A stretch of 64,000 nt of DNA, taken from NCBI RefSeq assembly GCF_030186535.1, contig NZ_JASNVW010000001.1:186001-250000 (forward strand), read 5' to 3'. This document shows, piece after piece, positions 1 to 64,000 of the stretch; within the stretch, counting starts at the first letter, position 1, and each line of letters begins with the position of its first letter. The position numbers and the translations under genes were made by a program. Source of the DNA: Ignisphaera cupida (GTDB lineage Archaea; Thermoproteota; Thermoprotei_A; Sulfolobales; Ignisphaeraceae). The notes under the pieces are model-generated. The model worked only from the letters and a program-made list of their open reading frames with translations. It made no database searches and had not been told where the DNA came from.

Positions 1-427
1 TTATTAAAGATGTGTTATTTTTAATCCACTCTATTCTATCATTAATATTTGCTGATGGTCTATATGTTGGTATTCTTCTCCAGATTTCTATCTCCTTTGG
101 AGGCTCTATCCAAACATCTTTTAAAAGTCCTAGACCACCATATTCATTAACGCCATATACCCTTAAAGCTATTGGTATCATTTGCGGAGTTTCAACTATT
201 GTTACTGGAACAAATATTTCTTTACCATACGTAGGGGTTCCAGGTCTATCATCTACAAGAATAACATGTGACATACCGACTTTATAGCCCAAGAAACCCA
301 GAAGTCTTGGTGTATCGAGTTGAGGTGAAGGCCAGCTTCTCACACGTGGAATAAATTCTGATGCTCTTTTCCTTGGTCTAAAACCTAGGCTTCCACGTCT
401 TGGTGCTTTTGTCTTTCTATGTGCCAA
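1..427 (-). CDS. rpl3: Ribosomal protein uL3 (N-terminal part; gene runs off the left edge)
   Basis: Large-subunit protein that helps shape the peptidyl-transferase centre. The reading frame begins with TTG at 427 and reads MAHRKTKAPRRGSLGFRPRK, the archaeal uL3 N-terminus, then continues with family blocks such as WPSPQLDTPRLLGFLGYKVG and SHVILVDDRPGTP. No ATG or GTG is in frame nearby; TTG is supported by AAGGTG five bases upstream. About 142 codons are present and the C-terminus lies outside the window. Normally uL3 leads a unit uL3-uL4-uL23-uL2-uS19, but here uS19 and uL2 lie on the opposite strand to its right. A 32-codon ORF precedes it by 24 bases in the same direction. Confidence 0.95.
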   Translation of the reverse strand, partial: MAHRKTKAPRRGSLGFRPRKRASEFIPRVRSWPSPQLDTPRLLGFLGYKVGMSHVILVDDRPGTPTYGKEIFVPVTIVETPQMIPIALRVYGVNEYGGLGLLKDVWIEPPKEIEIWRRIPTYRPSANINDRIEWIKNNTSLI

Positions 428-451
428 CGCTTTTCACCTTACTGCAAAAAC

Positions 452-550
452 TTATTGCTTTTTACCTTTTTGCTGTTTTTTAGACCCTTCTCCCTGTTGC
501 GAACTACTTGATTTTACCATGAAAAGTGTTGTTTTTTGCTTACCACCCAT
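452..550 (-). CDS. Small basic 32-aa ORF ahead of uL3, possible eS25-tail-like peptide
   Basis: ATG at 550 opens a 32-residue frame starting MGGKQKTTLF and ending in the Lys/Gln-rich tail KKQQKGKKQ, stopping at 452 just upstream of uL3. A GAGG motif lies 13 bases before the ATG and a TATA element lies 90 bases upstream, so it would be first in the uL3 transcript. The MGGK start and lysine-rich low-complexity character recall the flexible N-terminal tail of archaeal eS25, but the winged-helix body is absent. It could be a very small ribosomal protein, a leader peptide or a degenerate eS25 remnant. Function is unproven. Confidence 0.45.
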   Translation of the reverse strand: MGGKQKTTLFMVKSSSSQQGEGSKKQQKGKKQ

Positions 551-634
551 TGCCGCAAAACCTCAATCACAATATTTTACTACACTATTATTGTGACATT
601 ACTTGAGAAATCAATACAAAACCCTGCTAATAAG

Positions 635-645
635 CTTTTATAAAG
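635..645 (-). promoter_or_regulatory. TATA box for the uL3 unit
   Basis: On the minus strand the sequence CTTTATAAAAG is a good archaeal TATA element. Transcription would start near 614, giving a leader of about 60 bases to the small ORF at 550. It lies back to back with the uS19 promoter in the 177-base divergent gap. Confidence 0.55.
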
Positions 646-673
646 TATGATTTCTGTCAAGGTTTAATATTTA

Positions 674-682
674 CTTATAAAC
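674..682 (+). promoter_or_regulatory. TATA box for uS19-uL2
   Basis: CTTATAAAC centred near 678 predicts initiation near 704, about 24 bases before the uS19 ATG. The short leader holds an AAGGTG ribosome-binding site. Confidence 0.55.
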
Positions 683-727
683 TGTGTATCATCTTTATTT
701 GTTTCAGCTATAAGGTGTTGAAATAGC

Positions 728-1165
728 ATGAGTAAGCAATGCTGGGAATTGCCAGTAGAGTGGAAAAAGTTTAGATATAGAGGAAAAGGTCTAGAAGAAT
801 TAATAGATATGCCTATGGATGAACTTGTAAAGTTTTTGAATAGTAGAGCACGAAGAAGTTTAACTAGAGGATTTTCAGCTAGGCATAGAAGACTTCTTGA
901 GAAAATTATTGAAGCTAGACAAAAACTTGTAAATGAATGCAAAGAAACCGTGATAAAAACTCATGTGAGGGATATGATCATCCTACCTGTTATGGTTGGT
1001 CTAACAATATCTATTTACAATGGCAAAGAATATGTTCCAGTTAAAATAACTCCCGAAATGATAGGGCACTATCTAGGAGAGTTTGCACCAACAACAAAGC
1101 AGGTAAAGCATGGTGAACCAGGACTTAAAGCAACTAGAAGCACGTTATTTGTTGCACTTAAATAA
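728..1165 (+). CDS. rps19: Ribosomal protein uS19
   Basis: Small-subunit head protein of 145 residues, normal for archaea. The core is seen in [14 protein letters not shown], the [20 protein letters not shown] stretch and [16 protein letters not shown] at 728 is preceded by AAGGTG twelve bases upstream. It is followed 32 bases later by uL2. In most archaea uL2 precedes uS19 inside one long r-protein operon; here the order is reversed and the pair is divergent from uL3. No uL22 or uS3 follows: the next gene is convergent and unrelated. Confidence 0.96.
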
Positions 1166-1197
1166 ATATTATTATCATTATACAGTAGGTGCTTTGC

Positions 1198-1923
1198 ATG
1201 GGTAAGAGAATACTCGTTCAAAGGATGGGTAGAGGAGGTCAGCAGTTCAGAAGCCCAAAACACAAAAAAATAGCTCCTGTTAAATACCCATATCTGCCAC
1301 CTGATAAAACATTGAAGGGAATAGTTGTTGACATAATTCATGAGCCTGGAAGAAGTGCACCAATAGCTTTGATAAAGCTTGAAAATGGTGAAGAGTTTTA
1401 TAATGTAGCAGTTGAGGGATTGAGAGTAGGACAAGTAATTGAAATAGGTTCTGGTGCAAGTATTGCAAATGGTAATATAGTTCCTTTAAGAAATGTTCCT
1501 GAAGGTGCTAGGGTATGCAATGTAGAGTTGAGACCATATGATGGGGGCAAGCTTGTAAGAAGTGGAGGATCATATGCCATAGTAACTGGAAAAACATCTA
1601 CACATGCAATACTTACTTTGCCAAGTGGAAAACAAAAAACAGTGTTGCTTGATGCAAGAGCAACAATTGGAATGGTTGCAGGAGGTGGTAGACTAGAAAA
1701 GCCATTGTTAAAAGCAGGTAATGCATACTACAAGTGGAGGGCAAAGGCAAGAAAGTGGCCAAGGGTTAGAGGTGTTGCAATGAATGCTGTTGATCATCCA
1801 CATGGTGGAGGCTCGCATCAAAGTGAGTCAAAGCCAACAACAATATCGAGAAGAGCTCCACCAGGAAGAAAAGTTGGGCACATATCTGCTAAAAGAACAG
1901 GTCGAAAGAAGGGAGCTCACTAG
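1198..1923 (+). CDS. rpl2: Ribosomal protein uL2
   Basis: Large-subunit protein needed for subunit association and peptidyl transfer. The start MGKRILVQRMGRGGQQFRSP matches archaeal uL2, and the signature VAMNAVDHPHGGG holds the conserved peptidyl-transferase-proximal histidine. I chose ATG 1198 over the in-frame GTG at 1189 because TAGGTG lies seven bases before the ATG and the family starts with MGKR. It is 241 residues long. It ends one base from the stop of the leftward secretion ATPase, so no spacer is left for a separate terminator. Confidence 0.96.
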   Translation: MGKRILVQRMGRGGQQFRSPKHKKIAPVKYPYLPPDKTLKGIVVDIIHEPGRSAPIALIKLENGEEFYNVAVEGLRVGQVIEIGSGASIANGNIVPLRNVPEGARVCNVELRPYDGGKLVRSGGSYAIVTGKTSTHAILTLPSGKQKTVLLDARATIGMVAGGGRLEKPLLKAGNAYYKWRAKARKWPRVRGVAMNAVDHPHGGGSHQSESKPTTISRRAPPGRKVGHISAKRTGRKKGAH

Positions 1924-1924
1924 T

Positions 1925-3373
1925 TTAAAGACCATAATATCTTTTAAGTATTCTTTCAATTGATTCATAACCTTCACCTGAATTTTCCAGTACCTTGACT
2001 CTATACTCATACTCAGCCTCTACATCATCTCTATCTAATCTTTTTGCAAGTCTTTTAATAATATAGCTGCTTAGAATTGATCCACCCCTACTCATATCGT
2101 ATATCTCTCTCCATCCATCATCAACTCTTTCAAATATTTTCCATACTCTTCGCTCAATGCTATATCCTCTACGAATTCTTGAAACAAGTACCATTAGTGC
2201 AGTATTTAGGGAGAGCATTACGTATAGGTCTCGTGGTAAAAGACCTCTTACTGCTAATTCATACTCTTCCGGCGCTGATGCATGAAATGTTGTTGCAGAA
2301 CCTGAACCAGATGCAACTGCTCTTACAAGCGCAATTATTTCACGTCCTCTAACTTCACCAACAACTAGAATATCGGGTCTGTATCTAAGAGCTGTGAAAC
2401 ATCTTTGGAGTAACTCATCAGAGTCTTCGCCATAGAATTGTATGAACCTAGTTCTTAATGGAAGCTTAATTTCTGGCACATCTTGAACAACTACTATCTT
2501 CCAATTTGGGTTTGACAACTGCAAAAAAGCATTTAGTAGTGTTGTTTTTCCGCTACCACTTCCACCAACAACAACATAAAAAAGCTTTGCATCATTAACT
2601 AGCCACATTAATGCAGCTATTTCATAGTTTATAACCCCTTGTTTAACAAGTTTTACAACATCTATTGGAACATTTGGCAATTTTCTAACATTAAATGTTG
2701 GACTTGAACTAATTGGGTTACCCAATGTGGCAGCAACTCTATAGCCTTCTGGAAGAGTTCCATGAAGCTCTGGCTTTGCATATGATACGGATTTGCCACA
2801 TTTTATAGCTAGCTTATCTATATAGTTCTTTGCCTCTTCCTCGCTTTGAAAATGAATATTGGTTACAAGAGCTTCATACGATAGAAAATCTCTATGAACA
2901 ACAGTTACAGGTTTTCTCCAATCAGAAAGCTCCACATCCTCAACTCCACCATCATTTAATACAACATCTAGAATGCCATATCCCTTGCTATCTCTATAAA
3001 CATAATACATTAGTGTATCATAGTATTTGCGAAGAACCATTCCAAGACCAATTTCACTAGCAACTATTTCAACGGCTTTTCTAATTTCTTCAAATGATTC
3101 TAAGCTAAAGTAAGAAGTATACAAGTAGCTCATAATCTTGTTATATGCGTTAAGAAGTACTTCATCAACTAAAGGCTCGTTTACAAAATACCTTGCAATA
3201 CCATGCTTATCAACACATATTATTACCTCAGCCATTCCAACACTATATCTCCTTAAAACATCCAAACAAATATCATCAATATTTTCAATTCTCAAATATC
3301 TTAGATTCTTCACAACAAAATTAACTGAATTATTTTTAGAAAAGGCCTTGCGCATTCTTATTAAAAAATTCAA
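1925..3373 (-). CDS. Type II/IV secretion-system ATPase (GspE/VirB11/ArlI superfamily)
   Basis: Hexameric ATPase predicted to drive assembly of an archaeal type IV pilus or adhesion filament at the cytoplasmic face. Residues ~270-280 form Walker A (GGSGSGKTTLL), ~335-343 the Walker B region (ILVVGEVRG) and ~361-366 a His box (TTFHAS). The ~200-residue N-terminal part is an all-alpha/PAS-like extension typical of archaeal members. The start is TTG 3373, supported by GGAGGTG seven bases upstream. No membrane platform protein (TadC/ArlJ) or pilin lies alongside, so it is an orphan motor or its partners lie elsewhere; archaellum, Ups or Aap assignment is open. Confidence 0.85.
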   Translation of the reverse strand: MNFLIRMRKAFSKNNSVNFVVKNLRYLRIENIDDICLDVLRRYSVGMAEVIICVDKHGIARYFVNEPLVDEVLLNAYNKIMSYLYTSYFSLESFEEIRKAVEIVASEIGLGMVLRKYYDTLMYYVYRDSKGYGILDVVLNDGGVEDVELSDWRKPVTVVHRDFLSYEALVTNIHFQSEEEAKNYIDKLAIKCGKSVSYAKPELHGTLPEGYRVAATLGNPISSSPTFNVRKLPNVPIDVVKLVKQGVINYEIAALMWLVNDAKLFYVVVGGSGSGKTTLLNAFLQLSNPNWKIVVVQDVPEIKLPLRTRFIQFYGEDSDELLQRCFTALRYRPDILVVGEVRGREIIALVRAVASGSGSATTFHASAPEEYELAVRGLLPRDLYVMLSLNTALMVLVSRIRRGYSIERRVWKIFERVDDGWREIYDMSRGGSILSSYIIKRLAKRLDRDDVEAEYEYRVKVLENSGEGYESIERILKRYYGL

Positions 3374-3513
3374 AGTGAGACACCTCCGAAAGAAAATACA
3401 TTATTTAAATAACGTATATCGAAAAATTGATTTGCAAAACTATGATAATTTAAATAATGAATAACATAGATATGAAGTTTGTTGTTTTAATTCGCAATTG
3501 TTGATAACAAAAA

Positions 3514-3521
3514 CTTTATAA
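3514..3521 (+). promoter_or_regulatory. TATA box for tRNA-Gln
   Basis: CTTTATAA lies about 35 bases upstream of the tRNA 5' end, the usual archaeal spacing when a few leader bases are trimmed by RNase P. The same transcript would read into the C/D-like RNA downstream. Confidence 0.6.
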
Positions 3522-3551
3522 CCCTATTATTAACATAAATAGAAACTCAGT

Positions 3552-3624
3552 AGCCGGGTCGTCTAGCGGCCAAGGATGCGGGGCTTTGGCCCCCGTGACC
3601 GGGGTTCGAATCCCCGCCCGGCTA
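3552..3624 (+). tRNA. tRNA-Gln (anticodon UUG)
   Basis: A full cloverleaf can be drawn: acceptor AGCCGGG pairs with CCCGGCT, the T arm is CGGGG-TTCGAAT-CCCCG, and the anticodon arm is CGGGG-CTTTGGC-CCCCG, placing TTG at positions 34-36. Discriminator A is at 3624 and CCA is encoded at 3625-3627. There is no intron. A C/D-box RNA candidate starts about a dozen bases downstream. Confidence 0.95.
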
Positions 3625-3633
3625 CCAACAACA

Positions 3634-3702
3634 CAATTAATGATGATCAGAGGGTCTTATGAGTGTTCTCGATGAAGAAAGCCGGAAATGCTGATCAGAA
3701 TT
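3634..3702 (+). ncRNA. Candidate C/D-box sRNA directly downstream of tRNA-Gln
   Basis: Box C ATGATGA at 3640-3646 and box D CTGA at 3691-3694 are perfect. The internal boxes are degenerate: D'-like ATGA at 3659-3662 and C'-like TCGATGA at 3669-3675. Guides would be 3647-3658 (12 nt) and 3676-3690 (15 nt). Short ATTAA/TTAAT repeats flank the element. Only 12 bases separate the encoded CCA of tRNA-Gln from box C, and no separate TATA box is visible, so the two are probably cotranscribed and freed by tRNA 3'-end processing. Confidence 0.55.
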
Positions 3703-3760
3703 AATGGCAATGGCATCAGTTAAACAGATAACGTAAAATTTGTAATAGTTTAATTGTGTT

Positions 3761-4654
3761 TTGGTGCTATTTTCAATGGGTTCTCAAAGTAGAAAACCAT
3801 TAATTAAAAGAATTGCCGAAAAGGTTCTTGGACCCAGCTTTGCTGATATGCTTTGGAAAAGAATTGAGATAGTAGGAGATGTAGTGATTATTAGGCGTGC
3901 TTTTGATGTTTCTGTGGAAGTTTACAAAGCAATTGGTGAAGAAATTCTACGAGAGCTTCCATATATAAAAAGTGTTTGGCTTGCAACATCACCTGTAAAA
4001 GGCTCTGAAAGAATTAGAGAGTATGTTCATATTGCTGGAGAAAAGAAGAGTGAAACAATGTATAAAGAGCATGGCTGTATATTCAAAGTGGATTTTACAA
4101 AAGTTTACATATCTCCTGTTTTAGGTTTTGACCACATCAGAATAGCGAAAATGGTTAAAGCAAATGAGAAGATATTAAACATGTTTGCTGGATTTGGCCC
4201 TTATAGCATAATAATATCTAGGTATTCTAAACCATTTTATGTAGTTTCAATAGATTTAAACGAATTTGCTGCAAAATATGCTAGAATAAACATCGAGTTA
4301 AATAAGGTTGATGCATTCAACGAGGTTATACATGGAGATGCATTATTGATTACACCAACATTTCATGAAGAATTTGACAGAATATTAATGCCTTATCCAG
4401 ATATTTTTGAAAATGCATTCAAAGTCTCGCTAAGTGCTGTAAAAATAGGTGGTTATCTGCATCCACATCTATTTGTAGAAGCACAAAATAAGCACGAAGC
4501 TATGCAAAAAGCATATGACATTATTAAATTACATGCAAAAGAACTTGGTGTTGTTGTAGAAACTCTTGGAGGTCATGTGATAAGGGGTGTAGCACCAAGA
4601 AAATACCATGTTACTGTAGATGCTATAGTAAAATCCAAATACAAGAAGCAATGA
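3761..4654 (+). CDS. Trm5/Met-10+ family tRNA methyltransferase (G37 m1G or wyosine pathway)
   Basis: SAM-dependent class I methyltransferase expected to act at tRNA position 37. The Met-10+ fold is seen in the ISPVLGFDHIRIAK block, motif I NMFAGFGPYSI (~140-150), the acidic strand end SIDLNEFAAKYA and HGDA. The usual Trm5 catalytic N-L/P-P motif appears as MPYPD (~210-214), with proline where Asn is common. At ~297 residues it lacks the N-terminal D1 domain of Trm5b and is shorter than Taw22. Possible starts are TTG 3761, GTG 3764 and ATG 3776. Substrate (m1G37 or yW-86-type chemistry) cannot be fixed from sequence alone. Confidence 0.8.
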   Translation: MVLFSMGSQSRKPLIKRIAEKVLGPSFADMLWKRIEIVGDVVIIRRAFDVSVEVYKAIGEEILRELPYIKSVWLATSPVKGSERIREYVHIAGEKKSETMYKEHGCIFKVDFTKVYISPVLGFDHIRIAKMVKANEKILNMFAGFGPYSIIISRYSKPFYVVSIDLNEFAAKYARINIELNKVDAFNEVIHGDALLITPTFHEEFDRILMPYPDIFENAFKVSLSAVKIGGYLHPHLFVEAQNKHEAMQKAYDIIKLHAKELGVVVETLGGHVIRGVAPRKYHVTVDAIVKSKYKKQ

Positions 4655-4839
4655 TGTAACTGTATTATAAGTACTATAAATGCTTGCTAAAATTGAAACC
4701 TCAATGCTATTGCATTAAATAGAAGCATGTCACGAGGGTATTTATTGTGTCATTGGTATGAAGAATAAAAAATATTTTTAGGCAGGCTAATAATGATTCA
4801 ATGATATGGTAAAACAATGCCTCGGGGTGAAGCATTTTA

Positions 4840-6114
4840 ATGTCATATGGATTTAATAAAGATGTTGATGTTGTTATTAAAGAGTTTAATAGCATGTTTA
4901 ATGTTGATCCAGATGTTGTTGTATCTGCTCCAGGTCGTCTTGATTTTTTGAATACGCATCAGGATTACAAGGGCCTTCCTGTTGTGTCTGTTGGTGTTAA
5001 TCTAAGGACTTATGTTGCTGGAAAGAGATTTGAAGGTAGTTTCATAGAGGTTTTTTCAGGTAATTTAAGAGATGAGGGATCCGATTACTTTGATAGAATT
5101 GATTTATCAAAACTTGAATTGGTTTCTAAGCAAAAGTGGTTTGGAAATTACTTAAGAGCAGCTATTATTGCACTTAAACAAAGAGGATATGTTATTAACA
5201 GTGGTGCAAGGATTTGGATAAGAAGCTGGGTTCCAATAGCCTCTGGATTAGGAAGCAGTGGAACACTAGTGGTAGCCTTTATAGCAGCATTAAATGAGTT
5301 ATACGGCTTAAATCTTAGTGTAAAAGACATTGCCGAGCTTGCCTATATTGCAGAACATGATGTTTTAAATATTCCATGTGGAAGACTAGATCAGTATGGT
5401 GCTGCTTTTGGCAATGTATCTGTAATTGAAACTGTTCCACCATATAATGTTGAAACAATACAGTTTAGTGAGGGAATTTTTGCTGTTATTGATAGTGGCA
5501 TTAGACATAGCACAGCAGATATTCATCCAAAAAGACAAAAAGAAATAGAGATGGGTTTAGAAAAACTCATGTCAATAGCTTCAGAATCCTTGAGAAAGAA
5601 GCTTGGGTACAGGTATTGGGAACCTAAATGGGATTCTTTAACAATTGAGGAACTTAAACCATATTTAAATGAATTGGAGGAGAAGAGTCGAAACAGAATA
5701 CTATACACTATTAAAGCCCATAAATCAACAATGTTGGCAATAAAGATTCTTAAAGGCTATAAACCCTCATCTACAGAAATTGCTCAAGTACTTGAAGTAA
5801 GTGAGGAGGATGCTAGGAAGATAGTAGGTAAAAGCAAAGTAGATATAATTGGCTACATAATGACTCATCAACATCAGTTACTTAGTCGCTTATACGATGT
5901 TAGTCTACCTGAACTCGATAAAATTGTTGATGAATTTATAAGCAATGGTGCTTTAGGAGCAAAACTTTCTGGAGCAGGCCTAGGAGGATGTGTTATTGCA
6001 CTTTTCAGAGACTCTGAAACAGCTTCTAAAGCACTTAATCACATTCTCTCAAGAGGTATCGGAGCCAGGGGCTGGATCGTAAAAGTGGATAGGGGCATAA
6101 CTCGCCATAGGTGA
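4840..6114 (+). CDS. galK: GHMP kinase, galactokinase-like
   Basis: Predicted ATP-dependent sugar 1-kinase feeding the adjacent GalT. Motif 1 is APGRLDFLNTHQDYKG (~30-45), motif 2 PIASGLGSSGT (~132-142), the CGRLDQYGAAFG block (~180-191) carries the catalytic-base Asp, and motif 3 is GAKLSGAGLGGC near the C-terminus. In classical galactokinase motif 1 is GEHTDYNG; here the Glu is Thr (NTHQDY), so another sugar is possible. Length 424 residues is slightly above the usual ~350-390. ATG 4840 has GGGGTGA upstream. Its stop overlaps the ribosome-binding site of galT, showing an operon. Confidence 0.8.
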   Translation: MSYGFNKDVDVVIKEFNSMFNVDPDVVVSAPGRLDFLNTHQDYKGLPVVSVGVNLRTYVAGKRFEGSFIEVFSGNLRDEGSDYFDRIDLSKLELVSKQKWFGNYLRAAIIALKQRGYVINSGARIWIRSWVPIASGLGSSGTLVVAFIAALNELYGLNLSVKDIAELAYIAEHDVLNIPCGRLDQYGAAFGNVSVIETVPPYNVETIQFSEGIFAVIDSGIRHSTADIHPKRQKEIEMGLEKLMSIASESLRKKLGYRYWEPKWDSLTIEELKPYLNELEEKSRNRILYTIKAHKSTMLAIKILKGYKPSSTEIAQVLEVSEEDARKIVGKSKVDIIGYIMTHQHQLLSRLYDVSLPELDKIVDEFISNGALGAKLSGAGLGGCVIALFRDSETASKALNHILSRGIGARGWIVKVDRGITRHR

Positions 6115-6122
6115 TGCACACT

Positions 6123-7112
6123 ATGTCAAATAGTGAAGAGCTTGTTATGGAACTTAGATGGGATCCTACACTAGGAGAGTGGATAATGGTTTCAAATATT
6201 AGAAGTGCAAGACCATGGCAGCCAACATCTTTTTGCCCTTTCTGCCCTGGAACTCCTGAAACAGGATATGGATGGAAAGCGCTTATACTTGAAAATAGGT
6301 TTCCCATGCTAATTGAAAATCCGCCTAATCCATCTATTCACAGATTCTACAAAACTGCAAAAGCTAGTGGAAAGTGTTATGTTGTTGTAGAAACCCCTCA
6401 GCATGACTTAGACGATTTAAGTGATTTACCTCTTGAACAAATAAAATATGTTATTGAGCTTGTTATTGAAAAGCAGAAAGAGGAAATGAAAAAAGATTAT
6501 GCCGAGTATTTTCTATGGTTTAGAAACAAAGGTAGGGAAATAGGTGTCTCGCTTACACACCCACATAGCCAAATATATGTCACACCATTTACCCCCATAA
6601 GAGTACTGAGGGAGATAGAGAATGCTAAAATATATTGGGAGAAAAATAGAAGATGCCTTTTTTGCGATATACTAAAAGTGGAAGTTGAAGACAAAACAAG
6701 ATTACTGTTGGAAAACACAAACTGGGTTGCATTCATGCCATTCTACTCTCACTGGCCATTTGAAATACACATATATCCAAAGAAACATATCCAGCTCCTC
6801 ACCCAATTGTCCGAAGTAGATATTGTAGACCTCGCTAAAATACTGAAGCATAGTTTGTGTGGCTTAAAGAAGCTATTCTCAAAACCAATGCCATATATAA
6901 TGGCTGTTCACCAAAGCCCCTTGAAAGGCGATTGCAGCTTTTATCATCTTCACATTGAAATTTATGGAATATTGCGTGATGAAAACAAGTTAAAGTATGC
7001 TGCAGGCATGGAAACAGGTGGAGGGAACTTCACATATGATTCTGTTCCAGAATTAAATGCGCAGAAGTTGAAGAAAAAAATTATTGAGTGTTTAAATGAG
7101 AACAGCTTGTAA
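6123..7112 (+). CDS. galT: Galactose-1-phosphate uridylyltransferase (HIT superfamily)
   Basis: Transfers UMP between UDP-glucose and galactose-1-phosphate in the Leloir pathway. A zinc pair CPFCPG lies near residues 38-43 with CLFC near 183, the catalytic HPHSQ motif is near 157, and FYHLHIEIYG near the end carries the second His motif. The length of ~329 residues is typical. GTG 6111 and ATG 6114 are in frame, but I favour ATG 6123 because TAGGTGA, which overlaps the galK stop codon, sits eight bases upstream. It forms a two-gene unit with the GHMP kinase. Confidence 0.9.
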   Translation: MSNSEELVMELRWDPTLGEWIMVSNIRSARPWQPTSFCPFCPGTPETGYGWKALILENRFPMLIENPPNPSIHRFYKTAKASGKCYVVVETPQHDLDDLSDLPLEQIKYVIELVIEKQKEEMKKDYAEYFLWFRNKGREIGVSLTHPHSQIYVTPFTPIRVLREIENAKIYWEKNRRCLFCDILKVEVEDKTRLLLENTNWVAFMPFYSHWPFEIHIYPKKHIQLLTQLSEVDIVDLAKILKHSLCGLKKLFSKPMPYIMAVHQSPLKGDCSFYHLHIEIYGILRDENKLKYAAGMETGGGNFTYDSVPELNAQKLKKKIIECLNENSL

Positions 7113-7117
7113 CATTT

Positions 7118-7402
7118 TTATGCAACAGTTTTTGCTAGTTCCTCTACAACACTCTCTGCTTCCTCTTTTGACTTAGCCTCTAGAACATGAGTTCTATCTG
7201 GTAAGACAACAACTGTGTAATTCTTGAACTTAACTATGTACACAGGTCCTTTATCTAGCACCTCAGACAATTCTGCACCTAGTTGTGGATTCTTGAAAAC
7301 TCTAAGTAGTTTTGCAACTGTTGAATATCTTAGTGCCTTGATGCCCTTGCTTAAAAATGCTGTTTCATCCTTTACATGAACAACCTTTTCAACCTTAACC
7401 AC
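7118..7402 (-). CDS. Conserved-looking small protein, unknown function
   Basis: About 94 residues, mixed alpha/beta, no cysteines and no transmembrane segment. It contains GPVYIVKFKNYTVVVLPDRT and ends in an acidic/basic helix. I do not recognise the family. GTG 7402 follows GAGGTG by seven bases; an in-frame ATG at 7420 coincides with the start point predicted from a TATA element (CTTATAAC, ~7440-7450), so a leaderless 100-residue form is also possible. It is convergent with galT, five bases away, so it is not part of that operon. Confidence 0.65.
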   Translation of the reverse strand: MVKVEKVVHVKDETAFLSKGIKALRYSTVAKLLRVFKNPQLGAELSEVLDKGPVYIVKFKNYTVVVLPDRTHVLEAKSKEEAESVVEELAKTVA

Positions 7403-7540
7403 AACTCTACACCTCAACATCTATACATCTCTAAAAGGAGTTATAAGTTTTACGATTCCATACAATATTTAGTCGACCTTGCATCTTAAAGATATTTTAA
7501 TGTTAAAGCCGTTCTTTGGTGAAATCTGAAAGATAGGCAA

Positions 7541-7550
7541 AAATATAAAA
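7541..7550 (+). promoter_or_regulatory. TATA box for the GH31 glycosidase
   Basis: AAATATAAAA lies about 26 bases before ATG 7572, so the mRNA is predicted to be leaderless. No Shine-Dalgarno sequence precedes this ATG, which agrees. Confidence 0.55.
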
Positions 7551-7571
7551 AATGTTTTGCAGTTAATCTAG

Positions 7572-9818
7572 ATGATTAGGGTATGGTCTATGTCTGCAGA
7601 TGTAAAAATACTTGAGAATGGTGTAGAAGTGCCTTTTGATGTAGGAAAGGTTGTTATAGAGTTTTTCGATAGCAACATCGTTCGTATTACCCATGCTCCA
7701 GTTTCTTCATGGTATATTCACAGCTTTGTTATTGTTGCAAAGCCTAAGCAAGTTAATGTTAGTATTGAAAGAGTTGGAAATGTTGTTGCTATTTCATCTA
7801 ATGAAATTAGTGTTTATGTTGATACAAAGGATTATACCATAGAAATTAGATTTAATGGTTTTTTAATTAAGGAAGTTAGTAGAAGAGCTGTTAAGCAAAA
7901 GCTTTACGGCGAGGAGTTTTACACTTTCGAACAAATCTTTGAAATAGAACCTGACTCTGTTTTGCATGGTTTTGGTCAGCACGCTGGTTATTCAGCTCAT
8001 GCAACATTTAATTACAGGGATAGAACTGTTTATCTAGCGCAAAGAAATACTGATATTGTTGTGCCTTTTGTTGTTTCTAGTTCTGGTTACGGGATTTTGT
8101 GGGATGTTTATTCAATGGGTGTTGTAGAGTCTAGAGGAAATGTTCTTAGGGTGTGGTTCGAGGCTTGTGATTACCTAAGCTACTATGTTATATATGGACC
8201 TGATTTAGATAGGGTGATAGCTGGCTATAGATGGTTAACTGGAAAAGCAGTTATGCTACCCAGATATGCTTTTGGCTATTGGCAGTCAAAAGAGCGTTAC
8301 GCTTCTCAAGAGGAAATAGTTTCTGTAGCTAAAACATTTAGAGAGAGGGGAATACCTATTGATATAATTGTTCAAGACTGGAGATACTGGGGAGACTATG
8401 GGTGGAATGCCTTCAAATTTGATGAAAAGTATTATCCTGATCCAAAGAAAATGGTTGAGGAAATACACAAACTAAATATTAGAATAGCGATATCTATTTG
8501 GCCAATATTTGAAAAGAAAACTGAGATATATAGAGAAGCTGAGGAAATGGGCTGTATAATGGAGGGTGGTGCAGAGGATTTTGGCCTTATAAATGTTTTC
8601 AAGGAGGAATGTAGAGAATGGTTCTGGAGAAAAATAAATGAAGTATTCTACAGCATAGGCATAGATGGTTGGTGGCTAGATGCATCAGAACCGGAGGTGA
8701 TGCCTCGTCTAATTTATTCAACATGGCAAAAAACTCTTGACATAGGTAATGGGAGAAAAATGATCAAATATCTCAATATATATCCTTTGCTTGAAACAAA
8801 AGCTGTTTACGAAGGTCAGAGAAAAACATCGAATAGGAGAGTACTTATATTAACTAGATCAGGCTTTGCTGGCATTCAAAGACATGGTGTTGTTAATTGG
8901 AGTGGTGATATAACAGGAGATTGGACAACACTCAGAACACAGATATGGGCAGGGCTAAACTATAGCATGTCTGGCTTGCCATACTGGACAACTGATATAG
9001 GCGGCTTTTTCAGTGGAAATCCAGATACTGATGGATATAGAGAACTGTTTATTAGGTGGTTCCAGTGGGGGGCTTTTTGCCCAATATTTAGAGTTCATGG
9101 AACTTATTATCCAAAGGAGCCTTGGAGATTTGGTGAAGAAACTGAGAAGATTCTTGTTAAATTTATTAGGCTAAGGTATAGGCTTTTGCCATACATATAC
9201 ACATTGGCTTGGATGGTTTACAGCCAAGACTATACCATTATGAGACCACTTGTTATGGACTTTAAAAATGACAAAAATGTTTACAACATAGATGATCAAT
9301 ACATGTTTGGGCCCTTCATAATGGTTTCACCTATTACAATACCATCAACATTCGATAGAGAGATTTACTTACCTTATGGCACATGGTATGATTTTTGGAC
9401 TGGAGAAAAGCTGGTTGGAGGTAGAAGAGCTAGAGTTAATGCTCCACTAAACATTATACCATTACATGTTAGAGCAGGTGCCGTATTACCCCTTGCACCA
9501 CTAACTATTGAGAGCTCTAACGAGTATGGAAATGAAATTGAGTTGAGAGTGTATAGAGGTAGGGATGGCGAATTTACATTATATATAGATGATGGGGAAA
9601 CATATGATTATGAAAAAGGGCTTTATGCATTAATACCAATTAAATGGATTGAAAAAGAAAATAAACTTGTGATAAGCGAGAAAAGAGGTTTGTTTAACAT
9701 TGGATCTATTAAATTTAAGGTTGTGATTGTTGACAGAGGTAAGGGAGTAGGTGTTGAAGAGTCAAAACCTGATGAAGAAATTGAGTACAATGGTAAGGAA
9801 ATTGAGCTAAAACTCTAG
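7572..9818 (+). CDS. Glycoside hydrolase family 31 (alpha-xylosidase/alpha-glucosidase)
   Basis: Retaining alpha-glycosidase. The GH31 (beta/alpha)8 barrel is shown by the nucleophile motif GWWLDASEPE with Asp370 and the acid/base motif WSGDITGDW with Asp446, plus FGYWQSKERY and WTTDIGGFFSGNP. The 748-residue length fits the family. WLDASEPE resembles Sulfolobus XylS-type alpha-xylosidases more than WxDMNE alpha-glucosidases, so xyloside or isoprimeverose substrates are plausible (inference). No signal peptide is visible, so it acts in the cytoplasm. The start is ATG 7572 (leaderless) or ATG 7590. It lies downstream of galK-galT and probably supplies monosaccharides. Confidence 0.9.
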   Translation: MIRVWSMSADVKILENGVEVPFDVGKVVIEFFDSNIVRITHAPVSSWYIHSFVIVAKPKQVNVSIERVGNVVAISSNEISVYVDTKDYTIEIRFNGFLIKEVSRRAVKQKLYGEEFYTFEQIFEIEPDSVLHGFGQHAGYSAHATFNYRDRTVYLAQRNTDIVVPFVVSSSGYGILWDVYSMGVVESRGNVLRVWFEACDYLSYYVIYGPDLDRVIAGYRWLTGKAVMLPRYAFGYWQSKERYASQEEIVSVAKTFRERGIPIDIIVQDWRYWGDYGWNAFKFDEKYYPDPKKMVEEIHKLNIRIAISIWPIFEKKTEIYREAEEMGCIMEGGAEDFGLINVFKEECREWFWRKINEVFYSIGIDGWWLDASEPEVMPRLIYSTWQKTLDIGNGRKMIKYLNIYPLLETKAVYEGQRKTSNRRVLILTRSGFAGIQRHGVVNWSGDITGDWTTLRTQIWAGLNYSMSGLPYWTTDIGGFFSGNPDTDGYRELFIRWFQWGAFCPIFRVHGTYYPKEPWRFGEETEKILVKFIRLRYRLLPYIYTLAWMVYSQDYTIMRPLVMDFKNDKNVYNIDDQYMFGPFIMVSPITIPSTFDREIYLPYGTWYDFWTGEKLVGGRRARVNAPLNIIPLHVRAGAVLPLAPLTIESSNEYGNEIELRVYRGRDGEFTLYIDDGETYDYEKGLYALIPIKWIEKENKLVISEKRGLFNIGSIKFKVVIVDRGKGVGVEESKPDEEIEYNGKEIELKL

Positions 9819-9875
9819 CTTTCATTATGAAACAGCTTTTTTACTTTTCCAAACCTTATATGTTTTGTGCCTAAA

Positions 9876-11225
9876 ATGACTAAAAGAATTGTAGTTATTG
9901 GTGGTGGCGCAGCAGGGGCATCAGCAGCATCAAGAGCAAGAAGACTTGATCCCTCAGCTGAGGTAATTCTTGTTGAAGCATCTAATATGATTACCCACGG
10001 CCCTTGCGCAATTCCTTATTATGTTGAGGGTATTGTTAAAGACAAGAAAATGCTTGTAACCTACACTGCTGAGGAATTTGAACGTGAAAGAGGGATAAAG
10101 GTTTTCATTAATACTGTTGCAAAGAGCATTGATGTTGATAAGAAAGTTGTTGTGTTGGAGAGAAATGGTAAGGAGTTTTCAATTGAGTGGAGCAAGCTAG
10201 TTATTGCAACAGGTGCTATACCTGCAAAGCCAAAAGTAGATGGTGTGGATGCAAAAAATGTTCATGTTATTAGGCATCCTGCACAAGTTGATGAGTTATA
10301 TGAAGCTGTTAGAAGTGCTAAGACTGTGGCTATTGTTGGTGGTAGCTATCTTGGATTGGAAATGGCCGAAGCTGTTGTTGCTTTGGGTAAGAAGGTTATA
10401 TTGATTGAGAAAGAAGCTCAGCTACTGCCAAAGACTCTCGACAGTGATATGGCTGATATTGTGGCTAAGGAGGTTGAGTCAAAAGGAGTTGAACTACATC
10501 TTTCAGAGTCGCTAAAAGAGATTATTGGAAATCATTCTGTGAAAGCTGTTGCAACAAATAAGAATGTTTATGATGCTGATTTAGTGATTTTAGCAACAGG
10601 TGTGAAACCAAATGTTGAACTGGCTGTGAAAAGCGGTATCAAACTAGGTATTACAAGTGCTATAGATGTGAATGAATTTTTGGAAACAAATATTGAGGAT
10701 GTGTATGCTGCTGGCGATGTTGCTGAGAAAAAACATATTGTAACTGGCAAAAGAGTTTGGATCCCACTTGCGCCAGCTGCGAATAAAGAAGGTCAGGTTG
10801 CTGGTGCAAATAGTGTTTTAGGCAGGTTTCTGAGGTTTCCCGGTGTTGTTGGAACAGCTATAACAAAGTTTTTTGATATGTTCATTGCTAGAACTGGTTT
10901 GGGCGAAGAAGAGGCTAGAATGCATGGATTTAATGTAGAAAGCAAATTAGTTAAGGTGAGAACAAAGGCACATTACTATCCAAAGGGCTCTTACGCATTA
11001 ATCAAGATGATTGTAGAGTCTGGTAGTGGTAGAATTCTTGGGGTGCAGATAATAGGTTGGGAGGAAGCGGTTGCTGAATACATAAATGTTGCAGCTCTTG
11101 CTGTAGAAAAGGGTATGACTATTGACGATCTATTCTTTGCCGATATAGGCTATCACCCAGCAGTTGCACCTGTTTGGCATCCACTAATAGTAGCAGCTAG
11201 AGTTTTATCTCATGGGCGTTTCTAA
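9876..11225 (+). CDS. FAD-dependent pyridine nucleotide-disulfide oxidoreductase (CoA-disulfide reductase/NADH oxidase type)
   Basis: Flavoenzyme with an N-terminal FAD Rossmann motif (VVIGGGAAGASAA), a second NAD(P)H Rossmann motif (VAIVGGSYLGLEMAE), the FAD-binding DVYAAGDVAE and a dimerisation domain. A single redox cysteine lies in HGPCAIPY at about residue 44, the arrangement of class III CoA-disulfide reductases and related NADH oxidases. It would reduce CoA disulfide or polysulfide, or consume O2. GTG 9867 is in frame but ATG 9876 fits the family start and lies just downstream of the TATA element CTTATATG at 9855-9862. Length is about 449 residues. Confidence 0.87.
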   Translation: MTKRIVVIGGGAAGASAASRARRLDPSAEVILVEASNMITHGPCAIPYYVEGIVKDKKMLVTYTAEEFERERGIKVFINTVAKSIDVDKKVVVLERNGKEFSIEWSKLVIATGAIPAKPKVDGVDAKNVHVIRHPAQVDELYEAVRSAKTVAIVGGSYLGLEMAEAVVALGKKVILIEKEAQLLPKTLDSDMADIVAKEVESKGVELHLSESLKEIIGNHSVKAVATNKNVYDADLVILATGVKPNVELAVKSGIKLGITSAIDVNEFLETNIEDVYAAGDVAEKKHIVTGKRVWIPLAPAANKEGQVAGANSVLGRFLRFPGVVGTAITKFFDMFIARTGLGEEEARMHGFNVESKLVKVRTKAHYYPKGSYALIKMIVESGSGRILGVQIIGWEEAVAEYINVAALAVEKGMTIDDLFFADIGYHPAVAPVWHPLIVAARVLSHGRF

Positions 11226-11278
11226 AACTAATTATCAATTAAATTGCTTAACAAGGTTTACAGAAAAGCAGTGATTTT

Positions 11279-12397
11279 ATGCTCATACCCAATATTTCAC
11301 ATAGCGAAAAATGGAAGCAGTTTTTTAGAAGAGATATTGGAAGAGCACTGGGTTATTGTGAAAGAATAGTGGGGTTATACAACAAACTTGCAATGAGTTC
11401 TTCTGATATTAAAACAAGAAAAATTGTTGCAGGAGTTATAGGAAAAGATACCATAGGGCATTGGAGAGATGTTCAAGAAATATTCAAGGACTTTTTTGGG
11501 GTAAGCTGTCTTCAATGTTCTGAAGCAGTAAAAAATATTGCAAAGGGAATACCATGTGAGATTGCATTGCAAAAAACATCACTTTCTTTTGATGCATCAA
11601 CCTATATCAAAGAACTCGAAGTGCTTATGTTGATATTAGCGGAGGTATATAGAGGTTCAGGTATTGCAAGACCGGATATAGATGTTTCAGTCATTGTTGA
11701 AAAAGATTATAATACTCTTTTGAACAACCCTCTTCATATAATTAGAGTATTAAAAGGTTTGTACACATCTCTACGAATGCTTTTGCCTCTATATAATGAA
11801 TTCACCTATTTTCTTTTAATAACAAGAAATATTGATGAAGAGGTCTTTGAAAAATATTTTAATAATGTAGACATGGAAATGTTAAACAGATTTGGTGTTA
11901 GATATAGAAGAATTGAGTTATGCAACAAAACACTCATATTTACTCATGATAGAAATAGTGTTGGGGAAAAGGTGCTGCTTTTAGTAAGCAATATATACAG
12001 ATTTTTTAAGCTGAGATCACACATATTAAAGAAATTCATTAGAATTGAAAATGAAAAAGAAAAATTCTTAGAGAACATGCTTAACACAGCCAATAACTTG
12101 CTTAAAGATCTAGAGATTAAGAATAATCAATTCATATATTCATTAATGTTTAGAAATGCCAGAAGGAGATTTGCTCGAGCTAAATACATTTACATATCAA
12201 CACATGTTAGAATAGATAGAGAAAACTGCAAGACTAGAATAGGATCTGTTGAAATACCATACAAAGACTTTATCAAGTATGTGGAGCCATATATGATAAC
12301 AGGTCTTCTGCATTTAGACAATATCATGAGTAAAAACAATTATGTGGAAATGGTGTTGAATGTTTATATAGATCCAAGGAACATTAGCTATAGATAA
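11279..12397 (+). CDS. Protein of unknown function, helical, 372 aa
   Basis: I do not recognise a family. The sequence is strongly helical and rich in Ile, Asn and Lys, with one Cys-x2-Cys (CLQC, ~80) and no predicted membrane span. Base composition (A-rich, many AAT/ATA codons) is more extreme than the neighbouring metabolic genes, suggesting fast evolution or lineage-specific origin. It begins at ATG 11279, 53 bases after the CoA-disulfide-reductase-like gene, and has no good Shine-Dalgarno sequence. The downstream AEC transporter is convergent. Coding status is supported by the long uninterrupted frame and protein-like composition. Confidence 0.7.
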   Translation: MLIPNISHSEKWKQFFRRDIGRALGYCERIVGLYNKLAMSSSDIKTRKIVAGVIGKDTIGHWRDVQEIFKDFFGVSCLQCSEAVKNIAKGIPCEIALQKTSLSFDASTYIKELEVLMLILAEVYRGSGIARPDIDVSVIVEKDYNTLLNNPLHIIRVLKGLYTSLRMLLPLYNEFTYFLLITRNIDEEVFEKYFNNVDMEMLNRFGVRYRRIELCNKTLIFTHDRNSVGEKVLLLVSNIYRFFKLRSHILKKFIRIENEKEKFLENMLNTANNLLKDLEIKNNQFIYSLMFRNARRRFARAKYIYISTHVRIDRENCKTRIGSVEIPYKDFIKYVEPYMITGLLHLDNIMSKNNYVEMVLNVYIDPRNISYR

Positions 12398-12438
12398 TAT
12401 CATTGTTAGGTAAGCTACATAACTGTTTATGATGATTC

Positions 12439-13371
12439 TTATACCAGTCTAGGTAGTATTGTAGCTCCTAAAGCTATTGAAATAGCTATTGAGATTGGTG
12501 TTAGCAATACCAAAAGCAGGGCTACTAGTTCATCATCTAAATTAAATATTTTACTTAATATAACATTTGTAACGGCTGGTGGCATTAAGCTTTGGAGTAT
12601 GATGCCGTGGACATACAAATAATTTTCACTAGCTTTAACTAAAATTGTGTGAACTAGTGAAATTGCGATAAGAGGGGAAATGACGTATTTTATTAAAAAC
12701 GAAATTAGAATGATTTTAGTGCTTTTCCTAAATGTTTTAACAGTTAGTTTGCCCATGGCCTCTCCTATTAAAATAAATGATAAGTAAAATGATTGTGAAA
12801 TAACAAAGTCTATTGTTTCAACAATAGCGTTATAGCCAATGTCTAAAAACATTTTTATAGTTAATGCAACAATAAGTGCTGTAAATACTGGTATGGATTT
12901 CAAATAAGTTTTCTTATCATAACCTCTCTTCGCTGTTATATATGCTAGAAAAAGTGTTATGATTGGCAACACTATGTTGAATGCGATCATATATGGTATA
13001 ACATATATGCTATTGCTCCATAGTATTATTGCAAGAGGTATTGCTAAATAGCCTGAGTTTGGCATTGAAAGTGATAAAGATGCTGAAAAAGCCTCAATAA
13101 GCTCTGCAACTAGTCTAATCAATGAAAAGGAAATTCCAAATATTAAAAAGATGTGAAGTAAAGAAATAAATATCAATAATGCAAATTGGTAATCTATGTG
13201 CATGAAACCTATTTTCATAATTATAGTAATTGGAACAGCTACATAGAAAAGATACTTATTAAGAACATCAATAAATACATTGACAAATTTGCTTCTAATT
13301 CTAGATGTGGCGTAACCCAGCAGCATGAATAGAATTATTATCAAAAGCTCAAAAAGACTCATTTTAACCAC
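12439..13371 (-). CDS. AEC-family (auxin efflux carrier-like) transporter
   Basis: Integral membrane protein of ~310 residues with about ten hydrophobic helices in two five-helix halves. The broken-helix features of AEC permeases are visible: MPNSGYLAIPLAI in the first half and LQSLMPPAVTNVILS in the second. Substrates of this family are organic anions such as malate, but none can be assigned here. GTG 13371 and ATG 13362 are possible starts. It is monocistronic and divergent from the ATP-grasp/HAD gene, with a C/D sRNA candidate in the intervening gap. Confidence 0.82.
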   Translation of the reverse strand: MVKMSLFELLIIILFMLLGYATSRIRSKFVNVFIDVLNKYLFYVAVPITIIMKIGFMHIDYQFALLIFISLLHIFLIFGISFSLIRLVAELIEAFSASLSLSMPNSGYLAIPLAIILWSNSIYVIPYMIAFNIVLPIITLFLAYITAKRGYDKKTYLKSIPVFTALIVALTIKMFLDIGYNAIVETIDFVISQSFYLSFILIGEAMGKLTVKTFRKSTKIILISFLIKYVISPLIAISLVHTILVKASENYLYVHGIILQSLMPPAVTNVILSKIFNLDDELVALLLVLLTPISIAISIALGATILPRLV

Positions 13372-13414
13372 AACAAACTAGATGTTTTCAATAGTGACAA
13401 GAAGTGAAATGGTT

Positions 13415-13475
13415 AGCTATGTGATGATCTTGCGGCACACTGAATAGTGATGTGAAACACCTAAACTGATTAATA
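13415..13475 (+). ncRNA. C/D-box sRNA (near-canonical box and spacer geometry)
   Basis: All four boxes are present with typical archaeal spacing: C GTGATGA 13421-13427, guide 13428-13439 (12 nt, TCTTGCGGCACA), D' CTGA 13440-13443, a three-base loop, C' GTGATGT 13447-13453, guide 13454-13465 (12 nt, GAAACACCTAAA) and D CTGA 13466-13469. This geometry fits a box C/D 2'-O-methylation guide bound by L7Ae, Nop5 and fibrillarin. The D' guide would base-pair with UGUGCCGCAAGA and the D guide with UUUAGGUGUUUC; I cannot name the rRNA or tRNA targets. Flanking terminal stem is weak. Strand follows from box order. Confidence 0.8.
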
Positions 13476-13789
13476 ACATAAGTTCTTAGCTTTTCATTAA
13501 CCCAATTAAATTTAGGATTAATCAGCAGATCAATGGATAAAGGTAAAAACCCTATATTTCTCAACGAAAACACCTGTTGTTTTGCTTTTTATGTAATTCA
13601 ATTAATTTTAAATGATACCATTGTATATTCATTCCTAGAAGTTGAAGTAGTTACCAATGGAAAAGTTTTTAAGTTTTTATTTTCTGAATATAATATTAAA
13701 GTTATTACAACATCTTTAAATTAGTTGATGTTGTGATTAGAGTTAGAAACATTTTTAATAGCATTTGATTAGCTTTTTTATGGCGATAA
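13476..13789. other. Non-coding spacer, 314 bases
   Basis: Between the C/D sRNA and the ATP-grasp/HAD gene I see no convincing gene. A 63-codon plus-strand frame (13533-13724) lacks a ribosome-binding site and has poor protein character. CATTTTTAATAGC near 13750-13762 is a probable TATA element for the downstream gene. Confidence 0.4.
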
Positions 13790-15613
13790 TTGTTGAAAAG
13801 CAAATGTGTTGTAGTAGCTTCTATAGCTTCTCGAAAATCTGTAGCAATAGCTAAGTCTATAAAAAGTTTATTGAATGTGAAAGTTGTTGGCATTTCTCAC
13901 ACTTTTCATCCACACATATTTTCACGTGTTTTTGACTACAAATATTTTTATAGGGTTGATAGAAGAGGTGTTGTGTGGCCTTATATAGTTGCTTCAATTG
14001 CTTATAAGAATGGCTGTGAAGTTGTTGTACCTGTTGACTATGCTGATTTCACAAGTTTTTCTAAGTATGTTGACATGTTTCGTGAATTGAAAATAGCTGT
14101 TGCAGCACCAAGTTATGAAGATATTGTTTTAGCTTCTGATAGAGTTAGAGTTGTTGATAAATTAGCTAGTATTGCTATGTTTCCTAAACAAGTCTTTATA
14201 GATAATGGACATAGCTTTGAAAAAGTCTATGAATTACTTCCACCACTTGTTGTAAAAGATCTTGGAGAAGCCTCAAATTCAACATTTCATTTAGACTATG
14301 AATCAGCAGCTGAAGAGGTTTTTGAAAGAGCTCCATGTATTGTTCAAGAATATGTTGAAGGTGTTGCAAGAGGGTATTACGCTTTGGCATTCAATGGCGA
14401 GCCAATTATTGAATTCACACATCAAAGAGTTGTTGAGTATTTGCCTATTGGGGGTGCAAGTCTATATGCTAAAGGACCTGTTAAAGACCCGTTGCTATAT
14501 GCTATTGGAAGAAGAATCGTTAGAGCATTGAATTGGAGTGGCATTATAATGATTGAAACGAGATATGTTGATGAGTCTGGAACATACTATGTTATTGAAA
14601 TAAATCCCAAGTTCTGGGGAAGCATAGATCTATCAGTAACTCTGGGATATCACTTTCCAGCAATACTTGTTTCTGCTTATATCTATGGTGTTGAGAAGGC
14701 AAGGGAACTAGCAGGAAGTTTAAAAGTTAGTAGAGGAGAGTTTATATGGGGTTTAGATGGGTTGAGATACTTAGTTAAAATACCTTCAACATGGTTTTAC
14801 ATGGCCAAAAACATCTTTATGAATCCCCTGAACAGCGATACTGATTTTCTGGATCCTGCAAAAAACTTAGTACAGATTTTAAAGGCTATTGAAAGATTTG
14901 GTAGAGAGTCTAGCAACTGGAGAGCATATTTAGAAAGTGCTAGGAATGAGTCTAGATATTGGATTAAAAGGTTTATGCAGTTTGTGAATAGTTTTGAAAG
15001 AGTTGTTATATTCGATTTGGATTCAACACTAACTTTACTTCCAGTGCAATGGAGAAGTGTTAGAGCAAGGCTTATGAGACTTGGACTAGTAATGGAGTGG
15101 GAAACTATAAACAGAGCTATGGTGAGGCTTTGGAGAACAGATATCGAGAAGTTTAAGATGTTATCCAATATCATTGAAGAGGAGGAGCTAAAATCTTTAG
15201 AGAAACTTAGCGAGAATAACTTGTATGTTCCAAGAGATCTTTTAGAGAAACTTGCTGAAGAGACAAGGGTATGTGTAGCAACAAAACAAAGTTTCAAAGT
15301 CGCAAAATTGGTTGTTAACAAGCTTGGTATTGCAAAATACGTTGATAACATAGTTGGCAGAGATGGTGATGTCGGCCCAGAAAAAATTGCTATGTACCTT
15401 AAATGCATAAATGGCTATGAAAACGCAAAAGCAGTTGTAATCGATGATAATATTGAATATGTTGTAAATGCTTATAGAAAAGGCTTTACACCTATGCTAG
15501 CCTCCAACAATAAATACAAAATTGCTAGGGTTTATCGACTTGGAATTCCAGCAGGCTCTACAGAAAAGCTTGTTAGTTTTATTTTACATGCTCTCAGCTC
15601 TTTGAAGCAATAA
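13790..15613 (+). CDS. Two-domain ATP-grasp ligase / HAD-superfamily hydrolase fusion
   Basis: Residues ~1-330 form an ATP-grasp enzyme: PPLVVKDLGEAS (ATP-binding Lys), PCIVQEYVEGVARG and the metal site VIEINPKFWGSIDLS. Residues ~400-607 form a HAD phosphohydrolase: motif I FDLDST (Asp409, Asp411), motif II VATK, motif III Lys in GPEK (~532) and motif IV VIDDN (Asp552, Asp553). ATP-grasp enzymes make acyl-phosphate intermediates and join them to amines; the HAD half could remove a phosphate from substrate or product. Starts are TTG 13790 or 13793 with no ribosome-binding site. Its 3' end overlaps atpD by 30 bases, convergently. The substrate is unknown. Confidence 0.8.
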   Translation: MLKSKCVVVASIASRKSVAIAKSIKSLLNVKVVGISHTFHPHIFSRVFDYKYFYRVDRRGVVWPYIVASIAYKNGCEVVVPVDYADFTSFSKYVDMFRELKIAVAAPSYEDIVLASDRVRVVDKLASIAMFPKQVFIDNGHSFEKVYELLPPLVVKDLGEASNSTFHLDYESAAEEVFERAPCIVQEYVEGVARGYYALAFNGEPIIEFTHQRVVEYLPIGGASLYAKGPVKDPLLYAIGRRIVRALNWSGIIMIETRYVDESGTYYVIEINPKFWGSIDLSVTLGYHFPAILVSAYIYGVEKARELAGSLKVSRGEFIWGLDGLRYLVKIPSTWFYMAKNIFMNPLNSDTDFLDPAKNLVQILKAIERFGRESSNWRAYLESARNESRYWIKRFMQFVNSFERVVIFDLDSTLTLLPVQWRSVRARLMRLGLVMEWETINRAMVRLWRTDIEKFKMLSNIIEEEELKSLEKLSENNLYVPRDLLEKLAEETRVCVATKQSFKVAKLVVNKLGIAKYVDNIVGRDGDVGPEKIAMYLKCINGYENAKAVVIDDNIEYVVNAYRKGFTPMLASNNKYKIARVYRLGIPAGSTEKLVSFILHALSSLKQ

Positions 15614-16195
15614 TGCCTTTACCTTCATACTTCTAACTTTCTCTTCTCGCTCCATTTCATCAAATTTCATCATAAGGTATCTTATTGTGGTTAAGAGTCT
15701 TGGGATCAAGACCTTTTCAAGCATTGTAACAATTCTCTTTACTCTAGAAATTTCTATTGCAAGCTCTATCAACTCTTTTTCGTATTCAGCCACAGAAATC
15801 AATGTTTCTAAGAACTCTTTGCGTCTCATCTGAATACTGGATACTTCAATTGGTAAAGCTGGTGTGTGTAGTGGTATGGATGAAGCCTCCATTGATGGTG
15901 CTACAACACCCATGATGTTTCTAGTAGATGCAACAACCTCTGCCACTTCACCAATAGTTTGAGCACCCTCGTTGAGAGTCTCTAAACCGTGTAGTGCAAC
16001 AGCATATGCGTAATCATTGTAAATATCATTAAGCATTTCATGGAGTTTGCGTCTAGCATCATAAGCTTTTCTAAAAACTATGTAAAATTCTTGCAAAAGA
16101 AATGTTAGCCTATCTCTTAAAATTCTGTGGATTCTTCTACTTAATGCAAGTCTTCTTCTAAGTCTTATAAGCTCTATTTTTGTTGGTCTTGGCAA
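15584..16195 (-). CDS. atpD: A-type ATP synthase subunit D (central stalk)
   Basis: Long coiled-coil rotor shaft inside the A3B3 head. The start MPRPTKIELIRLRRRLALSR is diagnostic for subunit D, and a second long helix follows around EYEKELIELAIEISRVKRIV. It has 203 residues, as expected. The start is TTG 16195 without an evident Shine-Dalgarno sequence, so it probably relies on coupling with atpB 22 bases upstream. It is the last gene of the leftward operon and its tail overlaps the convergent ATP-grasp/HAD gene by 30 bases. Confidence 0.93.
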   Translation of the reverse strand: MPRPTKIELIRLRRRLALSRRIHRILRDRLTFLLQEFYIVFRKAYDARRKLHEMLNDIYNDYAYAVALHGLETLNEGAQTIGEVAEVVASTRNIMGVVAPSMEASSIPLHTPALPIEVSSIQMRRKEFLETLISVAEYEKELIELAIEISRVKRIVTMLEKVLIPRLLTTIRYLMMKFDEMEREEKVRSMKVKALLLQRAESM

Positions 16196-16217
16196 TCTAA
16201 TTATTTCGCTGCTCAGT

Positions 16218-17627
16218 CTAGCTCCCTCTATACTTTGGATGATACCTCTTGATAGTTTCTGGTCTTATTTGTCTAAGCTCATCTTCTGGCAGCATTGCAA
16301 AAAGCTCCCATGCAATATCAAGTGTTTTCTCTATAGGCCTTCTTTCATACTCTCCTTGGTTAATAAACCTCTTCTCAAACTCATCAGCAAAATCCAGATA
16401 CTTTCTATCTCTTGGTGTAAGAGATTCTATACCAACAATAGTAACAAGTTCTCTTAAATAAGTTCCCTCAGAATATGCAGCCATTAGCTGTGCAAAAACC
16501 TCTCTATGGTCTTCTCTAGTCTTTCCAGGCCCTATACCCTCCTTCATTAATCTAGATAGTGAGAGAAAGACATCAACAGGTGGGTATATACCCTTTCTCC
16601 ACATATCTCTAGATAAAACAATTTGCCCCTCGGTTATATACCCAGTTAAATCAGGTATTGGATGAGTGATATCGTCATCAGGCATTGTTAGAATGGGCAT
16701 TATTGTCATGCTACCCTTCTTACTTGCTGTTCTACCAGCTCTTTCATACATTGTAGCCAGATCTGTGTACATATAGCCTGGGTATCCTCTTCTACCAGGA
16801 ACCTCTTCTCTAGCAGCTGAAATTTCCTTCAATGCCTCACAATAGTTCGTCATATCAGTCAATATTGTCAAAACATGCATATCATATCTCCATGCAAGAA
16901 ACTCTGCAGCTGTTAAGGCTGTTCTAGGCAGTGCAAGTTTCTCAACAGTTGATGCTGAGGCTGGTGCTATGAAGGCTATCGTCCTGTCTAGTGCACCCAT
17001 GGACCTTAATTCATTGAGAAAGTACATAGCCTCTTCATGTGTTACTCCAACAGCTCCAAATACAACAGCAAATTTTTCACCACTTCCTCTCACAGCAGCT
17101 TGTCTAACTATTTGCATAGCCAATCTATTGTGAGGCAATCCAGAACCAGAAAATATTGGTAGCTTCTGTCCTCTAACAAGAGTTAGCATACCATCTATTA
17201 CAGAAACACCTGTTTCTATAAACTCCGATGGTGGAACTCTTATAGCTGGATTCAGAGGCTCTCCATGTATATCCAGATAATCTTCAGGAACTATTGAAGG
17301 ACCACCATCAATTGGTCTGGCAAGGCCATCGAATATTCTTCCAAGCATATCAGAAGACACAGGAATGCTTAGTGTTTCTCCACGAAATCTTATCACAGTT
17401 TTTCCTGTAGTAATACCTAATGAGGTGCCAAAAACTTGTATTATTGCAACATCTTTACTAACATCTATAACCTGCCCCAGTCTAGTAGTCCCATCAACAT
17501 CTATTTCAACAAGTTCCCCGTATCTTATTCCACCCAATGCCTTTACAAATATCAAAGCTCCTCTAGTACCTATAATCTGCTTGCTTGCTTTCGAAGTAAG
17601 CTTGGGAATCTCAACGGCTTTAGACAT
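16218..17627 (-). CDS. atpB: A-type ATP synthase subunit B (non-catalytic)
   Basis: Regulatory nucleotide-binding subunit alternating with A in the head. Features include [35 protein letters not shown] (degenerate P-loop without the GKT of catalytic subunits), [15 protein letters not shown] and the C-terminal [19 protein letters not shown]. It has 469 residues. The ATG overlaps the atpA stop as TAATG, preceded by GGTGA, so translation is coupled to subunit A. Confidence 0.97.
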
Positions 17628-19402
17628 TAGTGCTTCACCAAAGAACCAAATTCTTGATTTAGAGTTTCAAGAAATTGTGGAATAAGCTTCTTCAAATCAT
17701 CTATGGAATAGAACTTTAGCTGATAAAGCATGTACCTACTCTTAAACTCTCTTATTTTAGAAACGCTAACACCCTTTGAAACAGCTTCTAAAGCTTTTTT
17801 GTAAAACTCCATTATAGCCTCCATCATCACAATGCCTTTTTCTGGCGGCGAGTAGGCATCAACAGGATCTAAAGCACTTTGCTGTAGAAAGCCCTCTCTA
17901 ATAATTCTAGCTATTTCAAGAACAAGCTTATCTTCTTCAGGTAGAGCTTCAGGACCTACAAGCCTAACAATATCGCTTAGCTCAGCTTCTCTTTGAAGAA
18001 TTCTCAGCATTGTTAATCTATACTTGCTCCACTTACCATCTGTTACCTTATCCCAGTACTCCTTAACAAAATCAACATACATACTATAACTTGTAAGCCA
18101 GTTAATTGCAGGGAAATGCCTTCTTGTTGCAAGTCCATAGTCCAATGCGTAAAAGCTTTGAACATATCTAACAGTATTTCTAACAACAGGCTCGCTAAAG
18201 TCTCCTCCAGGTGGTGAAACAGCACCAAATATAGTTACACTACCAAATCTCTCTGGTTTTCCAAGAGCCTTAACCTTGCCAGCTCTCTCATAGAATTCTG
18301 AAAGCCTGCTTGCTAAATATGCTGGGAACCCCTCTTCACCAGGCATTTCCTCCATTCTACCACTTATCTCTCTCATAGCCTCAGCCCATCTACTAGTAGA
18401 ATCAGCAACTATTATTACATCATAGCCCATATCCCTAAAGTATTCAGCAATTGTTATACCCAGAAACACACTTGTTTCCCTAGCTGCAACAGGCATATTA
18501 CTTGTATTTGCTATGAAAACAGACCTCTCCATCATTGGTCTTCCTCTTCTAACATCCATAAGCTTTAGAAAACTTGTTAAGGCATCTGACATTTCATTAC
18601 CTCTTTCACCACAGCCAACATATATTGCTATATCAGCATGACTCCACTTAGTCAATTCTTGAAGCAAAACAGTTTTACCTGTTCCAAACCCACCTGGAAC
18701 AGCAGCTTTACCTCCTTTCGCAATTGGAAAAACATGGTCTATAACCCTAATACCTGTAACCAAGGGCTCTACAGGATTTAGCTTCTCTACATAGGGTCTT
18801 GGAATTCTAATAGGCCAAATGTGATAAAGTTTGACATTGAATTCTTGTTGACCAGAAGAAACAACTGCTATTGTATCCTCAACAGCATAGTCACCATCAT
18901 CAGCAATCCATTTAAGCTCGCCTTTAACATTAGGTGGAATCATTATGTAGTGTTTAACAAGTGGAGTCTCATTGACATAGCCTATAATATCTCCTGGATA
19001 AACCTTGTCACCAACATTAACACTTCTCTCTTTCACAAAATACCACTTCCTGCTTCTGTCAAGTGATGGAAGCTTAACCCCTCTTCTAATAAATATATCA
19101 TTTAGTAACCTAGCAATGTCTTTCTCAGGTCTTTGAAGCCCATCATAAATAGATCCTATTAGCCCAGGTCCAAGCTCTGCTGACAAAGGCCTTCCAGTAG
19201 CCTCAACCTTTTCACCAACAGTAAGACCTGTTGTCTCCTCATAAACTTGTATATATATCTTCTCTCCCCTAACAGCTATTACCTCTCCAATAAGCCCTTC
19301 TTTACCAACATAAACAACTTCATACATCATTGGATTTGGTATATCAGTAGCTACTACAAGAGGACCAGCAATTCTATATATCTTGCCAACTCTTTCACTC
19401 AT
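17627..19402 (-). CDS. atpA: A-type ATP synthase subunit A (catalytic)
   Basis: ATP-synthesising or hydrolysing subunit. The P-loop [14 protein letters not shown], the catalytic-Glu region [31 protein letters not shown] and the ~90-residue non-homologous region of archaeal A subunits ([20 protein letters not shown]) are all present. There is no intein after the P-loop. Length 591 is standard. The start is ATG 19402 with GAGTGAT upstream, six bases after atpF. Confidence 0.98.
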
Positions 19403-19408
19403 AGATTA

Positions 19409-19753
19409 TCACTCTAAATGAATTTCATAACCTATATATCTTCGAATAAGTTCTCTATAAAAAACTTTTAAAGATTCAAATAAATCTTTTTTATCATCAG
19501 GTATAAGCACCACAATTGGATATAGTCTTTGCAAGTTCAAATCTATGAAACTTATTTCAGCTGGTACTAAACTTTTTTGAACTGCTACAATGGCTAAGTC
19601 ATTGCGTGTAGCAAGCTTGTCTAAAAAATTCTTTGCTTCACCCCAGTTATTCACAGTGTAAACCTCTTTAATGCCTAGCATTCTCATAAGAGGCTCAAAC
19701 TCTTTTTTAACAATGGCACAAATGCCTTTAACAAATTCTTTTGGCAAACTCAT
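19409..19753 (-). CDS. atpF: A-type ATP synthase subunit F (central stalk)
   Basis: Small Rossmann-like subunit (114 residues) that binds D on the rotor. It is recognised by position and by LAIVAVQKSLVPAEI followed by LYPIVVLIPDDK, matching the F-subunit pattern of a parallel sheet with a C-terminal helix. Its ATG overlaps the atpC stop by four bases (ATGA-type), so it is translationally coupled. Confidence 0.87.
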   Translation of the reverse strand: MSLPKEFVKGICAIVKKEFEPLMRMLGIKEVYTVNNWGEAKNFLDKLATRNDLAIVAVQKSLVPAEISFIDLNLQRLYPIVVLIPDDKKDLFESLKVFYRELIRRYIGYEIHLE

Positions 19754-20622
19754 TTAATCACCCAAGACACTGGAAACACATATCTTAAAACACGAATTTC
19801 GTAATATCTATTCACTAAATACAGTGTCAAGAGATCTATTACCTGAGGAGAAAATAGCAAGATATCTCTGCATTTGTAATAAACATAGTTAGCTTCATGT
19901 AGTGTGGATTTAGATGGTTGAGACCTAAATATGCTAATCATGTGGTTTACAGAACTTTCAAGCATATATGATAACATGCCATCTATTTTCAAGTTAGAAG
20001 TTATTTGTTTAAGAAAGTCTTTTAATGAATGTGAAAATGCAATGCCAAGTCTCTCCAAATTGGATGTGTGCTTTGCATAGTTTATAGCAACAAGCAAAGC
20101 TATGCATTGAAAAGCCTTGGAAGGATCTTCTTCAAATATTTTTTGTGGTGTGCTCACCTCCAAACTTGTTTTAATGCTTTGAATGAACGATTGCAAAAGA
20201 CAATCATAGGTTTTCTCTTTTGTACAATGTGAATAAACATTTAGGTACTCAGGGTTGAAAAAAGTTGTTGCTACATTGGGAAACTTATTACTTATAATAG
20301 CTTGGTGTATTCTGTCAAGATCATAGAAAGCTAGGAAGAATTTGAAAAAATTTTCATAGGGTTGTGGAAGAAGGTTGTAGATATAGCTTAGCTCATTTTT
20401 TGTGAGCTCAACAAGGTTTTTGTCAAGTTCTTCAACAGTTTTTGCAGATAGAAGATTCATGTATTCTGTTCTTGAGTTGTATCTTGTTAACATTGATGGC
20501 AAGTCTATGAAACGATTCTCTAGAGCTATTTGTAAAGCCTCCTCAAGTTTCGGGTTCTTATCTAAATAAGTTATTATAACTGATTTTATGCTTTCTCTAC
20601 TCATTTTATATTGTGTTTTCAT
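19750..20622 (-). CDS. atpC: A-type ATP synthase subunit C (rotor collar)
   Basis: Funnel-shaped helical subunit joining the c-ring to the D/F shaft. The 290-residue protein is mostly helical, with LPQPYENFFKFFLAFYDLDR and a C-terminal ITSNLKIDGML region of the V-type C/d family. Conservation is low, as is usual for this subunit, and assignment leans on operon position between E and F. Starts are ATG 20622 or ATG 20604; GTGAC precedes the first. The atpE stop is six bases away. Confidence 0.85.
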   Translation of the reverse strand: MKTQYKMSRESIKSVIITYLDKNPKLEEALQIALENRFIDLPSMLTRYNSRTEYMNLLSAKTVEELDKNLVELTKNELSYIYNLLPQPYENFFKFFLAFYDLDRIHQAIISNKFPNVATTFFNPEYLNVYSHCTKEKTYDCLLQSFIQSIKTSLEVSTPQKIFEEDPSKAFQCIALLVAINYAKHTSNLERLGIAFSHSLKDFLKQITSNLKIDGMLSYMLESSVNHMISIFRSQPSKSTLHEANYVYYKCRDILLFSPQVIDLLTLYLVNRYYEIRVLRYVFPVSWVIK

Positions 20623-20628
20623 CTTTCG

Positions 20629-21222
20629 TCACATGGTTTTTGATATTTGCGTTATCATAATTCTAAGAACCCTTTCCAATCTTTCATCATAGCTATTATC
20701 AATGATTACATCTCCATTCATACACTCAACTATTATACCCCCAACAATATTTGCTTCATAAACACCCTCAACCCTTATTTTATAAAACTCTTCAACATAT
20801 TTCTTAATCGTATCAGAAAACTCGATATCTCTCGGCGAGACCTTGACTACAATGCTATCAACTTTGCCAATAGTATTGAAAACCTCTTGAATACTTTCAT
20901 CAATCAACTTTTTAATAGAATCCAATCTCTTATCAGAAGACAAAGCATTTATTTCATTAACAACAAGTTCTCTAATTTCCTTAATAATAGAGCTTTTTGC
21001 TTCAGCTAATATAATTCTGGCCTTGTATCTACACTCAGCTACTCTAGCATCTGGATTTAGCCTAGCCAATATCTCTGCTTTTTTCTGTTCAACCAATGCT
21101 GATTTTCTCTTCAAAGCCTCTTCAACAATTCTTTTAGCCTCCTCCTCAGCTTTTCTCAAAATTGATTCTGCTTCAGCCTTAGCTTTTTCCAAAACAGCTT
21201 TTCTCAAATCCTCAACACTCAT
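20629..21222 (-). CDS. atpE: A-type ATP synthase subunit E (peripheral stalk)
   Basis: Forms the peripheral stalk with H. The N-terminal ~70 residues are a charged coiled coil (KAEAESILRKAEEEAKRIVE) and the C-terminal half is the globular head-binding domain containing GGIIVECMNGDVIIDNSYD. It has 197 residues, normal for archaea. ATG 21222 lies seven bases after the proteolipid gene. Confidence 0.93.
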   Translation of the reverse strand: MSVEDLRKAVLEKAKAEAESILRKAEEEAKRIVEEALKRKSALVEQKKAEILARLNPDARVAECRYKARIILAEAKSSIIKEIRELVVNEINALSSDKRLDSIKKLIDESIQEVFNTIGKVDSIVVKVSPRDIEFSDTIKKYVEEFYKIRVEGVYEANIVGGIIVECMNGDVIIDNSYDERLERVLRIMITQISKTM

Positions 21223-21229
21223 ACAGTTC

Positions 21230-21712
21230 CTACCAACTAGCTATAATAGAGGCCATTAATATGCCAAACACCATTCCGAGAATCCCGAAAAGCTCTTCAT
21301 AAGCAGCCAAAATTATTGTAGGAGCAAATACTGCGCCACGACTCTTTATTAGTTGAGCAGCTCCATCAGCACACACCCTACCCTGCATCCATGCTGAAAC
21401 AAGCTCTGCAAAACCTACGAAAAGACTCACTCCAAATACTGCACCTGCAATATTTAGTGGTATTGAAGAGTGATATTTGCTATATATGCTTGGCAAAAAG
21501 GCACTATACATCATAAGCATGTAGATAAATCCATAAACCATTGTTTGTGTAGCTGGTAGAAATGCCAATGCAAAGACTCTACCCCTTTGCGCAGGGTCCT
21601 CAGATATTATTGGAATTCCTGCTGCAACAGCTTTGTATATTCCGACTGTGGAGCCTATAGATGCTAATGCTTCTGCAAGTCCAGGCCCTATATATGCTAA
21701 TACCTCGCTCAT
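21230..21712 (-). CDS. atpK: A-type ATP synthase proteolipid subunit K (c subunit, four helices)
   Basis: Ring-forming membrane rotor subunit. It has 160 residues and four hydrophobic helices in two fused hairpins, whereas many archaeal c subunits have one. Helix 2 carries LPATQ (Thr55, Gln56), helix 3 MQGRV (Gln110) and helix 4 YEELFG (Glu139). The acidic residue is missing from hairpin 1, leaving one carboxylate per four helices. The Thr/Gln/Gln/Glu set matches the Na+ ligands of Enterococcus hirae NtpK. I chose ATG 21712 (GGGGT just upstream) over TTG 21736. A TATA element at 21751-21759 gives this gene its own promoter inside the operon. Confidence 0.95.
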   Translation of the reverse strand: MSEVLAYIGPGLAEALASIGSTVGIYKAVAAGIPIISEDPAQRGRVFALAFLPATQTMVYGFIYMLMMYSAFLPSIYSKYHSSIPLNIAGAVFGVSLFVGFAELVSAWMQGRVCADGAAQLIKSRGAVFAPTIILAAYEELFGILGMVFGILMASIIASW

Positions 21713-21750
21713 TTCATACCCCAAAAGCTTAAGCAAGGTTGAGGTTAAAA

Positions 21751-21759
21751 GCTTATAAA
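21751..21759 (-). promoter_or_regulatory. Internal operon promoter ahead of atpK
   Basis: GTTTATAAG on the minus strand predicts a start near 21728, giving a short leader to ATG 21712. An internal promoter would allow extra proteolipid, which is needed in many copies per enzyme. Confidence 0.5.
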
Positions 21760-21783
21760 CAAATGATAATGTGGAAATAGCTA

Positions 21784-23796
21784 TTAAGAAGTCATTCTTA
21801 CTCCAAGTGATATTGAACCTAGTGAGACTTTTATCGGTGTTATTCTTCTTCCACTTCCCTCATAGAATTTCGAAGCCATTTCATATGTTATTAGCCTTAG
21901 AGAGTGTATATATGGTCCTAAAACAGATGCGGCAAGTGAGAATGTATGCAACATTAGTGCTGTTGCAATACCTGCAACAATACCCACAGCTATGTTTATT
22001 GCTGCAAATGATTGCATTGCTGAGTATACAAATCCATTGAATATTTCTGTGAGTAAAGCAGATCCTGCTCCTATTCCAGCAATTCTAACAAATGACATGT
22101 TATCTGCTAAAATACCTATAACATCAAATATCCAAAACAGTGCACCTGCAGGTCCAGAGGTTTTGATCTTGCAAAATATGTATACTACTAGTGTTGCATA
22201 GATTATGTACTCTATTATGTTTACTGGCATCACCCTTCCCAACTTAAATACATCAATATTTATTCCAGTAAACGAAAGCTTGTATGTTATGAATGGAGGG
22301 CCAAATACTATCATAATAACCATGCATGCTTCCAATATTGCTGTCCATAGATCATGTGTTTTTATAGCAGCTTTTGCAAAACCAGTTAAGTGTGCTACTA
22401 GTATAGAGATGTAGCCTACTAATAGTGCAAGTTTTATTGCTGATTTCATATATTCTACTGTTGCTGCAAGGTCTAAGAGTCTTGGTGGTGGTGATGGCAA
22501 GACAGATGGTATGAACATAGATATGTATTGACCTATTAAAGAGCCTAGGAAGCTTCCAGACAAAACCCCTGTAACTACAGCGCAAAAAGCTGTTGCATAA
22601 ACTATTTTTCGAAGCTTTTGCAGTGTTTCAAGGTTTTGAACAAAATATGGCAAAACATATTTAGAGCCTATTAACAGGCCTATTGCATAGCCAATGTCTG
22701 GAAACATGAGGGCAAAGAAGATGGCGTAGAAGTATGTGAGTAGTGGTGTTGGGTCCCATTCTCTTGGCGATGGATGGCCATTAAGCTCTGTAAACATTTC
22801 AAATGGCTTAAACGGTTTTAGATTGTTGAATTCTACTGGAGGCTCAGGATCTTCTTCAAAAACTATTTGTAGCGGAATATTGCCCAGCTCTCTATATAGA
22901 GAATCTTTCTTCGATTTCAAAACCCAGCCACTTAGAAGTGATAAATGCTTTGACTCTAAAGCAACTTTAAGAAGCTCGGTCTTGCTATATTCAACATCCA
23001 CAAGTATTTTTAGTAATGCAATATCATATGCATTATTCTTCACAATATCATTGATTCTATTTTCAATATTACTTAACTCAACCTTTAGTTTTTCTACATC
23101 AGCTTTTATCATATTAGAAAGCGTTGATAACGATACATATCCATATGTTTTTGATATCTCAATCTCCCTAAGATTTCTTTGTTCAACTTCCTTAAGAACC
23201 TCATCTGCAATGCTTTTCTCAAAAGCAATAGTGGCAAAGGCATTTTGCTCATCTATTGAAAGCTCGCCTAAAACATACATTGCTTTACCTTTTAATGCTT
23301 CAATACTGCCTCTAAGCCCAAAAAACGTTTTAACAACAATTAATGCCCCATCATAGTCTAAAATGCTTGAATCAGTGTTGTGATGAATAGAATTCATATG
23401 ATCTACATATTTTTGCAATGCGCTAAGCTCATTAACCTTTTTATGATATTCATTCCTCTTTTTATCAAGCTCCATAAGAAGATTTAGTACGTTGCTTAAC
23501 TTATTGTATAGACTTTCCAGTGTTTGCCTAGTGTTTGCCGGAATTTCTCTAACCTCTATTGTCAATGGCTCTTCTATATATGAATTAATTGAATCAAAAA
23601 GTTTCTTGCATTTCTCAACCAAGTTTATATACTCTTCAACTTCTTTCTTCTTAGCCTCCTCCTCAAGATGTATTGGCTCAAAAACTCCCAGTTTCACCAT
23701 CTTCTCCAAAACAGTATCAGCATAATCCCGAGGCGCAATCACATAGGTTTTTAGCGCCACATCAGGATTGCTAACTATGATTTGCTTTATACTCAA
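21784..23796 (-). CDS. atpI: A-type ATP synthase subunit I (a-type membrane stator)
   Basis: Ion-channel stator subunit. The N-terminal ~330 residues are soluble and coiled-coil rich, and the C-terminal half has about seven or eight transmembrane helices from LTYFYAIFFALMFPDIGYAI onward. The segment PHDLWTAI-like KTHDLWTAILEA and NMSFVRIAGIGAGSALLTEI contains the conserved Arg next to the ring. Length 670 is typical. The start is TTG 23796 with AGGTTGAT upstream. It lies between H and K. Confidence 0.94.
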   Translation of the reverse strand: MSIKQIIVSNPDVALKTYVIAPRDYADTVLEKMVKLGVFEPIHLEEEAKKKEVEEYINLVEKCKKLFDSINSYIEEPLTIEVREIPANTRQTLESLYNKLSNVLNLLMELDKKRNEYHKKVNELSALQKYVDHMNSIHHNTDSSILDYDGALIVVKTFFGLRGSIEALKGKAMYVLGELSIDEQNAFATIAFEKSIADEVLKEVEQRNLREIEISKTYGYVSLSTLSNMIKADVEKLKVELSNIENRINDIVKNNAYDIALLKILVDVEYSKTELLKVALESKHLSLLSGWVLKSKKDSLYRELGNIPLQIVFEEDPEPPVEFNNLKPFKPFEMFTELNGHPSPREWDPTPLLTYFYAIFFALMFPDIGYAIGLLIGSKYVLPYFVQNLETLQKLRKIVYATAFCAVVTGVLSGSFLGSLIGQYISMFIPSVLPSPPPRLLDLAATVEYMKSAIKLALLVGYISILVAHLTGFAKAAIKTHDLWTAILEACMVIMIVFGPPFITYKLSFTGINIDVFKLGRVMPVNIIEYIIYATLVVYIFCKIKTSGPAGALFWIFDVIGILADNMSFVRIAGIGAGSALLTEIFNGFVYSAMQSFAAINIAVGIVAGIATALMLHTFSLAASVLGPYIHSLRLITYEMASKFYEGSGRRITPIKVSLGSISLGVRMTS

Positions 23797-23805
23797 GGTA
23801 TCAAC

Positions 23806-24120
23806 CTATTCAATACTTGTTCCAATAACCATTGAGACTAATTTTCTCACTATCTCATTTACAACCCTCCTATACTTTTCAATAACTTCATTAGCTTCTC
23901 TCTTGGCATTTTCTATTACGCTAAAGCACTCTCTCTCAATACTTCTTTCCACATCCTTTGCAAAACTTTCTAACTCTTTAACATAGCTTTCATCATTTAG
24001 AATTTCACTAGCTTTTTTCTTAGAATCTTCAATTATCTTCAACGCTTTTTCTTCAGCTTCCTTAATAATCTTCTCAGCTTCAGTCTCTAACTCTTTTACA
24101 ACACTACTTACACTACTCAA
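23806..24120 (-). CDS. atpH: A-type ATP synthase subunit H (peripheral stalk)
   Basis: Short coiled-coil partner of subunit E (104 residues, heptads such as AEKIIKEAEEKALKIIEDSK). Recognition rests on the coiled coil and on its place as first gene of the ATPase operon. The start is TTG 24120 with GGTGAT seven bases upstream. The gene ends nine bases before the TTG of atpI. Confidence 0.82.
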   Translation of the reverse strand: MSSVSSVVKELETEAEKIIKEAEEKALKIIEDSKKKASEILNDESYVKELESFAKDVERSIERECFSVIENAKREANEVIEKYRRVVNEIVRKLVSMVIGTSIE

Positions 24121-24165
24121 AGAAAATCACCGTTACTATATCATTAAACATAAGCTATGTTGCAG

Positions 24166-24174
24166 CTATAAAAG
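24166..24174 (-). promoter_or_regulatory. TATA box for the A-ATPase operon
   Basis: CTTTTATAG on the minus strand, about 50 bases upstream of atpH, predicts a start near 24144 and a ~24-base leader with a GGTGAT ribosome-binding site. Confidence 0.6.
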
Positions 24175-24226
24175 TTTTTACACAGAGCTTAAAATTGTAA
24201 TCACGGTTAAGAATTTCATCTAAGCC

Positions 24227-24235
24227 TTATATATA
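24227..24235 (+). promoter_or_regulatory. TATA box for the sugar nucleotidyltransferase
   Basis: TTATATATA predicts initiation near 24257, about ten bases before GTG 24267. It is divergent from the ATPase promoter. Confidence 0.55.
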
Positions 24236-24266
24236 CAGTCATAACAATTAGTATACACTAAATGTT

Positions 24267-25034
24267 GTGAGCTTTGTGATATACATGTACTCAAATAAAT
24301 TAGAAAATGTTGTTGCATCTATTCTGGCTGGCGGTGAGGGAACTAGGTTCAAGCCATATACAGAGATTATTCCAAAGCCTATGATTCCTATTGGATGTGA
24401 GGAAAAGCCCCTTCTCGAGCACATAGTTTGTTGGCTTAAAAAATTTGGTGTAACAAAATTTGTTTTTCTTGTTGGGTATAGGTGGAGACAGATCAGAAAC
24501 TATTTTGGTGATGGCTCTCGATATGGTGTTTCAATAAGCTATAGCCTAGATGATGAAGAGTATCACAATACTGGTGGAGCTCTTCTAAAAGCATTTAAAA
24601 GCAATTTGTTTGAGAATAACACAATAATTGTTTGGTATGGAGATATAATTGCACCTATAAATGTAAGCAATTTAATTATGTTTCACAGAAACGGAAAAGC
24701 TGATGCAACAGTAGTCTTAGCTGATAAATATCAGGTTCCTGTTGGTGTAGCAAAAATTGATAACTTAAATAATGTTGTTGAACTTGTTGAGAAACCTTGG
24801 CTAAATTTCTATGTTTCAATAGGAGTTTTAGTTATGGAGCCTTACATACTAAAGAACGTTGAGAACTACCTAGGCAAATCATTTGATATAATGAGTGATT
24901 TAGTGCCATGGCTAATTAGAAAAGGGTTTAGTGTAAAAGCCTATATATACAATGACTTTTGGTATGATGTTGGAAGTCTTGAGAGATATGTTAAACTAGA
25001 TTACAATGTGATAAAGAAGTTTTTATGCGAATAA
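24267..25034 (+). CDS. Sugar-1-phosphate nucleotidyltransferase
   Basis: Makes an NDP-sugar from NTP and a sugar-1-phosphate, for glycan or glycoprotein synthesis. Signature motifs are ILAGGEGTRFKPYTEIIPKP, which binds nucleotide and magnesium, WYGDII for the second metal Asp and VELVEKP. At 255 residues only the catalytic Rossmann domain is present; the left-handed beta-helix and acyltransferase parts of longer members are absent. Mannose-1-phosphate guanylyltransferase is one possibility, but sugar and nucleotide are not resolved. GTG 24267 fits the TATA position; ATG 24285 is an alternative. The 3' end overlaps the convergent radical SAM gene by 12 bases. Confidence 0.85.
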   Translation: MSFVIYMYSNKLENVVASILAGGEGTRFKPYTEIIPKPMIPIGCEEKPLLEHIVCWLKKFGVTKFVFLVGYRWRQIRNYFGDGSRYGVSISYSLDDEEYHNTGGALLKAFKSNLFENNTIIVWYGDIIAPINVSNLIMFHRNGKADATVVLADKYQVPVGVAKIDNLNNVVELVEKPWLNFYVSIGVLVMEPYILKNVENYLGKSFDIMSDLVPWLIRKGFSVKAYIYNDFWYDVGSLERYVKLDYNVIKKFLCE

Positions 25035-25946
25035 GCTTTTTCTTATTATTGGTGCACATAAACTTAGTCTTGGCTCCATCTCCACACCTTCTCTAATAAT
25101 CATGCCATCCTCTGTAACTTCGTCTCCCACATTCATACATGTTCTAGCTTTTCTAATGGTTCTTGCTCTTTGCTGTACAAAATCCTTGAATTGTACTGTG
25201 CAAAAATGAATTGATGTGTTAATTCCATGTTGTTGTGCTCTAATCAAAATATTCTTGGCTGTTTCTGCACTTCCAACAACTGATCTTCCATTTTCTCTTA
25301 TTTTAAATCCTCTAAACAAAACTCTCTCTACATTAGTTTCGCTTACCTCCATCTCATTTAGATTAACAAATTTGACACCAATACTATTTGCTTTCAAAAT
25401 AGTTTCCCAGACATTATCTTCCTCCCCAGGTATAACCGGAATTTCTATACCAACATCCATTGATGTTTCTTTCACAGAGTATTCAACTAGTTTCCAAACA
25501 GATTCACTTACTATGTGAAACCTTATTTCATCAAGACCAATTTTATCAAGATATTTTATGGCGTTTCTTGTTGCTCCAAAACCCGAAGTATACAGGTGTA
25601 TGTGGAATTTTTGTCCAAACGCATCTTTAAGAAGATGAATAATGTTAACAACAAGATCGTATCTCTGCATAGGCTCTCCACCTGTTATTGAAGCTCCCTC
25701 AGCTCTTACTATTGATGCTTCATCCAATATTGTTGTTGCATTATCCACCTTCTCTTCATCAACATAGAATGCTCCAAACAACCTTCTTTCTCTGCTTATA
25801 GGACAATAATAACAGTCAATGCCACACACACCTGTAACAAATATAACAATTTTAGAGCCTTTCATGCAAAGTTTGCATCCATTTGGAAGCTCCTTATACC
25901 AATAACCAATAACCTCGTTTCCTATAATGCTATGTGCAAAGCCCAT
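25023..25946 (-). CDS. Radical SAM protein, pyruvate-formate-lyase-activase-like
   Basis: The radical SAM cluster motif is CGIDCYYC (Cys41, Cys45, Cys48); an extra Cys pair GCKLC lies at 24-27, and GGEP (SITGGEPMQRYD) binds SAM. Two more cysteines near the end (TCMN, SLCAP) may hold an auxiliary cluster. It has 307 residues. The family is widespread in archaea but its substrate is unknown to me. Its ATG overlaps the end of the upstream nucleotidyltransferase gene by 17 bases, so the two are translated together and likely share a pathway. Confidence 0.8.
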   Translation of the reverse strand: MGFAHSIIGNEVIGYWYKELPNGCKLCMKGSKIVIFVTGVCGIDCYYCPISRERRLFGAFYVDEEKVDNATTILDEASIVRAEGASITGGEPMQRYDLVVNIIHLLKDAFGQKFHIHLYTSGFGATRNAIKYLDKIGLDEIRFHIVSESVWKLVEYSVKETSMDVGIEIPVIPGEEDNVWETILKANSIGVKFVNLNEMEVSETNVERVLFRGFKIRENGRSVVGSAETAKNILIRAQQHGINTSIHFCTVQFKDFVQQRARTIRKARTCMNVGDEVTEDGMIIREGVEMEPRLSLCAPIIRKSLFA

Positions 25947-26655
25947 ACTGTTTCAGCCTTTCTCTAAAGAATTGATTCTTATTACACAAAAACTTTATAT
26001 AGCTTTCAACATCTGTGTTAAGAGGAATTTCATAATCTATGAAAAGCCCGCTATGACCTTCCCTAGCTCTTCTTGTCAAAGTCTCTACCCTATCTAAAAC
26101 AACATTTATGGATATGCCAAGTCTTTTAGCAACATATCCCTCGTTTCCAATAACAGGAATTTCTAGATGCCCTTCTTCAATAGGTTCTATAAGCAGAAGA
26201 TTCTTATTCACACCGGCAATTCTAGTATTATTTAAAAGATCTTTGTATTCAAGCATTCCACTAAATTTATAAAACTCTACCTCCAAAGGCTTTAAACTAA
26301 CAATTGGATTAGAAATAACAAGCTCTTCAAATGGATCAAGATAAATATATAGCTTGGGTGTGTGAATTGGCGTTGGCATAACAATTTTTCTGCTATGTAT
26401 ACTGTACCCCCGTTTCTCAAGACAAAGCTCTAATAGGCTTGGAGAATATGGATTAAGCAATGCAATGTCAATATCGCTATCCTCATCAACATCACCTCTA
26501 GCAACACTTCCATGAACAACAACATCTATAATTCTACACGATGAAAGATCTTCGATAATTCTAATTGCTTTCAATCTTTTCTTTTTTAAAATACCCCACC
26601 TCCTCTCATCATAAACAACTTTTTTAGCGTAGCCACTAAACATGTTAACAGCCAT
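25930..26655 (-). CDS. Predicted nucleotidyltransferase (pol-beta superfamily)
   Basis: The minimal nucleotidyltransferase motif VVHGSVARGDVDEDSDIDIA (~45-65) gives the GS helix and the Asp-x-Asp metal site. The C-terminal ~120 residues are a less clear domain with LGISINVVLDRVETLTRR resembling a winged-helix recognition segment. It has 241 residues (ATG 26655, or ATG 26643). It would transfer a nucleotide to a protein or small molecule. It is cotranscribed with the radical SAM gene. Unlike MNT-HEPN toxin-antitoxin pairs, no HEPN partner is present. Confidence 0.75.
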   Translation of the reverse strand: MAVNMFSGYAKKVVYDERRWGILKKKRLKAIRIIEDLSSCRIIDVVVHGSVARGDVDEDSDIDIALLNPYSPSLLELCLEKRGYSIHSRKIVMPTPIHTPKLYIYLDPFEELVISNPIVSLKPLEVEFYKFSGMLEYKDLLNNTRIAGVNKNLLLIEPIEEGHLEIPVIGNEGYVAKRLGISINVVLDRVETLTRRAREGHSGLFIDYEIPLNTDVESYIKFLCNKNQFFRERLKQYGLCT

Positions 26656-26756
26656 TCGATCATTGTAGTTAATGGTATAAACAAGTTAATTAGCATTTAA
26701 AAACACTGTATACAAATAGAATTAAATTGCATTAATAGCGTTTTTGGTGCTAGCCA

Positions 26757-27956
26757 TTGGACATAATGCTATATGTTATGCTCATGTGGATAGCTGTTTT
26801 CGCAGCTTTACCTTTAATTTTTGGGGATAGGGAAATAAGGTTTGGAACTATAAAAATTAAGCTTGTCATTGGGGGGTTTCTACTCTATTTAGGAAAAGAG
26901 ATAAAAACAAGAAAAGCTGTAACTACAAAAAAATCTGTAAAGCTTGTAGTACTGTTCTCAATGTTTATTGGTATAGTTCTTTTTTACATATTCTTTGTAC
27001 CACTTCTCATAAACATGGTTAAAGGATTCTTCATGTTCTTAACAGGTGTTTCCCATGCTCCTCCACAGCCTGTTGCAGTTCCAGTTCCAATATTATTTAC
27101 ATTTACATCTATAATAAAATATCTGATAGTGTCTATAGCCATTGGCGCAACACTTCACGAGCTTGCACATGCTGTTACAGCTTTGAGAGAAGGCGTTAAT
27201 GTGAGGAATTGGGGAATTGGAGTAGCATTTTTGATACCCCTAGCTTTTGTTGAATTAGATGATGACTTGTTTAAAAATGCAAAGCCTTTATCAAGAGCAT
27301 TAATAGCCTCTTCAGGTCCTTTAGCAAATGCATTAATAGCTTTAGCAGCAATTGCCATAGCTACTTTAATTCCATATATGGGCTTTTCACTTTCTCAAGC
27401 AATAGTTGTTGCAAATGTTGATTGTAGCATATGTAGTAATGTGGAGTGTCCTGCAGCAAGAATTGGTTTGAGAGAAGGTGATATAATATATGCAATTAAC
27501 GGTGTTGTAATTAGAAGTGGCAATGATATTGCTAATATATTAAAGAATTTAAGTATAGGTAGCAATGTCACATTTACTATTTGCAGAAATGGTCTATGCA
27601 AAAACATTACAACAATTATTGACTCCTACAACAAAAAACTTGGTAACAATATTCCATGTATTGGCGTTTCAATGGAAAACACGGTGATTGTGTTAAGAAA
27701 TGGTATTCCATATAACAATCCCATGATAATTGAGGTAATAAACTATATAAACTTCATATTTGCTGTAAACCTCAGCCTCTACATATTCAATGCCATACCA
27801 CTTTTTGTTACAGATGGCACAGTTTTTCTATCATCGATTATACCATCTTCAGCTAAACTAAGATTTATAATTGATAAGAAGCTTCTTGATATTGTAAATG
27901 TTGTGCTAATCGCTGTTGCAGCTGGTATATCAACCTATGTCCTGCTAAGTGGTTAG
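26757..27956 (+). CDS. Site-2 protease (peptidase M50) with a PDZ domain
   Basis: Intramembrane zinc metalloprotease. HELAH in GATLHELAHAVT supplies two zinc ligands and Glu, and NAIPLFVTDGTVF is the NPDG-like third-ligand motif. A PDZ domain lies between them (LREGDIIYAINGVVIRSG). Four to six membrane helices are seen. An unusual pair CSICSNVEC sits in the extracytoplasmic stretch before the PDZ core and could form disulfides. It has ~399 residues. TTG 26757 or ATG 26766 could be the start, and no ribosome-binding site is evident. The GNAT gene follows two bases after the stop. Confidence 0.88.
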   Translation: MDIMLYVMLMWIAVFAALPLIFGDREIRFGTIKIKLVIGGFLLYLGKEIKTRKAVTTKKSVKLVVLFSMFIGIVLFYIFFVPLLINMVKGFFMFLTGVSHAPPQPVAVPVPILFTFTSIIKYLIVSIAIGATLHELAHAVTALREGVNVRNWGIGVAFLIPLAFVELDDDLFKNAKPLSRALIASSGPLANALIALAAIAIATLIPYMGFSLSQAIVVANVDCSICSNVECPAARIGLREGDIIYAINGVVIRSGNDIANILKNLSIGSNVTFTICRNGLCKNITTIIDSYNKKLGNNIPCIGVSMENTVIVLRNGIPYNNPMIIEVINYINFIFAVNLSLYIFNAIPLFVTDGTVFLSSIIPSSAKLRFIIDKKLLDIVNVVLIAVAAGISTYVLLSG

Positions 27957-27958
27957 TA

Positions 27959-28408
27959 ATGATAGTAATTAGAAAAGCTGATGGAAATGACATTAAAAGT
28001 GTTTATGAATTAGAGAAAAAATGTTTCAAAGATCCCTATCCAGAAATTGTTTTGAGAATGTTGTATGAGCTTTATCCTGAGCTTTTTCTTGTGGCTGAGG
28101 ATAGTGAGACTAAGGCTATCATAGGATATGTCTCTGGCATGATAAGAGTTGATGGGTTTGGGCACATAGTTTCTATATGCGTAGATCAGAATTATAGGAG
28201 AAGGGGTATAGGGAAAAGACTTATGGAGGCAATTGAGAATGTTATGCATAAAATATTTAGTGTGTGTATGTTTAGATTAGAGGTTAGAGTAAGCAATATA
28301 CCAGCTATAAAACTTTATGAGTCTCTTGGATATAGAGTAGAGGCTATTCTGAAAAATTATTATCTCGACGGAGAAGATGGGTATTTAATGACGAAAAAAC
28401 TTTGCTAA
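27959..28408 (+). CDS. RimI/Ard1-type N-acetyltransferase (GNAT)
   Basis: Acetyl-CoA-dependent N-terminal protein acetyltransferase. Motif A is VDQNYRRRGIGKRLM (R/Q-x-x-G-x-G/A) and the C-terminal block reads EVRVSNIPAIKLYESLGY then YYLDGEDGYLM, as in archaeal Ard1. It has 149 residues. ATG 27959 is two bases after the protease stop, so the pair is an operon. A second, longer homologue is at 55805-56293, and this copy lacks the KKGHIVSVAV-type insertion of true SsArd1. Confidence 0.87.
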   Translation: MIVIRKADGNDIKSVYELEKKCFKDPYPEIVLRMLYELYPELFLVAEDSETKAIIGYVSGMIRVDGFGHIVSICVDQNYRRRGIGKRLMEAIENVMHKIFSVCMFRLEVRVSNIPAIKLYESLGYRVEAILKNYYLDGEDGYLMTKKLC

Positions 28409-28483
28409 AACAGCATTGTTGTTATTTTCGAAAAATTTAAATTTCCAAGTTTAGACTCTGAAAATTACCACATGTGATGGCTT

Positions 28484-29629
28484 ATGGTATTTACACTTAG
28501 ATATGCTTCAACAACTCTATACTTTGGCGTTAATGCATTAGAAAATGCAAAAGAGTATATATCAAATCATGAAAAAGTTGTTATAGCAACTGGAAAGACA
28601 TCTGCAAGAGTCTCTGGAGCGCTAGCAGATGTTGAAAAAATTTTGAAGGGGTATGGAATAAGCTATGTTATTTACGATAACATATCACCCAATCCATGGG
28701 CTAGTCAAGTCGAGAACTTGGCAAAAACAATTTGGGGTGAAGGAGCAGACCTGGTTATTGCTATTGGTGGTGGAAGCCCTATTGATACTGCAAAAATGGC
28801 TGCTATTATTGCTTTGAGTGGTGGAAGTGTTAAAGATTATGTGAAGAACCTTAGAAAACCAAAGAGAAGCGTTCCTCTAATAGCAATTAATTTAACTCAT
28901 GGTACTGGAACAGAAATTGATAGATATGCTGTTGTTACACTTGATGACACGTTGGAGAAGCATGGTTTAAGCCCTAAGTATCCAGAGATTTCAATTGATG
29001 ATCCTAGATACACACTCACTTTAGATAAAAGACAGACTATGTATGTATCTTTTGATGCGTTTTATCATGTTTACGAATCTGCAACATCTAAAGTTAGAAG
29101 CCTCTTTATAGAGTCTCTAGCAAGAGAAGCAACACGAATAATTTCAGAAGCTCTTCCAAAAGTTGTTAACGACTTGAAGAATCTTGATCTGAGAGAAAAG
29201 CTGTTATATGCATCAATGATAGCTGGAATAGCTATAGACTCTGGATCAACACATATAATACATGCAATAGAGCATGCACTTAGTGGCTTACAGCCAAAGC
29301 TGGCACATGGATGTGGCTTAGCATTGCTAGGTCCTCGATCAGCTTTCTACATACATAAGGCAGTTCCTGAATACTCAGCTGCAATACTAAAGATATTGGA
29401 TCCAACAATAAAGCCTATATCTGAAGATGCTGAAAAGGCTCAGAAAGCTGTTGAGAAGTTCCAGCAAGAAGTTGGATTCACTGAGAAATTAAGTGATTAT
29501 GGATTTTCTGAAAAGGATATCAATAAAATAATTGAGTATGTGCTAACAAGACTTAGCTACATGCACACAAACTCTCCATTTCCATTAACTAGTGAAATCA
29601 TAAGAGATATTGTTGCGCATGCTCTATAA
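28484..29629 (+). CDS. Iron-dependent (group III) alcohol dehydrogenase
   Basis: NAD(P)-dependent dehydrogenase of the dehydroquinate-synthase-like fold. The nucleotide motif is AIGGGSPIDTAK. Metal ligands are visible as Asp and His in SFDAFYHVYE, His in HIIHAIEHALSG and His in LAHGCGLALLGP. It has 381 residues. ATG 28484 follows a GTGAT motif, and an AT-rich TATA-like element (AAATTTAAATTT) lies upstream. No neighbour indicates its substrate; butanol- or lactaldehyde-type oxidoreductase activity is possible. Confidence 0.9.
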   Translation: MVFTLRYASTTLYFGVNALENAKEYISNHEKVVIATGKTSARVSGALADVEKILKGYGISYVIYDNISPNPWASQVENLAKTIWGEGADLVIAIGGGSPIDTAKMAAIIALSGGSVKDYVKNLRKPKRSVPLIAINLTHGTGTEIDRYAVVTLDDTLEKHGLSPKYPEISIDDPRYTLTLDKRQTMYVSFDAFYHVYESATSKVRSLFIESLAREATRIISEALPKVVNDLKNLDLREKLLYASMIAGIAIDSGSTHIIHAIEHALSGLQPKLAHGCGLALLGPRSAFYIHKAVPEYSAAILKILDPTIKPISEDAEKAQKAVEKFQQEVGFTEKLSDYGFSEKDINKIIEYVLTRLSYMHTNSPFPLTSEIIRDIVAHAL

Positions 29630-29755
29630 ATTGAATTGAACCATAAACAGAACATTAAGTAAAAACATTAAATGAATCTATTTTTTAATTTAATATGGAC
29701 TAGTCAAGTATATTAATTCTGCTATACAAACTTAATTACATAGTAGTGTTTATAC

Positions 29756-30892
29756 ATGCCTAAAGAAGCAATGCTTTACAAAGTTATTGATAATACGAAG
29801 AAAATCGTTGAATGCACAGCTTGCCCAAGAAGATGTAAGTTAAGCGATGGTCAATATGGTTTTTGTGGAATTAGATGGAATTTTGATGGAAAGCTTTATT
29901 TGGTTTCTCATGGTCTTGCCATAGCAGTTGCTATTGACCCCATAGAGAAAAAGCCTCTTTATCACTTCAACCCAGGCTCCATGGTTTTTTCACTATCTAC
30001 AACAGGATGTAGCTGGGCCTGTGTTTTCTGCCAGAATTGGGATATTAGTCAGAGAAGAATTATAGCTGGGTGGAAGCTTCCACCGGAACTTGCTGTTGAG
30101 CTTGCTTCTAGCTATGGTGCTCAAGGAATTACCTATACATATAATGAGCCAGTTGTCTTTATAGAATATGCTTATGATATAGGGATGTTAGCTAAGAAAC
30201 AAGGCTTGTTTAATACCATGGTAACAAATGGGTACATGACTGATGAGACTATTGACCTGGTTTCTAAATTTATTGATGCAGCAACAGTTGATTTAAAGGG
30301 TAATGGCGATAAAGATTTTGCTAGAAAATTTAGTCTTGTTCCTGACATAGAACCTGTTTTTAATGCTATGGTTGAGCTAAAGAGGAAGGGGGTATTCATA
30401 GAAGTTACAGATCTTGTAGTGCCTAGGTATGGTGATGACCTTGAAAAAGCAAGGAAAATGGTTAGATGGATTGTTGAAAATCTTGGACCTGAGACTCCTG
30501 TACATTTCCTCAGATTTCATCCAGACTACAAGCTTTTAGATTTGCCATCAACACCTGTAGCAACACTTGAAAAACATGCTCAAATAGCTATGGAGGAAGG
30601 CTTAAAATATGTTTATTTAGGCAATGTGCCTGGGCATAAACTTGAAAATACCTATTGTCCAAATTGTGGAAGGGTCTTAATAAGAAGAATAGGATTCGAT
30701 ATTCTAGAGGTAAACCTAACAGCTGACATGAGATGTAGATTTTGTGGATATAAAATAAACATTGCTGGCAAGATTCACCCAACTTACAAGCTAGATAGAT
30801 TTGTGTATGTACCACTCGATGCCTTCACACAGTTTATACATGTAAAACAAGATCAAATTAGAGAATTTGTATTAGAATCATCCTCTAAATAG
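29756..30892 (+). CDS. amrS: AmmeMemoRadiSam-system radical SAM enzyme (AmrS-like)
   Basis: The radical SAM motif is CSWACVFC (Cys85, Cys89, Cys92), with an N-terminal Cys cluster CTACPRRC...GFCGIR typical of AmrS and a C-terminal zinc ribbon CPNCGR...CRFCG. It has 378 residues. AmrS-type enzymes occur with AMMECR1 and Memo and act on an unknown substrate; neither partner is in this window. It begins at ATG 29756 after a 126-base AT-rich gap and is followed 17 bases later by the TatD-like hydrolase. Confidence 0.88.
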   Translation: MPKEAMLYKVIDNTKKIVECTACPRRCKLSDGQYGFCGIRWNFDGKLYLVSHGLAIAVAIDPIEKKPLYHFNPGSMVFSLSTTGCSWACVFCQNWDISQRRIIAGWKLPPELAVELASSYGAQGITYTYNEPVVFIEYAYDIGMLAKKQGLFNTMVTNGYMTDETIDLVSKFIDAATVDLKGNGDKDFARKFSLVPDIEPVFNAMVELKRKGVFIEVTDLVVPRYGDDLEKARKMVRWIVENLGPETPVHFLRFHPDYKLLDLPSTPVATLEKHAQIAMEEGLKYVYLGNVPGHKLENTYCPNCGRVLIRRIGFDILEVNLTADMRCRFCGYKINIAGKIHPTYKLDRFVYVPLDAFTQFIHVKQDQIREFVLESSSK

Positions 30893-30909
30893 TGTAAAGG
30901 TTACAAATA

Positions 30910-31677
30910 ATGGCTCAATGTCTTCAATACAACTTCTCTACAACACCTTACATCGATTCTCACATACATCTATATGAATATGGTGAGGAGGCTGAAAAAC
31001 TTTGTAAAGAAATTCACTATATATTTCTAGCTGTTTCAGATGATATTCAAAGCAGTTTAAAGACTATTGAAATAGCTAAGAAATGTTCTAATGTTGTTCC
31101 CTCTATAGGTTTTCATCCATGGAATGTAAAAGAGCCTAATATTGACTTTAAGCAGTTTGAAAACATTATAAAAACATATAATGTTAAATTCCTTGGTGAG
31201 GTTGGTTTAGATAAAAAATTCGTTTCTGAAACATTTAATGTGCAACTTCATTTATTTGAAAATCTGGTTGCAATGGCTAAAGATTATGAACTGGGTTTAT
31301 CGGTTCATGCACCAAATGCATGGAGAGAAGCATTGGAGGTTTTGAGGAGAAGTGGTGTAAAAATAGCTATATTTCATTGGTATACAGGACCTGCTGAATT
31401 GCTAAGAGAAATTGTTAATGAAGGATTTTATATAGGAATAAATGTTGCGGCTAAGATTCAGAAGAAACATTTAGAAATAATTAAAATTGCTCCATTAGAA
31501 AGTATTGTGACAGAATCAGATGGTCCATATAACTATAGGGGGTTGGTACTGGGTCCTGCAATGTTACCTGAACTAATTGCTTTAATTGCAAAAATTAAGA
31601 ATGTTGATGAAAAAACTGTTAGAGAAGCTATATGGAGAAATTTCTATATTATTTTGAAAAATGTTGGAATATGTTGA
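30910..31677 (+). CDS. TatD-family metal-dependent hydrolase
   Basis: Amidohydrolase-fold enzyme, either a DNase or a small-molecule hydrolase. Metal ligands appear as DSHIHL (His-x-His), GFHPWN, GEVGLDKKF, SVHAPN, FHWYTG and ESDGPY, in the usual TatD order. It has 255 residues. It is probably cotranscribed with the AmrS-like gene 17 bases upstream. The downstream HTH gene has its own promoter. Confidence 0.85.
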   Translation: MAQCLQYNFSTTPYIDSHIHLYEYGEEAEKLCKEIHYIFLAVSDDIQSSLKTIEIAKKCSNVVPSIGFHPWNVKEPNIDFKQFENIIKTYNVKFLGEVGLDKKFVSETFNVQLHLFENLVAMAKDYELGLSVHAPNAWREALEVLRRSGVKIAIFHWYTGPAELLREIVNEGFYIGINVAAKIQKKHLEIIKIAPLESIVTESDGPYNYRGLVLGPAMLPELIALIAKIKNVDEKTVREAIWRNFYIILKNVGIC

Positions 31678-31712
31678 TGTATAGCTCTTAATGTTTACTA
31701 GGCCAATTAAGT

Positions 31713-31723
31713 TTTTTATATAG
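31713..31723 (+). promoter_or_regulatory. TATA box for the HTH regulator
   Basis: TTTTTATATAG, centred about 25 bases before GTG 31741, implies leaderless translation from that GTG. Confidence 0.5.
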
Positions 31724-31740
31724 CAACTCACTATTATAAT

Positions 31741-32391
31741 GTGTATGAGAGGTGGCTGAATATAAAGTCTGTTCAAATTCATGCTCAAAGAATAATGGCT
31801 CTTACATTACCTCCTAACTATCCTGAAATAGATGTTGTTAGATTGATAAATTATAGAACATTTGAGAATTGTATAAAAAATGAGGTTAGATGTGCAATGG
31901 TCTCTCTAATGGCGCGAGGCATTACCACAGCAGCTGAAATAGCTTCTGCGCTTGGCATTTCTCGAACAGCGATATACAGACATCTCAATGCTCTTAGAAA
32001 AAGTGGAATAGTTGCGTATAGAGATGGTAAGTTCTATGTGGCTGCAAGACTATTCCTAGTATATGATGTTGATATTGATGAAAAAGGCTCTATAAAAATA
32101 ACTGTGTACCCTAATAAAGGTGGTTTCATTGATGAGGCAATAGGGTTTGCATTTGTAAAAGGAGAGTATTGTAGATGCGATGTTTGTGTAGTAAGAGACA
32201 AGTGTTTAAATGCTGTAAAGAATCTTGCTAAAAAACTTGATGTAAAGATAAGATCAGAAAATCCACTTGATGGATTTAGAGAAATTGTTGAAGAAATTAC
32301 TAAAAAGGATTTGATAAAATTGCTGAAAGATGGCTATCTCATAGCAAAACTATCTGAAGAGATAATTGAGGAGGAGCCAGAGGCAGAATAA
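31741..32391 (+). CDS. Winged-helix transcriptional regulator with Cys cluster
   Basis: Residues ~58-100 form an ArsR-like winged helix (TTAAEIASALGISRTAIYRH). The C-terminal half contains CRCDVCVVRDKC, four cysteines that could bind a metal or Fe-S cluster and act as a sensor, and the protein ends in an acidic tail. It has 216 residues. GTG 31741 fits the TATA spacing; the next in-frame ATG is 31795. The ASCH gene follows 27 bases later and may be coregulated. The target is unknown. Confidence 0.78.
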   Translation: MYERWLNIKSVQIHAQRIMALTLPPNYPEIDVVRLINYRTFENCIKNEVRCAMVSLMARGITTAAEIASALGISRTAIYRHLNALRKSGIVAYRDGKFYVAARLFLVYDVDIDEKGSIKITVYPNKGGFIDEAIGFAFVKGEYCRCDVCVVRDKCLNAVKNLAKKLDVKIRSENPLDGFREIVEEITKKDLIKLLKDGYLIAKLSEEIIEEEPEAE

Positions 32392-32418
32392 TTTTTGCAT
32401 AAAGTTATGTGAGTAAAG

Positions 32419-32730
32419 ATGAAAAAACTTGTTTTTAAACTGGATTATGCTGGAAAAATTTTGTCAGGAGAAAAGAGAACAACAATAAGGCTTTCAACAG
32501 AATTGAAAGAAAATGAAATTGTAGAGGTATATGTTGGTCACGTAAGAGTAGGTAGAGCGCTAATTAAGAAAGTTCAGAAGAAAAAGTTAAGCGAGTTATC
32601 AGATGAAGAGATAAAAGCTGATGGATTTAATTCACGTGAAGAATTGCTAAAAGCCTTGGCAAAGATATATGGTAATAAAAGAGTTTATTCAGATCCATTC
32701 ATTTATTTAATAGAGTTTCAATTAATATAA
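32419..32730 (+). CDS. ASCH-domain protein
   Basis: Small RNA-binding-type fold of 103 residues. The pattern LDYAGKILSGEKRTTIRL at the start, followed by a beta-barrel with VEVYVGHVRVGRALIKKV, is characteristic of ASCH domains (PUA-like). The family is linked to RNA metabolism or coactivator functions and, in bacteria, to N4-acetylcytidine hydrolysis. No catalytic assignment is made here. ATG 32419 has GTGAG just upstream. Confidence 0.78.
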   Translation: MKKLVFKLDYAGKILSGEKRTTIRLSTELKENEIVEVYVGHVRVGRALIKKVQKKKLSELSDEEIKADGFNSREELLKALAKIYGNKRVYSDPFIYLIEFQLI

Positions 32731-32816
32731 CACAGTCTAGAATTGATTGATAGCTTATTAGCAATACACAATAAAAATTATTAACCTCAAACCAATTTTA
32801 ATTTACTAAGATTTGT

Positions 32817-32901
32817 GCGGGGGTGCCCGAGCCAGGTCAAAGGGGTCGGGCTTAGGCCCCGATGGCGTAGGCCTGCGTGGGTTCAAATCCCACCCCCCGC
32901 A
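32817..32901 (+). tRNA. tRNA-Leu (anticodon UAG)
   Basis: A class II tRNA with long variable arm. Acceptor GCGGGGG pairs with CCCCCGC, the T arm is GTGGG-TTCAAAT-CCCAC, and the anticodon arm TCGGG-CTTAGGC-CCCGA gives TAG at 34-36. Discriminator A is at 32901 and CCA is encoded at 32902-32904. No intron. It is almost identical to the tRNA-Leu at 57798 outside the anticodon loop. Confidence 0.96.
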
Positions 32902-32904
32902 CCA

Positions 32905-32910
32905 TTTTTT
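32905..32910 (+). terminator. Oligo-T terminator after tRNA-Leu
   Basis: Six T residues follow directly after the encoded CCA, the usual archaeal intrinsic termination signal. Confidence 0.5.
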
Positions 32911-32928
32911 GAAATAAAGGTTTTTGCA

Positions 32929-33189
32929 ATGCACTTAATATTTTATATCAAAATGGGATTGAAATGTAAACCTGTAATAGATTATACTCTTTGCAATGGC
33001 TGTATGGCATGCGTTTCGCTATGTCCATACAAAGCTTTTTTCAGTGATGTTGACGCACATGCGAAAATAGATTATAGCAAGTGTAAAATGTGTGGTGTAT
33101 GCATAATCCTATGTCCATATGGTGCTATAGATTGTCAGTGGGTGCCGACATCATCACAATGTCAGAGCGGACTGAAACAGTCATCATGA
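32929..33189 (+). CDS. Ferredoxin-like protein with two 4Fe-4S motifs
   Basis: Two CxxCxxCxxxC(P) clusters are present, CNGCMACVSLCP and CKMCGVCIILCP, in an ~86-residue protein. It probably acts as a small electron carrier. An open frame extends upstream through the tRNA-Leu gene, but that part is not protein; AAAGG eight bases before ATG 32929 marks the true start (ATG 32953 is an alternative). The hydrophobic start MHLIFYIKMGLK is unusual for a ferredoxin. The 3' end overlaps the convergent helicase gene by six bases. Confidence 0.85.
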   Translation: MHLIFYIKMGLKCKPVIDYTLCNGCMACVSLCPYKAFFSDVDAHAKIDYSKCKMCGVCIILCPYGAIDCQWVPTSSQCQSGLKQSS

Positions 33190-35907
33190 GTTAGCAACTA
33201 TTTGCATCTCTTGTTTCTGTGTGTTGAGATTTCTTAAATCTTGTTTAGAGCTTTTCTCCAATACTTTTTTCACCATGTCTTGAAGTCTTGCTATAAGCTT
33301 TCTCTTATCTTCCATCAAGACAATATCGCTATAGCCGTAAGCAACAATGTTATGAGCAAATGGGCTTGGGGCAAAAGGGCTTTCAATAACTCTTATTGCT
33401 ATATCCCCAGATTCAATTTTTTCTAGAACTTCCCTAGCATTTTGCAAATCCATAAAATCTTCCAAAATCTCTCTATAGGTTTCTTCAACAATTGGGAATT
33501 TCTCATACTTTTCAACAGCTTGAATAATCTTTTCTGCATTTATTTGTCTTCTAGCAATTGATACATCAACACCCTTGTAGCGTCTTAATAACATAAATGC
33601 TCTTTCAGCACAATGCCTAAACCTTTTCTTGAATAGCTCTGTTTTCCTAATGGCTTTTCTAGCAATTTCCTCAACATTTTTGCTTGTAACACTCTTAATA
33701 ACATTGTTAATTTGCTGAATATTAACATGTCCTGGTACTGTTAGCATGAACCCATTGTCTGTAACCGATATCTTGACACTTTCCTTCAAAATATTTGCAA
33801 GTGCATATGCATATGCTCTTGAAAGCACATCATTTACTCTTCGGCCAAATAAGCTATGAAATATTATGTTTGAAGCACCTCTTTCTTTGTCAGGCCATAT
33901 TTCAACAAGTATGAGCTTATCTGATGGTATTAAATCATTTGTAAACAGTAGTTGTTGATAAATATATTCATAAATGTATTCAGCTGCATGAAACTCGATG
34001 TTATATTCTTTAACAAGCCAGTCTATAACAGCATCTCTAGGCATGGACTTAATCATTTCAGCTATAGTTCTTCTAAATCTTCCAACCTCCACTGCTGAAT
34101 CATAGGATAGTGGAAGCATTTCAGAAAACCAAGAAGGTACAGTAGGTCTTTCACCTTCTGCCGGCTCAACAACTATGTGCGTAGGATGCATTGCTAAAAC
34201 TCTATATGTTTTGCCTCCCAAAACAAAGATATCTCCTGGGCCCAGTATTTCAGCAAATCCCTCTTCCAAATCACCAATATATCTTTTTTTGTTATCAATA
34301 ACACAAAAAACTCCTATCTTTGCCTCATCAGGAATGGCACCAACGTTAAGCTGGTATATCATTCTTGCTCCTCTTCTTCTTTCAATGGTTTCAGAATTCT
34401 CATTAAACCTTATTTTAGCATATACATTGTAATCTTCTAAACCAGGGTATTTGCCAGCAAGATAGTTCACCACAGTTACTAATTCATCTTTTCGAATATC
34501 ATGGTATGTATAACTTCGCTTTATAATGGTTAAAATCTCGTCAATTGTTCTGGGTTTTTCAAGCGACATTCCAACTATGTGCTGTGCTAAAATGTCAAGA
34601 GGCTTTTTAGGTATTTTGACTCTGTCTATCTTCCTCTGAAGAGCAAGTTTTGCTAAAACTGTGCATTCAACAAGATCATCTCTGTCAACAACTATGAGAA
34701 CACCTTTACTAACTTCATAAGCATTGTGTCCAGCTCTACCAACTCTTTGTAAAAGCCTTGTTACACTTTTTGGACTACTAAGCAAAACAACGAGATCTAT
34801 ATAACCAATGTCTATGCCTAGCTCAAGACTTGTTGATGACACAACAACTCTTAGAAGACCCTTCTTAAGCTTATCCTCAACATCAAGTCTTACATCTCTG
34901 CTTAAGCTACTATGGTGAGCCTCAATTTCATCAGCATCGATAATACCATTTGAACTAAGGCTCTTCTTAAGTTTGTAAACAACTCTTTCTGTTGCACTTC
35001 TAGTATTTGTAAAAACAAGTGATGTTCTATGCTGTAATACGAGTTTTGTAAGTTCCTCATATATAGCCTCATTCAATACATTAGCAGGAGTATAGACAAG
35101 GTCTAAACGTGGAGTCACAACCCTTATATCTATTGGCTTAGAGAATCTCGCATCTACTATTACAATAGGTCTTGGACTTCCATCACTTTTAAAGCCTGCT
35201 AAAAACCTTGCAACTTCCTCTAAAGGAGATATTGTAGCACTCAGACCTATCCTCTGAAAATCATCACCAACAAGATCAACTAATCTCTCAAGTGATAAAA
35301 CAAGATGCGATCCTCTTTTACTCGACGCAATTTCATGAACCTCATCAACAATAACCCACTTGGTTGTAGCAAGTCTTTCTCTAAATCTTGGAGCATTGAG
35401 TGCTAAAGCTAAGCTTTCAGGAGTTGTAATCAATATGTGTGGAGGAGTTTTTAGCATTCTAGACTTCTCATTTGGTAATGTATCACTAGTTCTAACAGCA
35501 ACTCTTATATCAACATCAACCCCCAGCTCATTTTTAACATATTCTCTAATCTCAGTCAATGGCTGTATAAGATTCTTCTGCATATCATTATTCAATGCAC
35601 GAAGAGGTGAGACATAAACAGCATATATCTGATCCTTCAACTCATTGTTTAAAGCAAGTCTATACAAATCATCTATAATTGGCATAAACACAGCAAGTGT
35701 TTTCCCTGTTCCAGTAGGGCTTGATATCAAAACATTGTAACCAGCTTTGATGTAGGGAATAGCCATTTTTTGAGGTGGTGTTAAAGAACCATATCTATTT
35801 TTGAACCAGTTCACAATTGGTTTAAGAAGAAAACTAACGACATATTCGCTATCGAATTCATGAGCATAAGCAAGGCCATCATCTGAAAAAACAACCTTTA
35901 AACTCAA
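33184..35907 (-). CDS. lhr: Lhr-family superfamily 2 DNA helicase
   Basis: DEAD/DEAH-box helicase of 907 residues. Motif I is SSPTGTGKT, motif II DEVHE, motif III SATIS and motif VI QRVGRAGHN. After the two RecA domains come the winged-helix and Lhr-core extension (PGDIFVLGGKTYRV). Archaeal Lhr is a 3'-5' helicase tied to replication-coupled repair. The start is TTG 35907 with AGGTG upstream. It is monocistronic. Confidence 0.92.
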   Translation of the reverse strand: MSLKVVFSDDGLAYAHEFDSEYVVSFLLKPIVNWFKNRYGSLTPPQKMAIPYIKAGYNVLISSPTGTGKTLAVFMPIIDDLYRLALNNELKDQIYAVYVSPLRALNNDMQKNLIQPLTEIREYVKNELGVDVDIRVAVRTSDTLPNEKSRMLKTPPHILITTPESLALALNAPRFRERLATTKWVIVDEVHEIASSKRGSHLVLSLERLVDLVGDDFQRIGLSATISPLEEVARFLAGFKSDGSPRPIVIVDARFSKPIDIRVVTPRLDLVYTPANVLNEAIYEELTKLVLQHRTSLVFTNTRSATERVVYKLKKSLSSNGIIDADEIEAHHSSLSRDVRLDVEDKLKKGLLRVVVSSTSLELGIDIGYIDLVVLLSSPKSVTRLLQRVGRAGHNAYEVSKGVLIVVDRDDLVECTVLAKLALQRKIDRVKIPKKPLDILAQHIVGMSLEKPRTIDEILTIIKRSYTYHDIRKDELVTVVNYLAGKYPGLEDYNVYAKIRFNENSETIERRRGARMIYQLNVGAIPDEAKIGVFCVIDNKKRYIGDLEEGFAEILGPGDIFVLGGKTYRVLAMHPTHIVVEPAEGERPTVPSWFSEMLPLSYDSAVEVGRFRRTIAEMIKSMPRDAVIDWLVKEYNIEFHAAEYIYEYIYQQLLFTNDLIPSDKLILVEIWPDKERGASNIIFHSLFGRRVNDVLSRAYAYALANILKESVKISVTDNGFMLTVPGHVNIQQINNVIKSVTSKNVEEIARKAIRKTELFKKRFRHCAERAFMLLRRYKGVDVSIARRQINAEKIIQAVEKYEKFPIVEETYREILEDFMDLQNAREVLEKIESGDIAIRVIESPFAPSPFAHNIVAYGYSDIVLMEDKRKLIARLQDMVKKVLEKSSKQDLRNLNTQKQEMQIVANS

Positions 35908-36034
35908 ATCATTAGCACCTTAAATCAATATTGCTCTAGTATTACTCTCGTTAGAATAGGCTATAGCTATTTAAAGGGCTTATTAAGTATGAGATTCGTG
36001 AAACTTCATTAAAAAGACTCATACATATTCATGT

Positions 36035-36280
36035 TCATATATCTATTTTTGACAAAGCATCTCTTATGTTTTTAGGTAGCGACATGTAGTCTATTTCCTC
36101 AGCATCTCTCTCCTGATATTCCCATTCTTTCTGCGTTCCATCAGGCAATGTATAAACATGTTTTGTTACAAGCACTGGTACTGCATAGAGTTTACCATCT
36201 TGTGATCTGCAAAGCTCTACAACTATTCGCTTCTCTCCTTTCTTCACAATGTATTTCTTCTCAATATTCACTCTATACAT
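36035..36280 (-). CDS. Small hypothetical protein
   Basis: About 81 residues, basic N-terminus and acidic C-terminus (QERDAEEIDYMSLP), mostly beta strands (KYIVKKGEKRIVVELCRSQD, AVPVLVTKHVY). I do not recognise the family. ATG 36280 overlaps the stop of the DUF2192-like gene (36273-36275); GTG 36289 is an alternative start. The overlap shows translational coupling. Confidence 0.65.
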   Translation of the reverse strand: MYRVNIEKKYIVKKGEKRIVVELCRSQDGKLYAVPVLVTKHVYTLPDGTQKEWEYQERDAEEIDYMSLPKNIRDALSKIDI

Positions 36281-37010
36281 TGTTATCACTTTTTTGCTTC
36301 TTTTTGCTACTCAAAGACTTAATGCTTTTGACAATATTTTCAGGTAGGGTAAAAAAGTGTTTACTAACTTCAACTATGTAGCTTAGTGATGGTGTTGCCT
36401 TGGGTATACCAATGTTGAGAGCTATAACATTCTTTGTCATGTTAATATCCATAAGACTTTTTACTTGACCAGAAGCAATTCTAGCCCCCACCTCATATGC
36501 TATAACAAATTTTGTAAATCTTCTAACAGTATCTTGGAACATGTCATAGAAATTGTAAAGCTTTTTCAAAATAGTTACAAGATCCTCGAATTTTATAAAA
36601 CCGAAGTAATATAGTGTAAAAGCAAATCTAAGAAATCTTGCAATAAATGAATCATTTAGTTGCGTACACAAATCATCTACTTCTTTACAGAAATCTTCTC
36701 TTGTTGATACCTTGCTCAAAACATTCAAAACTTTTTCGAATAGCATCTCCGTGGAGAATACTGTTTTTAGAATTTCCTCACTAATGTCTCTATCTATTCC
36801 AAGACCCCATTTACCAATTATGTATAGAGATGCCATTTCCTTATCGTATAAATCTGGAGGGTTGCTAGAACCTCTTATAGGCTCTATGCTCATTGAATTA
36901 TAGGTATCTTTAAGTATCTCCACAACCTCTTCTCTATTTTTTATAGGTTTTGACACTAAAATACTCCAAACAGTTGTTAAAGCCTCTATTCTTCTCCTTT
37001 TTAAATTCAA
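36273..37010 (-). CDS. DUF2192-like archaeal protein
   Basis: A helical protein of ~245 residues. The block beginning RRRIEALTTVWSILV, followed by PPDLYDKEMASLYIIGKWGLG, resembles the uncharacterised archaeal DUF2192 family (from memory). The frame stays open up to 37199, but that would cross the divergent promoter and overlap the radical SAM start. TTG 37010, preceded by AAGGTG at six bases, is the better start; GTG 37019 is next best. It shares a palindromic promoter with the radical SAM gene. Function unknown. Confidence 0.6.
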   Translation of the reverse strand: MNLKRRRIEALTTVWSILVSKPIKNREEVVEILKDTYNSMSIEPIRGSSNPPDLYDKEMASLYIIGKWGLGIDRDISEEILKTVFSTEMLFEKVLNVLSKVSTREDFCKEVDDLCTQLNDSFIARFLRFAFTLYYFGFIKFEDLVTILKKLYNFYDMFQDTVRRFTKFVIAYEVGARIASGQVKSLMDINMTKNVIALNIGIPKATPSLSYIVEVSKHFFTLPENIVKSIKSLSSKKKQKSDNNV

Positions 37011-37077
37011 TTTCAGCACCTTACTAGCGAATTGTTTAAAAAATTTCCACAGATTCTCACATTTATTAATGGTGACT

Positions 37078-37091
37078 AGGTATATATACCT
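37078..37091. promoter_or_regulatory. Symmetric bidirectional TATA element
   Basis: AGGTATATATACCT is a perfect 14-base inverted repeat centred between the divergent DUF2192-like and radical SAM genes. Both strands offer TATATATA with CC/GG flanks, so one TBP site could serve both directions, with starts near 37059 and 37111. Confidence 0.6.
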
Positions 37092-37136
37092 TCTTATATT
37101 ACAATCCAGGGTATTAGATGATAAGGTTATAGGGCT

Positions 37137-38684
37137 ATGGACAAACTCAAGGCTGAAATAGTTATAACGACAGATAGATCTATGATGACTAATCATCATG
37201 GAAGAGAGTTTATAGGGTTCTTAGCAACAGGACCAGCCATAGGAGTTCCAGAAGCACTGTGGATGTATCTTTGTTGCCCAAAGCCTAAAGTTGATGAGTT
37301 TGGAAGACCATTTGAAGCACCCTATGGTTTACGCAAAATTGAGGCAGCACTTCAAGATGCTGGTTTGGAGGCTCATGTGATAGACCCAGACTATCTCGAT
37401 AGGTACATAGAATCTGCAAAAATTTTGATGATTGGTCATCACGATTATTTTGCATTTGGCCCTCCAAGCTCAGAATGGTGGCTTATCACAGGTAAGGAAC
37501 CTGTGAATAGAAAAAGTTTCTTTAGGCTTATGGAAAGCGATGCAGTAAGGAAAATGCGTAGTAGAAATGTTAAGATTGTTGTTGGAGGTCCAGCAGCTTG
37601 GCAGTGGCTTTGGGTACCAGAATATGTGGATAAGTGGGGAATTGACGTTATTGTTGAAGGTGAAGCTGATGAGATTGTTGTTGATATTGCTAAAAAGATT
37701 CTCAATGGTGAGGAGGTGCCAAAATATATTTCTGTTGGGGCTTTGGAATCTCCACCGATAGAAAAGATACCAGTAATAAAAAGAGCAAGTGTTAATGGAT
37801 TAGTTGAAATTATGAGGGGATGTCCAAGAGGATGCAAATTCTGTAGCGTTACGTTAAGACCTCTTAGACACATACCCATAGAAAAAATAGTTAAAGAAAT
37901 CGAGGTTAACAAAAGCTATGGTGTTAAAAACGCTATTTTACATAGCGAAGATGTTTTGCTCTATGGTTCAAAAGGTATAGAACCAAATGAAGAAGCTTTG
38001 ATTAAACTTCATGATGCTATAACCAAGGTTGTTAATGGCATGGCATGGGCTCATGTATCGCTAGCTACAGTTGTTTATGCTCAAAGAAAATACAAATTAA
38101 TAACGAAAATAACAGAGATTGTATATTCAAGATTGGAGCAAAATTATATAGGTGTTGAAGTTGGTATAGAGACAGGGTCGCCTCGCTTAGCAAAAATTGT
38201 AATGCCTGCAAAGGCTGCTCCGTTTAAGACTGAAGAATGGCCTGATATAGTTGAGGAAGCATTTGCTATTATGCATGATCATAGGATAATACCTGCAGCA
38301 ACATTTATACTTGGTTTTCCTGGTGAAGAGCCAGATGATGTTGTTAAAACAATTGAGTTATTAGAACGGCTAAAGAAATACAGAAGTCTTATTGTGCCCA
38401 TGTTGTTTGTTCCAATGGGTGTGTTGAAAAGTGAGGAAGGTGGTGTAACAGGTATGAAGATAATACATGAACATGCAGAAGCTATGAGAGTAGCGTTTTG
38501 GCATACAATTCACTGGGCTGAGGATATAATAACGAATTTCTATATGAGGGGATTCAAATATGAGCCATTAAAACTCATAATAAAGGCATTTCTGTGGTTT
38601 GCAAAAAGAAAAATGATTGAAATTGAGAAAAATGTATTACCAAGATTCACAGAAAAGGAATTGTCATTGAAAACAAATCAGTAG
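37137..38684 (+). CDS. Radical SAM enzyme with B12-binding-like N-terminal domain
   Basis: Domain order: N-terminal Rossmann region resembling a cobalamin-binding fold (~40-190, GGPAAWQWLW, VEGEADEIV) but without the DxHxxG lower-ligand motif, then the radical SAM barrel with CPRGCKFC (Cys229, Cys233, Cys236). It has 515 residues. It belongs to the broad archaeal class of B12-type radical SAM proteins, with methylation or methylthiolation likely but substrate unknown. ATG 37137 lies behind the shared palindromic promoter. A second such enzyme is at 51664. Confidence 0.85.
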   Translation: MDKLKAEIVITTDRSMMTNHHGREFIGFLATGPAIGVPEALWMYLCCPKPKVDEFGRPFEAPYGLRKIEAALQDAGLEAHVIDPDYLDRYIESAKILMIGHHDYFAFGPPSSEWWLITGKEPVNRKSFFRLMESDAVRKMRSRNVKIVVGGPAAWQWLWVPEYVDKWGIDVIVEGEADEIVVDIAKKILNGEEVPKYISVGALESPPIEKIPVIKRASVNGLVEIMRGCPRGCKFCSVTLRPLRHIPIEKIVKEIEVNKSYGVKNAILHSEDVLLYGSKGIEPNEEALIKLHDAITKVVNGMAWAHVSLATVVYAQRKYKLITKITEIVYSRLEQNYIGVEVGIETGSPRLAKIVMPAKAAPFKTEEWPDIVEEAFAIMHDHRIIPAATFILGFPGEEPDDVVKTIELLERLKKYRSLIVPMLFVPMGVLKSEEGGVTGMKIIHEHAEAMRVAFWHTIHWAEDIITNFYMRGFKYEPLKLIIKAFLWFAKRKMIEIEKNVLPRFTEKELSLKTNQ

Positions 38685-38757
38685 AATAGCGAAATAACAA
38701 ATGATGTGCATTACATTTTTAATAAAATAGGAGTCAGATATAGTTTTTGAGAACAAC

Positions 38758-39237
38758 ATGAGTGTTAAATCAAGAATTTTACTAAGCATAGCGCTTTTGA
38801 GGGAGCTTCACAATAAAATTGAGTATTATAAGATTGTTGTTGATAATAATATTAGAAGAGCTGAAATACTTTCAAAGCAAATTGGTGATAGGAAGAAGAA
38901 TTTTGAAAAAGAAATCCAAAGCTTAGAGCTATTGAAAAAAAGGTTAAATAGCATTGATATTTTTCTTGAAAATATCATATTGAAATTGGAAACATTCATG
39001 AATTTAGGGCATGCAATGTTTTTTGGTGTTGTTATTAGGGAATTGGCGAAGGAGTTGAAAAAGCTAATTAAAGGCTCTATACCAATAATGGAAGTTTATC
39101 TTGATAACCTCACCAGAATTTCAAATGACTTAATAAACTTTGCAGCTATGGAATCAAATTCTACAACATTTGCTTCTCTCGTTCCTGAAGCTAAAAAAAT
39201 TATTGAGGAGGCAAAGAAGGTAGCTGGCATAGTATAA
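38758..39237 (+). CDS. ESCRT-III/Snf7-family CdvB paralogue
   Basis: A 159-residue all-helical protein. The block FLENIILKLETFMNLGHAMF, followed by the helix VVIRELAKELKKLIKG, matches the CdvB core helices alpha2-alpha3 that polymerise at the division site and vesicles. The C-terminal MIM2 and winged-helix parts of the main CdvB are absent, as in CdvB1-3. No CdvA or CdvC (Vps4) gene is adjacent, so this is a stand-alone paralogue. ATG 38758 follows a TATA-like stretch near 38714. The aKMT-like gene is convergent, four bases away. Confidence 0.7.
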   Translation: MSVKSRILLSIALLRELHNKIEYYKIVVDNNIRRAEILSKQIGDRKKNFEKEIQSLELLKKRLNSIDIFLENIILKLETFMNLGHAMFFGVVIRELAKELKKLIKGSIPIMEVYLDNLTRISNDLINFAAMESNSTTFASLVPEAKKIIEEAKKVAGIV

Positions 39238-39241
39238 TCTA

Positions 39242-39766
39242 TTACTTATCGCTAATTCCCTTAACATATAGATATAGTCTGGCCGTTCTCATAGGCAGTG
39301 CAACTTCGACTATTTGAATAGGTCTCCATCCTGGAATTTCAAAATCTAGTGTAACAACCCTTGCCCCATCCTTTAACTCAGCTTCTAACTTAGGCCTTAA
39401 AGCCTTGTTAACAGATGTTAACAAATACATGTAAACAACACTTGCTTCTGATAAATTTGTTTTGAAGAAATCTTCATTTACAAACTCTATTTTATTTAAT
39501 ACATTTAACGACTTTGCATTTTCTTTAGCTCTTTCAATAAGCATTGGATTTATTTCCACACAAACAGCTTTTTTTACACCCTCTTTAACAGCCTTCAAAA
39601 CAACTCTGCCATCTCCACATCCAAGATCATAGAAAACATCTTCAGATTTCACATTTGCTAATCTCATCACAATGTCTAACAACTCTTCTCTTGTTGGAAC
39701 CCATGGCACTCTAGCACCTTCATAATATGCGGAGACCAATGACATCACCTCTTCAAAACTCCACAT
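39242..39766 (-). CDS. Protein-lysine methyltransferase, aKMT-like
   Basis: A small class I SAM methyltransferase of 174 residues. VPWVPTREELLDIVMRLANV, the SAM motif YDLGCGDGRVV and the pattern LLTSVNKALRPKLEAEL follow the sequence of Sulfolobus aKMT4 as I recall it. aKMT modifies lysines on Cren7 and other chromatin proteins with broad specificity. The start is ATG 39766. It is monocistronic. Confidence 0.8.
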   Translation of the reverse strand: MWSFEEVMSLVSAYYEGARVPWVPTREELLDIVMRLANVKSEDVFYDLGCGDGRVVLKAVKEGVKKAVCVEINPMLIERAKENAKSLNVLNKIEFVNEDFFKTNLSEASVVYMYLLTSVNKALRPKLEAELKDGARVVTLDFEIPGWRPIQIVEVALPMRTARLYLYVKGISDK

Positions 39767-39809
39767 ATCTAATACAGCCTTGCTCTAGAAATTTATAAAG
39801 TTTTAATAT

Positions 39810-40421
39810 CTAAGGTATCCATAAATTCTTTTTAACAAGTTCTTTCATGTCTTCTTCAGCTTTCATAGTTATGAACTCTAAAAATGTCTGTATCACTTCA
39901 TCAAATTCTTTCTTGCTATATTCACTCTCGTTCCATTCCTTAGCTACTTTACCCCACATTTTAAGTTCTTGAATTCTAGCTCGAGCTAATTTAGTTAAGT
40001 CACTTTTTATATCCTCTGGTATAATCCTTTTATTACCTATTATGCCAGGACATTCACCTAAAGCGTTCTCATTCACCTCAATGCTTATATTATCACCATT
40101 TTCAATGTATACAAATGGGTAGAATCTACACACAAGTGGTTTATATGGATGCACACTACATTTTCCATTTCTTAAAAGAAAAATGCATGAGCCATCATCC
40201 TTCGAATTCAATGCAAGAAAATACTTCTCACCACCAAATACCACCTGAGGATATGTTAAATCATCATAAAGTGAAGCCTCATATAAACTAATTGTTGATG
40301 GCTTTATATCAACATTAGCATATATTTTAAGTCTCAATAAATCTAGATGTGTTACTGGAATCCAATACTTTTTACAGCAATAGCCTTTAAGAATACATCT
40401 AAAGATTACCAATGACTTCAC
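39810..40421 (-). CDS. YkgJ-type cysteine-cluster (zinc/iron-chelating) protein
   Basis: Four conserved cysteine regions, CILKGYCC near the start, CIFL, CSVHPYKPLVCRFYP, and C in GECPG, give the CxxxCC / CxxHPxxPxxCRxYP pattern of the YkgJ family. It binds a metal, but the cellular role is unknown. GTG 40421 and TTG 40412 compete: AAGGTG lies ideally for TTG 40412, and the TATA element at 40431-40438 also predicts a start near 40410. It has ~200 residues and is monocistronic. Confidence 0.78.
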   Translation of the reverse strand: MKSLVIFRCILKGYCCKKYWIPVTHLDLLRLKIYANVDIKPSTISLYEASLYDDLTYPQVVFGGEKYFLALNSKDDGSCIFLLRNGKCSVHPYKPLVCRFYPFVYIENGDNISIEVNENALGECPGIIGNKRIIPEDIKSDLTKLARARIQELKMWGKVAKEWNESEYSKKEFDEVIQTFLEFITMKAEEDMKELVKKNLWIP

Positions 40422-40463
40422 CTTAATTACTATAAAGCTTATTATTTAAAAGTTGAAAATATG

Positions 40464-41123
40464 TTAATCTGGAGGTGTTAATACATATATTGTATTGCTT
40501 TTTATATTACTTTTCTCCAAAACAATCTGATTTGAATCTATTTTAATAACATTCCAATTACTTGGCTTTATAGCTAGAAAGTCTTCGACTGGTTTTAAAG
40601 GAAGATTCAATCCTTTTACCCAGTAGTGCATAGGTATAACGGCTTTAGGTGTCAAAACATTTATTACATTCCAGGCAGCTTTAGAATCAATTGTGTATGT
40701 TCCACCAACAGGTATCATAAGAACATCTATATCGCCAACAGCATTCTTATATGATGCATCAAGTTCATGGCCGAGGTCGCCAAGATGAGTGAGAGATACT
40801 CCATCAACAACTATTTTATAGATTGAGATTTTGCCTCTTCTCCTTCCTTTTTCTCTATCATGATATGCTTCAACTCCTTTCACAATTACATCATCTATTA
40901 CCTTTTCTCCTACAAACGTGGATATAACTTTTGCACTAGGTTTTGCAACAACTCCATAGGCATTATGATCAAAGTGTTCATGTGTTATCAAAACTATGTC
41001 TGCTTGAACTTTTGGAGGTTTTAAACCCAGGCTATAACCATCATGTGGATCAATAACGATTACAGTACCCTTAGATGATACTACTTCAAAACATGCATGT
41101 CCATGCCATTTTATTACAACCAT
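40464..41123 (-). CDS. UPF0173 metallo-beta-lactamase-fold hydrolase
   Basis: The start IKWHGHACFEVV, the metal motif THEHFDHNAYG, GDLGHE and PMHYWVKG identify the UlaG/UPF0173 group of metallo-beta-lactamase hydrolases. Two metal ions are expected. It has 219 residues from ATG 41123. The physiological substrate is unknown and neighbours give no clue. Confidence 0.87.
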   Translation of the reverse strand: MVVIKWHGHACFEVVSSKGTVIVIDPHDGYSLGLKPPKVQADIVLITHEHFDHNAYGVVAKPSAKVISTFVGEKVIDDVIVKGVEAYHDREKGRRRGKISIYKIVVDGVSLTHLGDLGHELDASYKNAVGDIDVLMIPVGGTYTIDSKAAWNVINVLTPKAVIPMHYWVKGLNLPLKPVEDFLAIKPSNWNVIKIDSNQIVLEKSNIKSNTIYVLTPPD

Positions 41124-41228
41124 GTGTCTACACCTAAGAAAAATAGGTTTTCGGTATTAAAAAAGCTTCTTGTTACTACAAAACCTATAAACTCGCAAAT
41201 CGAAATAGCAAGAATTAGGTGAGATTTA

Positions 41229-41564
41229 ATGGTTGCTGAGAGCAATCAGCAAAAAGGAGGTGGTGCTGCTAATATTCAAAAAAGATTCGAATCACGAATA
41301 CCTCAATATGATAATGAGGCAAAAATTAGACAGGCGTTAATGATATTGAATAGAGTAATGAATGATCCATCAATACCTAGAAACATTAGAAGAGCTGCCA
41401 TGTATGCTATAAGAGCATTGAATGAGAAAAGCCTTACACCTGGTGTAAGAGCTGCAAATGCTGTTGGTGTTTTAGATGAGGTTAGCCAAGACCCTAACAT
41501 GCCACTACATGCAAGAACTCTTTTATGGCAAGCAATATCGATTCTTGAAACCGTTAAGGATTAA
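41229..41564 (+). CDS. UPF0147-family small helical protein
   Basis: Residues ~35-111 carry the UPF0147 pattern: [40 protein letters not shown] and [14 protein letters not shown]. The helical repeats suggest a compact bundle. The first ~30 residues are a polar low-complexity tail ([14 protein letters not shown]). The family is found across archaea and its function is unknown. ATG 41229 follows a TTAGGTGAGA ribosome-binding site. The FAU-1 gene follows 41 bases later. Confidence 0.85.
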
Positions 41565-41605
41565 AATCCATTGATATATACACAACTATTGAGAGAGGTT
41601 TTACC

Positions 41606-43081
41606 ATGTACAGATATAGAGTTAGAGGCCCTTATGCAACTGCATTAGCAAAGATAATAATTGATGCTGGATTTGAGCTTGTTGATCTATCAAAGAATTT
41701 AGCATTGAGATTAAAAATGGAGGAAAAGAGTGGAGTTGCGCCACATGCAACTATAAAAGAAGGTGATGAAGACCCGAGTACATTAATAATAGTTGGTTAT
41801 CCAGATGCTGTTGAGGCTTTGCTTTATGAAATCATAGCTAGAATTCCCTTTACAACATTTATCTATGAAGAGCTAGGGCCATATACAACAATTTCTGTTA
41901 AGATAAAAGGTTTTGATAGAATGGGTAGATGCATAGGCGAAACTGTTAATGGTAGAGAGGTTATACTTCAGAACATAAGAGAGTGCATAGAAGATGCCAT
42001 GGCCATAGCCCATATTGTTAAGCCCAGTCAAAAACTTAGAAATGGTAAAGCAGTTGCATTACCAGGTACAGCAATATTAAAGGATACCCTAGTTCTGCTT
42101 GATGATAAGGGTGGAAGAGTTTATTTTAGTGAACACATAAGAGATTTCGAAAGAAAATCTCTACTCAACAGTTTAGCAACACAAGTAACTAGAGAAGGAT
42201 TTAGCATAAGATGGAGAAGCTCGGCCAAGAGCGCTCCACTAGAATTAATTGGAAAGGATCTTGAAATAGCATTAAATGATGCTATGAAGCTTAGAAATAT
42301 TAGTCTAAAAGGTCCTCCATCCATATTATATCAGGGTGAAACAATAGCATTCATAAAATTGACTAGAGCGTCCAAGGAATATCTAGACATTGTTAGAAAC
42401 TCAATTACACCCACCACACCAAATCATCACATGTTAAGAACATGTAGAAAATCTCTTGATATATGTGTTGATTTATTAGATTATGCAACCAAGAATGTAG
42501 GCAAAGGTGAGTTAGACCGCACAATAAAAGAATTCATATTGAGCAGAAGTATAGGCAGAGAAATTACAATAATGCATGAAAAGCCGGATTACAGCCACAT
42601 TGAGATAGGCCCTATAAAAATTGTTGATGTTGTTAATACTGAAATGGGCTTAACACTGGTTGGAGGAAGAATTATTCAAAGAAGTGGAGTATATGATGGT
42701 CTTGGTGTAGAGAAAAGAGCTGGCGACATCGCATTAACTCTAATACCATTTGATGAATGGTTTATTGTTCATAGTTATTTGGATCAAAATGGAAATGAAA
42801 AAGGAATATACATAAACATTAATACACCACCTGAATATTGTCCACTAGACAATGTGATAAAATATCTTGATCTAATTATAGATGTTGGCATAATTGGAAA
42901 CAATATGAAGATAATTGATTTAGAGATGCTTGAAAAAGCTGAAAAAAGTGGATTGTTATGTGAAGACTTAGTTTACATGGCTAATGAAAGTGTTAAAAAA
43001 GTTGTTAGTTTTGTAGATACTATTCGGAGGGTTCTTGAGGTATTTCGACCTTTGGTAAAACAGTTTCAGGTTTTCCAATAG
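41606..43081 (+). CDS. FAU-1 / AU-1 RNA-binding protein (RNase E/G-like with DUF402)
   Basis: A 491-residue protein. The N-terminal half has the S1-like RNase E/G-type barrel (LGPYTTISVKIKGFDRMGRC), and the C-terminal DUF402 domain contains WFIVHSYLDQNGNEKGIYIN then INTPPEYCPLDNVIKYLDLI. Pyrococcus FAU-1 binds AU-rich RNA and takes part in 5S rRNA maturation. ATG 41606 has GAGAGG upstream. Its 3' end overlaps the convergent AbrB-PhoU gene by 62 bases. Confidence 0.86.
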   Translation: MYRYRVRGPYATALAKIIIDAGFELVDLSKNLALRLKMEEKSGVAPHATIKEGDEDPSTLIIVGYPDAVEALLYEIIARIPFTTFIYEELGPYTTISVKIKGFDRMGRCIGETVNGREVILQNIRECIEDAMAIAHIVKPSQKLRNGKAVALPGTAILKDTLVLLDDKGGRVYFSEHIRDFERKSLLNSLATQVTREGFSIRWRSSAKSAPLELIGKDLEIALNDAMKLRNISLKGPPSILYQGETIAFIKLTRASKEYLDIVRNSITPTTPNHHMLRTCRKSLDICVDLLDYATKNVGKGELDRTIKEFILSRSIGREITIMHEKPDYSHIEIGPIKIVDVVNTEMGLTLVGGRIIQRSGVYDGLGVEKRAGDIALTLIPFDEWFIVHSYLDQNGNEKGIYININTPPEYCPLDNVIKYLDLIIDVGIIGNNMKIIDLEMLEKAEKSGLLCEDLVYMANESVKKVVSFVDTIRRVLEVFRPLVKQFQVFQ

Positions 43082-44030
43082 TCATAAGCGCTTTAATTGT
43101 AGCAACTTCAGCAATTTCAGCAGCTTCATAAACTGCTACAATAGCTTCATGAGCTATTGCTAAGACACCTGGTGCTTCAATGCATTGAGTAACATTGCCT
43201 AAAATCTCTTTTGAAAGCTCTTCTCTACCAATAAGCACTTTCATAATCAGAGATATGTTAGATGACGCCAAAGCATTTACAGCTTTTGAAACATATGATG
43301 AGACCTTTGAAAACATGTCTTTAAACACTTCTCTACACTTTGCATTTATATTGGTGTCAAACCCAAGTCTTAGTATAGTATTTGAAACTCTATCCAATGT
43401 ATCGCCAATATGCTCTAAACTTTTAATTATTATAGAATTGTTGATTGCTTGAGAAGGATCTCTAAATGCTGTTCTCTTTATTGTTCTCATTCCAAGGAAA
43501 TGTAGCCTATCCAAATCATCATCTAGTCTTATCACTTCATCAAGTTTTGATTTATCTCCAGAGGTAAAGTAGTCAATTAGTAGATCAAACATCATTGAAA
43601 GAGTTGTTCTCATAGCCCCTATAACTTCCTCTAGATCTGTGTTAAATTCATCAACAGATATTTTTAGTCTAAATGTTGCACCTTCCATAGCAATGGCTCC
43701 TGGAAGTCTTGTGGAAATTTTTTGGAAGGATCTTCTTGCAATGTCCTTGCTTTCGTCTATTGATATTACATCAAATCCCTCTATGTAACTTGCTATTATA
43801 AGTCTTGAAAGAGTTTCTTCATCTTCATGTTTAATTTTTATGCTTTGTGTTATTTTTGGATGTATGGTTGAAAGTGGTTTGACCAAGAGATAACCTGGCC
43901 CAAGAGTTACTTCAACACTTGCTCCAACAGATATTCCAAGTATGGGTAACCACTCCTTTGGTATCGTAATACCAATACTTCTTTCTCCAATTCTAATTAC
44001 CTTTCTAACATTTGTTAACACAGCTTCCAT
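43020..44030 (-). CDS. AbrB-like domain / PhoU domain regulator
   Basis: The first ~55 residues form a SpoVT/AbrB swapped-hairpin motif (KVIRIGERSIGITIPKEWLP), and the rest is a helical PhoU-like region with two three-helix repeats. Such fusions occur widely in archaea and are thought to regulate phosphate transport, but no Pst genes are nearby. I chose ATG 44030 because AGGTG lies six bases upstream (GTG 44039 is also in frame). It has 336 residues. The C-terminus overlaps the FAU-1 coding end by 62 bases on the opposite strand. Confidence 0.82.
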   Translation of the reverse strand: MEAVLTNVRKVIRIGERSIGITIPKEWLPILGISVGASVEVTLGPGYLLVKPLSTIHPKITQSIKIKHEDEETLSRLIIASYIEGFDVISIDESKDIARRSFQKISTRLPGAIAMEGATFRLKISVDEFNTDLEEVIGAMRTTLSMMFDLLIDYFTSGDKSKLDEVIRLDDDLDRLHFLGMRTIKRTAFRDPSQAINNSIIIKSLEHIGDTLDRVSNTILRLGFDTNINAKCREVFKDMFSKVSSYVSKAVNALASSNISLIMKVLIGREELSKEILGNVTQCIEAPGVLAIAHEAIVAVYEAAEIAEVATIKALMTIGKPETVLPKVEIPQEPSE

Positions 44031-44107
44031 TGGTAACACCTAGTTATTTCTTATGATTCAAGGTTATACCCAGACATGTTTACTCTTGTTCTTACTTACT
44101 TTATAAA

Positions 44108-44116
44108 CTTTTATAT
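44108..44116 (+). promoter_or_regulatory. TATA box for aPGAM
   Basis: CTTTTATATA region in the 149-base gap before TTG 44189. The predicted start is near 44138, leaving a ~50-base leader with a GGGTG ribosome-binding site. Confidence 0.45.
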
Positions 44117-44188
44117 AGGTTAAACTTAATTATTTGATGCATATAAAGTTGATTAGCAAAAAATACACAAATGGTGTGGGTGTAAGAC

Positions 44189-45469
44189 TTGGAAAAAATG
44201 ATTATAATTGTATTAGATGGTGTTGCTGACAGTCTTAAATATAGACCAACATCACTTGAGCTAGCAAAGACCCAGGGCCTCAATGAATTAGCTAGGATAA
44301 GTATTGGTGGCTGTTTCTATCCAATAGATGATGAAACAGCGCCTGAAAGCGATGCTGCAGTTTTTTCTATTTTGGGCTATAACCCCAAGGAAATTAATGT
44401 TGGAAGAGGGTTGTTGGAGGCTCTTGGTGTAGGAATTGAATTATTAGAAGGATCTGAGGTTGCATTTAGAGCTAATTTTGCTACTATTGATGCTAAAACA
44501 CTTAAAATAATTGATAGGCGTGTTGGAAGAAGCCTTACCTCTGCTGAAGCAAAAGAACTTGCAAAGTCTTTGAATAATCTCAATCTAGGTATTTATGGAG
44601 GTTATGCAAAGGTATATTCAACAGTTGGTCATAGAGCTGTCGTTGTTATTGGTAGCAAGGAGAAGAGGTTATCAGCAAATGTATCAAATACTGATCCAGC
44701 TTATGGAAGAGTTGGAAGAGTTTCTATTGCACTTGAAAAATTTGAGCCTTTCGTAGCAAAATGTAAACCTCTTGATAATAGCGAGGAAGCTAAAATAACA
44801 TGTGAACTTGTAGATGAATTCACGAAAAAGGTTATAGAAATACTTGATTCTCACCCAATAAATGTTAAAAGAGCTGAAAAAAGTCTTCCAAAAGCCAATG
44901 CTCTCCTTCTAAGAGATGCAGAAGATAGATACCCAAACATCAAATCAATTTCCACTATCTATGGAAAAAGCTTTGGTATTGTAGCTGAAATGCCTGTAGA
45001 AAAAGGCATAGGAAAATTATTGGGAATGAAAGCTGTAGAAGTTTCACCACCATCTGGATCAATTGAGAAAGACTTGAAAGAAAGACTTGAAGCAACTTTG
45101 AAGCTTTTGAATGAGGTAGATGTTGTTTATGTTCATTTAAAAGGTCCTGATGAGCCAGGTCATGATGGCAATAAGCAAAGGAAGGTATCTTCGATAGAGG
45201 CTATAGATAGGTATTACATATTGCCACTTATAGAGTCAATTGACTTGAACAAGATAGCAATAGTTGTAACAGCAGATCATGCAACACCACCAGAGTTTAA
45301 AGCACATACAAGTGACCCTGTTCCTCTCATTGTAGCCTCAAAAGCTTTGAAGAGAACAGATGGACTCAATAGGTTTACAGAACATGAATGTTGCTCAAAA
45401 GGGTCTCTGGGAATAATACCACATGGGTATCTTGTTCTCAAAAAAATTTTTGAGCTACTAAATCAATAA
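44189..45469 (+). CDS. apgM: 2,3-bisphosphoglycerate-independent phosphoglycerate mutase (archaeal type)
   Basis: Interconverts 3- and 2-phosphoglycerate in glycolysis and gluconeogenesis. Alkaline-phosphatase-fold motifs include IIIVLDGVADS, ETAPESDAAVFSILGYNP (nucleophile Ser in PESDA), VHLKGPDEPGHDGN and VTADHATPPEFKAHTSDPVP. It has 426 residues, typical of aPGAM. TTG 44189 is favoured because GGGTG lies six bases upstream; ATG 44198 is the alternative. A C/D sRNA candidate lies just past the stop. Confidence 0.94.
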   Translation: MEKMIIIVLDGVADSLKYRPTSLELAKTQGLNELARISIGGCFYPIDDETAPESDAAVFSILGYNPKEINVGRGLLEALGVGIELLEGSEVAFRANFATIDAKTLKIIDRRVGRSLTSAEAKELAKSLNNLNLGIYGGYAKVYSTVGHRAVVVIGSKEKRLSANVSNTDPAYGRVGRVSIALEKFEPFVAKCKPLDNSEEAKITCELVDEFTKKVIEILDSHPINVKRAEKSLPKANALLLRDAEDRYPNIKSISTIYGKSFGIVAEMPVEKGIGKLLGMKAVEVSPPSGSIEKDLKERLEATLKLLNEVDVVYVHLKGPDEPGHDGNKQRKVSSIEAIDRYYILPLIESIDLNKIAIVVTADHATPPEFKAHTSDPVPLIVASKALKRTDGLNRFTEHECCSKGSLGIIPHGYLVLKKIFELLNQ

Positions 45470-45474
45470 AATGA

Positions 45475-45535
45475 TAGTTGATGATGTATGCACCTCCTAT
45501 CTGATTTAATGATGTTCGGTAAGAGAGCTGAGCAA
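45475..45535 (+). ncRNA. Candidate C/D-box sRNA between apgM and the ROK kinase
   Basis: Boxes in order: C ATGATGT 45481-45487 (or TTGATGA 45478-45484), guide 45488-45500, D' CTGA 45501-45504, C' ATGATGT 45509-45515, guide 45516-45527 (12 nt) and D CTGA 45528-45531. C and C' are identical and both D boxes are perfect. The first guide contains CACCTCCT, the same as the 3' end of archaeal 16S rRNA, so it is complementary to Shine-Dalgarno sequences. The RNA sits in the 84-base gap and could be processed from the apgM transcript. Confidence 0.7.
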
Positions 45536-45553
45536 GACATTGTGTGAGGATAT

Positions 45554-46555
45554 ATGGTGTTGCATTACATAGGTATTGACGTAGGTGCAACATGGATTAG
45601 AATAGCCTTGGCAACAGAAGCTGGTGAAATAATTAAGAAAGTTGTTTTGAGAACTCCGCGTGAGGGGGATAGATATACCATAGCAAATGCTATATCTAAT
45701 AAAATAGAAAATGAGTTTGGAAATGTTTTAAGAGATGTAAAAGCTATTGGAATTGGAAGTGCAGGTCCAATGGATTTAGCAACAGGGATTGTGATAAACG
45801 CTCCCAATATACCTATTCACACCTTTGAGTTGGCTAAGCCTTTGCAAGAAAAATTCAGGAAACCTGTTATAATGGCTAATGACTGTATTGCTGGTGTCTG
45901 GGGAGAGAAAGTACTGGGGCTGGGTAAGGAACATGAGAACATTGTTTATGTAACTATTAGTACAGGTATTGGAGGAGGAATGATTGTGAATAACACTCTT
46001 CTTCTAGGCAAAATGGGTAATGCACATGAGATTGGCCACATAGTAATTGATGTTAGTGGTAAAATGAAATGTGGTTGTGGTGGCTATGGTCATTGGGAAG
46101 CCTATGCAAGTGGTGCAAACATACCAAGGTTTGCTTCCAAGCTTATTGAGGAATGGAATCTTAATGAACAAGAAAAGGAATCGCCAATTTACAAAGCATA
46201 TAAGGATGATGCTTTATCATCTGAACTCATATATGCAAAAGCTAAGGAGGGTGACAAGCTATCTCTGCGAATAGTAGATGAGATTAACAAGTACAATATA
46301 GCAGGATTTATAAACATAATTAATTTGTATGATCCAGAGCTAATCGTGGTTGGGGGATCTGTTGCTTTAAAGAATAAAGAGTTGGTAATAGACCGTATTA
46401 GAGACGGTGTGCACAAATCTACTGGTGTAGTAACATCTATACCCAAGATCTTGCCAACAAAATTCGAAGATGATGTGGTTCTAATGGGTGCTATAGCACT
46501 AGCTATGAAACCTCCAGAAAACCTTGTTAAAATGCTTAAATATCTTCAGCTTTGA
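45554..46555 (+). CDS. ROK-family sugar kinase (glucokinase-like)
   Basis: Phosphorylates a hexose with ATP. The ATPase motif YIGIDVGATWIRIALA, the phosphate-2 GIGSAGPMDLA, the substrate motif NDCIAGVWGE and EIGHIVIDVS, and the ROK zinc motif CGCGGYGHWEAYASG are present. It has 333 residues. Archaeal ROK glucokinases accept several hexoses. ATG 45554 has GTGAGG upstream. It is convergent with nep1. Confidence 0.9.
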   Translation: MVLHYIGIDVGATWIRIALATEAGEIIKKVVLRTPREGDRYTIANAISNKIENEFGNVLRDVKAIGIGSAGPMDLATGIVINAPNIPIHTFELAKPLQEKFRKPVIMANDCIAGVWGEKVLGLGKEHENIVYVTISTGIGGGMIVNNTLLLGKMGNAHEIGHIVIDVSGKMKCGCGGYGHWEAYASGANIPRFASKLIEEWNLNEQEKESPIYKAYKDDALSSELIYAKAKEGDKLSLRIVDEINKYNIAGFINIINLYDPELIVVGGSVALKNKELVIDRIRDGVHKSTGVVTSIPKILPTKFEDDVVLMGAIALAMKPPENLVKMLKYLQL

Positions 46556-46564
46556 TAAAACACA

Positions 46565-47284
46565 TTAGCGCCATAATATCTCATTCAATACTTCAGAATT
46601 TTCAATACTGTGAATAACAGTTGATACTACAGTCCAAGTCTCTAATGGCTGGCTATATATAGCGAATCTATCTTTAGTTAAGCTGAGTGTACTTTGTTCA
46701 AAATCTCCATGTTGAAAACCACCAATTATTACACATGTCTTTTCGCCATTAACCATTTTACTTGCTATTAATTCGCCGAGAGCTTTTGGCTTGATGAAGG
46801 TACCTCTTTCATGCAGTAAAATAATGCTAGTGAATCTTCTTTGCTTAACAAAATCATGAAGTTTTCTTTCCTCAATCCACATAAGCGGTTTTTGAGCATT
46901 TGGAGGAACCTTTTTTTCTATAAGTAATTGCTCCATTAATCCCACGAATCTATTGTAGTTTCTAGGCACTCTTGCTTTTGGATCTACATGAATTATAAGA
47001 TCATTTATTGTGTGAATAAACAGATTGAGTAATCCAGTTCTATTCAAAATGCTTGATAATGCGATTAACATTGATGTATGAATGATATCCGGTCTTCCTC
47101 TCTTAAACCAGTTTCGCAAATTCTTCATCGCTTTATAATGTAGTGAAATATCTAGTAACATTTCATTTGCCTTTTTACCTCTTTTCTTTGCATGAGCCAA
47201 TATCACAGGATTATTTGCTATCTCTTCTGGAATTAACTCTAGCCCAGCTTCAGCAATAACTATAGTTATTGGTTCTACACGCAT
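46565..47284 (-). CDS. nep1: 16S rRNA pseudouridine N1-methyltransferase Nep1
   Basis: SPOUT methyltransferase that methylates a pseudouridine in helix 35 of 16S rRNA and assists 30S assembly. GRPDIIHTSMLIALSSILN, the NRFVGLMEQLL block and the SAM-binding knot region (VIIGGFQHGDF) match archaeal Nep1/EMG1. It has 239 residues from ATG 47284. The family is restricted to archaea and eukaryotes. Confidence 0.92.
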   Translation of the reverse strand: MRVEPITIVIAEAGLELIPEEIANNPVILAHAKKRGKKANEMLLDISLHYKAMKNLRNWFKRGRPDIIHTSMLIALSSILNRTGLLNLFIHTINDLIIHVDPKARVPRNYNRFVGLMEQLLIEKKVPPNAQKPLMWIEERKLHDFVKQRRFTSIILLHERGTFIKPKALGELIASKMVNGEKTCVIIGGFQHGDFEQSTLSLTKDRFAIYSQPLETWTVVSTVIHSIENSEVLNEILWR

Positions 47285-47374
47285 AGCTTTTCATCAATCT
47301 CTAAAAACATTTTTATTTCTGCCTATATGTTATCAAGTGATGAATGTAACTTACATCTAGAGGCTTATTAGAAT

Positions 47375-47878
47375 ATGGCAAAAACTCAGGAAAAATCCTC
47401 AACATGCTCACCATTGAATGACGAAGCTGTAAAAGCTTTTCTATCTTGTCTTGAAAAAAGATGTGAATGTATAGCAATATATATTGATTACAGCGCTTTA
47501 CGTTATCCAGTAGCGAATATCTATGGTTATATTACTCCATGTGAAGAAGCCTTACCTGAATTAGAAAAGTTTGTTGGAGAGATTTTTCTAGAGATTACAA
47601 CAACTATTAACTTAATTACAAATTTCGATGTCTTAAAAAACAACCCTTTTGAGCACATAACGTCTCTAAGAATTAGATGTGGCAATGGCTGGATTAACTA
47701 TGGTTACATGCCTACTAGATCACAATATGGTGTACCTTATGTAACAAAGAACTGGTTTCATGTTTCTGAGGAAGGGGAGATAACAGTAATAAATATTGAG
47801 GAGCTTAGAGAGATGCTGGTTAAACTTGTTGGTTTAGTAATTGAAATTGCTAAAAAAATTTTTGAGCATGAGTTTTGA
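47375..47878 (+). CDS. Hypothetical protein, 167 aa
   Basis: A mixed alpha/beta protein with CEEALPELEKFVGEIFLEI and a C-terminal helix LVKLVGLVIEIAKKIF. Five cysteines lie in the first half, CLEKRCEC being the densest, but no known metal motif is complete. I do not recognise the family. ATG 47375 has no clear Shine-Dalgarno sequence. HMG-CoA synthase follows 79 bases later. Confidence 0.65.
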   Translation: MAKTQEKSSTCSPLNDEAVKAFLSCLEKRCECIAIYIDYSALRYPVANIYGYITPCEEALPELEKFVGEIFLEITTTINLITNFDVLKNNPFEHITSLRIRCGNGWINYGYMPTRSQYGVPYVTKNWFHVSEEGEITVINIEELREMLVKLVGLVIEIAKKIFEHEF

Positions 47879-47957
47879 AAACAAGCTTTCTGGATGCTTT
47901 AAATAACCCTATCCAATGCACTATATTACCCAGTAACTGATTAAGTGGGTGTGTTAT

Positions 47958-49019
47958 TTGCCTAAATGCTCAAAAAGTGGAATTGTTGGCTGGGGAGTCT
48001 ACATACCAAGGTATAGAATACGTGCTGACGATATTGTGAAGATGTGGGGATTTGATGAAGAATCTGCTAAAGGTATATGGATTGAGGAAAAAGCTGTGGG
48101 CAACATAGATGAAGATGCAGTTACTATAGGATACATGGCATCTCTCTATGCTTTGAAAAGAGCTGGTGTTAGTCCCTTGGAAATAGATGCTGTTTATCTT
48201 GGAACAGAAAGCAAGCCATATGCTGTCAAACCTGGTTCTAGCATAATTGCAGAGGCTCTTGGCATTAAACATGAAAAAGCTGTGGCCGATTTAGAGTTTG
48301 CTTGTAGAGTTGGTGCTGAGGGTATTAGACTTGGCATTACCCATATTGAAAGTGGACTTGCAAAATATGTTTTGGCAATAGGTGCTGACACATCACAAAG
48401 TAGCCCAGGAGATGTACTAGAGTTTACTGCAAGCAGTGGTGGTGCAGCATATGTTATAGGTTCTAAAGACAATGCTGTTGCTATATTTGAGGGCTTTGTG
48501 TCATACTCCACAGATACTCCCGATTTCTGGAGAAGAGATGGTGCCCCCTATCCTCTCCATGGAGAGGGCTTCACAGGAGAGCCAGCATATTTTAACCATG
48601 TGGTTACAGCAGCAAAGTTATTGATGAAAGAGTTAGGTTTAAAAGCATCAGATTTTGATTACGCTGTTTTTCATCAGCCAAATGGAAAATTTCCACTAAG
48701 AGCAGCCTCAGTTCTTGGAATACCAAAAGAGAAGGTTCTTCCAGGAATTGTAACGCCCTACATTGGCAATACATACAATGGCTCAATGCTAATAGGATTA
48801 GCAAGAATATTGGAGCATTCCAAGCCAGGACAAAGAATATTGGCAGTATCATTTGGTAGTGGTGCTGGAAGTGATGCCTTTAGCATAGTTGTTACAGATA
48901 GAATTCATGAAGTAGTTAAAAATGCGCCAACTGTGGATGAGTTTCTTAGTAGAAAAGAATACATTGATTATGCTACATATGCGAAAATAAGAGGGCTTAT
49001 AAATAGATATAGGCTTTAA
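47958..49019 (+). CDS. Hydroxymethylglutaryl-CoA synthase (archaeal)
   Basis: Condenses acetyl-CoA and acetoacetyl-CoA in the mevalonate route to isoprenoid lipids. The thiolase-fold catalytic Cys lies in LEFACRVG (~116), the general-base Glu region is [12 protein letters not shown], and FHQPNGKFP carries the His. It has ~353 residues. TTG 47958 is favoured over GTG 47949 by GGGTG six bases upstream. In many archaea it sits with a thiolase and a DUF35 protein, but neither is next to it here. The stop overlaps the small convergent ORF. Confidence 0.93.
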
Positions 49020-49174
49020 ATGCAATTATAGTTTTCCAGACACAAATTCAACTTTTTTGCTAAGTTACATAGAGTTTCAATACCTACAAGAGCTTTTGAC
49101 CCTCTTTCAGTTCTTATTATAGCTACTTTACCAATAGTTTTAACAACAGCTTTTTCACATTTTTGAGAACTCAT
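49016..49174 (-). CDS. Small 52-aa hypothetical protein
   Basis: ATG 49174 opens a 52-codon frame with protein-like composition ([20 protein letters not shown], then an amphipathic [15 protein letters not shown] helix) and four cysteines. Its stop overlaps the HMG-CoA synthase stop by a few bases, convergently. No Shine-Dalgarno is seen, but a leaderless start is common here. It fills an otherwise empty 216-base gap. Coding status is uncertain. Confidence 0.4.
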
Positions 49175-49235
49175 CTTGTACACATAATACAAAATTATGG
49201 TCTCAAATTAACTTTTTACATAGAAACTTTAGGTT

Positions 49236-49694
49236 TTACTCCTCTATACTCTCTTCTTCCTCAAATCCCTCTTCATATTCTTCTACATCGAATAATCCAC
49301 TACTCCTTACCTGCTTTATTGCCTCTCCCAATGGTAATCCAGTTTTCCTTAGTTTTGCAGCTAAATTACCCCATCTTTCTCTGAACTTACTTGGTACTAA
49401 AGGTCTAACTCTTTTAGTAGATTTTCTAGGAATATAGTTTTGTTCCATGCCAGGTAAGGCCAAGGCCCCATCAGGTAGTTCAATGAGCTCATCTCTTTCA
49501 ATAAGCTTTACTAAAACCTTCCTCAACCTATCTTCACCAGCAATACCTGCAAACAATTCTCTAAGTTCTCTCCAGGTCATAGGCCTTGCATTATTCTTAA
49601 TAGTCTCTTTAATAAGATTCTCCAGCTCCTCTTCAGTAGGCGCCTTAAACACCTCTATATCGATGTCTTCATAAAGCTTTTTAAGTCTTATCAT
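49236..49694 (-). CDS. Hypothetical protein with winged-helix-like core
   Basis: About 152 residues. Residues ~18-80 look like a winged helix (PMTWRELRELFAGIAGEDRL, LIERDELIELPDGALALP). A basic linker KSTKRVRPLVPSKFRERW follows and the tail is very acidic (EEYEEGFEEEESIEE). ATG 49694 is supported by AGGGTGA five bases upstream, which disfavours GTG 49703. It could be a crenarchaeal DNA- or RNA-associated protein. I do not recognise the family. Confidence 0.68.
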   Translation of the reverse strand: MIRLKKLYEDIDIEVFKAPTEEELENLIKETIKNNARPMTWRELRELFAGIAGEDRLRKVLVKLIERDELIELPDGALALPGMEQNYIPRKSTKRVRPLVPSKFRERWGNLAAKLRKTGLPLGEAIKQVRSSGLFDVEEYEEGFEEEESIEE

Positions 49695-49829
49695 ACGATT
49701 CACCCTATATATTTTTTACCCCAGTAAGATATGTGTTCATTAAAGTTTTTAAGCTTTTCTATCTTGAAGCACTGTTCAAAATCTTCAATCTTATATAGTA
49801 ACACCCAACTTAACCTTTTCTCGATTAAA

Positions 49830-50120
49830 ATGAACAGAGTTAAACTAATTGTAATAGGGTCTAAAGTAGATGATTTTGAGAAATGTGGCAGAGTAGCAAC
49901 GAAAATCAGAAAATCATTAGCAAAATATACAGAAGTAGAGATTTTATTTGTCAATGCCTCTTCATCTGGCTTATCTCTAGATGGGGAAGAGATTATTCCA
50001 TGTGAATTAGAGGATGAGGCTATGGATTATATAATATCAAAGATAGCATCAGATAACAAAAACATACTAACACAGGGTATAGTTGTAGCAGCAGCTATAT
50101 TTAAGACTCTTAAACATTAA
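49830..50120 (+). CDS. Hypothetical protein, 96 aa
   Basis: Starts MNRVKLIVIGSKVDDFEKCG and has an alternating strand/helix pattern. The frame is open further upstream, but a TATA element TTATATAG at 49791-49798 places initiation near 49822, so ATG 49830 is the real start with almost no leader. I do not recognise the family; it is divergent from the winged-helix-like gene. Confidence 0.65.
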   Translation: MNRVKLIVIGSKVDDFEKCGRVATKIRKSLAKYTEVEILFVNASSSGLSLDGEEIIPCELEDEAMDYIISKIASDNKNILTQGIVVAAAIFKTLKH

Positions 50121-50310
50121 GAATTGATCAATGTTTGAACATGTTAGATGATTACAAGAGATGGAGTAGTTTTATGGGCATATCTGAATATTTAAAAGTA
50201 AATGAAAATCAATCAGAAAATACTTATATAAAAGTTTAATGCTCTAAGGCTCTAATTATTATAGCTTATATTCTCTTTTTGATTATCATTATTTTGAGAA
50301 TAGCAAGTAA

Positions 50311-51030
50311 ATGGGTGTTACAATGAATATAGATGAGAGGGAGCTTATTGTTGAAGTACTTTCAAGTCTTAAGAAATTTTTCAAGTTTAAGGAATTGGAG
50401 GAAATATTGAGTATAACAGTGCCAACACTTTGGCGATATGTGCATGGCGATATAAAACCATCGGTTGATAGAGCACGGCAAATGCTTTTAAGATTACTTG
50501 ATCAAGATATAGTTAATCAACTAAGAGAAAGATTGTTGAAAATAGATAATGAAGGTGTTATTAGAACTTATGACATTGTTTATAATATAGAGTTGCTTAG
50601 TTATGCATCCATAGATGCATTGTTGTGGGCTCAGAATATGGGATTTAGTGCTGTAGCTACAGTTGAAACTGATGGAATAGCTTTAGCAACTCTAATATCG
50701 AAAAGATTGAACGCTAAAATAGTTGTTATCAAGAGAAGAAAAGAAATAGGATACAGTAAATTCATTGAAGTAAGCTATGTTACTAGGTCACCACCTGAGG
50801 TTGTTTCTTTGTACCTTCCTGAAGATGTCTTAGAGTATGGTGAAAAGGTTCTTGTTGTTGATGATCTTGTACGAAGTGGTAGAACAAGTGCAGCTGTTTT
50901 TGAGTTGTTGAAAAAAGCTGGTACTAGACCAACTGGTTTCTATGCACTTGTTGGAATTGGTGATCAGTGGAAGCCTATTATAGAGAAATATGTTGGAAGC
51001 AACTATAGAGTGCTCTTTCATGTGAGTTGA
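50311..51030 (+). CDS. HTH / phosphoribosyltransferase-fold regulator (GfcR-like)
   Basis: Residues ~1-70 hold a helix-turn-helix (LEEILSITVPTLWRYVHGDI), and ~95-239 a PRTase domain with the PRPP-binding motif VVDDLVRSGRTSAA. The design matches archaeal GfcR-type transcriptional regulators, which sense a sugar-derived ligand rather than making nucleotides. It has ~239 residues from ATG 50311 (ATG 50323 also possible). TATA-like GCTTATATT near 50264 gives a short leader. The phosphoesterase-like and radical SAM genes follow within 16 and 6 bases. Confidence 0.8.
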   Translation: MGVTMNIDERELIVEVLSSLKKFFKFKELEEILSITVPTLWRYVHGDIKPSVDRARQMLLRLLDQDIVNQLRERLLKIDNEGVIRTYDIVYNIELLSYASIDALLWAQNMGFSAVATVETDGIALATLISKRLNAKIVVIKRRKEIGYSKFIEVSYVTRSPPEVVSLYLPEDVLEYGEKVLVVDDLVRSGRTSAAVFELLKKAGTRPTGFYALVGIGDQWKPIIEKYVGSNYRVLFHVS

Positions 51031-51045
51031 GAATAGCGATTATAT

Positions 51046-51657
51046 ATGGCAAAGGAGAATCTTATTAGAATAGCTATTGTGCAAAACATTGAGTATGAGA
51101 AATGCAGAGAATTGGTGGAGGCATTAAAAAAGCAACATGTTGATGCAATACTTGTATGTGGAGGTATAGGCCAATGCCTTAGTGTGCTAGAGGTAAATAA
51201 AAAACTATTTGGGATAACGAATATTGATGATGATACACATGTTGTAAAAGCCTTGAAAAATAGAGAAGCATTTGTAGCTGGCTCCTGGCAATTAATAGAA
51301 AAGAACGTGTGTATCGGTGGTGTTGATGCCAAAAACCCTGTGCAAAATGTTGAAAGACTTGAACGCACAATACTATCTCAATGCTCCTTCGCTATAATAA
51401 TATCGTATTATCCTTTGAAGAAATCAATCTGTGCTAAAGCAGAGTTTATGGGTAGAAGTCTAAGCTTTGGACTGAAGTCAATTTTTAAAAACAAAAGTAA
51501 ACAAATAAAGTATTTGGTAATAGCATGCAATAAAAACTTTGTGCATAGCTTTTGCAAACAAACTCTGGATTCAGAGGGGCTTCTCGTAACAACGAATGAA
51601 TCGTTTATTTCATTGTTGGTAGATTTACAAAATCTTGATGTTGCTATTGTTAAGTGA
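51046..51657 (+). CDS. Calcineurin-like phosphoesterase relative lacking catalytic residues
   Basis: About 203 residues. The order of elements (ILVCGGIGQCLSVLEVNKK, GITNIDDDTHVVKAL, VCIGGVDAKNPVQNVERLE) mirrors small metallophosphoesterases (GDx, GNxD and GGxxP blocks), but the DxH and GDxxD metal ligands are missing or changed (VCGG for aGDi, TNID for GNxD). It is probably a non-catalytic ligand-binding derivative (inference). It lies between the GfcR-like regulator and a radical SAM gene. Confidence 0.5.
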   Translation: MAKENLIRIAIVQNIEYEKCRELVEALKKQHVDAILVCGGIGQCLSVLEVNKKLFGITNIDDDTHVVKALKNREAFVAGSWQLIEKNVCIGGVDAKNPVQNVERLERTILSQCSFAIIISYYPLKKSICAKAEFMGRSLSFGLKSIFKNKSKQIKYLVIACNKNFVHSFCKQTLDSEGLLVTTNESFISLLVDLQNLDVAIVK

Positions 51658-51663
51658 CTAGAT

Positions 51664-53223
51664 ATGAGTAATGATGAATTCGTGGTGTTCAAACCTAGGA
51701 GAGAAAACTATGTTTTGAGTAAAAGGGGTAGACCAAGTGATATTAAAATAGGTATTTTAATGACTATACCCTATAGAGCAGCTGTTTCATCTCTATTCTT
51801 TCAGATGGCTTACACATATCTAAATAGTTTGGAAAATGTAATTGCATATAGATATGTTTTTGATATTGAGAACAAAAGAGTTGAGGCACTAGATACCGAG
51901 ATGAATCTCAAAAAACTTGATGCAATCTTAATATCGCTGCCATTTGAGCTGGACTATGTAACAGCTACATACATTCTCATCAGACTTGGTCTTTTGCATA
52001 AAGAAAAGGGAAAAGCGAAACCAATTATTATTGCAGGAGGTTTAGCTGCTTCCTCTAATCCACTACCATTAACAGATATTGTAGATGCTGTTTTGATAGG
52101 AGAAGCTGAGGATGTTTTAGCTGATATCGCATATTCCATGGGAGCATCAAATCCTATTGAGGAACTTGAGAATATAAAATGTATTCACACAACACCTTTT
52201 AGTGGTGTTAGGAAAAAGTGTCTTGTTTCAAATCTTGATAAAAGCTATCATGCTGTTCACCAATTCTATTCTGTTGATGAAGAGCCTATATATGGGTATG
52301 GTATTAGAGTTGAGGCTTCTAGGGGTTGTCCCTATTTATGTGCTTTTTGCATGGAAGCTCACGTACTATATCCATTTAGATATAGAAGTATTGCAAATAT
52401 TGAAAACATTGTTTTTAAAGGAATAGAGTTTCTAAAAATTCGAAGAACTATTCTATATTCCTTATCATTGTTCAGTATACCAGGTATTGATCAGCTTCTA
52501 AACAAGTTTATTGATATGGGTATAGAGGCTTCAATACCATCTATAAGAATAGAACATTTAACACATAAAAGACTGGAAATGATAAAACAATTAGGTCAGA
52601 AAACAATTACACTAGCTCCCGAAACTCTCTTAACTAACTACAGCTGCAGAATTGGAAAATGCTATAATTTAGAGTCTTTAGTAGAAGCCATTGAATTTTC
52701 CTACAAAACTGGTTTTGATCATGTAAAACTCTATCTCATTACAGGTTTTCCAGATGTTAGTATTGAAGATGAGGTACATTCATTTAAGGAATTCATGAAC
52801 AAACTTAGTTTTATAAAGAGAAGAAAATTTATTGAAATATCAATAAACCCCCTTGTACCTAAGCCATGGACCCCATACCAGTTTCTTCCACCAGAAATAG
52901 TGTTAAAAGCAAAGAAAAACATTGATGCATATAAATCAATTAAGAGTTCAGTTTTTCGGTTATCAGCTTTAAGTCCAGAATGGGCCTTTGCTCAAGCTGT
53001 TATAGCACTAGGCGACAAAAACACATCAAAATTATTGATTGACTGGGCTTTAAATGGATTAGGATTACAAGGCTTTAGAAAAGCTCTTACTGCTTTGAGT
53101 CAAGAATTGAAAAAGTATATAAAGTATGGCTGGGAGAATCTACCATGGCTCGATGTTGTAGACTTAGGCATACCAATAAGATATTTAGAGTTGAGAGCCA
53201 AATTCCTAAAAATTAAAAATTAG
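51664..53223 (+). CDS. Radical SAM protein with B12-binding-like N-terminus
   Basis: The motif CPYLCAFC (Cys222, Cys226, Cys229) follows a Rossmann-like N-terminal domain (DAILISLPFELDYV, IIAGGLAASSNPLPL) without DxHxxG. It has 519 residues. The TIM-barrel part shows LAPETLLTNYSCRIGKC, where an extra Cys pair may hold a second cluster. ATG 51664 lies six bases after the phosphoesterase-like gene, so the three genes form one operon. Reaction unknown. Confidence 0.83.
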   Translation: MSNDEFVVFKPRRENYVLSKRGRPSDIKIGILMTIPYRAAVSSLFFQMAYTYLNSLENVIAYRYVFDIENKRVEALDTEMNLKKLDAILISLPFELDYVTATYILIRLGLLHKEKGKAKPIIIAGGLAASSNPLPLTDIVDAVLIGEAEDVLADIAYSMGASNPIEELENIKCIHTTPFSGVRKKCLVSNLDKSYHAVHQFYSVDEEPIYGYGIRVEASRGCPYLCAFCMEAHVLYPFRYRSIANIENIVFKGIEFLKIRRTILYSLSLFSIPGIDQLLNKFIDMGIEASIPSIRIEHLTHKRLEMIKQLGQKTITLAPETLLTNYSCRIGKCYNLESLVEAIEFSYKTGFDHVKLYLITGFPDVSIEDEVHSFKEFMNKLSFIKRRKFIEISINPLVPKPWTPYQFLPPEIVLKAKKNIDAYKSIKSSVFRLSALSPEWAFAQAVIALGDKNTSKLLIDWALNGLGLQGFRKALTALSQELKKYIKYGWENLPWLDVVDLGIPIRYLELRAKFLKIKN

Positions 53224-53263
53224 TGAAGCAGATATAGCAACACTACTTATTCCACACATCTCT

Positions 53264-54118
53264 TTATAAGTTCTGCATATTCACTACTGATGGATGTACC
53301 CTTCTTTCAATATAATCGAATGCACTAAGTAATCTCATTCTATGTGTTATAGAGTCTTTAAGTTCTTTGTAAATAGATATTCCACTACCTATATCACCAA
53401 ATCTTATTGGCTTTATTAACACATTTGATAGGTTGTATCCAAAGATTTTTAAAAGGCTCATTAAACCAGGGTGTATTATTAGAGTGAATTCTTTTTTGGC
53501 AATTCTAGATACTAGAGATAGTATAATTGGGTCATAGGTGGATAATATAACTATATCGCATATTGGCTTCTCATCATATATTGACACATGCTCACCTTTG
53601 ATAATATCATGCCATAGCGTATGTGAGGGAACGATATATACCTTTGAAGCATTTAGTTGAGAAACATAGGCAAAAGGCACTATAGAGAGATCATTGCCAA
53701 CAATCAGCACATTAGCTCCTTTTACAGTATCCAGTAAATGTCTTGATACTGAAAGAGTTGCTATAATTAGTGCTTCTAAATCATTGAACTCTTTAGCGTT
53801 AAATACTATAACGCTGTCTTTATTTGCTGTGTGAATGGTTTCGGCAACACCATTATGATCTGCATATACTATTACCCTGTCACCTTCTCTAACGTTAGAG
53901 ACACCAAAACCCACACCCACAATCTTACCAACACCAACAAAACCAAGCACATGTTCAGCACTTTGTGAAACAACCATACATTTTGTAATTGCTTCATCAA
54001 CAATAGACATGTATACATAGCTTATCTTGATTGCAACCTCGTTTTCTGCAATCAAATATCCACTATAGTTTCTCACAAGAGGATCTCCACAATATGATAC
54101 AAAGATTTTGTGATACAA
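53264..54118 (-). CDS. Zinc-type (MDR) dehydrogenase-like protein, degenerate
   Basis: The N-terminal GroES-like fold is seen in AEHVLGFVGVGKIVGVGFGV and REGDRVIVYADHNGVAE, followed by a Rossmann region with ANVLIVGNDLSIVPFAYVSQ where the GxGxxG motif is altered (VGNDLSI). Catalytic zinc Cys/His and structural zinc Cys are not clear. At 284 residues it is ~50 shorter than active MDR enzymes. It may be a non-catalytic or reduced family member. Confidence 0.62.
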   Translation of the reverse strand: MYHKIFVSYCGDPLVRNYSGYLIAENEVAIKISYVYMSIVDEAITKCMVVSQSAEHVLGFVGVGKIVGVGFGVSNVREGDRVIVYADHNGVAETIHTANKDSVIVFNAKEFNDLEALIIATLSVSRHLLDTVKGANVLIVGNDLSIVPFAYVSQLNASKVYIVPSHTLWHDIIKGEHVSIYDEKPICDIVILSTYDPIILSLVSRIAKKEFTLIIHPGLMSLLKIFGYNLSNVLIKPIRFGDIGSGISIYKELKDSITHRMRLLSAFDYIERRVHPSVVNMQNL

Positions 54119-54211
54119 TGCTCAACACTTCCACAATTAACTCTGATTACAACATATAAGCTTATATTTCGCTCCATTAAGGTGTGTGAATATGTCGTAG
54201 GTGAAGAGTTT

Positions 54212-55440
54212 TTGGCACGTTAGATAAGGATGTATTTGAAGAGCTTTACTCAAGTGATGTTAAGTTACTTAAAGAACAAGGCATTTCTACTCTTGAAATA
54301 CCAGCAAATACTGAAAAAGTCATAAACTTTGCTAGTGGATTGCCCGATCCTAGAACAATTCCAAAAAATGAGATAAAAGAGATTATTGCAGAAGCCTTTG
54401 AAATATATGGATACCAAGTTCTGCAATACTCACCATCATCTGGTCTTTCCAAGCTAGTTAAGGAGGTAATAAAGTTTGTTTATAGAACAAGGGGTTTGAG
54501 AGCCAATCTAAACAATGTTATTATCGTTTCTGGTTCTCAACAAGGTTTAGAGCTTGTATCAAGAATTTTCATAGATCCTGGCGATATTGTTGTTGTTGAG
54601 GAGCCGACATATCTTCTTGCTTTAAATGTATTTAAATTAAGAAAGGCTAGAATCGTTTCCGTACCTGTTGATGACGAGGGTATGGATGTAAATGTTTTGG
54701 AGGATATAGTCAAGGATTTGAAGAAAGATGGTAAAAAGCCTAAGATTGTATATACTATGCCAGTAGCTCAAAATCCTACTGGAGTAACTATGAGTATTAA
54801 TAGAAGGAAGCATCTTTTAGAATTAGCAGAAAAATACAATTTCATCATAGTGGAGGATGACGCATATGGGCTTTTAAGTTTCGACTATGAACAACCACCA
54901 ATAGCAAGTTTAATGGGATTAAATAATGTTGTGTACATTTCATCACTTAGCAAAGTTTTGGCACCAGGTCTTAGAGTTGGCTATGTGATTGCAAATGAAA
55001 ACATCATTAATAAGATGTATGTGTTGAAGCAATTCATGGACTTAGGAACATCAGTATTAGGACAAGCAATAGCTCAAATAGCTTTAGAAAAAGGTGTTGT
55101 TGATAAAAATGCTGAATATGCTAAAAGACTTTACAGACTCAAAAAGAATCTCATGATAGAGCTCATAGATGGCATGTTCTTTTCAGAGTCTTGGAGAAGT
55201 AATCCCAAAGGAGGCTTCTACATTTGGGTAAAGCTTAATAAGAACATTGACACCAGAAAATTGTTTGAGCAAAGCAAAAGAAATGGTGTTATATTTACGC
55301 CTGGAGCAAATCTTTGTGTAAATACTTATAGATGTTTAGATGCTATGAGACTTAGCTACTCAAACCCATCTGAAGATGAAATAAGAATTGGTATTTATAG
55401 ACTATCTTCGCTGATTAGGGAGATGGCAAATGTTTCTTAG
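54212..55440 (+). pseudogene. PLP-dependent aminotransferase (class I/II), apparent 5' frameshift
   Basis: Similar to 2-aminoadipate/aromatic aminotransferases. PLP features: YSPSSGLSKLVKEV, AQNPTG, VEDDAYG and LSKVLAPGLRVG with the Schiff-base Lys. The open frame runs from 54205 to 55440 and encodes the family N-terminus (SSDVKLLKEQG, INFASGLPDPRTIP), yet its first start codon is TTG 54340, inside the conserved SGLPDP motif. A TTG at 54212 with AGGTGA eight bases upstream is in the wrong frame and hits a stop after three codons. One extra base near 54220 would restore a ~409-residue gene. Either a sequence error, a non-standard start, a -1 frameshift or a fresh mutation explains it. Confidence 0.7.
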
Positions 55441-55786
55441 TAGTGGTAAGCTCGTTAAAAATCCTCAACTAATTCACAAGTATTTAGATGAGCTTAGAAA
55501 AAGAGGTTTAGATCCTTCCATATTATTACCAAGCAGAGAAGATATCGACTTAATTGAAAATAGTGTTAAGAAGGGGTTAAGCATGCTTAAAATAATGGAT
55601 GATCTTATAAACAACTATTTGAGAAGAATAGATCCTGTCATTGCTAAGAAAGTTTTTAAGGAAGTAACAAATGAGGATGTAGATGAGGAAACGGCAGCAT
55701 ATTTAATAGCTAAAGAGCTTTCAGCTTGGACTCTTGAAATAGCTGAAGCACTAAATATTATCATGATTAGTGATGTAATAAGATGA
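55430..55786 (+). CDS. Hypothetical helical protein, 118 aa
   Basis: Mostly alpha-helical (LSMLKIMDDLINNYLRRI, EETAAYLIAKELSAWTLEIA), no cysteines. I do not recognise the family. ATG 55430 overlaps the last 11 bases of the aminotransferase frame (Met-Ala-Asn-Val-Ser end), so it is probably cotranslated, which argues that the aminotransferase is still expressed. The Ard1-like gene follows 18 bases later. Confidence 0.65.
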   Translation: MFLSSGKLVKNPQLIHKYLDELRKRGLDPSILLPSREDIDLIENSVKKGLSMLKIMDDLINNYLRRIDPVIAKKVFKEVTNEDVDEETAAYLIAKELSAWTLEIAEALNIIMISDVIR

Positions 55787-55804
55787 GCAAGTGTGAGATA
55801 TTAT

Positions 55805-56293
55805 ATGAATAGCGATATGCGTATTAAAATTAGACCAGCCACGGATAAAGACATAGACTATGTTATTGCCATAAACATAGAGTGTCTTCCAGAGCACTAT
55901 CCACTTTCTTTTTGGTTAGAACATTTAAGTAAATATGGTGATGTTTTTTATGTTGCAGAAGTTGATGATAAAATTGTTGGCTATGTATTAACAAGAGTTG
56001 AGGAGGGCGAATCATTATTTCACATAGGTAAAAAAGTGAAGAAGGGACACATTGTAAGTGTTGCTGTTAGGGAAAACTACAGAAGAAGGGGTATAGCAAC
56101 ATATCTTTTGTCAACAGTTTTAAGTATATTAGTTCACTTATACGAAGCTTCAGAAGCTTATTTAGAAGTTAGAGTTAGTAATGTTCCTGCCATAAAACTT
56201 TATGAGAAGCTTGGATTTGAAATTTTGCGAAAAATTGAAGGTTATTATCTCGATGGTGAAGATGCTTATTTAATGGCAAAGAGGCTAAAGTGA
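55805..56293 (+). CDS. Ard1-type N-terminal acetyltransferase (archaeal NatA)
   Basis: Close to Sulfolobus SsArd1: NIECLPEHYPLSFWLEHL, KKGHIVSVAVRENYRRRGIA (acetyl-CoA loop), EVRVSNVPAIKLYEKLGF and the ending YYLDGEDAYLMAKRLK. It acetylates nascent protein N-termini. ATG 55805 is taken as start because GTGAG lies upstream; GTG 55793 is the alternative. About 162 residues. Confidence 0.9.
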   Translation: MNSDMRIKIRPATDKDIDYVIAINIECLPEHYPLSFWLEHLSKYGDVFYVAEVDDKIVGYVLTRVEEGESLFHIGKKVKKGHIVSVAVRENYRRRGIATYLLSTVLSILVHLYEASEAYLEVRVSNVPAIKLYEKLGFEILRKIEGYYLDGEDAYLMAKRLK

Positions 56294-56308
56294 TGTAATT
56301 GCAATTCA

Positions 56309-56725
56309 TTAAATTCTAAGAATCTTCACCTCAACATTTTCCATTTGAGCTAAGCACATAATATTTGCAAAAATCCTTGGCACATAAGGTTCTTGTATAA
56401 CAACAAGTAGTATGTCTGAAAATGTTAAGCATTTTAAAAGCTCATCATATCTATGCTTAGTTACTACACCAGCACCATTACAAAGAATGATGTTATTAGC
56501 ACCTCTTATTGTGATGTTACTACATAGGTTTATTGTGCATGTTACATCATTTGATTTACTTACATCATCAATTATTTGTTCAATATCTTTATAAATGTTG
56601 ATTCCTTTGTTTGTTGATATAAAGGGACAAGTAGTTTTATTGCACAAATAGCCTTTTGATGCTATTGCTATTGCTATCGCTATCTTTTTTCCTCTTGGAA
56701 TTTGAAGTGAAGTATTTTCTCTCAT
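56309..56725 (-). CDS. Hypothetical protein with many cysteines
   Basis: About 138 residues with a Rossmann-like alternation. GKKIAIAIAIASKGYLCNK starts it, followed by CPFIS, CTINLC, CNGAG, LLKC and MCLAQ, seven cysteines in all, which suggests metal or cluster binding. The end EPYVPRIFANIMCLAQMENV is helical. I do not recognise the family. TTG 56728 is also in frame. The zinc-HTH gene lies upstream with ~50 bases between. Confidence 0.62.
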   Translation of the reverse strand: MRENTSLQIPRGKKIAIAIAIASKGYLCNKTTCPFISTNKGINIYKDIEQIIDDVSKSNDVTCTINLCSNITIRGANNIILCNGAGVVTKHRYDELLKCLTFSDILLVVIQEPYVPRIFANIMCLAQMENVEVKILRI

Positions 56726-56774
56726 CAATTACCATGGTATTACTTGGCAATATGCTTAAAAACTTATACAACTC

Positions 56775-57197
56775 TTAATTACTTTCCATCGCAATACTTC
56801 TTCTAATTAAATCAATTGTTGAGTACAAATACTCTTCAACAACAACTGCATGCTTCTTTCTAATATGATCCTCGATTATCTGTATTGGAAGCTCATCTCC
56901 ACAAAGCACACACTTAACAAAAGATCCATTAAGTTTTTTCGTAACTGGCCTAATCTTGGTAATTACTGGTATAGCATATTTTAAAAGTGCTTTTGCTTTT
57001 GTAGCTGATCCAATTTTCTCAACAATTCGCTGAGCATAACCCCTTACTTGGTGTTTGCTTAAACCATACTTTAAGGCTATGACACTAGGGCTTTCACCAT
57101 ATATAAAATAATCAGCAAGAGCATTAACAATATTATCCTTGCCTGCAAGTATCTTAACTATAAGGTATTCTAATACATCTTCAGCTGAAGATCTCAT
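56775..57197 (-). CDS. HTH regulator with a C2H2-type zinc site
   Basis: About 140 residues. The N-terminal part has a helix-turn-helix (SPSVIALKYGLSKHQVRGYA) and the C-terminal part CVLCGDELPIQIIEDHIRKK followed by H gives a CxxC...HxxxxH zinc site. The mixture suggests a DNA-binding transcription factor. A 14-base palindrome overlaps its TATA box, pointing to autoregulation. ATG 57197. Confidence 0.75.
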   Translation of the reverse strand: MRSSAEDVLEYLIVKILAGKDNIVNALADYFIYGESPSVIALKYGLSKHQVRGYAQRIVEKIGSATKAKALLKYAIPVITKIRPVTKKLNGSFVKCVLCGDELPIQIIEDHIRKKHAVVVEEYLYSTIDLIRRSIAMESN

Positions 57198-57471
57198 TGA
57201 AAAAGTCCCAAAATTAAACTAATTTTCATGAAAATATATAAGCTGGCTAGCAAATTGACCAAAAGTCATTTAAAAACTTTAGGTAATTATTATTATTAAA
57301 TTTAAATATTTCTATAGTAATACCTGCAATTACTTTATGACATTTACTCTATAAATTTTGAATCATATGATCAATGAAGTAAATGAGCACATATATTCGT
57401 CGACATTGGTAGATATAGATAAGTACTTAACAGAAAAATCAAGATATACCTAGTAGTGGAGGTAAACATAA
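57198..57471. promoter_or_regulatory. Divergent regulatory region with 14-base palindrome (57222-57235)
   Basis: ATTTTCATGAAAAT is a perfect inverted repeat at 57222-57235, partly within the minus-strand TATA element CTTATATATTTT (~57232-57243) of the zinc-HTH gene. It is a good candidate operator for that regulator or for the neighbouring CopG protein. The rest of the 274-base gap is very AT rich with no gene that I can support. Confidence 0.5.
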
Positions 57472-57708
57472 ATGAGAAATGTAAATACAGAAATAGAACT
57501 GGATATTATGCCTACAAAAGTTATTTCTGTAAAAATAGATTTTGAAACCTTAAATGAAATAGAAACTTTATGCAAAAAACATCACTATAGAAGCAGATCT
57601 GATTTCATAAGAGAAGCCATAAAACTTTACATATATTTACTTAAACAAGTTAATGATAAAAAAGACGTGGAAGAAATGCTAAAAACATGCAAAGGAATTA
57701 CCACATAA
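57472..57708 (+). CDS. CopG/ribbon-helix-helix DNA-binding protein
   Basis: A 78-residue RHH protein: strand TKVISVKIDFETLNEIE, helices CKKHHYRSRSDFIREAIK and LYIYLLKQV. It acts as a dimer. The ribosome-binding site GGAGGT nine bases upstream of ATG 57472 is the strongest in the window, suggesting high expression. No toxin partner is adjacent, so it may act as a general regulator. Confidence 0.85.
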   Translation: MRNVNTEIELDIMPTKVISVKIDFETLNEIETLCKKHHYRSRSDFIREAIKLYIYLLKQVNDKKDVEEMLKTCKGITT

Positions 57709-57797
57709 TTTAGCTTAATACAATGTAAAAGGCGTATACAACACATAAGCTTATCAAAGAGGAGAGTATTATAGACATTTGAGATTAATACATAGAT

Positions 57798-57882
57798 GCG
57801 GGGGTGCCCGAGCCAGGTCAAAGGGGTCGGGCTCAGAACCCGATGGCGTAGGCCTGCGTGGGTTCAAATCCCACCCCCCGCA
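57798..57882 (+). tRNA. tRNA-Leu (anticodon CAG)
   Basis: Acceptor GCGGGGG/CCCCCGC, T arm GTGGG-TTCAAAT-CCCAC and a long variable arm mark a leucine tRNA. The anticodon arm TCGGG-CTCAGAA-CCCGA places CAG at 34-36. Discriminator A at 57882, CCA encoded at 57883-57885. It differs from the UAG tRNA-Leu at 32817 only in the anticodon loop region. Confidence 0.96.
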
Positions 57883-57885
57883 CCA

Positions 57886-58156
57886 GGCACAAATCAATCC
57901 TTTTAACAATTTCTCCAGTTTTTGGTATTCTTATGTGAAAAATGTTAATTTAAGTAATTTTGATGTTAACGACTTTTATTGTAACATAACCAAGTTATGT
58001 TTCTTAGTTTTGCTTATTACGAGTTGAAGTAGAGAAGTGCAGATTCTATTTAGCTTTCTATGTGCATTACAACATTTATTGCTGTAACTAACTAATGAGC
58101 CTTACTGTTTTTAATATTCACATCTATAAAAATATAGTGTGATGTGTGAGATATAA
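57886..58156. other. Intergenic region of 271 bases with one TATA box
   Basis: No gene seen. CTATAAAAAT at 58124-58133 is a good TATA element about 26 bases before ATG 58157, so the next gene is probably leaderless or nearly so. Confidence 0.4.
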
Positions 58157-58519
58157 ATGTCTCAAACAACAAGCAATCAACAGCTTTTAGCAGATGTTTT
58201 GCCATTTTCTAGTCTTGCTGAGTTGAGGCAGAAAGTAGATGAGATGAAACAAAGTGTAGACAGTTTAGGTACCGTTTTTCAGCAAGTGAAAGCACTTATG
58301 TATATAGGTGGGCTTATAGGTCGTTGGAAGGCAATGACATGCAAATCAAATTTAAATGGGTTTTGTACTGGTTGGCGCATTCCAAATGAGATTGTTTTTG
58401 ATGTGAAAAAGAATTTTGGTGAAAATAGCATTGTTGAAAAGGATGGCACCTTCAGATTTAATGTTGCAAATACTGCATTGGTATGTGCTATTTGCCCACT
58501 GTATTCACCAAAGAGCTGA
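58157..58519 (+). CDS. Hypothetical protein, 120 aa
   Basis: N-terminal helical part (LAELRQKVDEMKQSVDSLG) followed by a Cys-rich end: TCKSNLNGFC, then CAICPLY. The four cysteines may hold a metal or cluster. I do not recognise the family. ATG 58157 fits the TATA element. The gene is convergent with the TRASH-like gene. Confidence 0.68.
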   Translation: MSQTTSNQQLLADVLPFSSLAELRQKVDEMKQSVDSLGTVFQQVKALMYIGGLIGRWKAMTCKSNLNGFCTGWRIPNEIVFDVKKNFGENSIVEKDGTFRFNVANTALVCAICPLYSPKS

Positions 58520-58526
58520 GCAACAA

Positions 58527-58778
58527 TTATAATGCCTCTATGCGTTTTTTACTTTTCTCCTCAAGTTCCTTGAACCTATTTTCAAATTCTTGCAGAGTTG
58601 CTGAAACAGCTTTTTCAAGATCTTTATTATCAAGATATAGAATCATTGTTTTAAAGAATTTAAGAGCACATGCTTTTGAATGAAAATGTAGCTCCTTTCC
58701 ACCAGCAGTAATTCTCACTCCTTGCCCCTCATAGAATATTCTGCCACAGGTTACACATCTAATTTTCTTTGTTGGCAT
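58527..58778 (-). CDS. Small zinc-ribbon/TRASH-like protein
   Basis: An 83-residue protein with CVTCGRIFYEGQG and HFHSKACALKFFK, giving a four-ligand metal site as in TRASH or L24e-type ribbons, then a coiled-coil C-terminus. It may bind nucleic acid or metal. Its ATG 58778 overlaps the end of the upstream small gene by 20 bases. Confidence 0.7.
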   Translation of the reverse strand: MPTKKIRCVTCGRIFYEGQGVRITAGGKELHFHSKACALKFFKTMILYLDNKDLEKAVSATLQEFENRFKELEEKSKKRIEAL

Positions 58779-58971
58779 TTTTCATCATCTTCTCAAGATA
58801 TTTATCAAGCTCCAAATTCTTTATCATTTGCTCAACTTTTTTTGTTGCCTCCTCTAAATCATTTGCAGTAACATTGAAGTATATTTTTGTTCCCTTGACT
58901 CTAAATCTAAATCTTGTACCAGGTATTCCCTCATATCTATAAACCTCTACAAGCTCAACATCTATCTTCAT
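58759..58971 (-). CDS. Small hypothetical protein, ~70 aa
   Basis: Beta-rich start (KIDVELVEVYRYEGIPG, FRFRVKGTKIYFNV) followed by a long helix. I do not recognise the family. ATG 58971 is preferred to ATG 58989 because AAGGTAA, which includes the aminotransferase stop, is its ribosome-binding site. It overlaps the TRASH-like gene by 20 bases. The two small genes and the aminotransferase form one transcription unit. Confidence 0.65.
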   Translation of the reverse strand: MKIDVELVEVYRYEGIPGTRFRFRVKGTKIYFNVTANDLEEATKKVEQMIKNLELDKYLEKMMKNANKEN

Positions 58972-58975
58972 AAAA

Positions 58976-60331
<1,356 letters not shown>

Positions 60332-60414
60332 TCACCTAGCTTTTGTTAACATAGTTTCATATTTCCGATAAGTTTTTGAGTTTTTTATTCGAGGTAAGTA
60401 TATTAGGTGAGAAT

Positions 60415-61125
60415 GTGGCTAGGTTAAGCTCTGGTTTTGTAATAGCTGGTGCATATGCTGATAAGATTAGAAGAACAATGTTTGCTCAGCTCAGGGACTA
60501 TATAAAAAGGGATAAGGAGTGGGGTCAGAAAATAGCTTTGGCTGTAGCTCAGCTGAATAGATTACTATATTCTGTTCTTGTTGAACAGCTTAAGATAGAT
60601 AAGGGAGATGTTGTTAGAGTTAGAATTGAATATGACATAGATGAAGCAGGCAAGAACATAGTGTGGAGATGGGATACATTAGCTGTTGAAGTTTTCAGAA
60701 GAATTTCTCAAGAGCAAGTAGATTCCATAGTAAAACAGGTAACGGCAAAAGCATATGAAGTTGCCTTGGCAGCTGTAACATATGATGTATCAAAGCTTGG
60801 AGAGACATTTGATGGGGATATAGTGTTCTCAATAAAGCTTGGCGAAAGAGAGGTGGGGGCAGCAATTATAACAACATTTAATGAGTCCTTAGCTGTTTTA
60901 AAGAGAGGTGCTGTTGTAGAGCCAACTCCTGCAATCTTTGAGAAGGTGAGACTTGAAATTCAGCCTGGAAAAAGCATTGAGGATTCTCTTAAATCGGCTT
61001 TGTCACTAGTTATGCAAGCAGCTAGGCACGTAGGTTACGATGAAGCTTTAAAGATTATGAATGCTATTAGGGAAAGAGTAGCTGCAGCTCCGGTTGAAAA
61101 AATAGAGGAGGAGGAAGAGGAATAA
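60415..61125 (+). CDS. DUF2258-like crenarchaeal protein
   Basis: About 236 residues. ARLSSGFVIAGAYADKIRRT, followed by MFAQLRDYIKRDKEW, matches the DUF2258 family as I recall it (ThermoDBP-related proteins), which are candidate ssDNA-binding proteins. The end is a poly-Glu tail (EKIEEEEEE). GTG 60415, behind AGGTGA, is the likely start; TTG 60376 is in frame but no ribosome-binding site precedes it. The function is not established. Confidence 0.55.
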   Translation: MARLSSGFVIAGAYADKIRRTMFAQLRDYIKRDKEWGQKIALAVAQLNRLLYSVLVEQLKIDKGDVVRVRIEYDIDEAGKNIVWRWDTLAVEVFRRISQEQVDSIVKQVTAKAYEVALAAVTYDVSKLGETFDGDIVFSIKLGEREVGAAIITTFNESLAVLKRGAVVEPTPAIFEKVRLEIQPGKSIEDSLKSALSLVMQAARHVGYDEALKIMNAIRERVAAAPVEKIEEEEEE

Positions 61126-61153
61126 TATAGAGAATGAAACTATAATGAATAGA

Positions 61154-62515
61154 CTATTCATTTTTCTTTTTCTTAACTACTAACACCATACCCTTTCTCT
61201 CAATAACAACAACTTCATCACCTGGCTCTATAACCTCACTACTTTCAGCAAACCAATACTCCCCCTCATACAACACCCTACCTCTTTTACCTGGCTCTAT
61301 ACGCTCTACAGCCTTGGCTAAACTACTTGAAATTGATTCTGAAGCCTTCAATCTCTTCCTACCTGCTTCCAGAGCCTTGTACAATATGAAGGAGAAAAAC
61401 CCTGCTAAGCCACCACCAAGTATAATCGCAAATGTTCTAATACTTTCTATTACATTTGGTGCTATTTGAGTTGCTGGAGAAATAGGCATTAGCATAATAC
61501 CAAATATGAGCGCTATTATACCCCCAATTCCAAGTATTCCATGTCCTGGAAACATAAATTCTATAGCTATAAGCAGTGAGCCTAACGCTATAAGCATTAC
61601 CGATATAATGTTTATATTTATTGAGCTGCCAACCAATGCTAGCAATAGGAAAATTAATGTAAGGGGTAGAAGATCTATTCTACCAGATAACAACGCTATG
61701 AATGTTCCAAAGAAGCCTAAAAACCATAGAATTGAATTGATTGTAGAATCTCTTAAATAGGTGTATACTTGAATATACAGAGATGGATTATATTCATAGA
61801 AACCAACTATGTTTAATGTGTAATTCTTTCTAACACCACTATATTCAACAACAACAGTTCTTCCATTAACTTTTGATATGAAATCATTCAAATTATTTGC
61901 CACAACATCTGCAACCTTTTCCTTAACAGCTTCTTCACCTTTTAAAACAAGGTTCTTTGTAATAAACATTACAACTGCCGTGGAGTTTCTCCCCCTGGCC
62001 TCAGCATATCGAGTAGCCATAGCCACAACACTATTTATTATCTTACTCTCATTTATGAACACATACTGACCAGTTACAGGATTTATTGTTATTGGCTGGG
62101 CAGCACCTATTACAGCATATGGCGATATCCCTACAATGTGCATTGGCTGAACAATTATGCTTGCAGCACTCAACGCCTTATCTGTTATATATCCTAGAAC
62201 AGGAACTTTAGCCTCGAGAAAGGCATTGGCTATATTAATCATGGAGTCCATGTAACCTCCATAACTATCAACAACAACAACCAACGGCACATTTCTTTCT
62301 TCAGCAATGGCAAGAGCATCTTTCACATAAAGTTCAACAGGAACATCGATAGTTCCCATAGAACCCTGTATTCTTATTAGAACAGCATTCGATGGTGTTT
62401 GAAAATATGCAGAACTGTGTAGAAGCATTGATGTGAAAGCAAAAATCGAGAGTATGAGAATAGCTCTAATTATATCTGTGCGCATCATGTTTCTACTCTT
62501 TACTTGCTTTTTCAT
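61154..62515 (-). CDS. NfeD-family membrane serine protease (ClpP-class) with OB domain
   Basis: Residues ~15-35 form a signal/membrane segment. The N-terminal protease domain contains VVVVDSYGGYMDS and DKALSAASIIVQP with the likely nucleophile Ser (LSAAS, equivalent to Ser97 of PH1510); then come four to five membrane helices and a C-terminal OB-like NfeD domain (GKRGRVLYEGEYWFAES). 453 residues. ATG 62515 overlaps the stomatin gene by 23 bases. PH1510-type proteases cleave the C-terminus of stomatin. Confidence 0.88.
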   Translation of the reverse strand: MKKQVKSRNMMRTDIIRAILILSIFAFTSMLLHSSAYFQTPSNAVLIRIQGSMGTIDVPVELYVKDALAIAEERNVPLVVVVDSYGGYMDSMINIANAFLEAKVPVLGYITDKALSAASIIVQPMHIVGISPYAVIGAAQPITINPVTGQYVFINESKIINSVVAMATRYAEARGRNSTAVVMFITKNLVLKGEEAVKEKVADVVANNLNDFISKVNGRTVVVEYSGVRKNYTLNIVGFYEYNPSLYIQVYTYLRDSTINSILWFLGFFGTFIALLSGRIDLLPLTLIFLLLALVGSSININIISVMLIALGSLLIAIEFMFPGHGILGIGGIIALIFGIMLMPISPATQIAPNVIESIRTFAIILGGGLAGFFSFILYKALEAGRKRLKASESISSSLAKAVERIEPGKRGRVLYEGEYWFAESSEVIEPGDEVVVIERKGMVLVVKKKKNE

Positions 62516-63302
62516 ATTGTTTTGCTTTTTCTAAAGCTAGAGATGATGCTATAGCTTCTGAAACTGTTCTCGACACACCACTTTCAGTAATTATGATAAT
62601 ATTCTTTTCTTTTGCTATATCAACATATGTTTGAAGCTCTCTAAGCCTAAGCGCCACTGGGTGTTGCTCATATGTTTGAGCAGCCTCAAGAAGTATTTTA
62701 GCTGCAGCCCTTTCTGCTTCAGCCTCTATAATTCTTGCTCTCCTAATTCTTTCTGCTTCTGCTTGATATGCCATTGCTCTTATCATTCCCTCTGGTAATT
62801 CAACAGCTTTTAGTGTAACCATAGACACTTTTATTCCCCAAGGCTCTGTAATCTCGTCTATTATGCTTTGAATTCTCTTATTTATCTCCTCACGCTTACT
62901 CAGTATATCATCTAATTCCAACTGCCCAACAACATCTCTTAAAGTTGTTTGACCAAGTAATGCAATAGCATAGTTATAGTCTCTCACCTTCATAACAGCT
63001 TTCTCAGGATCCAAAACCCTGTAATAAACTACAGCATCTACTCTAACAGTAACATTATCTCTTGTAATAACATCTTGCTTAGGAACATCAACAGTATTTA
63101 TTCTTGTATCAACAACTATTCCCCTATCTATGAATGGAATTAGAAAAGCCAGACCAGGACCTTTAATACCAACATATTTTCCTAGTCTAAGAACAACCAT
63201 TCTCTCCCACTCCCTAACTATTCTAAAAGATCTTGAAAGTATTATAGCTATTATTATAATTAGAAGAAAAATTCCAAAAATTTCCAAAGGTCCTATGGGC
63301 AC
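62493..63302 (-). CDS. Stomatin/SPFH-domain membrane protein
   Basis: A 269-residue protein with an N-terminal membrane helix (IFLLIIIIAIILSRSF), an SPFH domain (VREWERMVVLRLGKYVGIKG, ITRDNVTVRVDAVVYYR) and a coiled-coil segment (AEAERIRRARIIEAEAERAA). It is the substrate and partner of the NfeD protease, whose gene overlaps its end. Together they form the conserved p-stomatin operon. ATG 63302. Confidence 0.93.
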   Translation of the reverse strand: MPIGPLEIFGIFLLIIIIAIILSRSFRIVREWERMVVLRLGKYVGIKGPGLAFLIPFIDRGIVVDTRINTVDVPKQDVITRDNVTVRVDAVVYYRVLDPEKAVMKVRDYNYAIALLGQTTLRDVVGQLELDDILSKREEINKRIQSIIDEITEPWGIKVSMVTLKAVELPEGMIRAMAYQAEAERIRRARIIEAEAERAAAKILLEAAQTYEQHPVALRLRELQTYVDIAKEKNIIIITESGVSRTVSEAIASSLALEKAKQYEKASKE

Positions 63303-63362
63303 ATGCTACACCTTCTCTTTTGCATAAATAGTTTCTCGAGTATATTAGCTTCAATGCCACTA

Positions 63363-64000
63363 TTAAATTTTATCTAAACCAAGCTTTTCAATATAATAGC
63401 TCAGAATATTGTCATGCTGTTCAGCAATTGTTTTAAACTCTTCTTGCTCAACTATTGTAAATGGTATAACGTCTTTTATCGATGGAAGATTATGTAAAAT
63501 CATTACAAGTCTATAGATGCCTATTCCAACACCTGCTGTTGGAGGCATTCCATACTCCAGAGCTCTTACATAGTCCCTATCCATTGGATGATGCTCTATC
63601 TCACCAAACTTCTCTCTACTCTTTATGCGCAGCTCCTCCTCTTTTTTAAAGAAGTAGTACTGAACTATTGGATTGTTAAGCTCGCTATATCCATTACCTA
63701 TCTCCAAACCATTTACAAAAATTTCGAATCTTTCGGCATATTCAGAGTTTTCTCTTGAGGGTCTTGCAAGAGGGGATACATCTCTTGGAAACATTGTTAT
63801 AAATGTTGGCTGAATTATTTTTGGCTCAGCAACTTTCTCAAATATTTTCTCAATAATTTTTCCTTTTCTTGGATCATCAATTTTTATGTTGAGATTCTTT
63901 GCAATTTCCAGTAGTTCATCATAACTCTTTTTTCTAACCTTTATGCCTCCAAACCTTTCTATTGCATCCTCAATAGTTATTCTAGTCCATGGCGGCTGAA
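63363..64000 (-). CDS. lysS: Class II lysyl-tRNA synthetase, C-terminal part (5' end outside the window)
   Basis: The frame is open to the window's right edge and begins upstream of 64000. PTFITMFPRDVSPLARP, then GLEIGNGYSELNNPIVQ and EYGMPPTAGVGIGIYRL are LysRS class II blocks. Motif 3 normally reads GxGIGIDRLVM; here the residue before Arg is Tyr (GIYRL). About 212 residues are present. The enzyme charges tRNA-Lys. The motif change could mark a divergent paralogue, so activity needs proof. Confidence 0.85.
   Translation of the reverse strand, partial: QPPWTRITIEDAIERFGGIKVRKKSYDELLEIAKNLNIKIDDPRKGKIIEKIFEKVAEPKIIQPTFITMFPRDVSPLARPSRENSEYAERFEIFVNGLEIGNGYSELNNPIVQYYFFKKEEELRIKSREKFGEIEHHPMDRDYVRALEYGMPPTAGVGIGIYRLVMILHNLPSIKDVIPFTIVEQEEFKTIAEQHDNILSYYIEKLGLDKI

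Follow-up and report, generated by a model that had tools for sequence, protein, structure and literature searches.

With respect to described pathways, the Wbp-Vim pathway of Porphyromonas gingivalis is among those closest to the system presented here, the core of which is an ATP-grasp ligase fused to a HAD phosphatase. In Porphyromonas, VimE has been proposed to remove an N-acetyl group, after which VimA adds a seryl or glycyl residue (PMC7468200). A VimE-like partner deacetylase and the logic of the pathway, i.e., N-acetyl off and amino acid on, appear to be common to both systems, whereas the addition of the amino acid, proposed for the FemAB/GNAT-like VimA in P. gingivalis (PMC7468200), would here be the task of an ATP-grasp enzyme, with a phosphatase in addition. 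Described relatives also exist for the single domains. ATP-grasp proteins of the PRK12767 type ("carbamoyl phosphate synthase-like"), among them the protein of structure 2pn1, share fold and sequence with the ligase half, but 2pn1 is a chain of 331 residues that lacks a HAD domain. The nearest solved folds to the HAD half, the alnumycin P phosphatase AlnB and beta-phosphoglucomutase (HAD IA/C1 cap), are about 14–20% identical to it and lack a ligase domain. Beside unfused relatives of the ATP-grasp half, the place of the phosphatase is taken by PHP phosphoesterases near CehA/McbA and nucleoside-bisphosphate phosphatase; these have a fold unrelated to HAD and are not found near the fused gene. 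Each domain is known as such; a description of the fusion or of a three-part module with interchangeable phosphatases was not found in the openly accessible literature, which is no proof of novelty.

In the window, i.e., the whole stretch of 64,000 nucleotides of Ignisphaera cupida DNA that was analyzed, the fusion is encoded on the forward strand by an intact open reading frame with a TTG start codon (positions 13790 to 15613, 607 residues), and its orthologs are intact in seven other Ignisphaera genomes. The chain is divided into an ATP-grasp ligase unit (residues about 1–355, positions 13790 to 14854, forward strand), assigned on the basis of matches to PRK12767-type models, invariant residues and a profile as well as a fold match to 2pn1, a long helical linker seen in the AlphaFold2 model (residues about 356–400, positions 14855 to 14989, forward strand), and a HAD subclass IA phosphatase domain (residues about 401–607, positions 14990 to 15610, forward strand), assigned by TIGR01549, by alignment and by a model of the HAD half alone. 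An alignment of 21 full-length fusions shows K156, R241, E256, E270 and N272 of the ATP-grasp half to be invariant; this set, comprising the ATP-binding lysine, the Mg-binding Glu/Glu/Asn and the catalytic arginine, is present in all 21 proteins, and H211, R213, E216, G221-G222 and S224 are constant in all of them as well. Among the HAD residues, D409 and D411 are invariant across the 21 fusions, position 498 is occupied by Thr or Ser (T498 in the window protein), position 532 by Lys in 18 and by Arg in three proteins, and D553 is retained in 20, the Asgard homolog at locus L001 having Asn instead. Motifs I–IV (DxD, T/S, K, acidic pair) and a helical cap following motif I are present, as is characteristic of HAD subclass IA, and W421, E466, Q500 and R524 of the window protein are subfamily residues. 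The first-pass annotation had described one 607-residue chain with full ATP-grasp and HAD motif sets, and this description holds: the motifs are conserved in 21 homologs, the models fold accordingly, the HAD residue numbers given (409, 411, 532, 552 and 553) are correct, no key residue is missing from either half, and no known family that would explain both halves was found in the profile libraries searched. In view of the 21 full-length homologs, a chance fusion or an assembly join was rejected. Values for dN/dS of about 0.12–0.25 were obtained for both halves in close pairs, in which both halves are under purifying selection.

Among NCBIfam models, those of the PRK12767 type matched the ATP-grasp half best (E=1.9e-11), far under equivalog cut-offs, and the Pfam models ATP-grasp_3 and ATPgrasp_Ter matched it only below cut-off. 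The HAD half reached 23.1 bits with TIGR01549 (HAD-IA; cut-off 23.3), and homologs score higher, with HAD_2 matched at 3e-17 to 3e-18 in L003 and L001. For the ATP-grasp half, both a profile search of the PDB (E=4.6e-18) and a fold search with the model (TMt 0.75) returned 2pn1. The AlphaFold2 model of the whole chain (pLDDT 87, pTM 0.85) and that of the HAD half alone (pLDDT 81), the latter being closest to AlnB phosphatase and beta-phosphoglucomutase among PDB folds, were built from thin alignments of 13 and 4 sequences taken from the window protein and related loci only. Judged by sequence and models, the chain consists of a predicted amide-forming ligase domain and a predicted phosphatase domain, both of which appear catalytically complete. 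An identity as a Ter-operon ATP-grasp, suggested by the weak match of the ligase half to ATPgrasp_Ter (PF15632, a family of a Ter-linked biosynthetic pathway; E=2e-4, 21.6 bits vs. a gathering threshold of 29.1), was rejected, as this match lies below the cut-off and no Ter-operon-like genes were recognized by eye among the neighbors of the homologs.

With regard to gene neighborhood, the relatives within the genus proved informative. All seven fusion-bearing Ignisphaera relatives possess a divergently adjacent deacetylase-like gene at a distance of 19–54 bp from the fusion, the product of which comprises about 260 residues with an LTHDVD motif, and the gene is absent from all three Ignisphaera genomes without the fusion. 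The pair is intact in four different gene neighborhoods, adjoining the A/V-ATPase operon in four of the seven relatives and residing at three different sites in the other three, which indicates that it moves as a unit. The Ignisphaera partner proteins weakly match Polysacc_deac_1 (PF01522, E=6e-6) and WbmS-like models. Longer relatives (L001, L092 and L123) match the model for VimE, a UDP-2,3-diacetamido-2,3-dideoxy-glucuronate deacetylase, with E=9e-29 to 8e-38, below its equivalog cut-off of 440 bits. CE4-like residues are retained, and the partner is probably a polysaccharide-deacetylase-like, VimE/WbmS-like protein, a name taken from distant homology. Among the 23 fused loci overall, 14 have the deacetylase gene no more than 100 bp from the fusion and 18 have it no more than 5 kb away. 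Of the five others, four are located at a contig end or on a contig shorter than 4 kb, and one of these (G361) shows part of a deacetylase gene on its short contig; the remaining locus is that of the window. The deacetylase family was matched in 32 of 398 Thermoproteota genomes; it is present in 15 of 17 genomes with the fusion, counting a remnant in the window genome, vs. 17 of the 381 that lack the fusion (Fisher p about 1e-16, phylogeny ignored).

Genes for glycosyltransferases, a flippase and NeuA/NeuB-like proteins surround the homologs at L001, L005 and L132. The combination of deacetylase, ATP-grasp enzyme and phosphatase, with glycan genes around homologs, points to amino sugar modification in a glycan. 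In our favored reading, to which we give an even chance, the fusion is bifunctional and belongs to a conserved three-part module, by which the N-acyl group of an amino sugar is altered during the synthesis of surface glycans. A CE4-like, VimE/WbmS-like deacetylase, encoded by a separate gene, would remove an N-acetyl group and expose the amine. The ATP-grasp half, which could do the work of VimA using ATP, would then activate a carboxylic acid as acyl phosphate with ATP/Mg and join it to this amine, the acid being an amino acid or hydroxy acid that is possibly phosphorylated. Finally, the HAD-IA half would cleave a phosphate ester on a small molecule that is used or formed in the ligation step, be it on the acyl group, the sugar or another intermediate, and in other lineages this step would be taken over by a separate HAD protein or by an unrelated PHP phosphoesterase. 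What we infer from this arrangement is the amino sugar as substrate, the formation of the amide at the exposed amine, the sequence of the reactions and the molecule carrying the phosphate. Two consecutive steps, ligation and removal of a phosphate, had already been suggested in the first-pass annotation; amide ligation and phosphate removal are probably linked, both being activities predicted from sequence. Of the settings considered there, i.e., coenzyme, peptide or sugar acid synthesis, the context favors sugar or glycan chemistry, and coenzyme or peptide synthesis was rejected as no such genes were recognized near the homologs. Against the favored reading stand the naming of the deacetylase from distant relatives, which the Ignisphaera copies match weakly, and the position of the Ignisphaera pair, which lies outside any glycan cluster.

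Formation of an amide on a freed amine is not the only reaction that an ATP-grasp enzyme could contribute to such a pathway. Enzymes of this type form amides in either direction, and uronic acids that bear amino acids in amide linkage are found in archaeal N-glycans and bacterial O-antigens, so that the ATP-grasp half might amidate or aminoacylate a sugar carboxyl group, with deacetylase and phosphatase acting elsewhere in that glycan pathway. We regard this as unlikely, since the tight pairing with the deacetylase is better explained if the deacetylase product is the substrate of the ligase.

A VimA-type FemAB/GNAT gene next to the deacetylase is not the pattern; its place is occupied by the ATP-grasp gene. 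FemAB-like genes were found only near L007, L017, L096 and L138. At L096 (6191–7712) and L138 (12383–15673) the deacetylase gene lies directly beside FemAB-like genes, equivalent to the VimE/VimA arrangement, and an ATP-grasp gene of the family of the fusion is located a few genes away. A link to archaeosortase, suggested by the VimE match, was rejected because PF09721 (archaeosortase/exosortase) was detected in only one of 11 genomes of the genus, the window genome not being the one; this lone match is located at G003:C1:150245-151045 (L070).

In the window itself, a gap of 418 bp between two flanking genes (positions 13372 to 13789) marks, by synteny with L050–L052, the site where relatives carry the gene for the LTHDVD deacetylase, and tblastn revealed no remnant of it there. 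A broken, frameshifted N-terminal remnant of a deacetylase gene is present on another contig (G000:C3, about 38406-38700; L069 8407-8701), where it adjoins glycosyltransferase-like genes. It is nearer to the copy from genome G001 than to those of the closest relatives and may therefore not descend from the copy lost from the window. A functional deacetylase elsewhere in the window genome was rejected, as this broken remnant is all that was found and no PF01522 gene was detected in the genome. The statement in the first-pass annotation that no known pathway gene is adjacent is thus true of the window, the lineage of which has lost the deacetylase, but it is misleading with regard to the fusion-bearing relatives. 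The window copy of the fusion was rejected as a decaying pseudogene left behind by this loss, given its intact reading frame and its catalytic residues; its branch length in the ATP-grasp tree is 0.24 vs. about 0.20 in its sisters. Retention of a normal-looking fusion after loss of the deacetylase speaks against the favored three-part module, and in the window species either the deacetylase is dispensable, or it has been replaced by an unrecognized enzyme, or the fusion works without it.

The fused ATP-grasp has unfused relatives in euryarchaea, bacteria and some Asgard genomes, and these have a deacetylase gene within 5 kb in 22 of 30 loci. A gene for a PHP phosphoesterase is located within 300 bp of the unfused ATP-grasp gene in 20 of these 30 loci (21 of 31 when L154 is included), in several gene orders and often overlapping it, vs. 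none of the 23 fused loci. L154, from the thermoproteotal genome G211, represents an unfused close relative that forms part of a deacetylase/ATP-grasp/PHP trio. Seven further loci (L156, L157, L159, L160, L163, L165 and L166), stemming from Thermoproteota that possess the deacetylase and lack the fusion, contain a trio of deacetylase, ATP-grasp and separate HAD genes. The ATP-grasp proteins of these trios are different members of the same broad family as the fused one, and the HAD proteins, of the same subfamily as the fused HAD, match its profile with E=2e-20 to 1e-30. Five that were aligned share its signature of a Trp after motif I, a cap Glu, a Gln after motif II and an Arg before the motif III lysine. 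The survey for split homologs put forward in the first-pass annotation thus had a positive outcome, in that HADs of this subfamily also occur as separate proteins encoded beside an ATP-grasp enzyme and this deacetylase. Five other thermoproteotal loci (L161, L162, L164, L167 and L168, L164 terminating at a contig end) feature deacetylase and ATP-grasp genes with neither HAD nor PHP nearby, such that the phosphatase is not always linked, a point against the favored reading. Genes were called by a simple longest-ORF method and at least two HAD genes stayed hidden until all ORFs were searched; absences are therefore less certain than presences where only called genes were scanned.

These arrangements bear on what the phosphatase may act upon, and on whether its presence has any meaning for the ligase. 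The two halves could have been fused for stability or co-regulation only and catalyze unrelated reactions, with the deacetylase as a hitch-hiking glycan gene, as might be read from the window species with its fusion and no deacetylase. Already because of the split trios, in which a HAD gene of the same subfamily stands separately and directly beside deacetylase and ATP-grasp genes at seven loci, and with PHP substituting for HAD elsewhere, we hold this to be very improbable.

More specific is a form of the favored reading in which the acid joined to the sugar amine by the ATP-grasp half bears a phosphate (3-phosphoglycerate, phosphoserine or similar) that the HAD half subsequently removes, yielding an N-glyceroyl or N-seryl sugar. 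Consecutive action of the two halves of the chain would thereby make sense. HAD and PHP enzymes replace each other on small phosphomonoesters, as is the case for histidinol phosphatase, and the observed HAD/PHP alternation matches such an interchange. Precedents are provided by mannosyl-3-phosphoglycerate synthase, the action of which is followed by that of a HAD phosphatase, and by trehalose-6-phosphate synthase/phosphatase fusions. The sequence, however, gives no donor identity, and in this specific form the proposal is improbable rather than probable. Stated more broadly, a tRNA-independent ATP-grasp route would exchange the N-acetyl group of surface amino sugars for a phosphorylated acyl group, the phosphate then being removed by a PHP enzyme or by a HAD, either fused or separate; we consider this rather doubtful, but if true it would constitute a previously undescribed modification step that is widespread in archaea and bacteria.

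Alternatively, the phosphate may reside on the sugar. HAD or PHP would then act first, on a sugar phosphate or sugar-inositol phosphate, to be followed by deacetylation and ligation, and the product would be a small soluble molecule or thiol instead of a glycan. Phosphatase, deacetylase and ATP-dependent amino-acid ligase act in this order in mycothiol synthesis, GT4-type genes are found near L001 and L002, and the fold of the HAD half is nearest to HADs of the sugar-phosphate type. On the other hand, several of the loci are embedded in polysaccharide clusters that include flippase and sialic-acid-type genes, and the distribution of the module, patchy and with sister species lacking it, differs from that of a core cofactor; we consider this alternative distinctly unlikely.

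Intact fusions occur in eight of 11 Ignisphaera genomes, in 17 of 398 sampled Thermoproteota genomes, the 18th match (G211) being unfused, and in two of 227 genomes of the phylum to which the Asgard locus L001 belongs, a distribution that is patchy yet widespread. Fused ATP-grasps form one clade in the ATP-grasp tree (support 100/100), indicating a single origin of the fusion in this sample. The contrast between HAD and PHP consequently represents one event, not many independent ones, and this reliance of the alternation on a single fusion event also weighs against the favored module.

Taken as a recurring module of archaea and bacteria, deacetylase, ATP-grasp ligase and phosphatase, the last supplied in three ways, bear on the role of many genes of polysaccharide clusters, both PHP genes and ATP-grasp genes of the "carbamoyl phosphate synthase-like" kind. 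Many modified amino sugars of archaeal surface glycans lack assigned enzymes.

Some observations concern the surroundings of the window gene and a second type of fusion. Downstream, the fusion gene and a gene for A/V-type ATPase subunit D on the reverse strand (positions 15584 to 16195; PF01813, E=2.1e-38), a neighbor outside the module, overlap tail to tail at their 3' ends by 30 bp (15584–15613), and comparable overlaps are found in L050–L053. Positions 11279 to 12397 encode a protein of 372 residues that has no Pfam or NCBIfam match and adjoins an FAD oxidoreductase, as it also does in at least three Ignisphaera relatives. At L010 (7818–9605), an ATP-grasp of the unfused clade, located in a polysaccharide-type cluster, carries a C-terminal P-loop domain resembling nucleoside/dTMP-type kinases (weak AAA_28 match) and thus represents another ATP-grasp fusion.
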